A DNA stretch of 64,000 nt from Utricularia gibba (lineage: Eukaryota; Streptophyta; Magnoliopsida; Lamiales; Lentibulariaceae): positions 868,001 to 932,000 of the forward strand of contig CM007990.1 of NCBI GenBank assembly GCA_002189035.1, in the 5' to 3' direction. Shown one piece after another: positions 1 to 64,000 of this stretch (within the stretch, counting starts at the first letter, position 1; the number at the start of each line of letters is the position of its first letter). Both the position numbers and the translations under genes were made by a program. The notes under the pieces are model-generated. The model ran no database searches. It was given only the letters and a program-made list of their open reading frames with translations, and had not been told where the DNA came from.

Positions 1-37
1 TTGTGGGTGAAGTATTGTTGTGTGATTTTCGAGAAGG

Positions 38-3000
38 ATGCCTCCGAGATCGGCGAAAAGGAGAGTGGCGGGCCCCGGCAGCAGGCGAGCTGCTCGGGGG
101 CGAGGGATGGCGGCGAAGCTTGTGGCACATACCCAGGTTGAGAATCAGACGGAGGAATCAACACCGAAGGCGGATGAAGAGGTTGGGTTTGGGGAAGCAG
201 TAAAGATCGATGAGAGCGTAAAGGCTGACGAAGTGGAGGAACAATTGGTTGAGGTTAAAGAGGTGGATACCGTGGAAAAGATACCAGTGGAGGAAATAAT
301 TGTGGATAAGGATACAGATTGTGGTGCAAAAATAACGGGGGAAGAGGAGATATTGGAGCATAAGGAGGCGGGAATTGTGGAGGTGTTGGAAGAAGAGGAG
401 ACTGAAGTTGATTCTAAAACTGATTTGGTTTTGGGGGAGACAGAGGCTGCAATTATGGAGGAGGTGGAGGAGCAAAAACTGAACGAGAATGAGGATGATC
501 TACTCAAAAGTGAGTACATACTGTTTTTTCTGCCAAAAAAGTTTTATTTTGTGCAACATTCTGCTCAAGCTTGAAAGGGGGAAGCCTTGCGAATGAATGG
601 CTTTATTTAGTGTGCATTATGTTGCATTTGGGAGTCGTTCTCATGGTCACCATGGTGGCTGCTATTGGATAAGAATTAGTTAAGCAATGGAAGCTAGAGG
701 CGATGATATGATTTGGCCTGAGTTTTAAACTTCACCCAATAATTACGTTATTGCATCCTGAATTCATGAACTGCCTTCAGTTCAATGGTCTTAAACAGAG
801 TTCTTCTCTGTGTCTGGATACATATCTTATGCGGCCAATCAACAGAGTTCTCTTTTTTCAAGGACACTGTCCTCCCAAGATGCGTGATTGTCTCATAATT
901 ATGATTCACGCATTTTCTTCCAAGTTTGGTGTTTTATTCGTAAATCAAGAGTTGCAATGGTTCAACTGTTGACTTATTATTGGGTGTCTCTATCTTGTTG
1001 CTTAAACCTAGGTCATGACTACACAAAAGAATCGAATGATGAGTATGAGAAAGATGAGAAGTTGGAATTGGAGGATAATGATCCTGATTATGAGCCTGAA
1101 GATTATGGTGGTGTATACTACGATGAGAGAGAACTGGAGCAGGATCACCTTGAGGGCGGGAAAATAGATGAAGATACAGATGAAGTTCTTGAAGTTGAAG
1201 ATGAGGGCAATGGAGTTCTAGGAACAGATACTAACGATGAACTTGAACATGATGAAGATGATGTGCCGGCTGTAGTGGAGCATGCTGATATGGTTGATGC
1301 TGTTGAGGACGAAGAACATAAAGAAGTGGTCAAGGAAAGACTGAAGCGGAAGGAATTTGAAATATTTGTTGGAGGTTTGGACAAGGATGCAACTGAGAGT
1401 GATTTGCGCAAGGTTTTCAGTGAAGTTGGTGAGGTCACCGAAGTCAGACTTATGATGAATCCACTGACGAAAAAGAACAAAGGTTTTGCTTTCCTGCGGT
1501 TTGCAACTGTTGAGCAAGCAAAGCGAGCCTGTATTCAGCTGAAAAATCCTCTGGTATATCCTCATCAAAATTTTTGTCTTGTTTCCACTTTTTTCCTCTG
1601 CTTACTATTTTAGCAACCACTGGACTACAGATTCATGGAAAACAGTGTGGTGTTACTCCAAGCCAAGACAGTGATACTCTATTCTTAGGTAACATATCCA
1701 GGAATTGGACAAAAGAAGCTGTAAGTATTGCTATATTTCACTTTATGCATTAAACGATTAAACAGGAAGTTTCTGGTCGACCATGTTTTTACTTTTTGTG
1801 CTGTCAGTTGAAAGAGAAGTTGGGGCGATATGGTGTTAAGAATGTAGAGGATTTGACTCTGGTTGAAGATAGCAACAATACAGGGATGAACCGAGGATTT
1901 GCATTTTTGGAGTTTTCTTCTCGAGCTGATGCCATGGATGCTTTTAAGCATCTTCAGAAAAGAGATGTATTCTTTGGAGTGGATAGACCCGCAAAGGTTT
2001 CCTTTGCGGATTCTTTCATTGACCCAGGCGATGAGATCATGGCACAGGTACTGGAACAAAAAACTTCTCTGTTATGGCTCCTGCGGATTTATATATATGC
2101 CACCATTTTTGCTGTGGGAACATTGGCGCTTGGAACAAAAAAGTTTCTCTGTTTGTCATGTTACTCTTAATTTTTGCCTAGGCCAGGATTTTTGTGTTGA
2201 GATGCTTGGTTGAGTATTTGCTGTGAGACGTTCTTAACTTATTTTCATGGGATGCAACAAGAGTCTAAAGTATTCTGTTGTCCTCTTACATCCCTTTTTT
2301 TTAATAACAAAACTCATACACCAGTCAACTTGAATGCAGGTTAAAACAGTGTTTGTGGATGGTATTTCTACTTTTTGGGATGTAGAATATGTCAAGGAAC
2401 TCCTCAAAAAGTATGGGAAGATTGAAAAAGTTGAGCTTTCCAAAGATATGCCCACTGCGAGGAGGAAAGACTTCGGTTTTGTTACGTTTGATACACATGA
2501 TGCGGCAGTTATGTGTGCTAAAAGTATCAATAATGAAGAGTTGGGTGAAGGAGATACAAAGGTTTTTGTTGAAATCATTCTCTGTTTTTCTTTTCACTTT
2601 AGATGTCTTTTGCACTTTTTTGAATTGCACAATTGCAGGCTAAAGTCAGGGCGCGGTTGTCAAGGCCACTTCAAAGAGGCAAAGGAAAGCATGTTGTTCG
2701 TGGAGATTTCCGCCCTGGACGAGGGTCACTGAGAGGGGGTAAGAGTTCATGGGACCATATTATTACACGTCCTTCAAGCCTGCATGGATCCAGAGGAACA
2801 AGGCAGCATCATCTGCCTCCTGTTAATCGAGGTTTCAATAGGCCTGTTAATATTCGTGAGTCGAAGCCAATGATGCCCGTTCCTACTAGGGACAGGCCGG
2901 TTGCTTCCTTACCTAGGCCATATGAGCGGAGACCACCAGGTATTACTGTTACATGAATGGCACTTATAGTCCTAACCGTTTTTTTTGAAATCCTGATAAC

Positions 3001-4058
3001 TCTTCTCAGCAGCTCTTCCACCATACAATAAAGGAGATTTGAAAAGGGATTTTGGTCATCGTGAGGAGCTTCACCCTCGAAGCAGGCCTGCTGTTGACTT
3101 CAGTTTCCGAGCTGCTTCGGAAAGGCGTCTGCCATATAGGGATGACTTTCCTCATCGTGCATCAGGGTACCCTGATTTCCCAAGAGGTGGTGCATCTAGG
3201 TCTGTCGCTAGAAGATCATATTCTGACGATGTATATAGCCAAAGATACAAAAGGCCACCTCCATCTTACCGAGAGGGTCGTTCCCGTGAATATGATCCAA
3301 TGCCTGGCTCCAAACGCCCATATGCTGCCATTGTAATGTGCATTGTTTTGTGGGCAGTTTTCATCATTTTCTTCTTTATTCACCTTGTGTGCTTAATTAT
3401 GTTGGACAACTTCTTTTAAGGTTGATGCACCTCCACGCTATTCGGAGACTGGAATGCGCCACTCTCGTGCCCGTTTTGATTATGACATGGGTAGCAGTGC
3501 TCCTCATTATAGCGACACCTATGGTGATAGGTATTTCTTCGGGGTGCTTGGTTTCTATACCTTCTTGAAATTCATATTTTTTAGATGCCCATGTTATGCA
3601 TTTTTTTTTTATTACGCAGGTTTGGGAGGTCCAGTGTTGGATATGGTGGAAGTCGGAGCTCTATGTCAAGCCAAGACTCCCATGGGCCGTACAATAGCCA
3701 TCAGGGTATGGGGGGTTATAGTGGAGGTATGGTATACAAAATAGCAAAGCTTTGTCTTTATTTTTTAATTCATTTACTTTTCATTCTGAACATGATATTT
3801 TCATCTTTTATTCAGGTCCATATGGTGGAAATAATTCTGGTACCATGTTTTCTTCGAACTATAGTGGAGATTATGTATCCCGGGGAACAGATGTGCGTTG
3901 ACATTTCTTGTGATTATCTTTATGATTAAATTTGTAGTTTTATAACTTCTCTTCCTATGCTATTGTAGGCCGGAAGTAGCTCTTACTCATCATCATATCA
4001 AGGGCGTAGCTTGGGTGGCAGTAGTTACATGGGGAGCAACTCTGGGTCGTACTATTGA
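38..4058 (+). CDS. Acidic three-RRM RNA-binding protein (hnRNP Q/R-like, LIF2 family)
   Basis: Eleven exons join in frame to a protein of about 856 residues: 38-509, 1012-1553, 1631-1720, 1808-2047, 2340-2561, 2639-2939, 3013-3332, 3421-3530, 3620-3726, 3816-3892, 3969-4058. All introns are GT-AG. The N-terminal third is very rich in Glu and Asp. Three RRMs follow: RRM1 at about 273-350 (RNP2 IFVGGL, RNP1 KGFAFLRF), RRM2 at about 350-440 (LFLGNI, RGFAFLEF) and RRM3 at about 449-522 (VFVDGI, KDFGFVTF). The C-terminus is an Arg/Gly/Ser/Tyr-rich low-complexity tail ending GSYY. From family knowledge, the order and tail match the plant proteins related to Arabidopsis AT2G44710 and LIF2, nuclear RNA-binding proteins resembling hnRNP Q/R; target RNAs are not inferable. 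The start at 38 follows a basic MPPRSAKRR leader; nothing upstream is available to test an earlier one. Confidence 0.9.
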
Positions 4059-5894
4059 GGTTACAAAATTTCACTTTTTATTGCTTTATTCTGTTATGAT
4101 GTTCATTAGTCTAATACGCATATGAGAAGTTGTGGTGCATGGAATCATTTGGTTGAGTTATTGTCAACAAATTTCAACCTGAAGACATTTATGTACCCTG
4201 TTGCTGAAGATATGCTTTGATGAGGGGTATCAAGTCTGTCTGATATCTCAACTTGCTCATGGCAGAGAGTTGAATTGAGAAGAAACTACTTTAGGATTTG
4301 AGTGGTTGGAGGTTTGGATTTTGATGATCATATATGCAGAAGAAGGATTTGTGGACATAGCGACGCCGGCAGATGTTAGAGATCCTAGTTAGGTTTTGAA
4401 ATTCTGCTTAAATGTGGGTCTGGCTACAACATGAATCATCCTATTTACTGTACGATGTATGGGCACTAGTTTCTGCTGAAATCAATAGGAGAATTGATTT
4501 ACTATGGATTTTGACATTTACAATGATGTACTGGGTCTCATCTGCTTTTAAGCGATAGAAACACATCAAGCAAAGCTGAAATATTATGTTTGCAAGGTTA
4601 CCCCTTGGAAGAATCTGGCTGGTACTTAGACCCTACCTTTGAGAACCTGTGTTCTGTTTCCAAGATTCAGAGTGAACAAGATCCGATGTATTCACATCGT
4701 TCAAGTTCCTTTTTTGTTTGGTTTGTGTGGTAATCTGTATCCGAGAATCATAAGCTCTTTTGAAGAAGGGTTCGCAAAGTTTTCTGGCTCTCCATGTCAT
4801 GTTGAGAATTTTTACACACCAGAAATGATTGAGATTGGAAGTTCTACTTTTTAGTTTCAGAAATCAAGATTGAATAGGATTTTTTTTTTTTTTTTTTTTT
4901 TTACCACCATACACAAAAGGTTGCACATGAACATGTGAATTGTACCTGATCATAGAAATGGGATATTTGGCCCCAATGCCTAAGAAAGCTGCTAACTAAG
5001 CATTCTCTTGGTATGAAAAATCAGAATTGACTGCATAGGCATTCTTGCAAGTGATCTTTCTGACAACCTATTCCTCGCCACGTTCTGGAACACTCATCGT
5101 GTTTAAGAAGTTCTTTCAGACGTTTTCCAAAATAGTGAATGCAAAGGCTGGCACCGGAGGTGGATTTCAGGTCTCGAAAGACATCTGTCTATATAAGTTG
5201 GTGAATTAGCAATCGTTGGAAGAAATAGTGGTTAGAGAATCAGAATCTGTATTAAGAAATTTCTTTTAGTTCCCTGGATACTATTCATTGACATAATGCT
5301 TTGCATGCTTTTCGTCATGTTTTTATTTCCCAAATTGTCATACATCTGGTGTCGATGCCTGGGAGGCTTTTGTGATGGTGAATTTCATACCTTTTTAGAT
5401 AGATATTCAAGCTCTTGTTTAGTGCAATGAGATGAACGACAATGCACGATACTGCCTTTGCTTGAATCAGTGTCTTGTAAGCTATGTTGAAGGAACCGTA
5501 GGTTCATTGTCTCTTTGGTTGCGTTTGCGGTGGGTTGCACCTGGTTATGACTCAAAGAAATGTTCATAGTACCTGCGAGATGGCTTCTCAGTTTAATGAA
5601 CCCTTGCTTTTCTACTACTAACAGAAAAACGTTTATCTGTTTGCTTGCTTCTCTATGATTTTGAAACAGGGTTGCAGTATTTTCATCTCCGTTAAGGACG
5701 GCAAGTCGGTTTGCAATAAGAAATTGTCCAATGAGCTGGACAAGCCAATCTGACACGCGCAAGTAAGATTGGATACCAATCAGCATTACTTTGGATAGCA
5801 GATGTATCTAAACAAGGCCATAAAACATAGGTGATCATGTTTGTTTTATACAGGTAATATCTGCATGCAGTATTTTTGCAGTTTCACGACGGAC
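4059..5894. other. 3' flank of the RRM gene and spacer, no supported gene
   Basis: The first several hundred bases are probably the 3' untranslated region of the RRM gene. An uninterrupted run of T lies at about 4880-4902. The remaining sequence has mixed composition. The longest open stretch, 133 codons on the minus strand at 5385-5786, resembles no family I recognise and may be 3' transcribed sequence of the decayed E2 gene. Confidence 0.5.
4880..4902. repeat. Poly(T) tract, about 23 bases
   Basis: A pure homopolymer of T downstream of the RRM gene. On the minus strand it would be an oligo(A) tract, as left by an old retroposed sequence, but no target-site repeat was found around it. Confidence 0.8.
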
Positions 5895-6919
5895 TTAATC
5901 AACAGCATAATTGTGGGTCCAGCTCCTAGCAGTCCTCTGGTACTCAAGTTGATCAGACTTGTATACGTTAGCTATTTCCGGCTCCAATGCACTATCACAC
6001 TTTGGGTCCGCAAGGAGGAGGAGATTGAGAGCATAACCTGGAAATCAACAAGGGTGACGCTGTGCTCTAACTAGAATTAGAGGATGCAGTTGAATCTCTC
6101 ATGGAGCTTAACCTTGTGAATAGTTGAAGAAGCGGTCCAATCTTCCTTCAGGGCATCAATGGATAGGATCCCGCTGCGGCTGATGTTTGGATGATATATC
6201 TTGGTCCGGAATGTTACCTAAAAGAAGGTGCAGCATAATGCAGAAGCAGTGGAATACGAATTTGACATTACTCTCTCATTAAATTTATGCATTACTGTGT
6301 TACACTTCGTGAATGCATTCTGAGCTGTTCTTGATTTTGAGATGCAATATTGGGGAACTTGTGTCACATACCTCAGGTGGCACGAACGGATAATCAGCCG
6401 AGAAGTTGATATCGAGCAGGAAAACACCTCCTGCGTAAGGAATCTCTGGAGGACCCTTTAAAGTTGCATGCCAGCGAAGGATATCATTACCAACAGGTGC
6501 TGCAGATCCGAATGTAACAACAACAAAGCGCAAGTTACCATTTCGACGCATTGAAACATTATATGCCAGCACCTTTAACCATCCGGGTTAGTAAACAATG
6601 TATTCTTTACTTTTCATAAATGCAAGTAGTATCAGCATGCAACAGGTTATGTTCTAGATTTCAAAGCAAGCATTAACGTGCACCATACTGGTGATATGTG
6701 CATGAAAAAACTTGTCATCTTTAGTATAATATTTTCATGTTAATATATGCGAGAAAGAGAATGATAGTGGGGAAATGTGTTTTGGGATAGTTGACAGTCA
6801 CTTGTTGCAAGCAGGGAGGGAAACAGACAGACACAGATTCATACAATACCAGCAGCGAAGAAACTTGGTGGTTTCCTTAGCAAATCCTTGCGCTCCTTGG
6901 TCAGCCTTTTCTCCGCCAT
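5895..6919 (-). pseudogene. Ubiquitin-conjugating enzyme (E2) pseudogene, catalytic Cys replaced by Ser and one-base deletion
   Basis: Four exons on the minus strand follow the plant UBC8/UBC10-type E2 fold: 6850-6919 (starts MAEKRLTKERKDL), 6372-6499 (APVGNDILRW, YPFVPPE), 6077-6217 or an end just before it at an AAG/GTTAAG donor (TFRTKIYHPNI, then LSIDALKEDW), and 5895-6037 (VMLSI, then DPKCDS to SWTHNYAVD). Splice sites are normal, so this is not a processed copy. The HPN motif is kept, but the thiol-ester cysteine expected in the xICLD motif is read as serine (codon at 6161-6163). In the last exon, near 6011-6025, the reading frame is one base short compared with the family, so the final 38 or so residues are read only after a frame change. 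E2s pass ubiquitin from E1 to substrates or E3s through this cysteine. Both defects together favour a recently decayed gene. Confidence 0.85.
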
Positions 6920-7128
6920 GGGGTGAGTTGTTGATAGCAGAGCAGGCGCAGCAGCAAGGCTGATGATATATTACAAATACAGCACCAGAATCCCATTCTG
7001 TGGCGTGTGAGCCCCCAAAGGCTCCCCTGCTCCTGGGAATCTGTCTGAATTCAGGCGATTTTGAGCATCAAAGTTCACGAAATCAGCAACAGAAGAATTA
7101 CGCGGTGGGCAGCAATAGCATCCCACCC

Positions 7129-7151
7129 TGTGTGTGTGTGTGTGTGTGTGT
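7129..7151. repeat. (TG)11 microsatellite
   Basis: Uninterrupted TG dinucleotides. Confidence 0.9.
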
Positions 7152-7269
7152 TATATATTCGCTAGTACGCAACGCAACCAATTGAATAAAATACTTTAAA
7201 GAAATAACAATTATTTGAACAATATGATTTTTTTTTTAGTAATATATTGAAGAAATTTACAAACATACA

Positions 7270-7572
7270 ATAAGTGAATTATCATATTTATTATATATGT
7301 GTGTAATAAGATAACAGATTACATGAATATCTGTAAATAATTAAGTGAATTGTCATCTTTATTATATATGTGTGTAATAAGATAACAGATTACATGAATA
7401 TCTGTAAATAATTAAGTGAATTGTCATCTTTATTATATATGTGTGTAATAAGATAACAGATTACATGAATTATCTGTAAATAATTAAGTGAATTGTCATC
7501 TTTATTATATATGTGTGTAATAAGATAACAGATTACATGAATATCTGTAAATAATTAAGTGAATTATTATGT
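7270..7572. repeat. Minisatellite, four copies of a 71-72 bp unit plus a partial fifth
   Basis: Unit boundaries, taken at the recurring ttaagtgaattgtcatc, fall at 7270, 7341, 7412, 7484 and 7555. Copies two to four are almost identical; the third has one extra T, and the first is slightly diverged. Each unit contains ttatatatgtgtgtaataag and gataacagattacatgaat. Near identity suggests recent amplification by slippage or unequal exchange. Confidence 0.92.
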
Positions 7573-8199
7573 ATGGTATTACATGAATACAATGGTGATG
7601 GGAATCTTGGGAATAATATTATCATTTTAATATATACATAGTAAGATAATACAAAATATGATTTTTATAATCTGATTTTTTTTAGTATATAAAAGGACTC
7701 CATCCATTGTGTACATGACAGTGTACGGTATTCTAATTTTACATGTATCATACATTTCAAACTGGCGCCGCCGCCGCTGGTGATGCGGGTGGGTCCATCT
7801 GTTCTGCTGCAGCATCCAACATGGGAAGGGAAGGGCGACAAGGAGGAGTACGGAGCAGCTATCAGGGAGAAACCCAGAGCTACAAGAAGCTCCAAGGCGT
7901 GAAGTACATACAGTACATGGACAGGAGGAAGAGACAGCGAAATTCGGATGTTGGTGCCTCAGCCTCAGCACTCCTGGTTTTCACATCATCTTCAACGATG
8001 GGATAGACTCAATGGGTGCGTGTAATATGTATGTAATCTGAGATCAGATTATAGGAGGAGGAACAGGGCAGGGCATATCCCTCCCTTGCAGTTCCGCCGC
8101 CCTGCCCTGCCCCTGATATATTACACATGGCGCATCCATTCGCGCTGTTTCTTGATTTCTTGCTTCCGGGGTCGGAGTTGTTTCCAGTTTCTCGACTCA

Positions 8200-9180
8200 A
8201 TGTGTGCTTCCGGAGAAGATTTCAGTAGCAGCAGCAACTCGTGGAACGTGAGTGCATCCCCTGTTTCACTCATCTCCACTTATAATGGAGTGGAGGTACG
8301 GAGTGACTCTCTGGGGTCGTTGAGGGACGTCACAGAATGCGTAATGGAGATGAATCAGGAGGTGGGGAGATTGGTTTTGGACTCCAACAAGGACAACGTT
8401 TTCGCCCTTGTTGAAGATTACATGGAAAACACCCTCCAGGCGCTCGATTTCTGCACTTTTGTTGAGGAATCCCTGAAGCGTGCACGCAGCGACACCCAGC
8501 TCCTGAGCCGGATGCCCATCCAGGAGCACTCTAAAAGGCTGCAACATTTGAAGCGCTTAAAGGAAACAGGGGATCCCTTCACACGGGATTTCCTCCACCT
8601 TTTTCAGTCTCTTCATCTCAACCAAATCTCTTTGCTAGAGAAGCTGCAGCAGGAAAAGAAGAAGCTTGATCAGAAGCTGAAATCGATCAAGCGATGGAGA
8701 AGAATTTCAATTATCATATGTGGGACTACGTTCGCCGCGGTGGTGATCGGTTCCGTGGTGGCCGCGGCATTGGCTGCGCCGCCTGTGGCTGCTGCTGCAG
8801 TCGCCGCGGCGACGGCGATTCCTCTGGGTTCAATTGGAAAGTGGGTAGATTCGCTGATGAAGAATCAGGAAAAAGAGGTGAAGAGACAGAAGGAGATCCT
8901 GAACTCCTTGATGGTGGGAACGTGCATAGCCATCAAGGATCTTGATAAGCTGGAAATGGAACTTGAATCCATGATTAAGAACACTAACGAGGACGCGGTG
9001 AAGATGAGCGTGGAGCAGAGGAAGAAGCAAATTAGCGTTTTCATGAAGAATGTGGAGGACCTCGGGGCGCAGGCTGAGAATTGCAGCCGGGATATCCGCG
9101 GGCGAGGACGGTGGTTCTCCAGCGGATCATTAAGCCACCGGTTGACTGATGATGGCACCCTTGACACTATAATAATATGA
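8200..9180 (+). CDS. UPF0496 (DUF677) family protein
   Basis: A single-exon gene of 326 codons. Residues 31-165 are largely helical and charged with coiled-coil character (LEKLQQEKKKLDQKLKSIKRW). Residues about 171-210 form a strongly hydrophobic Ala/Val-rich stretch ending AIPLGSIGKWVDSL, the hallmark of plant UPF0496 proteins, in which one or two membrane passes sit between coiled-coil halves. A second charged helical part follows (KEVKRQKEILNSL onward). Biochemical function of the family is unknown; members have been linked to stress responses. The ATG at 8200 is preferred. The frame stays open to an earlier ATG at 8086, but those 38 extra residues look non-conserved and hydrophobic/basic, more like leader sequence. 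Confidence 0.88.
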   Translation: MCASGEDFSSSSNSWNVSASPVSLISTYNGVEVRSDSLGSLRDVTECVMEMNQEVGRLVLDSNKDNVFALVEDYMENTLQALDFCTFVEESLKRARSDTQLLSRMPIQEHSKRLQHLKRLKETGDPFTRDFLHLFQSLHLNQISLLEKLQQEKKKLDQKLKSIKRWRRISIIICGTTFAAVVIGSVVAAALAAPPVAAAAVAAATAIPLGSIGKWVDSLMKNQEKEVKRQKEILNSLMVGTCIAIKDLDKLEMELESMIKNTNEDAVKMSVEQRKKQISVFMKNVEDLGAQAENCSRDIRGRGRWFSSGSLSHRLTDDGTLDTIII

Positions 9181-9299
9181 TGTAACTGTTTATGATATTA
9201 AATGTACAAATTTGAATGAAAATTAGATGAAAGTTAGATGTTTAAAGATATTCTCTTGCGAATTTCAATCCAGATGTTAGAATTTGGAAGACTTGCATT

Positions 9300-9640
9300 T
9301 CTCTCTAATAGCATCTCCAGATTATTGATCCGGTCACTTGATGACAATAAATATTCGGAAATAAAAAGTCCGCCTCGGACTTTTTATTTCCGGGGACAAA
9401 AACTACTGGATATTTAAATTTAATTAATTTTCTCTATCTAAACTTAATTACTTTCATATTAATGTATAAATGTTAAGTATTAAATAATCAAATATCGGGA
9501 CACCAATGTGAGAAAATATGTAATATTTAATATTAAATTTTAATTAAAATAAATATGATGTGAAAGATATAGAATATGACATGTAAAAAAAATTAAATGA
9601 TTTGGCAGGACACGGATGCTCTAATTGTCTACGTCGGGTT
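9300..9640. mobile_element. Possible MITE remnant with a central perfect hairpin
   Basis: The stretch begins with TAATAGCATCTCC and ends with GGATGCTCTAAT, weakly similar as inverted ends (AGCATC/GATGCT), and is AT-rich without coding potential. Inside lies a perfect 17-bp inverted repeat, 9356-9372 (cggaaataaaaagtccg) and 9376-9392, with a three-base loop. Termini are too degenerate to name a superfamily or a target-site duplication. Confidence 0.35.
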
Positions 9641-9726
9641 TGTTGGTCAATTAGAAATCTAGGCAGTGTAAAGACAAATCTCTAAGTGGTCTGGGTGCAT
9701 TTTTTTTAGATAAATGCCTACTGTGA

Positions 9727-9756
9727 TTTGAGGGTGTGGGAAATCACACCCTCAAA
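9727..9756. repeat. Inverted repeat, 12-bp arms with 6-base loop
   Basis: Arms tttgagggtgtg and cacaccctcaaa are perfect complements around ggaaat. It lies just upstream of a TATA-like element, so it is either a promoter palindrome or a chance hairpin. Confidence 0.7.
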
Positions 9757-9767
9757 AATACCCGTCT

Positions 9768-9774
9768 ATAAAAC
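9768..9774 (+). promoter_or_regulatory. TATA-like element of the small membrane protein gene
   Basis: TATAAAA, about 40 bases upstream of the first ATG (9808) and 150 upstream of the main ORF. The position is compatible with a core promoter; no transcript start can be seen. Confidence 0.5.
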
Positions 9775-9917
9775 GCCGTTTAGGGGTTCATAGGCTTCGA
9801 ATCGAAAATGGAGATGCATTCCGTACGAATCGAGATCAGTCGTCCAGGGCACGACGTCTTGCTGGTGACCCTGGCCGCCGTCGTGGTGTCCTCTTCCGTC
9901 GCTGATCCCCCTCCAAG

Positions 9918-10277
9918 ATGCAGAAATTGATGAACACATTCAAATTCTTGGCCCAGTATGTACTCCCAGTCATGAGCTCTCTTCTACAAACGGTCGTGGA
10001 GCCTGCTACACTGCTCCAGCGAGCTCCTGCTGTGTTCGCCATGTTTCTCACGTCTCTCATGGCCTATGCAGCCATCCATGTTCACGCCATGATCAACCCC
10101 AACGGAAGAAACGGCGACCACTTGTACAGGGCTGCCGCCTCCGCCGCTGTCGTTGCCCTTTTCTCGTTCCTCTCCTTTTTCATCCCCACGTCCCTTTCAT
10201 TCATCCCCGTCCTTTTGCTCTCCGTTCTAGTGATTGCTGTAGTAAATTGGGATCTCCTCCGCCGCATCCTCGCCTGA
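9918..10277 (+). CDS. Small unrecognised membrane protein, 119 residues
   Basis: An intact intronless ORF. Three hydrophobic segments are visible: residues about 8-25 (moderate), about 37-55 (FAMFLTSLMAYAAIHVHAM) and 73-111 (Ala/Phe/Leu-rich, with a Pro/Ser break near the middle), ending DLLRRILA. I recognise no named family; small plant proteins with this sort of layout are generally uncharacterised. A different-frame ORF of 40 residues starts at an earlier ATG (9808) and ends at 9930, overlapping this start by 13 bases, so initiation here would need leaky scanning or reinitiation. Confidence 0.6.
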   Translation: MQKLMNTFKFLAQYVLPVMSSLLQTVVEPATLLQRAPAVFAMFLTSLMAYAAIHVHAMINPNGRNGDHLYRAAASAAVVALFSFLSFFIPTSLSFIPVLLLSVLVIAVVNWDLLRRILA

Positions 10278-12225
10278 GCACACCACATATTCCGACCACC
10301 GCCGCCGCAAGGGGAGTTGCCCGTATGAATATAATAATAATAAAAAAAACAAGAAGAAGCTTCGCATGTTGCTTCTTTTTGAATGGTAAACTGTTGTATG
10401 CCATACTATCTTTCGAATATAATGTTACCCAGTATTTAATTGGTTAATTTAACTGTTTAAATATTCGTATATTATTAATTTAACAATATATGAATATTTT
10501 ACAAAACTATTTAAAAATACTAACTACGTATTTCAGAACTCAAATTCTAAATGGGTTTTATTAAACAACCCAATTTATAAAGTATTTATTTTAAACACAT
10601 ATATCAATTATAATATTATTTTACATATATATTTTCAAAACCTATATATCAAAAAAACTTTAATTTTAAACGCATAATGTATATTTATCTGAATACAAAT
10701 AATTTAAATATATTATTCATTATATTATCCTAATAAACACATACGGTCGGTGGTACGTAGTGGGATGACGTCAAGTCCGCATGGCCATTATGGACTGGGC
10801 CACACACGGTATTTCATATTTTATTATTAAAGTATTATTAGTAAAATTATTTATAATTTAATTCGAAGATTCAGAAAATACAAACTATGAATTTGAGATT
10901 TCAATAATCATTATTCAGGAAATTAAATTAAATTTATTCTTGATTATTGACGTAAATAAACCAGTGTTTTAAAAATCTTGATTCAATCCAGTTAGATTTT
11001 AACCCATGTTTTGATGGGTCGGATACAATTATACTTTTATTTTTATTTTTTAAAAATTGTTATTATTTATTTTATGAGAATGATTATGAATAAATATAAA
11101 ATATGTTATACATATTTGATATATATTTTAAATAAATTTTAATAATTATATTTAGATATATATATTAATAAAAAATAATCATTTGTATTTAAATTACATA
11201 TTATTTGAATAAGATATAAGACGATAAATATGAAAAAAGTAATTATATCAATTATTTAGAGATATATTTTTATTTTTTATATTTTCAATATTTTGATGTA
11301 CTAAATTAAGACTTCATAATTATATTTTAATATTTTGATAAATATAACTCAAAATTATTGAACCAGATTCAACTCATTTTAAAAACGGTTCAACCCCAAA
11401 CCATAATTAAACGATTTAATGGGTTCAGCCCATTTTTAAATCATTGAAATAGACATGGAATTTGATTATTTTTTACATTTTTTGGAATATAATTGGATTC
11501 TTTATTCTAGTATAATATAAGGGTATCGACCAAATACATTTTCGGAAAATATTTTGAAAAAATGTATTTGTTTGATATAATTGAATACAATTTTGTTTCT
11601 ATACAAAAATAAATTTCACAAAACACTTGTTATTTCAATATGAATGTATCAAGAAAATACATTTTTCAAAATATTTTCTTATTAAAACATATCCTTTTTG
11701 TCATTCATATTTTTCTATTAGAATATTTTTTGGTGCATCAATTTCTCAAATAATGAAATGTATCAATTTCTTGTATCAAATAAAAAAAATATCAAAAAAT
11801 ACAATAAAAAATCTGCTTGCCATTTATGAACTGCCTTTTATTATTCCAGAGCTTTTTACTTCTCTAGATGCGTTATTATTGCCGTGAAAACTGTCATCAC
11901 TAGAAATCGCTTTTTGTAATAAATATGTTTTATTAAATATGCTTTTATTTTAAATACTATCAACAAAAAAATCTATGCAATATTTGACAGACAAAACAAA
12001 ACAACCAAATACAACTTAAATGATGAAATAATTATATGGATTAATTAATTCATTAAAATTAGATAAATAAATGAGTGTAATTTTTATTCCTATAAAACCG
12101 GGTTTAGAAATTAAAAGAACAAACCGCCAACTCACAGGCTCGATCGAAGAATATACTTCTTTGCACGATTGCTCTTTATAAGATACACAGTACGGATTCT
12201 CTGGGAGGTCAATATGGGGTTGATC
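10278..12225. other. AT-rich spacer
   Basis: Strongly AT-rich, no gene seen. Several short inverted pairs around caaatacattttc/gaaaaaatgtatttg near 11530-11700 look like decayed MITE sequence. The last part is the 3' flank of the kinase gene. Confidence 0.6.
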
Positions 12226-14545
12226 CTAAAAGAACTCGAAGTCCAAGTACTTGTCCCCGGACTGCATCCCATTACCCGCTTTCCTGGTGCTGCTTCCCTT
12301 CGGCTCACCGTGGCTCATGTGCTTTTGCTGCAGCAACAGGTCAGCATCGACGGGCCTCGGCACCTCCGGTGGGGTGCTGCACCGGATCAGAGCCCAGTTC
12401 ACACCTTCGAAGAAAGGGTGCTGCTTGATCTCTGTGGCTCCCCTCTTGACACCAAGCCGATTCTGTGGCTCCTTGTGGAGCAGGCCGCGGATGAGATCAC
12501 GGCTGGCATAACTTGTTGCAGGAGACTCCGGGAACTTGAGGTGTTGCCCCACAATGTTGAAGAGGGTGGCACGGTTGTCGACCCCTTTGAATGGTGTTTT
12601 GCCGTAGAGCAACTCGTGTAGGAAGATTCCGAAGGTCCACCAGTCTACTGGACTGCCATGGCCCTCACCCTTGATGATCTCTGGGGCGAGGTATTCATGC
12701 GTCCCAACAAAGGACATGGATCTGGCTGCAGTGGGCTCAGCCACTAGCTCAGGAAGTGCTGCACCTGTGGGAATCCCTGGCCCTGGTCTTGGTTTGCTGG
12801 ACTTTTTCTTGCTTCTTGGAGGGAATATTTTGGGGAGGAAGCATCCGGGCTGGATGCAAGCGGACGCTGGTTCTATACATGATGGCTGAATGCAGAATGC
12901 TGCTCGTTTGGTTGGGTCAGAGTCATAGGTGGCGCTTTTGATAAGTGTCGGCATAACTGCACATCTTAGAGAGAGATCAAAATCTGAGAGCATTATGTGG
13001 CCATCATCGCGAACCAGAATGTTTTCAGGCTTCAGGTCTCTGTACACCACTCCCAACATGTGAAGGTACTCGAGTGCCAAGAGAACTTCAGCCGCGTAGA
13101 ACCTGCAGTTTTTTGATGAATAAGCCATCAGAACCAGCTATTGCACAGGAAGGAGTAAACTCCTGAACCAAAAACATGTAAAACGATGACGAAGATGCAA
13201 AATCATCTTTCAGGCATTGCTCTATCACTAGACCTGAAATGTTGCTTTTTCAGTAGCACAAGTTCAGACAGTAGTGTAGCCTACCTACTCTCTCACATAA
13301 AAAAGCCAAAAAAGAGCAGGAAATTTAAGAATATCTTCAAAAGGTAATTAACAATTTTTCAAGCAATTTTGGCTGGTTTTACTCATCCCTTTACCTTGAA
13401 CTGGAAGGATAGAAGGTTCATACGCAGAAGCACGGTAATAGATCATGGAGATAAGAGAACAGATTAAATCCTTGGAAAAAATAAGACGACTTGACACTCA
13501 AGCGAAAGCTACCTAGCTGCATATTCAGAAAAATGTCTCCCAGGCTGCCGCTGCCTCAGCGAATGCAGATCCCCTCCAGGGCAATATTCCATCACCAAGC
13601 ATGAAAAACGATCAGTCTCAAAATGAGTATACAGAGTTGGCAAGAATGGATGGTCAAGAAGCTGCAAAATCTCTCTTTCTGTCTGCCCCGAGCCAATTTC
13701 TTTCTGTTTTCAAGTGAAACCTTATCCATCACCTTCATTGCAAAGAAGCATCTAGTTGAGTTCAGTTCAGATAGATAAACAGTTCCAATGTCTCCACAAC
13801 CAAGTCTTTTCAGTAACTTGAAATTGCTCATGCCTAAAATCCCATCACGCGATTGAACAGCGTTCATGGCTTTCCATCTTGGGTCATTCCCCTTGTGAGG
13901 CTTATTTGCAGTTCCAGTAACATTACTCCAGCTGCTTTCATCACTCAGGCCACTACTATCGCTCAGTTGGCTAAGGCTTGTCTTGGTACTTTCAAGAGCA
14001 TCCCCTGGAATACTACCTTTTGCAACCTCACAATTTTCGTCAACACTGAGCATACTACTATTACTATTCGTCCCCTCGCTTTGAGATGTGCTAGAAGTAA
14101 GACTACTCATGGTAGTAGCAACATTGACACTGTCTGTGCTACTAAGAAGACTAGCATCATCGCTCAAAGGCAACACCGCATCCCAGATGCAGTCTTTCTC
14201 CTCAGAGTCTAGCTTCGGGACTGTAACTACACTTTGCAATGAAGTAATCGATGGGGAAGCAACCAAGTCATTTGAACCATCACCCTTGGTATCGGAACGT
14301 GACATCATGGAAGGGCTGGGGTTCACAGTAGCAACCCTGATTGAATGATCCTCCATGAAGGGACCAGTGATGGACAAACTCTTAAGAAGGTGTTTCCCAT
14401 CCCCTTTACTCTTGCTGATCGGTACAAAAACATGCTTTATCATGTCTACCTCAACTGGCTCAGCAGGATGACTTGCTCCTTCAAAAGCGGAGTCCATATC
14501 CTCCAAGGAATCGCCTGTGACCTTAACGACAGCCTCTTCCGGCAT
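12226..14545 (-). CDS. AGC-VIII serine/threonine kinase (D6PK-like), frameshifted in this sequence
   Basis: Two exons, 13513-14545 and 12226-13098 or nearby, joined at codon AG/G. Residues 1-240 are a Ser/Thr-rich tail. The kinase domain starts near 241: GCGDIG glycine loop at 249-254, ATP lysine in FFAMK (271), catalytic [11 protein letters not shown] in place of DFG (SDFDLSL), then the long activation-segment insertion with Cys and basic residues typical of plant AGC-VIII kinases, GTHEYLAPE, and a C-terminal DFEFF hydrophobic motif. Relatives in this group phosphorylate PIN auxin carriers at the plasma membrane. Compared with the family, one base is missing at about 13685-13690 (a GGGG run): the frame leaves the expected [12 protein letters not shown] and the correct frame resumes at once in the next phase. 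The rest of the kinase domain is intact, so a sequence error or a very young pseudogene are both possible. Confidence 0.88.
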
Positions 14546-15957
14546 GAGTTCTACACACTCCTTCGGAAGCTAGACCCCAAGTGAACGACGTTGCCAGAAA
14601 TCTGAGGAGTTACGAGTATTCCGGGCCTCTTATTTTAATCCTTCAACGTCAAATGACAGATGCCTGGAACGAGGTTTCGCCACAGGTTAGCATTTCAACC
14701 CAAAATCGAAAATTTATACATACTACGAAAGGCATTTAAAAGATGGGGAAGTTGGGAACTTCAATCAAGAAAAGGATTTCAGTGCACCCCTGGCGTTCTG
14801 AACACGAGGAAATATAGCATAAAACCCACATAAATAAAGAGTACCCAAAAAAACTAAGAAAAGGGCAAACAAATCAGCACTAGAAGAAGATAAAACGAAA
14901 CTCATGAGTGCAATGCAGACCTGCCAGACTCAAGCAAGTAAGCGCTGTACCCAGACACAAGCATTAGTAGCTCTGGCTACGCCCAAAGGAGCATCGATCA
15001 ATCTCTCTTTAAGGCGCATCCGAGGCAGCCCCGAAGCGGCCCAGAAAAAGAACCGCGGACTGAATCCAGGCTACAACCTTTTTCCCTCACCGACAACGGC
15101 TAAAATATAGATTCAGAGCCCAGGCATCAGATACACGGGGACAAACGCAGAGAAAAGCGGAAACCGATACGAAAAAAATGGCGCAATCAAACAAAGAATC
15201 AGGCTTCCTCTCCCTTGAGGAATGAGGATGGCTTCAGTCGATGTCAGTATGATGGCTGCCCCCCCCCCAGACAGCTGGGTGTGGTCTGTGTGAGAGAGAC
15301 GAATACCGAAATGACCAAAACACCCTTCCTCCTTTGTTCCCTTCCTTTTGGACGTTTCCACCTCGTTCTCTTTATGCAGCTTCGAAACACTACAAAAATG
15401 CAAAACAAACTGCAAAGAACAAAACATTCCAGAAACTTTTCCAATATTCGATGGAATCTTTACAATTTTCCAACATTAAAATCAACCAACAAGACAGCAT
15501 GGTGAAGGGCAATAGCGTCAATGAAGCACAGGGGTCGACTCGGGAGAGCCACAAAAAGCAGCGGGGTCGAAGAGTAATATCCCAGAAAATGAAGGGCCGA
15601 TGCGTGAATTCCAACGACCGGGTGGGACCGCACATGCTCCTCCTTTAGAGAACACGTCTTTTCAGCGTGGGTTGTTCTTGTTCTGACCGAATGGACCCCA
15701 CAACCCCCTAAACAAAAAGCAAAGAAGCCGCACCTTCATGAAGACGTTAGTCGTTAGTGGTGTGCCCACAGCCCACCCTCTCCTCTACAGCCGCCCGCCT
15801 CTGAGCAGAGTCCATTTGCCCTGTACGAAAAGTGCTGCAGGGCATAAGCTTCATAAAGGACCGGCGCATGAGCCCAAGGCATCCCCGACATGGGCGATGG
15901 AGAACTCCAGGCCTTTAGTTTGCCAATGGCTTCGTACCTTGCTGCAGTGCCTCTCTC
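14546..15957. other. Spacer between the kinase and the 288-residue protein gene
   Basis: Probably 5' leader and promoter of the kinase (near 14546-15100) and 3' flank of the gene starting at 18001. Open frames here are short and show no domain. A run of C at about 15260-15267 is the only marked simple sequence. Confidence 0.5.
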
Positions 15958-18001
15958 TCACCCAAGTCTGTCCGGGAAGTTGATGTGCATTTCGCTGGCC
16001 ACCATGGCTAGAATTTCCTCCACCCTGTAGATGGAATGCTTACTTTAGCATCAACTAACATTGCGCATGGTTATTTTTCATTAAGAAGCCGGTGTGATAC
16101 GAGGAAAGCATGGACGGTTATTTTCTAAATTGAGCGTGTGTGAAGTGTGTTCTTAAAAGACAAAATGTGGTACCTGCGGCTGTCTATATTGACATCCTTC
16201 AACCAAGTTACCAGATAAACCTAAAGAAAGAGAAAGGCAGGTTATGAATAAAAGGGAAGGAAATGGCAATAAATGTTCCTCGGGATTTTCATCACAAAAA
16301 AAGTATTACTACAAGGAGTCAACTTGGACTACGGGTTTTCAAGTAAGATGGATCGCAGTTCAGTACCTGCAAAATAGCACTGTCTTTGTGGTTTCCGAGC
16401 ACGATTGGAGCACACGGTTTGCTTCTGATGTGTGGGGAAACTGGCTCATGATCGTCATCAGAGTACAGGGACATCATGCGTAGATCTTGAAATTCTCCAT
16501 CGTATAATTCATCAGACCAGTTTAACTCAGTTGGCGCAACTTTCTCATCATATAAGCCGAGGAATTCCAACACTAGCAGGCGCTGGAAATACAAACAAAT
16601 GATGAGGTAGCAGAAAATCCGTCATCAAATGAGCATTCCAAGAGAGAAGATTAAGCCCTCACCTTCAAAATTAGTTCAGATATGAACATCCGGACAATTT
16701 CCCAGGCTAATTCTTCTGAAATAAAGATAAAGGAGTGGTCTCTAACACAGTGATAAAAACTGAAGAAATAAAATAATTTGAGAAAACGAGACAAAAGAAA
16801 CCATTTGATAAAACAAGATCACACCTACCAAAAAACGAAATTGTGTAGAATCTAAAAACCGGGATGCTATTGAAGTCCCCAGCATCGGTGTTCCTTTGCG
16901 GGGAGTAAGTCACCTCTGTCAACTGGTGGAGGCTTGTCCCTATGCAAATGCATCCCATAGATTTACATCTCTCGACCATAGTAACTGAAGCTGTTACCTG
17001 TACATGAAACATCCACATTAATTCTCTTTTGTGACAATGAAGCAAACGCTTCAGCTGAAGCATTAATGAGGGGAAAAACCATACATAACAGAAAATAATC
17101 TTTTTCTCATACAATATGATCCAGCAGAGATTTGTACAGACGAAAATCAGAAAAGCATATTAAACTCTTTCATGAATGTACATAACAACGAACTCAAGAG
17201 CCACGTATCTGAAAACTACAATCTGACAGAACATACCATATCCCTGTAGGACGACAATAATTTACCCTTGCAAAGTTCCTGAGATAACAGGTGACAAATA
17301 AACATGGGAATGGAGGCAAAATTGGTAAATAGAGTTTATTCGAGTTTTCCTTTTGTAGACTACACGGAAACCTTAAGGCCACACATACACACCCATCCAC
17401 CAACCTACCTACCCGACTAGCTTGCTGAACATGGTGAAAATTGAATGAATAAATTTCACAAAAAGATTTAATACGCACTTGCTGCCTTATAAGTTTTAAA
17501 CGAGCCTTCTTTTGGATATCAGGCATGTCGCTCAGCACACCAAAGTCCTTTCCATTCATAAAACTGCATAATTGAAAAATCATACTTCAACCGGCAGAAC
17601 AATTGCCTAAATTATTCATTAGAAATGGCAAAAACAAAGAAATGTGTGTGTTCTTCTCCTTCAAGCGCCAGCAGCAGCAAACGAAGCAGAAAGCATATAT
17701 TCAAAACTGTAATTAGAAGCCCCTCAAATATCCGTTCATACTTCAATAAGAAGGCCTCGATTATAGAGTAGGCTCTTTTACATCCATCCAAAGCGTAGAA
17801 GTTATCTTTGCTAGTTGTATACCTAAGAAGATAAAAGATATTTGCATCTTACACTTGCGACAGGTAGGAATTAACTACGTCAGTGGCATGAGAACGTGCG
17901 GAGGCAGCGGCTGCTCGCCAATCACGAACAAGAAAATTGACTTTCGGCCATTGATTCCTAAGGTTTCGTTGAGCAGCTGGTCTCCATAAACGCGCCTCCA
18001 T
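15958..18001 (-). CDS. Conserved-looking unrecognised protein, 288 residues, eight exons
   Basis: Exons, 5' to 3' on the minus strand: 17853-18001, 17742-17822, 17479-17563, 16829-16997, 16663-16715, 16367-16582, 16174-16220, 15958-16024. All introns are GT-AG and lengths sum to a multiple of three, which supports the model. The protein starts MEARLWRPAAQRN, is basic and Ala-rich at first (DWRAAAASARSHATD), has a KARLKLIRQQ helix, a Cys-containing stretch (ERCKSMGCICIG), and an acidic region LYDEKVAPTELNWSDELYD. No catalytic motif or clear membrane segment was seen, and I do not recognise the family. The frame is open upstream to 18154, so translation could begin earlier, adding 51 residues. 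Confidence 0.7.
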
Positions 18002-19133
18002 TTTAGTATTTAGTGGAGACTGCTGCCTTGTTACTACATCCCCTGTACAGGATTTGCAGCAATCAAGCGAACGCATATTCAAGAATAACGCACTATTCCT
18101 ACTTCTTCCTCTTCCTATTACAACGAAACGCGAAATTTCGAATCCTAAACTCAATTACCACGAGCACGGTACCAAAAAGAAAACCCAGCGTTGATCACTC
18201 GCGTACAGAAAACATCAAACTACACAGAAATGTCCTTATTGAGGTTTCATCAGGCTTAGCAACCAGTAAGTTACATATAAAAGAAAACTACCTCGGGAGG
18301 TGCTGGAGATTTCGGAACCATTCTCCGAGAACGCCGCCGGCAGCAATTTTCGCCACCTCCCCGGCAGCGGCGCCGCGTCGGACAGTGCGCACAGACTCGT
18401 CCCGTGGGCACGGCCCACTCGTAAAGAAAGCAAAGTTCGTTACGATCATTCTCGATTGACCCCATCCCATGAAGCCCATTACATTTCTGAGGAAGTGGTC
18501 AAGCCCAATCCAAAGGATTAAAAATAAGATACACCTTATTATTATTATTTATCATTAAAAAAGAAACTATATGTATCTCTTGGGACGCAATTCTTTGAAA
18601 ATCATAGTTTATTAATATTTTTCTTATTAAAAAATATTAAATCGTGACTGTATCATAATTCATATTTATATTTTAAAATAATTTAAATTTAATCCAACCA
18701 ATATCATAAATAATTCATGATTTAATTCAGTTTAATCATAGTATTAATTAAACCTTCTGAAAAAAATTATTGTTTTTAAAATTAATTATAATTATAATAT
18801 TTATGCTAATCCATAAAAAAATGTTAAAAGTGAGATTATCATATTATAAAATCATTATTATTGTTTTAAAAGTAATTAATAATTATAATATTTACACTAT
18901 TTTCCATAAATAAATATATAAAATAATGAAACAAATTCCTAAAATTATATGTTATAATAGTTAGGATACTTTCCATAAATAAATAAGGAAATAAGATCCA
19001 AATCAACAGATATTTCATATAATATTTCTTAGATATTAATCATGTAATCTTGATATTTGCAACCGTATAAATACCCATACCATATACTTCAATATCTGTT
19101 CTGTGTTCTATGTGCCACCATAACGTCTTCTTC
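18002..19133. other. AT-rich spacer and F-box promoter
   Basis: The part near 18002-18500 is probably leader and promoter of the minus-strand gene. The rest is AT-rich without a gene. Confidence 0.5.
19066..19073 (+). promoter_or_regulatory. TATA box of F-box gene A
   Basis: TATAAATA, 68 bases upstream of the ATG at 19134. The same element, followed by a similar tatacttcaatat-like stretch, stands in front of the paralogue in locus B at a comparable distance, so the core promoter was duplicated with the gene. Confidence 0.7.
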
Positions 19134-20147
19134 ATGGATTCCAGTCTGCCTTTCGACATGGAGTACGAGGTTTTATCTCGAGTTACGACATTGCAAACGT
19201 TGGACACATGCAAAGCTGTGTCCAGGGAGTGGAAGAAGATGATCGACGGAACATGCTTCATGCCGGAGTTGTGCGAGAAGACGGGCATCATCTCCGGGTA
19301 CTTGTTGCAAGAAAATGGACGCACGAGATTTGCGTCACCTTGTAAGAGCAGCCCGAGTTTGATGGAGTTTCCCAAGGATAAGGAGATTCTGGCGGCATGC
19401 AGCCAGGGGCTTCTGTGCTGTGTCTCGAGAGAATGGAGGAAGGAGAGGTACTTCATTGGGAAGCCGGCGACTCAGCAATGGAGGCCGATTCCGAATCCCA
19501 AACTCCGGTACTGGACGGAGCAGGTGGGGCTCGTCGTGCTCGGCTCGAGTCCGCTGCGGTATCGGATCGTGCGGCTGTCGCGTGATACGAGGTGCCATAT
19601 AAACAAGATGCCTCCCTCTTTCTGTAGCTATCACTCCCAGATATGCGAGATTTTCGACTCGGAGACATGGCGGTGGAGGCGAGGGCCGGACGTGCAGTTC
19701 AATCACGGAGATGCGTGGGAGCCGCAGCCGTGTATTTCCATCGGCGCTCGGCTGTATTGGCTGACTTGCAGAAGTGTTCTAGCTTTCGACGTCGCCACGG
19801 GGTCGTATACGAGGGTAGCTTTACCGAGGGAAGACTGTAGGTTTCAGTTGGTGGAGCTGGAAGGGATGGCCGGAGTTCTCTCTACGGAGAAGGATTTGAT
19901 GGAGATGTGGTTCCTGAAAGAGTGGAGATGGAGGAAGGGAGCACAAGTGAAGAGGAAAGAGCTTGATGAATATAGCAACCTGAGTGTGGATGGCATGTAC
20001 AACGCTGGGATCGTCTTCCTGAGGGGAGTGTATCAGGTGGTGTTTCAGAATTTACAAGATCAGAGCTCAAGAAACGTGAAACTGGACATGATCTTCCCAA
20101 GCAGTGTGTTCGGATTCCGATCGGATTTAGAGAAGGTTCAGCTCTAG
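19134..20147 (+). CDS. F-box protein (copy A, intronless)
   Basis: An intact ORF of 337 residues. An F-box-like segment occupies residues about 5-45 (FDMEYEVLSRVTTLQTLDTCKAVSREWKKMI split around a conserved Trp); the rest resembles the F-box associated/kelch-like beta domain of plant F-box proteins (EIFDSETWRWRRG, RLYWLTCRSVLAFDVAT, MEMWFLKEWRW). Such proteins bind SKP1 through the F-box and bring substrates to an SCF ubiquitin ligase; the substrate is unknown. The ATG at 19134 matches the start of the paralogue at 42114; an in-frame ATG at 19110 would add eight residues without support. Colinear with the B copy over the full length but without its intron. Confidence 0.85.
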   Translation: MDSSLPFDMEYEVLSRVTTLQTLDTCKAVSREWKKMIDGTCFMPELCEKTGIISGYLLQENGRTRFASPCKSSPSLMEFPKDKEILAACSQGLLCCVSREWRKERYFIGKPATQQWRPIPNPKLRYWTEQVGLVVLGSSPLRYRIVRLSRDTRCHINKMPPSFCSYHSQICEIFDSETWRWRRGPDVQFNHGDAWEPQPCISIGARLYWLTCRSVLAFDVATGSYTRVALPREDCRFQLVELEGMAGVLSTEKDLMEMWFLKEWRWRKGAQVKRKELDEYSNLSVDGMYNAGIVFLRGVYQVVFQNLQDQSSRNVKLDMIFPSSVFGFRSDLEKVQL

Positions 20148-20254
20148 AGCCATGCAAACAGAGACACGAAACGAAGCACCTGAAACAAGCCAACTGTATA
20201 GTAGCAGTGTATAAAGGCCATTGCAGAGACATGATAAATAACTGGAAAAAGAGT

Positions 20255-25223
<4,969 letters not shown>

Positions 25224-25857
25224 CCCCTTACCGTCCTTCAGCTCCAAGATCCTCCCCCGAATCAAACCCTGAACTGAGATCCAGACGCCCGGAAATCGGA
25301 ACTCAATTTGCAAGTATTCGCGGCAAGGAGAGGCTCCCCAGCGGAGGGAAATGGTGAGAGAGATGAAAGGCACATCAGAGATCTCCCGCAACTGTATATA
25401 TTTATTTATGGACACTCACGTTCGCTGCCTGTCCAAATTAAAAATGGAATTACCTTCTCAAAAAAAAAAAAAAGAGAGAGAAAATAGCTTACAATCCCTT
25501 TTTTTTTCAAAAAATATATAAAACAGGGTTGTCGAAATTTTTTATAGTATATTTTTAATTTTTTAAAATTATTTTAAAAAATAGAAACAACTGATAGAAA
25601 TAAAAATGAATTGTAAGTATTCTAGAATATTGTAAAAATAAAATGCAAAAGTGAAAATAAGATATAAAATTAGCATTTTCATTATTTTTTCAAAAATAAT
25701 TTTTATAGTGTAATTTTAAAATTGTTTTTAATATAATTACTTTTACAATTGATATTATTTTAAAATAAAATTATTTATATTTTTTAAAAAATATAAATAA
25801 ACTTCAAAAATTTTAGATAACAGTGCTATATTTTTAATTTTGAATGATAAATTTATT
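25224..25857. other. AT-rich spacer with a possible MITE
   Basis: Short 5' flank of the PP2A gene, then AT-rich sequence that includes the MITE-like segment listed separately, up to the stop of the GTPase gene. Confidence 0.5.
25522..25833. mobile_element. Possible MITE, related to the one at 53 kb
   Basis: Left end gggttgtcgaaatttttta and the complement of the right end (actgttatctaaaatttttg) are similar inverted termini; the interior is AT-rich and non-coding. The left end also aligns with the left end of the 53077-53315 element, both continuing into atactttttaatttt-like sequence. No clean target-site duplication was found. Confidence 0.4.
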
Positions 25858-28130
25858 TCAAGAAACAACTGCATCCATGATCTCGTCTCTATGCTTCTTT
25901 CTGTGCTGAGATTCTGGTTTAGTGTCCTTCGTAGAGTCTTGCTGATTCAGGCGGGTAATGCCTTCTGATATGGCTTTGGGGAGCCAGAATCCGGGCCTTT
26001 CTAGGGATCTAGAGCGATCAAGAACCAGGGGCTCACGGAGGGTGATCTGGATGCCATCATATGTCCATAGGCTCAAACTGGCTTCCCCTTTGAGTCCCAA
26101 GGAGAACCAGCCCAGCCCCGCCACTGCAATATCCATGCTGTTGATTTCCCAGCTCTCTCCTGAAGCCTTGATGTCTTTCTTTGTCCATTGCCCGACTTCT
26201 GCCGCTCGTGTTGCACCTACGGGAGGCTGGAGCAACGACATATATCATTCGCAAATGAAATGTGATTGATGTCTTGGAGAGGTTAGCTTCTGTAGTTCAT
26301 GATTGATGTTACCTGCAACCTGATTCCAGAGTGCTTTTCCTTTATCTCAGCAGCATTCTCGACCTTCCCCAGATGGAGAGACACGCTTGGAGATGCCCAG
26401 ACAGTGATGTAGATTGTTTCTACTGAGGCGGCGTCGAGATCGAGTCGAACAAGGCCACCAACATGTATTGCTTGACCAGCCTGCATTTGATTAGCTCCTG
26501 TAGTATGAAAAAATGATGCCAAAGAAAAGGGATCAGCTTTCAGCAGCATGTAGCTTACCTTGATCCTGAACGTCCGGGGCTGAAGCTCTTTTCGTATCTC
26601 AATCATTTTCTGCTCATCTCGATTCAATCTCATGGACATCAGGTAGGGGTGAAGAAGGCCGGGAGTATCGTACATCTTCGCCTTGGCAGGCAGAATTCCT
26701 CCTATCCTGAGTATACCAAGAGTGGTTCCAGGAACAGGAGCTTCTGTGAGCTTTGCCACTTTCACGCCTTCCTTCTTGGCGAATACATTTATCAATGTGG
26801 ATTTGCCAGCATTCTGAGCCCCGATAACCCAAACATTCCCTCTTGGACCAGCCAACTCCTTGATGAAAGCTAGCAAGTTCCTCACACCCAAATCTTTCCT
26901 GGAACTAACAGCATACACGCCACTGAGTTTGGGCACACCATTCGCCCTTGCTCTGTGACGAATCCATCTGTCCAATCTAGCAGGTGAGATTTGTGGAGGG
27001 AGGAGGTCGACTTTTGTGGCAACAAGAATAAGTTTTGGCAACTTGCTGCTAGTCTTGGAGCCAGGTCTTCCTTCTGCCAATGCTTTAAACAGTGACCTGG
27101 AAGCACGCTTAGGAAATGATCCATCAAAATCAACACAATCAACCACCATCACTACAACAGTAGCATCTGCTTTCCCGGTTGGTTTCATCAACCTTGTGCT
27201 GATAAGGCGATCAAAGTCGAAGTCAGGTATCAAGTTCTCTGCTACTTGATTCTTAACCTGACCATAATTCCTCAAGGAGTGACATCTAGCACAAACAGTT
27301 ACTTCCTCTGCCATTCTTTCAGCCTCTCTGCTCATCCTCTTTTTCTCTGCTTTTGAGATCTTCACCCTTTTTGTGTTCTCCAGTGTGTCTTCAGTAATGT
27401 TACCATAGCCAACGCCTGCTGGAGCGAATCCATCCAACTCCTTTGAGAGCTCATCGTCAATGTCGATGAATTTCTTTTCCCATTCATCTGAGTCCCAATC
27501 TGCACCGCCAACATCAAACATTTCCAACTCTGAGTCGATGTCATCCTCAAATTCTTCATCATCTTCTTCTAAATCCTGGAAACCAACAAAATCCTCATCA
27601 TCTTCCTCCAGATCCTCTAAATCATCTAACTCCTCATCGAGCGCATCCTCCTTAACACTAGCCATCGACCCTTCAACATCAACTTTTCTCTCTTGGAAAT
27701 AACCAGGAAGGTCTGGGTCCTCATCTTGCATGAATACACCACAACCAGGGCATACACGCCCAATATTCTCGTCCCCATCTCTCCCTTCACTCAAAAGCAC
27801 AACTTTGGCACCTTTTCCAATACCCCGCCCAGATTTACCATCAGGTTTATTAACAATTGGTTCACTTCTTCGTGCGACGCCCAAATAATTCTTCTTTAGA
27901 CGGTTTCCATTGTTAGGACCTGCAAAGAATCGACATTTTGCAGGTGGTTTTCAAGAATAGAGCGCGAGTTCGGACGCAAAATGGAAGGAGAACATGGAAA
28001 ACGTATATTGACCTGTAATAAGTGGAAAACTCAGAGGACGCCTTGCTTCAAAATTGGTGCTCAACCCTAGCTTGTTACCGTGACTGGTGGCAATCGAAGA
28101 TAACGGGACGACTGGCAGGAGCACAGCCAT
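25858..28130 (-). CDS. BPG2: Chloroplast circularly permuted GTPase BPG2 (YqeH-like)
   Basis: Four exons, 28013-28130, 26559-27919, 26313-26480, 25858-26226, give 671 residues with no frame error. The first ~40 residues are Ser/Leu-rich with few acids, as a chloroplast transit peptide should be. A zinc-finger pair follows, CPGC at 96-99 and CARC at 249-252, separated by a long Glu/Asp-rich insert. The GTPase motifs come in permuted order: G4 TKVD at 341-344, then P-loop GAQNAGKS at 406-413, PGTT at 437-440 and DTPG at 457-460. The C-terminal part (GLGWFSLGLKG, ERPGFWLPKA) matches BPG2. Arabidopsis BPG2 is needed for chloroplast rRNA processing and ribosome assembly and was found through brassinazole response. 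The tRNA-Ser gene and histone H3 lie upstream in divergent position. Confidence 0.93.
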
Positions 28131-28241
28131 CGTTGAGAGACGTTATCGGTTGTTACATGGGTAAAAAACAGTCGCATAAAACGCTTTGCAGAATAAGGAT
28201 AGAACAAGCAGAAGAAGAAGGGGGAAAAAAAAAAACAAGAA

Positions 28242-28323
28242 CGTCGCCTGAGAGATTCGAACTCTCGCGGGGAAACCCCATGTACTTAGCAGGCACACGC
28301 CTTAACCACTCGGCCAAAGCGAC
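28242..28323 (-). tRNA. trnS-GCU: tRNA-Ser(GCU)
   Basis: An 82-base class II tRNA read on the minus strand. The acceptor arms GTCGCTT and AGGCGAC pair with one G-U; the D arm contains GGCCGAGTGGTTAAGGC; the anticodon loop is CTGCTAA with anticodon GCT; a long variable arm (GGGGTTTCCCC core) is followed by the T loop GTTCGAATC. A run of A on the plus strand just below 28240 is a T run on the coding strand, as a Pol III terminator. Nuclear rather than organellar, given the surrounding genes. Confidence 0.95.
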
Positions 28324-28399
28324 GGTTGTGACAACAAGATCGCTCTAAAATCTATTCTATCATTATTTTAGATCCCACCAAATTTCATTTCTCCCGCTC

Positions 28400-28419
28400 T
28401 TTCGCGCCCTTTATATAAA
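28400..28419 (+). promoter_or_regulatory. E2F site and TATA box of histone H3
   Basis: TTTCGCGCC at 28400-28408 fits the E2F consensus and is followed at 28412-28419 by TATATAAA. An E2F site directly in front of a TATA box fits S-phase expression of a replication-coupled histone. Confidence 0.75.
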
Positions 28420-28467
28420 AACATATCCACTAAAATCTAAAGGTCTAAGGTTTAAAGGTCCGATTGA

Positions 28468-28896
<429 letters not shown>

Positions 28897-29707
28897 TCGT
28901 CATTCACAAATCACGACACATGAGTCTCTAGAGGATATTTTATTTTATTATTTTTTATTTCAAAGAATAAAGTGACGCGCGTTGAATGGCTGTCACGTGA
29001 AGTGTTCGCTTCACGTAACCCCGCGCGAGGGTCCGCTTGTGACCAAAAGCAATCAATTTTTAAAATATTTTAGAAATTTATTTCGATTGAATTATTTTTA
29101 ATACATTGAATATTACTTACAAATTTTAAATATTATATTTCAGGATATTTTAAAAAATAAATTATTACTTAAAGATATCATATTCATTCCTTAATTTAGA
29201 TATCTATTTATGTTGACTAAAATTCCATTGAAAATTAAGTTCATCATTATGTTAATGAAATATGATTAATAAAACATTTTACTAAACCAATCTTAAAAAT
29301 TAGATAACGTTTAATTGGTGCGATTGAATGAATTTAAAGATATACTATAAATTATATTATATTTATTTAGTATGTTTAAATAAATTCGAAATTACGTAAA
29401 AAAAATTTAGTCTTACATACACCAGTTTATTTAAAATCAAATTTTACTTTATTTCATTTAATTTCAGTTTTGATCCTACTAACTAAATAATATATATTAT
29501 TGTTGACAATAATTTATTTTTATTTTTTTTTACATTTCAAACGGAATATCGGGGGCATCAATTTCATTGCCAAGAAAACTGAGGTTTTACATCCAGGAAA
29601 CCACTTGGTCTTGCAGACACACAACAACAAGAACAGGACGACAACTGCAAGCAATATGTGTGTGTTTATGCAGTCCAAGGCAAGCAGGCAAGCTCCAAAA
29701 ATGGCGG
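28897..29707. other. AT-rich spacer
   Basis: 3' flank of H3, then AT-rich sequence without a gene, reaching the 3' end of the bHLH gene. Confidence 0.6.
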
Positions 29708-31609
29708 TTATGTGGACTTCAAGGAGCAGATGCACTTGGCCTTCGTCTCCTTGAGCGTCTGAGTAAAAGAATGGGGGAAAGGAGGAGGGAGTTGTGAGTT
29801 CTAAGGCACTGCACGTGCTGGAGGCGATAAAGGAAGGGGGTCCAGCTTGTCTGAACAGGATGGATAACAAGACAACTAGACTACTACTACTACTGCTGCT
29901 GCTGCGGCTGCGTACCTGAACTTGCATCTGAAGATCTTTAATGTACCTAACTGCCAAATCCAGCATATCGGCTGTACTTGTCTGCTGCAATAGAAAGGGA
30001 GTAACTACTGTCGGTAGCTGCTGGTTGATGAGATCAGGACTGGCGTGGCAAGGGGAACTACTCACCTTGTCCATGTTGGGGAACAGCTCCTGGAGCTTCT
30101 TCATCTTCTCGCTGATCCGGGTGCGCCTCATCTGCAAGTTGAATGCAACGGGTGAGGTGCTGCAATGGGAGAAGTTTTATGTGAGTGTGGGATTTAGCTG
30201 GGAACCCTTTCTGCAATGCTTCTTGGATGGGTGGCACACCCTCTTTTTGCACGGATTTGGCAGGGGACGACCTCTCGCTGGAACTGAAGAAACTTGAGTT
30301 TCTCAGTGTCTCCATTGTCGTTTGAGAATGTCTTTGGCAAGCTCAGATGGTGAGTCAAGCTGGGCCTCAGGCTCTTCTCAGTTTCCTCGCTCTGAGACTG
30401 AGAGTGACAAAATAAGCTGATACCAATAGGAAACCAACGAGGAGAACACACTACTCACCTGATTATAAGCAGTGAACATCTTCAGATTACCATCGTGGTC
30501 TCTTTTCAAGTCACTGAACAGAGACTCACTCCAGGAGCCTTGTGACAGGGAGGCCTCAAACTCTCTGCTAGTACCGTTCCTGGACTGCTGGTCTTCCATG
30601 CTCCGATTCTCTGGTATGCTGGGCATCACTCTCAAGCTTGAAGATGGGCATGGGGAGTAGTTCAGGTGGTTGCTACTGACCCCACTGACCACAGACTTAC
30701 TTCTGTAGTTCCCCAGTTCTTCACCCTTCACTGCAAATCCTGATGCACCAAGGAAAGCCACTATCAGAGAGATCATAACAAGGCAACACAGGACATATTT
30801 AAGGTGTGGAGGAATCCTTATCAGTAACTTAACCAGAAAAGTTCACATGATGTAAGGAGAATCTCTGCACTTTTAAGAGTGTATTTAGAGTTTGCAACAA
30901 GGTGCTTCTCCTTGTAATCCATAAAAAAAAAAACAACAAACAAACTATGCACCATTTTCCCAGCAAAGAACCCGGCTTTCCAGTTCATGCCATTTTTGAA
31001 TCTTGTAACTACTAAATCCGATGGTTTAACTGTTGATCGAACTAGCAAAAAGGGCTTAAAGAGAGATTAGGAAAAGAGTGATGATGAGCACTAGATCATA
31101 CCATTGAAGACTCCAGCAGGCGAACTACTCTGCCTTACAAGATTTGTAGATCCAGCGATGCGGTTTCCAGTACTCATACTCACCTGAACTTGGTTCTCCA
31201 TCCCCAGAGTGTAAGATCCGACGACAGAGCCACCACCGCCGCCGGGTGGCGTGATTTCGTAACCGGAAATCCCCTGCTTTGTCTGAAACTGCATATCATC
31301 ATCACTCCCCTTGTGGTTCAGATCAAGAGGGCCAGTCCAAATCGCTGAATAGAGAGCTTCAGATTCATCCCCGCTACTGTTAACATCCGGCGGGGGGTCC
31401 AAAAGTGCACCAAGAAACGAACTTGGCGCCGATCGGTACCGAGCCAAACCAGGGCTCTGCTGGAACAAATCCGGACCCACAAACTCCCTACTCTTCAAAA
31501 GTTGAATCTCTACCTGCTGATTCGCAGACGAATTAGAAGCAATAAAACTGCCAACCCCGCTGTTACTTCTGCTTATACTCATCTCGGGAACAAACCCCAG
31601 AACTCCCAA
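29708..31609 (-). CDS. bHLH transcription factor (AKS/FBH type, bHLH122/128/130-like)
   Basis: Six exons, 31102-31609, 30459-30739, 30206-30397, 30066-30131, 29916-29984, 29708-29758, encode 388 residues in a continuous frame. Family marks in order: RYRSAPSSFL near residue 60, LVRQSSSPAGVF near 160, LTHHLSLPKT near 280, VVPCQIRAKRGCATHPRSIAER at about 305-327 (split here as PCQIRAKRG and CATHPRSIAER), then RRTRISEKMKKLQELFPNMDK and TADMLDLAVRYIKDLQ, i.e. basic region, helix 1, loop and helix 2. Arabidopsis relatives include AKS1-3, which act in stomatal opening, and FBH1-4, activators of CONSTANS. The protein should bind E-box DNA in the nucleus as a dimer. A later in-frame ATG at about 31582 (MSISRSNS) is an alternative start. 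Confidence 0.93.
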
Positions 31610-34600
31610 AACGCTTCAATCACCCAACAACATCCCCTGAATCCTCAAATTCGCAGAAACGGGAGATGGGTACCTGGGTTGTTGAAAAAACTACAAACTA
31701 GAAGAGAAAAGCAAGCAGGAAGAAGAAGCATGGGGTGTGGAGGCAGCACAGATTGGGTTGCTATTTCTGGATAACCACAGAAATGGAAAAAACACACAAG
31801 CCTGAAAAGGCAAAACCTTGAAGCAACCCCATCTGATAAAACTCACGCAGCAGCACTATTTATCCCACAATGGACGAGGAATTTCCTGCGCCCTTATCAT
31901 TCAGCTTTAACCCCTTTTACTCCCAACACACACACACACACGCACAAAGTGTCGGGATCCAGCCTTTAACGGTCCCACTCTAATTTACCAAAACACCCCT
32001 CCCCTTCCTCTTTTCAATTATATATTTTGACTTTTCACTCCTTTTTCTCAAGTCACCACATTACTTTTTCCCAAGGTTTAAATTTTCACAGAAATTTATT
32101 ATTTCCTTTTGGATCCATACTCATTAATATTATATTTAACAATTTATCATCTTTTTATACAATATTATCTGCTTGAAATATTTAAATTTTACGATTTCAT
32201 GTTTTTTTCTTTGAAAAAAATATCTATTATAAAAATAACAAATGTAACAACACATCTTATGATTTGTACGATAATATTCACTTCAAACATCTAATTTTTA
32301 TGATTTTATATTCATACCTTATAAACAAATTGTTTAATATAAGATTTAAAAGATAATTCTATATAAATTATCTTTTTTTTTTTACATTCGTGATCAATAT
32401 AAGTAAAATTTATACCCTTACTTTGATCAAACTCTTCCACTCCCCCCTTAATGTCTTCGTTGAAACTCATCCCACCATGGATTACATGCATTCATCTATC
32501 TCTAATACCAAAATTATTATAAAAAGTAAAATTTATATACCGATTAATATAAATATGCTAAAACAATGTATTTGATGACTAAATATATCTAACTATTTTA
32601 TTTTCAAAGAAAATATTATAACCTTTTATTTTCCTAATTTTAGGAGTCAATATTTTGGAATTATGAGGGGCAAATGTGTAACTAACCAGCCCCTTTTACC
32701 TCTTTCTAATCACCTTTTTTTTTACCTTTTTAGGATGGGGTGTGCTACTCAGAGCAGTTTATTTGTATTATTTTTATACACACGAGAAATTAAATGACGC
32801 CTTCGTCAACTCTGGTAAGTTAATAGTGATTTTGACCGCGGGCTTCGCAGTTAATTTTTAGACTCACTCCCATTTTTGACTTCTTAAACCACAAAAATAA
32901 CCATTTTTCGCAGTAAGTCTTCCATTTTTCTCATTAAATGATTTTTATAATAATTTAAATTGAGTTAAAATTCATTATAAAAATTAAAAATATTTATCCA
33001 AAATTAGTATTTCTTAATTTTTTATTTTTATAAAAATTATTAAATCGAATCTAAAGATATCATGAATTTGAGTTGAATCAAATAATTTCGAACAAATATT
33101 CACTCATGACCCGTATTTTTATATAATGATTATATAATTAATATAACTATTTGGATTATTTTCTGTATATATTAAATTACAAAATTTTAAATCAAATATA
33201 TATGATAATTAATCATTATTTAAAAACACCGCATTCAAATTTGATCAGATCTTTAGTTTGTATGCAAATAAATCGCATTTACATGTAATATTTAAATTAA
33301 ATTAAAATTTAAAATCTAATGAGTTTTGATTATGTTTCAAGTGGACTTACAAAAATGGCATAATCTATATGTTAATTAATAATAAGGGGTTATATTTTAA
33401 TACTTTTGGAATAAATTCTCAAATTGAATTTTTAAAATGAGTTGAATTTCTCTAAGTTTAAAAGAAATTTAAAATTAAAAATGTAAAATTATAAGTTAAT
33501 TAACATGAAGTTTCAGGTGTAATTCTAATGACACAAATCTCCACTAAAATAAAATGGTCATTCAAGAAATAAATCAAAAATAAAATGAGAAAAATCAAAA
33601 TGTTCAATTCACACATTTTGAATGTAAGTATTATTTTGAAAATTAAGATTTTAAAATTTCTCATTTTAAAATAATAACAAACAAAAGATATTAAAAAAAA
33701 TTAGTGTGAGATGAAGGGAGATAATATTACTAATAATAGATACATGTGCCATGATGGCTTCCATACCTCACTTTCCTTAATTATTAGCATCATCATCTTT
33801 CTATTTATAGCTTTACAGCCATATGGTTCTTCAACCAATCATTATCACCCTCATTGATACAACAATAACACAAGATTAAGATGCTCTCTTGGACAAAATT
33901 TTAGGCATGGTCTCTCTGTATGATACTCATTCTCACTAATTGTCAATTATATTTTTTTTTCATGTTTTAAAAATAAATTGAATTCATTTTTCAATTTAAT
34001 CATACATTTGGATTGAGTAGTTTTATAATGAATTAAATTGGTTTCAATAAACATGAATTATTTGAAAAATAAAAATTATTTATTTATTATGGAAAATGGA
34101 AATTAAATTTGGGCTGGTTTTCTTTTTGAAAAAAATAGCGAAATATGTTTTTCACTTGTAAAACATTTAAATAACTATTTTAATTTGGTTTTTCAAAAAT
34201 AGTCTTTGTGATTTTTCCTAATATTCTCAATATATTTATTAAATATTTATTTTAAGTATATATTTTTAATTTTAATGATGTGATGTGATGTTTATTTAAA
34301 TATAAATAATTATTTGTTAATGTGTAAAAAAACTGGATTTTTAGCCGGATATTTTCGGGTACTCGAGGATGATTTTTGGAAAATAAATAATAGTTTGAAA
34401 AAAAAAACCAATAGAGGGGAAGGAGAGAGATTTCGAAAATTTCAGGGTGCGGCGGCGTAAATTGGAGAAACCCCAACGAGGCTCGCGCCGCCGACTTCTA
34501 CGGCGTTTCTGCTGGATTCTTGTTCTACGTAGGGTTTTCTGGTGGATCATTTCGTGATAAACTTGCTGTTGAATGAACTTGTGGGAAATTCTACTTCGTT

Positions 34601-34642
34601 CTCGATTCGGGGGCCTCTAGTTTCATTTAGACTGCCTGCAGC
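31610..34642. other. Long AT-rich spacer between the bHLH and TSR1 promoters
   Basis: 31610-32000 is probably 5' leader and promoter of the bHLH gene, with an (AC) microsatellite at about 31927-31943. The rest is AT-rich; no ORF shows a domain. A block at 33710-33910 is less AT-rich, with a TATTTATA element near 33802. 34400-34642 is the leader of TSR1. Confidence 0.5.
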
Positions 34643-37600
34643 ATGGGAGGATCGAAGGTCCAGTTCAACAAGGCGCATAAAACCAGATTTGCTTCGAAGT
34701 CTTCCCGCAATGTTCACAGAGTTTCTTCAAAAGGTTGCTTTTTCTCCCCTCTGTCATTGTTTATCTTGTGCCTTGCTCTTGTCATTCAGTTCCTAACGAT
34801 CGCTATGAATCAAAATTCTTTGTATTCTCTTCCAGATAAGGTTAAGACATCAAAACCTGCGCATAATGTGATGAAAGGAGCCAGGGATGCTAGAAAGCAA
34901 CGGAGCAAAATGGTACCTTTATTTTGATTTACGAGTGATTCTTTTTTCTGTGGAGGAGTTATGAAAAACCCAGTTTCACAATTTTTTTTCGGTGTGAGAA
35001 ACAGGTTTTGTGTTTTCTGGAACACTTATTGTAATCAAATTCCCGAAAATCACTAACTAGCGTTTTGTCGGGGTCCCGTAATTCCCAGTTGATGGAACAG
35101 AACAGGGCTGCTGTTTTAAAAGCTAAAAGAGAAAATTCAGGAGCATCAAGTCCGCCTCGCATTATTGTGAGTGCACTTTCTTCATTAAATAGGAAAGGCA
35201 CACTATTTGTCTCTTATCTGTGTTGAGTGTGGTAGGTTCTTTTTGGCCTTTCTGACTCTGCGAACTTGGACGCTCTGGAAAGTGACATGTTATCGCTGTT
35301 GTCTGGAGATACAAGTGGTGCTGCTCTCCCGACTATCGTTGCATCTGCAGAGTACAAACTCAGAGCAAAGGTGCATTATTATTTATCTCTTTCCTGGCTT
35401 TGACAGATGAATCTATAGGGGATGCATTTTTTTTATTTGACTGCTCACTGTTTCTAATTCTTCTGCGACAGGTTATGAAAGCACCACATGGCGATTTGTT
35501 AACGTGCATGGAAATGGCAAAGGTGATATACTGCTTGTTCGTTTTGTTTTTCCACGATGCATGGTTTGTCTTTGCTCTTCTTTTTTATATATGCTGTGAA
35601 CACCTGCCCTTTGTAGGTTGCTGATTTAATTGCTTTTGTGGCATCTCCTAATTACATAAATGAAGATGGCAAATCTGATCACATCATTGATTCATTTGGA
35701 TTACAATGTCTTTCTGTCCTGAGGTCACTTGGTTTACCCAGTACGGTTGTACTTATTCGTGTATGTTCACCATTCCAACCTATCATTTATTTAATTTCAT
35801 TTTCCTCTTGAAGAATTTGACAAATGTTTACTGTTTCCTGTATGATGTATTCAGGATCTTCCTGATGATTTTAAACGAAAAAATGAACTCAAGAAAATGT
35901 GCATGTCTACACTTGCTTCTGAATTTCCAGATGATTGCAAATACTACCCCGCTGATAAGAAGGATGAATTGCATAAGGTAGTTAATTTTAACTCAACCGA
36001 CTGGGCCGTTTGTGTTCACCTTTTGGTCTCACCAGTTCATCTTTTGTAATTATTTGCCAACGTATAAAGGGCTTATGGCTCATATGACACTACTTATTTC
36101 CTCGTACTTTCTAGTTCATGTCTCTTTTCAAGGAGCAGAGGCTTAAAACTCCACACTGGAGACACCATAGGTCATACCTCATTTCCGAGAAGGTATTTCT
36201 ATTAGTTGGATCTGTCAATTCTCAAAGAAACAAAGACATTGTTTTTCCCTGGGGTTGGGGATACTTTTATAACAGTGTTTCTAGTTTTTTGTTGTATGCG
36301 CTGCAGGTTATTGAAGCCAAATCATGCGGTTCAGAATCAAACATACTTGTTCTAACTGGATATTTACGTGGATATAGTCTATCTGTGAATCAGTTGGTGA
36401 TTATTCTGCCTTTTCACATATTTTTCGGTGCGAAATTTTATTTTTAACGTAGTCTTTATTTTAGGTACATATTTCTGGGGCAGGTGATTTTCAGCTGTCC
36501 AAAATTGAACTCTTGAATGATCCGTATCCACTTAATGCATATAAAAGAATGGATGCCATGGATACTGAAAGTAATGATCAGGTATCCTTCATTTACGTCT
36601 TTGGGTCAATCTGTGAGCTGGCTTCTTTATGTAGTTTCATTTTTATTTTTTGGAAAATTTCAACCTTCAATTCAGTTGGACTACCAGGAATACTTATGCG
36701 TTAATTTTCACTTTACAGGTTATTAGATGCCTGACACCTGACCCTCTGAAGCAGGAGGAATTAGTTGTTGAAAATGTACCTGATGTATTGGCTGGAGAAA
36801 AGGTATGCATTAACAATTTTGTATGCACAACATTGCGTTGTCTTGATTTTACATCGCTACCTGAATTATAGTTTTGATCTTTATCCCTCAAGATTGCTGA
36901 CCTTAAATTGGTTTGTCGGCTGGTCATATTATTTGACATGGCCTAATATAAGTTGAGTTCTTGAGGTTTTTACTCGTGCTTAATATAATTAGACATGGCC
37001 TACGGAGGAAGAAATGGCTGAAGCTGACAGAAATCATGATAAGAAGAAAAAAAAGAAGGCTTTGGGGGTTTCAGAATACCAGGTGAAATATATGTATTCA
37101 CAAACTTTTACAATATTCAGAAGGAAGGAATAGAATCGCAAGTGTTACTTACTGCTCTGTGGCATTATCCAGGCCGCATGGATTTTGGATGAGTCTGATG
37201 TTGATGATTCTGATAGTGACGAAGTAGCAGATGATAGTATGGTTCTGGATGATGAAGAAAATAACTTTCCCGCCCAAAAACGCAACTATGACCATGAGTT
37301 TGATGATGATGAGGCTTCTCTGAACCTCAGGGATTCTGATGAAGAATCTGAAGCGGGTTCTGTTGTGATGGTATGTTGTTTCTGCTTGCTTTTTCTTTAA
37401 CCATTTTGCTGCTTTCATGTTGACTTGTTCCGTGGGATCTTAGTGAATATGTTGTGGTTTATATCATTTGCTCTTGTCATCTTTATGCCATGATGGCTAA
37501 TTTTTTTTCAACGATTAAGCCAACAATCAGGTTAGGCTACATATGCGGCAAAGCTTCTTTTGTTTAATATATCATATTTTTATCCATGTTTCAGCAAGAT

Positions 37601-39288
37601 GATGACTTAACTAGAGAGCAGATAGAGGAGAAGATTCGAAAAATAAAAGATGAACATAGTGAAGACAAGGGTAACATCCTTTTGCGTTTCATGCCTTTTG
37701 TTGTTCATAAGCTCTCTAATGTATTACCAGTATTTTCATAATTAAACTGACCATGTTTCCACGTTTTGTTTTTTGGTAATGAAGAATTTCCTGATGAAGT
37801 AGACACTCCATTAGATGTTGCTGCAAGACAACGATTTGCCAAGTACAGAGGTGTCAAATCCTTCAGAACCTCAACATGGGACCCCAAAGTATGATCTTCT
37901 TTTTGCATTTCCTGTTTTTCATATATAGATGCTATTTATGTTGATTGAATAAATGACTTTCTAGGAATCTCTGCCCCTGGAATACGCCAGGATATTTGCA
38001 TTTGATAATTTTGCGAGGACAAAAAAGCATGTCCTCGCCAAAGCCCTTGAAATGGAGAAAGACGTTAATGAATGCATACCAACTGGCTCCTATGCAAGGC
38101 TTTACATTAAGGGTGTAACTGCTGATGTTTCATCAAAGTTAGTTGCATTGGCAGAGACAACGCCAATAATAGCATCTGGGCTTTTACAGCATGAATCCAA
38201 AATCTCTGTTCTCCATTTCAGGTTCCTAACTTTGCTCCAAGGCTTCAATTTTTCTATACTTGCTTTTTAGTATATCTCTGACCGCATTATTTCTATCTGT
38301 AGTGTAAGGAAGCATGAAACTTACAGTGCTCCCATTAAATCAAAGGATGAGTTTTTATTTCATGTTGGATTCCGCCATATTATTTCAAGGTCAGCTTGCT
38401 AAAGCTTTTTCAAAAAATGGATTTAATTGCTAAAGTTTTACTCATAGGACTTGGTTTCGTCATCTGATTTTCAGGCCAATATTTTCTTCCGATAGTATCA
38501 ACTCAAACAAGCATAAAATGGAAAGGTTTCTTCATGAAGGGAGTTTCTCAGTAGCCTCGATATATGCTCCTGTTTGCTTTTCTCCTGTTCCTGTAATTGC
38601 CTTGAAAATCCAAGAAAAAGCAGCTCCAGTTTTAGCTGCTGTTGGCTCGTTGAAAAGCGTGGATCCTGACAGAATTGTTCTTAAGAAAATCATTTTAACT
38701 GGGTAAGACATCGTTTGCCATGCATCTTTGTGTCAATGATAGCGAAGGTTCATGTGTCCTTTATTAACAGCTCATCCTTGGTATGCTAAGACTGAATGTG
38801 GAACGCAGTTTACTATTCATCGATTAAGCCATGTCTGAAGATTCAGATGAGCTACTGATTCATCATTACATTAACTCTTTTGACAGTTATCCTCAGCGTG
38901 TGTCCAAATCTAAAGCTACTGTGAGGTACATGTTTCACAACCCAGAAGATGTGAGGTGGTTCAAGGTAGGCAATCATGCTTTTTTATGGTGAGACTCCCT
39001 CTTGGGCTCCTTGAGTAATATGATTGATGTGGCTGCAGCCCGTTGAACTTTGGACAAAATGCGGTCGCCGTGGTCGCATCAAGGAATCCGTGGGAACACA
39101 TGGTATGTCAATCCATCCGGCAAGATGTAAAACGAAGAGAGAAACTAATATGTTTGTTCTCAGGTGCAATGAAATGCATATTCAACGGCGTCGTTCAGCA
39201 GCACGACACAGTTTGCATGAACTTGTACAAGCGCACGTATCCAAAGTGGCCACAGCGATGGTTTCCCTTGCAGGCTCCAACCACATGA
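34643..39288 (+). CDS. TSR1: Pre-rRNA-processing protein TSR1 homologue
   Basis: About twenty short exons on the plus strand read through from [16 protein letters not shown] to a C-terminus ending [13 protein letters not shown]. Recognisable in order: basic N-terminus; GTPase-like domain of the Bms1/Tsr1 family ([35 protein letters not shown]); the [12 protein letters not shown] and [11 protein letters not shown] stretch; an acidic linker ([20 protein letters not shown]); [17 protein letters not shown]; and the C-terminal domain with [28 protein letters not shown] and [24 protein letters not shown]. Tsr1 joins nucleolar/cytoplasmic pre-40S particles and is needed for small-subunit maturation; the GTPase fold lacks nucleotide-binding motifs, and no canonical P-loop is seen here either. 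Exon boundaries checked have consistent phase. A broken copy of its late exons lies at 20255-20671. Confidence 0.93.
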
Positions 39289-40469
39289 GCCTGGCACATG
39301 GATGCAAAATGATTCATTCTTGGGAATGAAGCGTTGGTTCAGATTGGCATACGATGGAGGAGCTGTCTCCTGCCGCAGAATCACAGTTTTGATTGATAAC
39401 AGTTTCTATTGTTGTGGTCACTTCCTTTTAGTGGGCTGTTTAGTTGTTTATTTTGTGTCTGCACTGGCCTTGTTACTGCTACTATCCACTTGGCTTGTTC
39501 AGTGTCTACGTTTCAGGTGCTTTCTTTCATATTTTTGTACTACATTACTTCATTAGTCACATGGCTGATTGGAGGTGGAGCCATACATTAGAGGTGGAGT
39601 CATGCATTACAGGGTAACTATGAAGACAGCCTTAAAGATCGCCAAGGAATTCTTGTGCCCAAGATCAAACCAAATGAAATCTATTCACATCTCTTTGGAG
39701 ATCAGTAATGCTAAAGATTAGAATTTTTTTATGACAAGCTAACATGAACAGGTTGTACATGGGGGATAACATGATGGTTAGACGGACACAGGCAGAGATA
39801 GGTAAGAGACTTCACTTATTCTGGTTAATCTAAAACATAAAGTCTAATTCTTGTTCTTGTTGAAATTGGATAAGTGAAAGTTACTTTCTTATCATTCAAT
39901 GAGCATCTTAGATTTGTGTTTGGTGCGATCAGAGTATTGAAATAATGGATCATTTCATGTTTGCATGTATCTTGTTAAATTGTCTATGGAGATGTAGATT
40001 GGATTGGTGACATCTTAACAGGTCAATCATATATATCTATCTCAACATGAGACTCATTTTGTCCAAGTTGAATTCAATCAAAAAGTCAAACAAGCATAGT
40101 TTTCTATCATTATTTCTATGGTGTGGCATATATGGCAACTATGAAATAAGAAGCAGTTCAATGAACAAAGCAATGGAATCGTGGAAATGATCAAAAAGAG
40201 TTTATACTTCATACAAAGTGAGTTCATGTCACAGTTACAAACAAGAGAGAACTTCAACATGATCCCTATTAATGATTGGTTGAGAGGGCAATGGAAAGAA
40301 CTCCCCCTCCAAACCTAATGGGTATTGGTTTCAAATTTGACAGGTTAATAGAGGCTAAAATATAGAAAGATGTCGTTAACGGTGAAAAGAAACATTCTAG
40401 TTTTTCTACTAACTGTAAAAAAATACAAAAAAAAAAAACTTTATTATAATTTGTTACACCGAATCTTGT
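39289..40469. other. 3' flanks of TSR1 and F-box gene B
   Basis: Converging 3' regions. Short open frames only. A run of A near 40425-40438 lies close to the F-box stop on the opposite strand. Confidence 0.55.
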
Positions 40470-42114
40470 TCAGAGCTGAACCTTTTCTAAATCTGATCGG
40501 AATTTGAACACGCTTGGGAAGATCATGTCCAGTTTCACTTTTCTTGAGCTCTGATCTTGTAAATTCTGAAACACCACCTGATACACTCCCCTCAAGAAGA
40601 CGATCCCAGCATTGTACATGCCCTCAACACTCAGGTTGCTATATCCATCAAGCTCTTTCCTCTTCACTTGTATTCCCTTACCCCATCTCCACTCTTTCAG
40701 GAACCATATATCCATCAAATCCTTCTTCGGGGAGAGAACTCCGACCATCCCTTCCTGCTCCACCAACTGAAAATTAAATTCTTTCCTCGGTAGAGCTACC
40801 CTCGTATACGACTCCGTGGCAACATCGAAAGCTATAACACTTATGCATGTCAGCCAATACAGCCGAGAGCCCATGGAAATACACGGCTGCGGATCCCACG
40901 CACCTTCGTGTCTGAAGTCCAAGTCCGGCCCTCGCCTCCATCGCCATGTCTCCGAGTCGAAAATCTCGCACATCTGGCGGTTATAGCTATAGAAGGAATG
41001 AGGCATCTTGTAAGTATTGGGCCTCGCATCAATCGACAACCGCACAATCCGATACTGCAGCGGACTCAAACTGAGCACGACGAGCCCCACCTTCTTCGTC
41101 CAATACCGGAGTTTGGGATTCGGAATCGGCCTCCATTGCTGAGCCGCCGGCTTCCCAATGAAGTACCTATCGTAAATCCAACACCAAAACCGACAAAATG
41201 ATCAAGACTATCTCTGGTACGTATACTTATTCTACAATTACTTGTTTGATCGGTGTGTTTAGTTATTAATGAATTTAAATTATTTAAATTTAACTAAACC
41301 CAAATATATGTGTATAAAAATACCTATACCCCCACTTGAGTATACATATATTTATAACTAAGAATATTATATAGATATAATGATTATTACTTATATATAG
41401 AATATAAATATACCTACACATCAAATAATACAATTTTATTAAACCCATCATAAATTAACCTTATAACTTCATAACAAACAAGGTCTAAAGGATTTTTTAA
41501 TCACTTAGGCTATGTTTGATTAGTGTGTTTAAATGTTGATGGATTTAAATTATTTAAATAGATAAATTCAAAAATATGAGTATAAAAACATACATACCCT
41601 TTTAGATATATATATATTCATATATAATGATATTATATGAATATAATATCACAAATCAATCTTACACCTTCATATCAAATAAGTTATTACGATTAAATAA
41701 GCCTATAAAAAACATTATTTCATATAAACTAATTAAACTAGATTTCAATTATAAATACGAAATTCCACACCTCTTATTCAATACTAAATTTCAAACATAC
41801 CTCGGCTTCCTCCATTCTCTGGTAACACCACACACGAGCCCCTGGCTGCATGCCGCCAGTATCTGCATATCCCCAAGGAACTCCATCGAATTCGGGCTGC
41901 TTTTACAAGGTGACACAAATCGTGTGCGTCCATTTTCATTCAGCAAGTACCCGGAGATGATCCCCGTCTTCTCGCACAACTCCGACATGAAGCATGTTTC
42001 GTTGATCATCTTCTTCCACTCCTTGGACACAACTTTGCATGTGTCCAGCGTTTGCAATGTTGTGACTCGGGATAAAATCTCGTATTCGATATCGGAAGGC
42101 GTACTAGAATCCAT
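40470..42114 (-). CDS. F-box protein (copy B, one intron)
   Basis: Two exons, 41801-42114 and 40470-41166, give 336 residues colinear with copy A (337 residues) from MDSSTPSDIEYEILSR to FRSDLEKVQL. The F-box-like region is at residues 5-45 and the F-box associated beta domain follows (MCEIFDSETWRWRRG, RLYWLTC, DIWFLKEWRWGKG). Both copies keep an open frame, which suggests that both are or were under selection. The only intron, 41167-41800, splits codon AG/G of the Arg before YFIGK, where copy A has uninterrupted GAGAGGTAC. Presumed role: substrate receptor of an SCF E3 ligase; substrate unknown. Confidence 0.85.
41167..41800 (-). mobile_element. Copy-specific intron of F-box B, probably inserted DNA
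   Basis: The 634-bp intron has donor GTATGT and acceptor ATAG. Direct repeats AGGTA stand at both ends (exon/intron AG/GTA and AG/GTA), as a target-site duplication would. Inside are two similar blocks, about 41244-41345 and 41513-41610, each starting tttgat.ggtgtgtttA and running into gaatttaaattatttaaa, and tttgtt/aacaaa-like inverted ends, as in tandem MITE copies. Superfamily not assigned. Confidence 0.55.
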
Positions 42115-42346
42115 GAAATAATTATAATGATACAAAAAACATGCAATATATACTGAAGTATAATGTATGTATTTATAAAATTGAAAATATTAAAAATTCA
42201 AAGATTGAATACATATGTTATTTCATGGGTATTATTTAACTTAACTTTTGATTAACATAAACTACTATAACATAGTTTTTTAGGGAATTTGTTATAGTGT
42301 TTTTTAATTTGCTTATAATTATTAATAAAATATTAAAAATAAAATT

Positions 42347-42378
<32 letters not shown>

Positions 42379-42969
42379 TTGATAATCCCACTTTAAAAAA
42401 TTGGAGAAAATTACAATAACAATACTTTAAATTTTAATTATTATTAAAAATCTAACATTCAAGTTTCAAAATTATAAAAAAAAAATAATTCAAATTATCA
42501 AAATCACACAATAAAAATTTAAATGGTTTTCAAAAATTTTAAAAAGTAAATATATTCACGATATCATAAATCAGCTCTCATTTCAAACTCAATAGAATTT
42601 TGTATTAGGATTTTCGTATTCACATCTAAAGTTTGGTAAATTAAATGATAGCCATGTTAGGATTATATTTTATTTGTATCTCATATGATTTAAAGTGATG
42701 ATGATGATTATATCACATTTATGTTTATAAAAAAAGATAATTTAAAGAGTTGATGACATAATTTTAAAATTTGAAGGTTTAATTTATTTATATCCATTGT
42801 AAGTTGAGATGATGTCACCAAACCCCACCTTTCTCAATTGTTTATGAAAAGTAAGTAAATATTATAATTATTAATTAATTTTAAAAGAGTAAAAATTATA
42901 ATAATATGATAATTCCACGCAGAAGTTACTAGAAGCAGAGCAGTGATCAGATGGCGACTCCGCCGCTTG
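42115..42969. other. AT-rich spacer between F-box B and beta-galactosidase
   Basis: Promoter of F-box B, an (AAT) microsatellite at about 42348-42378, and the 3' flank of the beta-galactosidase gene. No gene. Confidence 0.6.
42170..42177 (-). promoter_or_regulatory. TATA box of F-box gene B
   Basis: TATAAATA read on the minus strand, 56 bases upstream of the ATG, followed by atacttcagtatat. Homologous to the element at 19066-19073. Confidence 0.7.
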
Positions 42970-48397
<5,428 letters not shown>

Positions 48398-49620
48398 TTA
48401 ATGTTCTAGAAGATACCACTCCAATTACTGAGTTTTCTGCATTGACAACAACAGAAAGAGTAAGTACAGATGATGAAAAAAGAAGTTTCATTAGAAGTTT
48501 TCGATGACAACATACTTCTCCAGAGCAAAAAGAAACTAATCAAGCGAGTGGGTGAACTAGTGCCTATGAATCATTTGATCCATAATAGAAAAAAGATTCA
48601 CGCTGACAGTTGCATTTAACACAACTCTCGTAATTCGGGCTTCAAAGAACAATGCGAGTTATAGAAGTGACGAAGGACATTACACTGATCACCAACCTAA
48701 CGTCATCTTCTTCCTTGAGAGAAGATTAAAATGAAATGAACACGAAATAATGCGACTTAAGTCCGAATTCCAAAGATCACCCCAAGGACAGAACCAAGTT
48801 TGGTACAGGAAAAAAGGGGGCCATATTTCACATCGCAGCCCATTCATTCACTTGCAGTTCCTAGCAATCTAACACACCATAAAATCAATAAAACACGGAC
48901 TCTGATGATGAAAACGTAATGGGAAATTCGGATATGCATGCCACTGAGTGAAACACCCATCAATTTACCTTTTAGACTAGCCACGATAAACCCCTTTTAA
49001 ACAAAGGGCCAGTACTGCATAAAACTCACAGCTTTATTTCAATCATCCAAGCAATCTTTTACAAAAGAAGCAATATATGGTCCTCAGATTTCTTTCAGGA
49101 TCACGAAAGGTAAAATGGCCCCCGGTGTCATTTTTTTGTTGGGACCCTTCGCCTTCTATTCATTTTCTATCTTTTCCTCAAACCCATCCAAATGACTGAT
49201 CTTCGGTGTCATGCTACTCACATGGTCCGAGGAGTGTTTTATACGTAAGTTCCACATGAGAGTGTCCTTTTATCTATTAACTATCCAAAAATATTCCATT
49301 TTTTTCAAAATCTTCCATATCTCCAAAACTATATATACGAGAAGGATCATTTTGATCTTTTAGAACGATTTCAGGAGGGGTACCTGTCTTGGTGTTGTTG
49401 AAATGTGTGAGGCTTCTCATGCTCATTTTGTTGGAATTTTGCTCAATATTACTACACTGTTCGTTTTCTGAGTTTCCTCAACTTGTGCCATCTGTTCAAT
49501 GAAGAAGTTTGCATTTTTTCAAGCGAAATGGCATTTACAGATCTCTCACTTTACATAACTTTATCAGAAGAGAAAAATGTGAATTTTTTAGTTGATGAAA
49601 TGGGGTGATTTCAGAGGTTG
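48398..49620. other. Spacer between beta-galactosidase 5' and ARF-GAP 3' ends
   Basis: 5' leader and promoter of the beta-galactosidase, then unassigned sequence and the 3' flank of the ARF-GAP gene. No ORF with a domain. Confidence 0.55.
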
Positions 49621-51799
49621 CTATTGTGTGAGGGGCACACAGTCCAGCTCAATATCCAGCTCTCCACATTCGACATTCTGCAACCTCATAGTGAATTCCT
49701 GCTTGGCTCGACCATCCTCCAAGAAGATGACACCAACACCATCTCTCTCCTCCTTTGATTTCGAATTGTCTTGATCTGTTGTATTACTTCCAGAGCTAGA
49801 GCTCTCTGAAGCTCTTGCAGCAGATAGCAATGGCTGAATATCGATTTCAGCACTGCCCATGAAGTCATCTGCTGAAAACTTGTCTTTGTCGTATACAAAC
49901 TGCCAAATAATTAAACTCAAAACTCAGTCTAGCAAAGCTTTATTCCAGTGAACTAGCTAGCTACTCCATGGTCTTGGTTGATTCATACTCAAAATACACT
50001 ACTTACCAGCTTCAGAGGAGGAATGTTTTCGGGAATAGAAAACATAAGCTTCTCATTCCAAACTGGGTTCAGGTTGTTTTTTATGACCCGTGTCTTCATC
50101 GTCTGCAGAACCAAAAAAAAAGTATTTCCAGTAAACTGAACTCAATCCACTCCAACAAGAGGGAAAGACGATGAGATTTACTTGATTTCCTAGTTGGAGC
50201 ACAACATATGGATCACTAGTCATGATATCTCGTACAGCTAAGTTTGTGCCCTTGAGCACATTGACAGTGATCAATCCCACAAATTCAACCATACCTGCCT
50301 GTAGAAACAATGAAAAAAAAAATTAGAATTCTGTATCTTCCACCGAGAATAAAGCATAATGGAGAAGATCAAAGCTGACGGAAATGGAGAATTAATCCAG
50401 AGGGCCTATTGGTTTTTGGTCATTGAAAGCTGAGATAGAAATGCTAAGTGTAAGATCAGGAAATACCTTAGAGTCACATTCCTTTTTTGGCTTATGTTCA
50501 AACTTCTTCCAGCTGTTACGAAATGCATGTCCAAGACCATGGGTACGGGTGCTCGAGGCATTTCTTTCACAGTGTTTCTTCTCGTGTGATGGAGGAGGAA
50601 AGGGACAAGTTAAAGGACCAGAGTGAGGGGATGATGGAGATAAAGGAAGAAGGTCAGACAAGTGTACATCTCTTTTCATAAACTCCTGCAACTCATATTT
50701 TCTCCTGAGCATCCAAGAGTCAGCAGCTCAGAATGTATGTAGAATGGCTCCTAAAAAACTTGGCAGAACGGTAGTGCAAGAACCTTATGAAGTCAGTTCG
50801 TTTCCCTGCAGAGGAATCTGGATCAGGTTTACTATAATGTTCTGGAATATGGGCTTCATATTTCATGTTCACAGCATTGTTTCCTCCCATCTCAATCAAA
50901 GCATCGACTTGCTCATCACTCCATTCGTCTAGAGTGACGGATAAAACCTGTTCAAATTACAAACTGTTAATCAAATAGTACCTTGACTGGCATTACTACA
51001 CAAGCCACTACGAGATGTAGAAGCATAACGAGTATTTTAACTTGGAAAAAATAGCATTTTACAAGCATAAAACCTTTGATATATGGACTCCGAGGCTTCT
51101 ATGTACACCAGAGCACTTTATACAGATGAATGCTCCAATGTTCAAAGATCTGGATTCAACAGTATAAAACAAATGACAGATGCCATGTAGTAAAAGGGAA
51201 AAGTAGCATGAGTAGGGGCCCTGTATGGCGAATTAATTTTCAATCTAGTTTCATTTGCTGGTGGGAGTCTAAACGCCAATCGCACATGAAACAACATACA
51301 ACAAAAGCTCCAAAGCACCCAACTTGAGAGGCATCACAAATAGTACAGTAAGGGATATAATTGGGGAAACATCTGATATGAGTTCGAGCTTGCGCTTTGT
51401 GCATATATTTCAGATTTGAAATGACAAGAATCTGCATGTAATTTGAGGTAGCTTAAAATAAATTGGTCAATACGGTAAGCAACTCTTACACCCATTTAGG
51501 TTCTGGAGATCCACAATCAGCACATGAATCATTTCCAGCGACAAAAAGCAAATCTTTCAGTCTCTTTTGAACGTCTAAGCCACAAAGAAAAGTGATTACA
51601 TCAGAGTCAACGGCAAAGAATTTCGAATCTATCTAACAACAAGACATGGCAAACATCGATCCTATAGCATTTTCGGAATACGATCCAAATCAACATCGAG
51701 TCAGATAACCACACCACAGCGTTCATAAAAGATGAAAATAATGAATAACAGCTTACCTTTGGCACAAGATGTTTGCGACTTCCTTGGAATGTCTTCCAT
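49621..51799 (-). CDS. ARF GTPase-activating protein with C2 domain (AGD11/ZAC type)
   Basis: At least seven minus-strand exons. N-terminal ARF-GAP zinc finger: [11 protein letters not shown] (exon near 51500-51590) joined to [17 protein letters not shown] (near 51080-51155), giving C-x2-C-x16-C-x2-C with the catalytic Arg in HRSLG. Then [19 protein letters not shown] and [10 protein letters not shown], a Ser/Pro-rich linker with [11 protein letters not shown], and the C-terminal C2 domain beginning [13 protein letters not shown] with [22 protein letters not shown] and [15 protein letters not shown], ending ELDCVPLTQ. From the family: stimulates GTP hydrolysis on ARF proteins, with the C2 domain binding phosphoinositides or Ca2+ at membranes. 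The start at 51799 (MEDIPRKSQ) is the most likely; the frame is open further upstream. Confidence 0.92.
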
Positions 51800-53076
51800 G
51801 TCCGAAGAAACATCCACTTGGAGCAGGTCATAGAGGCGAGAACCTGATTCATCCCAAAAACTACTGGAGATCAAATGAAAATCATTCACCTTCCAAGGAT
51901 GGGGTTTGGCGGTTAAAATCATTCACTGTAAGAAGTAGATAAATCTGCCGAACCAGTTGCATCACAGTCCAAGATAATACAAAGAAAAAAAATAGTGAGA
52001 AGAACAAGAAACCTTGAGAATTCCCAGTAGATGCCTCTTTTCTATGGCGGAAGGACATTTCAGCCTAGGAAACTCAGACCAAACGCCAACCTAGCCGTCA
52101 AAAAACCACATTTTTTTCTGCATTGACCACAAGGGTCACAATAAAATGAACCAAGATTCAAATTTCACCGCAACCCCAGAAATCTGATTGGCGAAACAAA
52201 AAGGGGATTGAAATGTAAACTAATGTACGCACCATCAACGGCTGCATCCGCGAAATGCACCATATTTAGAGAGCAAACCATCCGAAAGTCGCTCAAAAAG
52301 CGGCTGCATGAAATCGCATCAAAGGCATTAAATCTGGGTTTTGACAATTGCATGATTGCAATGAACAGCAATCCATAACCGAAACAGGAGACCGGTTGCC
52401 TACGATAAGGGACGGGACAAAAACTTTTTTGGTAGGTGGGCAGTTGAGCGCGAAATGTTGAGAAAAATATGAGCCATTGGGGTCCATCAGAATGATTTCT
52501 GTAATCACCCCCCATTCATCATCAACTAATGACGATGAGCTTTACTCTGGATCATCTATGATCAGAAATACAGTTGCCCTTGATCAAGCAAATCACTTGA
52601 AGATCCAGGGTTTCTTGATTTGTGGACACAATTCCCCATCTGCATTTACAATACAATTCCCCACATTTTAACATATGCGTCATATTTAGTTTTTATATTT
52701 TGCTGTATCAAATATATTTAATTTCAATTTTTTTATTTCAATCATTTTTAGTTTAAAAACCATACATATTTAATCTTCAGTTTTTTCGATGTCGACGATC
52801 TTTCGATAATAGTAAAATTTGATTAGAAAAAAAATTATGTTTTATAATTCGATATCAATTGTATCACTAATATTTATAGTGGATACTTTTTTAATCCATT
52901 TTTCAAATAATAGAATCCAATTATAAATTTTTTAAAAACAATGGGGATTAAAATACTGTTTATGAGGACGAACTATAACATTCAAATAAATATAATGACT
53001 ATTATCACAATTTTTCCAAATAATAATAATAAGAAGAAGAAGAAGAAGCAAAACATACAACAAAATATATATCTAA

Positions 53077-53315
53077 AGGTGTGTTCTGGAAAACTTTTAT
53101 AACATACTTTTAATTTTGTACAAATACTTTTCAAAAGTAGAAGTAAAGTTAGCAAAATCACATACCTTATGACTTATGTAAAAGTTTTTTTTATTGTATG
53201 ATTTCAAAAGTACTTCTAATAAAAGTACTTTTGAAAATAAGGGTGTTTTGAAAAAAAATAACTTTTACTTTCATATAAGTAAAAGTTATACATAAAAGTT
53301 TTACATAACACACCC
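53077..53315. mobile_element. Tourist-like (PIF/Harbinger) MITE
   Basis: About 239 bp with inverted termini: left aggtgtgttctggaaaactt, right end complement gggtgtgttatgtaaaactt, extending into tttata. TAA flanks both sides (53074-53076 and 53316-53318), the three-base TWA duplication typical of PIF/Harbinger elements. Non-coding and AT-rich inside, with sub-terminal repeats of agtacttttgaaa-like sequence. Confidence 0.75.
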
Positions 53316-53705
53316 TAAATGTATTCAAGGGTGAATTGGTAATTTCTATTCAAGAATCAGACTCCATGACTGCTCTCCCGTAAACGGGCTTCTTGCATTT
53401 CAGAGGTGGGCCAAGCAAGATAAGGAAGGAAGCTCATCATGCAACCCTTACTAATCTCAGCCCAATATAAATGAGCCCACCAATCCGAACATGTCCATAT
53501 TTTTGTTAACAAAAGAAAATAATAATAACAATTGGACCGACCAATCCGAGGGCGAAAACTCAGAAGGAGCAAGTAGTCCAATAAGTCGAAGAGAGCCCCC
53601 ACCTTCGCTGCACTTGCACTTGGTGCCACCAGGCCATCTTCTCGCATAATTTCCCGTGCACTTGCGCATTAAAAAACTCGCTTCGCTGCACTCCACGTTT
53701 CCACA

Positions 53706-53707
<2 letters not shown>

Positions 53708-53737
<30 letters not shown>
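53708..53737. repeat. (CAG)10 microsatellite
   Basis: Ten uninterrupted CAG units in a GC-richer stretch. It could code poly-Gln, poly-Ser or poly-Ala depending on frame, but no supported ORF contains it. Confidence 0.9.
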
Positions 53738-53740
<3 letters not shown>

Positions 53741-54786
53741 CCGCCGCACCAGGAGCAAGAGCAGTATTATAATAAGTAATATCATTAATTAGTAATCAAT
53801 TGTATCTAATTATATAATCTTCACCATTTATTTGGTAATTCTACTTAATTCATAAGTAGAAGTTTTTGAATAAGTAGAACTAAAATAAATAGCTGTAATT
53901 TATACAACTTATTATTTATTCATGAAAAACAAATATTTTTTGATTTCGTTCAAATTTGATGTATTAGAAGGTAAGGCATTTGTTGAAATAAGTTTGATTA
54001 TTTATTTTGATAAGTTAAGTTTTAAAATATAAATGTAGGCAAATTTAAAATAAGTAGAAGTTAAGTATAAATTTGAGTAAAAGTTACAAATAATTAAAAA
54101 TCAAATAGTTATGTAACAATTAATTTTAAATTCTACTTACAATTATAAGTTAAAAAATAAGTATTGCATATTATATCTTAATATTTTCTAATATAATTCA
54201 TATTTATTATGTATTTAAACTTCATTATGCTCGATCCATCGAATCATGAATTTCAACAAATAATGTAGCACCCACCCATTCCACCGACTTCACCTGCATA
54301 ATTCAATCCCGGAACGGGTTGGGTTGGGTTGGGGTTGAACCGGCGGTCTCTCTCCGAGCCCCAGAAAGGGATGCCGACATGAAGCTAGTGTTAGTTGTGT
54401 GCGTTGACGGGCCAACCCACTTCCTTCCTTCCTGTACCATATTATCCATTCATTCGATCCCAACGTGCCTCCCACAACAACCAGGACCTCCATTTTGCAA
54501 GTGGCTCGTGTGTCGGGTGGCATCAAGAACATATGTTATTAGTATTGCTTCATTCATATGATGCTGTAATTTGCTCCCTTTTAAATTCATTTATATCAAA
54601 CATATGCATGTATTTTGTAAAAAATATTATCATTTATTACACATTTGATATAATAAAATTGAATTATAATATTACTAAAACACTCATATAATTTTTTTCA
54701 AATAATAAATATTTTATATTTTATCCAACGATGAACAAATTCTCCTCTTTTATACAAATTCATTAATCCCTATATCGAATATTTGA

Positions 54787-54791
<5 letters not shown>

Positions 54792-54834
<43 letters not shown>
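54792..54834. repeat. (TA)n microsatellite
   Basis: About 21 uninterrupted TA units in AT-rich spacer. Confidence 0.9.
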
Positions 54835-54837
<3 letters not shown>

Positions 54838-56114
54838 TGTATACGTATCCAATAAATTTTTATTAAAAAATTAACAAGTATTATTATTTAATAACCTTAT
54901 TCAATTCTATAATTATAATTTTATTTTATTTCAATATTGGTATCGTGGATTACCTTTTTTCATTAGTATTAAAGTTATATTAATTCATTAATATTTCCGA
55001 TATTAGACTTTTTTTAAAATATTGATTAATAATATTTTTTAAATTTTATATATCAAGTTAATTGTTTTTATTATATACTTTATATATTTTTAAAATACGG
55101 ATATATCTAAGTTTCATAAATTCTCATATTCTTATCCGACTGTCCGTACATCTTCGAATCCATGAACCGGCACTTGTGCATCATATAATTTTTCCATATT
55201 ATCTTAATTCACCTAATAAAAAAGGATAATATTAATAATAATATAGTTTTAAGAAGGGGATTTTGTCGGGAGTGCACGACTAGACTCATTTGAACGGGTC
55301 AATCGTGGGGGTTGTCCTCACCGCACTCTAACAAATCATGGGGATGCGCACATGGGAGTGTCGCCTTCCCTTGTCTGCAACTCCCTTCAACAGTAATAAC
55401 ATTATTTTTTCCCAGAAATATCATCTCCTGTATACACATGCACACCAAAGTTGATTCGGACAAGGAACTACATTCATCATTATTACAAAATTGAAAGAAG
55501 AAAATGCATATGCATATGCTAAGTGGGCTACAACACACTTCCACAAAAAGTTGGGAACATGTGGACAAGGGCATCTCCCCACGAGCTTTACTTGTCAGTA
55601 GAGTACAGAGCACACGTGGAACTCTGGGTACCCATGTTAGTGATAACCATGTCGGCTTAAGCCACTGGTGACACGGACAGCTAGCTAATGAGCAGCACCA
55701 TCAAACCATGGGATCAATCACACGCATGCAGAGGAAGGAACACATGTATCACCAACATAACGTGTGGAAGCCTCACAGAAGCGTACTTTCAGAAGCAGTG
55801 GAAGATCCCACCTACCTCCCAGTCCAGAGAGGCACAGAAGTAGCTGGGAAGAAGTTGAGGGTGGGAGGATGATGTAAGTGCATCAGGAGGAGAACATGGA
55901 CCCGTAGATCAAAACCAGAGAGATGTATTTAAGGCCAGAAATGTGCAGTAAGTGCAGTAGAAACTGATGTCAGTGAGAGTAACATGTCAAGGAGGAGCCA
56001 TACGGTTGTTGGTCCATGTGTCGGGAGCAAAGGTCCAAAGATGGTTTAGCACACAGGTTCAAGCTCATATTCTGACTAAATAATTGGAAAACCGGTTATG
56101 ACAAAACAGGGAAC

Positions 56115-56352
56115 TCAACCCCCCTTTTCTTCATAAGAAATTTTATATACTTTGTGCGCCTTCACCTCAGTCAGTGTCACCCTGTGTTCAGCACACAGGA
56201 ACAAATACATGCTTTGCCAAAACCATTGAAAAAGTAAGCCAGCTACAGTTTAGGAAAAAAAAAGGAGCCCCTCCTTTTTGCGTATGAAAGTCTATATCTG
56301 GTGTGTGCCTTCACCTCTGTCAGTATCACCGTATCAGTGTTCAAGATACGGG
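56115..56352. repeat. Diverged direct repeat upstream of the cytokinin oxidase gene
   Basis: Two stretches of about 80 bases, near 56115-56195 and 56266-56350, align as ccccttttt..tatgaaa, tatat, then tgtgcgccttcacctcagtc against tgtgccttcacctctgtc, then a gtatcac/gtgtcac core and gtgttca. Spacing is about 150 bases. Confidence 0.65.
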
Positions 56353-56751
56353 ATGTAGCAGCTTCTAAAGATGAAGAGATTCACATCAGGATTGCGTTAT
56401 TAAGAGGGTTGAGCCAGGAGAATTTTGTCCTTTTCTGGAAAAGGAAGAAAATGTGGCTGACAAAAAAGAAAGCAAGAAGATCTATGGAAATCTCGTCATG
56501 GTGGGGACACCTTTTATCTAAGTGTTTCCCCTGCAGTCGGGAGACCTCAGTAACTAGAAATAAAAATAAAAAATAGTCATTTCAACTAATATGAAAGCAA
56601 TCATGCAACTAGACTGTTTCCAACCGAATATTTGGCTTTGACTACGTGGATTCTACCACCCATAAACTCTACTTCATATTCTAGGTATATCCAACAGACA
56701 TGTCTGTACTAGAAGTCCTGCATTTTTTTTTCTTCACCTCCCCCTGGAAAC

Positions 56752-58724
<1,973 letters not shown>

Positions 58725-59405
58725 CGCAAAGGTTAAGTCAGAAGAGGCCAATGCGATAATCGGATGAAGAAAATGGATCCATTGGTCCTTCATTGATTAA
58801 AATAGTCCCTGTATCAATTCCATCTGTAAAGAGAAATGTGCAGCCACTGAAAGCATCATCTTGTGTCTCAGTATGCAAATATGTAGGAAAGACTACTCAA
58901 CGTCATCAATGAATCAAATATGATAATATGCCAAATCAACATTTTTACCCTCGCCATCGCCATGCATGCGCACTCCAGTCCCATTCCCTTTCCCGCTGCT
59001 TGTCTTCGATGCTAAAACATTCATTATTCAATGAAACTGGTCGATATCAGAACCACCTCGAAATCAACAACATGTACCTAATCCCTCATCCCCATCTTCG
59101 CTCAACTCCGCATTGCATTTTTCAACGTCCTCGTCTCCTTCCGCGAAGCCTCACCATCGTTGATTCCCTCATCCGATTCTCCTGACCTTCCGAGGTGCAT
59201 TCTCCTTTTTTCCGATAAGCCGGCGTCTCTTCACGTTTATGTTTCTTTTTTTTTTTAATACCATTTTTCTTTTTTTTTTAAATAGTAATTTCTTAATTAA
59301 TAAACAAATTCATTTTTATTATTGTATTACCACATTAAATCTACGATAAATTACAAAGGCTAATGCCTCCTCCCTCCTCCCCCTTCCCCGCCGGCGCCGG
59401 CGGAT
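58725..59405. other. Converging 3' flanks of CKX and GPDH
   Basis: No gene seen. T-rich runs near 59250-59280 may belong to 3' processing regions. Confidence 0.6.
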
Positions 59406-61232
59406 TCAGTTCATCAGCAGAGACGGCTGAAAGATGGAGTGCCTCTGTGCGATCTCAATACGCTCTCGAGGATCGTTCATCGTCTCGTCTGTGAGCGCTT
59501 GCAGAATCCCATCACAGGGAAGCTCCCTACACACACACAATGAGAGCGATGGATGACATTTGGATTCCCAAATCAAGAATCATGAGACAGTTCACCTTGT
59601 TATGAGTATCTTGAAGAGTGTCTTCAAGATGGGGCACAGCTCTCCTGGGGCAATATGCTTTCTCTCACTATGGTGTTGAATGCTCAAACGGGACTTGCCC
59701 AGCAGCTCGTAGAAGGCTTTCACAGCAGAAACTCCCTGTGATCATCGCATGAATCCGGATCCTCTGTAAAGTCAAAAGGAGATGTTTTGAGGTCTGTACT
59801 GCACCTGAATCATTCCCTTGCCCTTGATGCTATCCCCCATGTCGATGTTTATTTCGCCCTTAGCCAGCATTTGCCCATACCATGCATTCCGGCCCTTCAG
59901 CAGGGTCACGTAGGTGTCTGCCAGAAGAGGGCCTGCAAGCTTCTCAGGCTCCTCTGTCAAAAGATGGGTGATGAAGATCATCTCCGACGTGCAGTGAGCA
60001 AAGTAAACGGACTTGCTCGTCGCGCTCTCGTTTGTGAGTGCAGCCACCATGCCTGAGCAATCAAGATGAGAGCTTGCAACAAAGTCTGTGCACCATTTTG
60101 ACAACAAGAATGATGATGATTCAAAGCTTTTGTACCTGCTCCTACTGCATAGACGTTCTTCAGACCTCCCATGACTTCGTGAGTGATAAGGTCTCCATTA
60201 TCCCAGACGATGAACTGAGGCTGTCTCAGAAACCTTGCTAGTGGCTTTCTCCATTTCTCTGCTCCACATATCCGAGCATTAGCATACTCCTTGTTGTAAA
60301 TCTCTGATGCGATATTTGGACCTCCAAGATACAGTATGTTTTCCATGGGAACTCCAGCTGAACATTTACCATGACAGATAAAAATATGAGCTCAACAACA
60401 GCACAGCACAGTGCAGACCATGGCATCATATGAAGAGATCAACTGATAACTTCAATTCTAAAGTTAAAACATATGGTTTCAACACTGCGTAAGTTAAGGA
60501 ATTTGCTTGAGAGTAGAGCAGCAGATACCACAAATGAATGAAGAGAAAGAAGTGCATCATCATCTTACTTGCTCGATTTATCATCTGAGTTGGGGTGACT
60601 ATTCGAGGTTCAGGTTCCAACTCTGCCTCAATTCCCTTGGCTAAAGAAATGATGACCGGCTGTGTGACTCGTTCCTTCCAATAACGGCTGATTTCGGCAA
60701 ACACTTCCTTAGTTTCAGTTGAAGGCAGCCCATTGATGACAATATCAGCATCCCAGACAGCCTCCTGTAAGTTGGTCACAACCTTTAAAGGACAAAGAGG
60801 GGTATCAATCATGTTCAGGCAGAACCCATCTTTCAGTATCTCATCAGCATACAGAACTCGATCACCTAATCTTCCTTCCACATACTTCAGATATGCACAT
60901 CGTCTTATCAGCCTCCTCAGCACATCTTCCCTGGAGTTGATGATCTCGAATAGATGCTCAGCTGTAGCTCTATCAACAGCCCTCCCAGCTCTTCTCCATA
61001 TCCTTATCTGTACCTTATCACGCAGCATTCCATAGGCATCTTGTAGAAGTGCACTAAAGACACTTCCCCATGCCCCTGCACCTACACCCACGATCCTCAG
61101 TGGATCTCCATCAGCTTTCCCAAACAACTCCCGAAGCTCGTCAACTTTATGATCCAATGAGCCATTTGTTCTTTGAATTTGCCCATTCGTGTACACATTA
61201 CCATCAGCAGTGGCCTCAGCAGCACCCTCCAT
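59406..61232 (-). CDS. GPDHC1: NAD-dependent glycerol-3-phosphate dehydrogenase, cytosolic (GPDHC1-like)
   Basis: Five exons, 60569-61232, 60136-60357, 59805-60052, 59596-59735 and 59406-59526, encode 464 residues in frame. NAD-binding motif [11 protein letters not shown] at about 49-59. The plant-specific insertion ([26 protein letters not shown] split over residues ~95-120) separates the Rossmann parts. Further marks are [18 protein letters not shown] with the catalytic-lobe Lys, GGPNIASE, and the helical domain [16 protein letters not shown] with [10 protein letters not shown]. It interconverts dihydroxyacetone phosphate and glycerol 3-phosphate, feeding glycerolipid synthesis and the mitochondrial G3P shuttle. 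No transit peptide is seen, consistent with the cytosolic form. Confidence 0.95.
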
Positions 61233-62050
61233 TTCAAAAAAAAAATAATCCCCTAAAATTAAGGAGCTGCATAATCAGCAACAAGCCGAATTACAGAGAA
61301 AAGCCAAGGATACACATTTTTAACGATAACAAAAAACCCATAGCCGCCTTCCAAGCATAACAATATCCTCTAAATGTACAAAAACGGCTTTGATGAGCAT
61401 ACCTGCACCCTTCTGAGCAAGCGTCAAGCTACAGAGGACGAAAAGAAAAGAGCACGATCCTGATCTCCTTGTCCCGCAGGATTGTGACGTGGATCTGAAA
61501 AGGGGATCAAACCCAACTGTTTGATCGATTATTCAACTGCTCAGCGGAAGGAAAGCTTCACAGAAATCACAAAAAAATGTCTTTTCCAAGACGGCATTAA
61601 GATATGATTGAAGGCGACAGTAACAAAGAAGCTTCATATGTATACATATATAATAATACATGTCTTTTTCTCCGCCGGCTGATCTCCGGTCAGTCAAAGC
61701 ATGAAATTTTTGTGAAACTATTCCCAAACAACACACTTTTGGTTTGAACTTGGGAAATTTCTCTTTTTTCCGGCGTTAATCAAATTAGACATGGATGAGT
61801 ACCCTGGACAGTTTTTCAGTTTGGGTCTAACATTGAAAATCTGACTTCTACTACAACTGAGAAAATGAGTTTTTTTTTCGTAAATGTTAAAAGATCAAGA
61901 GAGTGTAGACTGGAGGGGAACCAGTTGAGATGACTAAAACATGAAAACATATGATTCCAAGGAGTACATCATCGCCTGGCATGTCAGGAGCATTACAAAC
62001 AACCTGTTGCCAGTCCTTCCTTTCAAGGGAAGTTTAGAGTGCGTTGTTTA
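61233..62050. other. GPDH 5' region and flank of the next gene
   Basis: Probable 5' leader and promoter of the GPDH gene. No ORF with a domain. Confidence 0.55.
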
Positions 62051-63379
62051 TTACGTTTCTGTAGACGACTCGGCGTGCTTTCTTACAAAGAGCTTGCTTA
62101 TGTCCTCTGTCACAATGTTGCTCCTGCAAAATAAAGATGTGAATTAATTCAACCATGGCAGAAAAGAAGGTATGGAAGAGCATGAATGGCATACCTCCCA
62201 GTAAGCTGAGGAGGGAGTAATCGACCACCAACAGTATCTGGAGAAGTCTTCAAGTGAGGCAACAGCCCTTTAGAGATTTTTCTATGAGGGTTCTGGGCAA
62301 CTGATTCATTATGGTCTCTTTTCCGGGATTCACTTTCTGCCATTGCAGCTGCGACCCATGATGAGTGGTTGGATGCTCTCAGTGGATTAGACGGCAACAT
62401 AGGCGAATTCAGTAAAAGAGAGGCATCAGGGAGCTTCAGGTCAGGTAACGGATCAGGAGGAATGGCAGCCTTTTGACTAGTTGTGGAATTCAAAGATATC
62501 CTGAAAGTTAACACCACATCAATAAGCACACTGTAAAGAGTTTTACAATAAGTAGAAGCATACAGGAAAAAAGCCACAAGGTACAATCACAAAGCTAAGA
62601 GAAACTGAGAGGGCGCTTTCATTTTTAGATTTCGGTTAGAATCGCATGATTATTTCAAGCTGTATGCATCCATGATTAATGGTTAAAATTTAAAAGTAGC
62701 AGATAGCAAGATTCAATCTGAGGCAACAAAAACACTGAAGAACTGTAAAACAGCCGTCTCTATAGCTGCACATCACCGTGTGCCATAAAGAACAAAAGGA
62801 AACTACTCCACAGGAAGCCAATTTCGCGTACACAGATTGCAGGCATGACGTTATGGGCACTTGATTACAAGGCCTAAAAATACATTCTTCCCGATCAGAA
62901 AGCAAAGAAAACTTTTTGCAACTAAGTTCTTGATTAGTAAATGTGGCTTCAACTCAATAAACTAAACAATGTCGGATTTTGATGCTCTACCCAGTATCAC
63001 AAAGGAAGAGAAAGTCATAAAATCACCTCAGCTACACCAACTACATGATACTAGAATGCATCAATTCCGTTTTCCTTTGCTCCATACCACCCATAAATCC
63101 AAAACACCTACTGCACGCATCCCAACTTAGAAGCCAATGAGCAAGGAGGGAGTTTATAACAACGACACCATTCTCTCAGAGAAGATGAACAGGACGAAGC
63201 AATTACCTCTGGCCGGATTTTGACGGATTATCCTCCGGAGTCCTTTCGCTGGGTGCAGAAACCCCAAAACGCGGTCGTTTTGAGGTGCTTTGTTTCGACT
63301 CCTCCGCATCTTTGCCCTCGTCAACGTGATATACTGGCTCGTCTTCGTCGGAGGAGGCGGCGTAATCAACCAGCGACAT
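62051..63379 (-). CDS. Unrecognised small nuclear-looking protein, 183 residues
   Basis: Three exons, 63207-63379, 62195-62500, 62051-62123, total 552 bases in one frame. It begins MSLVDYAASSDEDEP, an acidic Ser/Asp/Glu start common in nuclear or splicing-related proteins, followed by a basic stretch KQSTSKRPRFG that could be a nuclear signal, Pro/Leu-rich LPDLKLPDASLLLNSP, WVAAAMAESESRKRD, and a basic end KLFVRKHAESSTET. No catalytic motif. I do not recognise a named family; low-complexity composition suggests a disordered protein. Confidence 0.75.
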
Positions 63380-63596
63380 GATCCACGGCTGACGGATTCT
63401 GGATTCTCCCCCTCGTCGACCAGTTCTTCCTTCGCAGAGGCCAAATATCTTAAAAATTTCATTTCTTTTCCCATAAAAAAATATCCTCGTCGACACAACG
63501 GTAATAGTAAAAAGATTAAACTGTAATTATTAATTATTTACTGTACAGTAATTCATTCATCTACACACGCGCACACCGCTGCTCCGTAGACCCCCG

Positions 63597-63986
63597 CTAG
63601 GGCTTCCTGCTCAGTTCATCCCTGTAACAATCCAGGAGCTTGTTCCTCGCAGCGAAAGCTTCCGAGAACAGAGCTTCCGCCGCCTTCTCGATTCCTTCGA
63701 TCCCCTTCTCCAGGAGCTCCAATGCCATCTCCAGCCTCTCCACGCCTTCACCGGTTGAAGCTATTCCTTCTACCGCAGCGTTCACTTCCTTCACTTCCTC
63801 CGTTACGCCATCTCCGTTTTCGCTGAATCTCAAATCCAATCCCTTCACCAGCGATGAATCATGTATGGAAATGATTGATTCTCGTGTTTCCAGGTATACT
63901 CCTCGTTCGCTGCATAAACATGAAAGCACGAATGCTAGTGATAAAACGCTAGTGTCCCCTGCAATCGCCAATCCAGCAACAGCCAT
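63597..63986 (-). CDS. Unrecognised 129-residue helical protein
   Basis: A single uninterrupted ORF near the right edge. Residues 1-27 are hydrophobic (MAVAGLAIAGDTSVLSLAFVLSC in part, a possible signal or membrane helix); residues about 60-120 are Glu/Ala/Leu-rich with heptad-like spacing (ERLEMALELLEKGIEGIEKAAEAL), likely a coiled coil. No family recognised. An intron beyond the start cannot be excluded as the window ends 14 bases further. Confidence 0.6.
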   Translation of the reverse strand: MAVAGLAIAGDTSVLSLAFVLSCLCSERGVYLETRESIISIHDSSLVKGLDLRFSENGDGVTEEVKEVNAAVEGIASTGEGVERLEMALELLEKGIEGIEKAAEALFSEAFAARNKLLDCYRDELSRKP

Positions 63987-64000
63987 TCTTTCTTTATCTG

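Follow-up and report, generated by a model that had tools for sequence, protein, structure and literature searches.

A Ty1/copia solo LTR between duplicated AGGTA target sites as the probable source of an intron in a plant F-box gene

Introduction

For most recent intron gains no source can be identified (PMC3443670). In the transposon-insertion model, an element that enters an AGGT target and duplicates it provides an AG/GT donor on one side and an AG/G acceptor on the other, leaving the coding sequence unchanged (Yenerall and Zhou 2012, a review, PMC3443670). The transposon-made introns described there come from Oryza, Zea, Drosophila and Oikopleura, and rice CatA (Iwamoto 1998) and maize Ds (Giroux 1994) are cited as plant introns made by transposable elements (PMC3443670). 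In Arabidopsis, cDNA sequencing showed that exonic insertions of the Ty1/copia element ONSEN are spliced out as new introns (PMC12112155). A natural gain is known from Drosophila sechellia, where intron 3 of GM26034 derives from the retrotransposon Doc1053 and carries target duplications (PMC3296678). On a larger scale, introners are families of transposon-derived introns, many of them with target duplications, none of which have been found in land plants (Gozashti et al. 2022, PMC9860276). Here an intron that is present in only one of two plant F-box paralogues was analyzed base by base and compared with these systems.

Results

Two colinear F-box paralogues differing by one intron

The window analyzed is a 64,000-nucleotide stretch of plant DNA (G000:C2:868001-932000; positions below are those of the window). 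F-box copy A (19134-20147, plus strand) is intronless and consists of a single uninterrupted 337-aa open reading frame. Copy B, on the minus strand, occupies 40470-42114 as a whole gene, with exon 1 at 42114-41801 (314 nt, covering codons 1-104 plus two bases of codon 105, colinear with A) and a phase 2 GT-AG intron at 41800-41167 (634 nt, GTATGT...GATAG). Exon 2 occupies 41166-40470; it is 89% identical to A in DNA and stays open up to the stop that both genes share. Removal of the intron leaves a 336-aa frame that is colinear with A and differs from it in length by one in-frame 3-nt indel, which bears out the first-pass annotation in its description of colinear copies that differ by a 634-bp intron in B. 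When exon 1 of B is read unspliced, an in-frame stop is met 3 codons into the intron. AT content is 78% in the intron versus 51% in the exons, and plant introns are usually AT-rich. The A protein scored above the Pfam cut-off for the At3g26010-like propeller and the F-box-like Pfam matches were sub-threshold; by these matches the A and B products are F-box/beta-propeller-like.

The motif AGGTA occurs once in the coding sequence of A, at CDS position 313, which is the intron site, and stands in B at both intron ends (41802-41798 and 41168-41164). These positions, read directly from the sequence, agree with the direct repeat that had been noted earlier. By itself, such a 5-bp repeat is weak evidence and suggestive only, because AG/GTA...AG/G is near the ordinary splice consensus, and across an intron it holds only about two informative bases; the proof is the LTR homology described below.

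The two copies lie within an inverted segmental duplication of permuted order, in which 18774-21067 on the plus strand corresponds to 42913-38332 and 48111-47671 on the minus strand. This order could be explained by a circle comprising 38332-48111 that opened within a beta-galactosidase gene and was reinserted, or by tandem duplication with subsequent deletion and inversion. In the A copy, the 3' flank of the F-box gene is joined directly to the 5' part of this LacZ-type beta-galactosidase gene, with the junction near 20671-20673. Directly after the stop codon of B lie about 930 bp of dispersed-repeat DNA (39515-40469) that are absent from A. C3, C317 and C328 carry relatives of this DNA, and one 112-bp block of it recurs at 89–95% on C516, C515 and C402. 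Elsewhere in the window, 7271-7565 holds tandemly arrayed units of about 71 bp that are 97–98% identical to one another.

The intron body and a dispersed family of LTRs

Copies of both main constituents of the intron were recovered when its sequence was sought elsewhere in the genome, namely dispersed LTR copies and, as detailed below, a MITE. Copy numbers from these genome searches are lower bounds. For the opening 111 nt of the intron, seven dispersed relatives were found whose similarity starts at intron base 1-10, and over the 5' 95 nt the homology that the dispersed copies share with one another begins at the same base (TGTTGGAAAT). The dispersed copies start TGTTGGAAATTTAG, and in two of them (L043 and L044) the other end matches the intron over its last 34-37 nt (...GTGTTCGATTTACAACG). 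Using these copies as queries yielded additional family members. Profiles were built from the first 100 nt and the last 70 nt of the other genomic copies, with B excluded. Each gave a sole significant match in the window, at 41796-41716 for the 5' profile (E 3.2e-10) and at 41227-41172 for the 3' profile (E 4.8e-5), so that both LTR ends were matched in order and in the same orientation at the two ends of the intron; the best E value in a reversed-window control was 0.4. A first-look DNA search of the genome with the last 76 bases of the intron returned no other copy, and since these bases are LTR by profile, a search of this type misses old copies.

The termini of the B sequence include the TG start, and its end reads GAT versus ACA or ACG in relatives, consistent with decay. 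Specifically, the 3' terminus is TTTACGAT in B and TTTACAACA in the relatives, with the terminal CA gone and one base missing, and about 130–270 bp of the LTR middle are absent. By homology to these copies, the body of the B intron is a solo LTR belonging to a Ty1/copia family with dispersed members.

Full LTR copies of the family measure 305–446 bp and have TG...CA/CG termini. Target duplications of 5 bp were found at 7 other copies, 6 of them exact and one matching at 4/5 positions; five isolated copies have the exact duplications GATCT, TGATT, GACAA, ATATT and TTATG, and the 4/5 match belongs to one further copy. The short copy L041 showed no target duplication. Several copies are preceded by the purine-rich AATATGTGGAGGAT, as 3' LTRs; after others, as 5' LTRs, come a leader that they have in common and ATGGATCC. 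A full-length member of 4.5 kb (C402:2063674-2068169) is bounded by two LTRs and has the target duplication AGAAG, and its separate reading frames match Pfam RVT_2 (E 1e-12) and SH3_retrovirus. Judged by the Pfam matches of this element as found, it encodes a copia reverse transcriptase. In a search for more places where AGGTA adjoins the LTR start, 19 places in the genome resembled AGGTATGTTGGAAAT, and no LTR copy was present among the four of these 19 that were read.

Composition of the intron

In the direction of transcription (minus strand), the interval opens with the left target-site duplication AGGTA (41798-41802), of which AG is exonic and GTA forms the intron start (AG/GTA 5' splice site). 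The LTR begins at the next base, B reading AGGTA followed directly by TGTTTGAAATTTAG, and its 5' part (41705-41797) is the stretch matched by the 7 dispersed copies and the 5' profile. It is followed by nested MITE 2 (41507-41704, limits approximate), a short diverged relative and 76% direct repeat of MITE 1 with the ends GGCTTATTT...AACATAGCC, then by a short middle piece of the LTR between the MITEs, ending TCCTTTA (41487-41506) and recognized from the gain in 3' LTR profile score on joining, and by nested MITE 1 of about 251 bp (41234-41486), recognized from its other copies (74–82% identity), its ends and its flanks. The 3' end of the solo LTR (41169-41233, ...TTGATCATTTTGTCGGTTTTGGTGTTGGATTTACGAT) closes with GTGTTGGATTTACGAT at the base immediately before the right target-site duplication AGGTA (41164-41168), where AG is the 3' splice site and GTA opens exon 2.

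The sequence of the intron that is not transposable element thus amounts to a 5' GTA and a 3' AG, which belong to the target duplication itself. As the intron comprises the LTR, the nested MITEs and the target duplication, and nothing else, it was made by insertion. Insertion of the LTR and MITEs into an old intron that was already present would fit with plant introns commonly taking transposon insertions, and the nested MITEs show that the B intron tolerates them, but this history is very improbable given that no remnant of an older intron is left and that A has no intron at the site; it was ruled out, transposable elements and target duplication accounting for the whole of the B intron. An origin by tandem duplication of exon sequence containing AGGT was likewise ruled out, since the homology of the intron is to LTR and MITE copies and not to the adjoining exon.

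Nested MITEs as later insertions

The search with the whole intron brought up at least 39 other genomic copies of its 3'-central block (intron 307-561), which is MITE 1. These are about 251 bp long, have the ends GGCCTTGTTTG/CAAACAAGGCC and are flanked by TNA-type 3-bp duplications. The family ends are GRCCTTGTTTG/CAAACAAGGYC, and the 3-bp target duplication in the B intron is TTA/TTG. From their ends and TNA duplications, the MITEs of the B intron appear Tourist/PIF-like.

The MITE-like blocks pointed out in the first-pass annotation are therefore real, but they are later insertions within the LTR and not, as its wording suggested, the makers of the intron. When the flanks of MITE 1 were joined in silico, the 3' LTR score rose from 17.6 to 32.1 bits, and the final 83 positions of the LTR model were matched without a break; control joins elsewhere gave a mean of 17 bits, and the best of them (29.4) nearly reproduced the same junction. 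Since the LTR match is continuous across the joined flanks, the LTR came first and MITE 1 later. A DNA transposon origin of the intron could appeal to the share of the MITE copies, which occupy about 70% of it, but the MITEs duplicate 3-bp targets of TNA type, and their ends sit 96 and 65 nt inside the intron, so that the splice sites are not explained by them. Given the scores before and after joining, the MITEs were ruled out as makers of the intron, and the chance that they created it is negligible. The predicted RNA fold of the intron was more stable than that of shuffled sequences (z −2.2), as expected because of the nested inverted repeats.

Proposed origin of the intron and its splicing

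The explanation that accommodates these observations, and that is very probably correct, is that insertion of a copia LTR element at AGGTA made the B intron. A retrotransposon of the Ty1/copia family would have entered an F-box gene without introns, in sense orientation, at its only AGGTA, and these 5 bp would have been duplicated at insertion (...CCG AGGTA CTTC becoming ...CCG AGGTA [TG...LTR...] AGGTA CTTC). Recombination between the two LTRs of the element would have left the solo LTR. In the resulting donor AG/GTATGT, GTA would come from the left target copy and TG(T) from the invariant LTR start, and the acceptor AG/GTA would be the right target copy, placed behind the T-rich LTR end. Splicing between the AGGTA copies would give back the exact old coding sequence, and the insertion would therefore have been tolerated. 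The two Tourist-like MITEs would later have entered the LTR, part of its middle being lost, to give the present 634-bp AT-rich intron. The earlier proposal that mobile DNA had inserted here and that its target duplication had become both splice sites is thus upheld, with a solo LTR filling the interval between the AGGTA copies.

Splicing of the B intron is likely in view of the intact frame, the rare proto-splice target, the in-frame stop and the AT-rich composition. Within the gene, 5-bp targets containing AGGT make up 1.0–1.4%, and the spliced frame of B is open, where a neutral lineage of equal divergence would carry about 3–4 stops and about 7 indels. B might instead be a pseudogene with an unspliced LTR, its GT and AG being a mere consequence of any AGGTA target, and the A/B comparison, with a ratio only moderately low (dN 0.105, dS 0.205 overall), leaves some room for this. 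It is, however, quite improbable: no stop or frameshift interrupts the 1,011 coding nt of B (the probability of no stop being about 0.01–0.1 from substitutions alone, to which the expected indels add), the chance of landing on an AGGT target is about 1%, and the junction restores the frame exactly.

Timing of the insertion relative to the A/B duplication

The insertion origin of the intron needs no outgroup, because it follows from the intron content, and since the intron itself is a transposon, an outgroup intron at the site would shift only the date and not the origin. On timing, an insertion that took place after the A/B duplication is favored as probable. The ancestral intronless state is suggested, if weakly, by the two closest outgroups in the genome, both of them weak: a short decayed pseudogene fragment (L006, C213:2409282-2412455) with about 66% DNA identity to A and B that is intronless at the site, and a distant intact paralogue (L004), only 27% identical, that crosses the site without an intron. 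Another decayed fragment of the same F-box family was found at C244:3285421-3288609 (L005).

Precise intron loss in A, which had been raised earlier as the alternative, could have occurred as a separate later event, since the empty site and spliced mRNA are identical in sequence. The LTR would then have inserted before the A/B duplication, and A would have lost the intron precisely via its own spliced cDNA. The terminal branch of the B LTR (0.11–0.14) is not shorter than the A/B per-lineage divergence (about 0.06–0.10), as this order of events would have it, but the branch length comes from about 140 sites and its errors are large. The A/B flanks show a divergence of mostly 0.09–0.18. Synonymous divergence falls from 0.37 in exon 1 to 0.14 in exon 2 (post hoc Fisher test, p=0.011), a step near the B intron such as gene conversion limited to the 3' side might leave, and the higher divergence 5' than 3' of the site could mark a conversion tract accompanying loss. 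Against an earlier insertion, loss in A needs an extra event, and the two outgroups just described likewise lack the intron. In addition, A and B differ 4–5 bases upstream of the junction, so that A was not overwritten by a B-derived cDNA reaching upstream of the site. Altogether, an insertion older than the duplication has an appreciable but minor chance, and insertion in B after the duplication is the preferred order.

Discussion

The origin of spliceosomal introns is a long-standing question, and in B the source, target duplication, empty site and splice sites of an intron can all be read base by base. The case comes from a land plant, a group in which no introner bursts have been found (PMC9860276). 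It also yields a simple rule, by which target GTA and LTR TG combine into GTATGT, that lends itself to testing in plant genomes. One may speculate that this family of TG-start solo LTRs is predisposed to make introns at (A)GGTA, because target GTA and LTR TG(T) form the donor GTATGT and the LTR end offers a branch point and T-rich tract, and that more such introns occur in this plant. This extension is unlikely; if true, the family would be an introner of LTR type, a kind not yet reported from land plants. Introners are families that make many introns (PMC9860276), and of the B type one intron is known.

In a literature search that covered few subscription journals, no fixed plant intron was found that consists of a solo LTR with both splice sites derived from the target duplication. 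Among the plant introns made by transposable elements, that of rice CatA is reportedly a SINE and the maize Ds-made intron is said to come from a DNA transposon, neither being an LTR. The ONSEN insertions of Arabidopsis are alike in that an LTR retrotransposon of the same superfamily lies in an exon and is removed as an intron, splicing being inferred in B; the ONSEN insertions are experimental, a few generations old and full-length, whereas the B element is old, has shrunk to a solo LTR and takes its splice sites from the target duplication (PMC12112155). The Doc1053 intron of Drosophila sechellia differs in that its source is a non-LTR element and five amino acids were added, whereas the junction in B is exact (PMC3296678). 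The mechanism proposed for the B intron is already known, its solo-LTR form in a plant being a further case; it follows exactly the same scheme as the transposon-insertion model, here with a solo LTR and with both splice sites accounted for base by base (PMC3443670).
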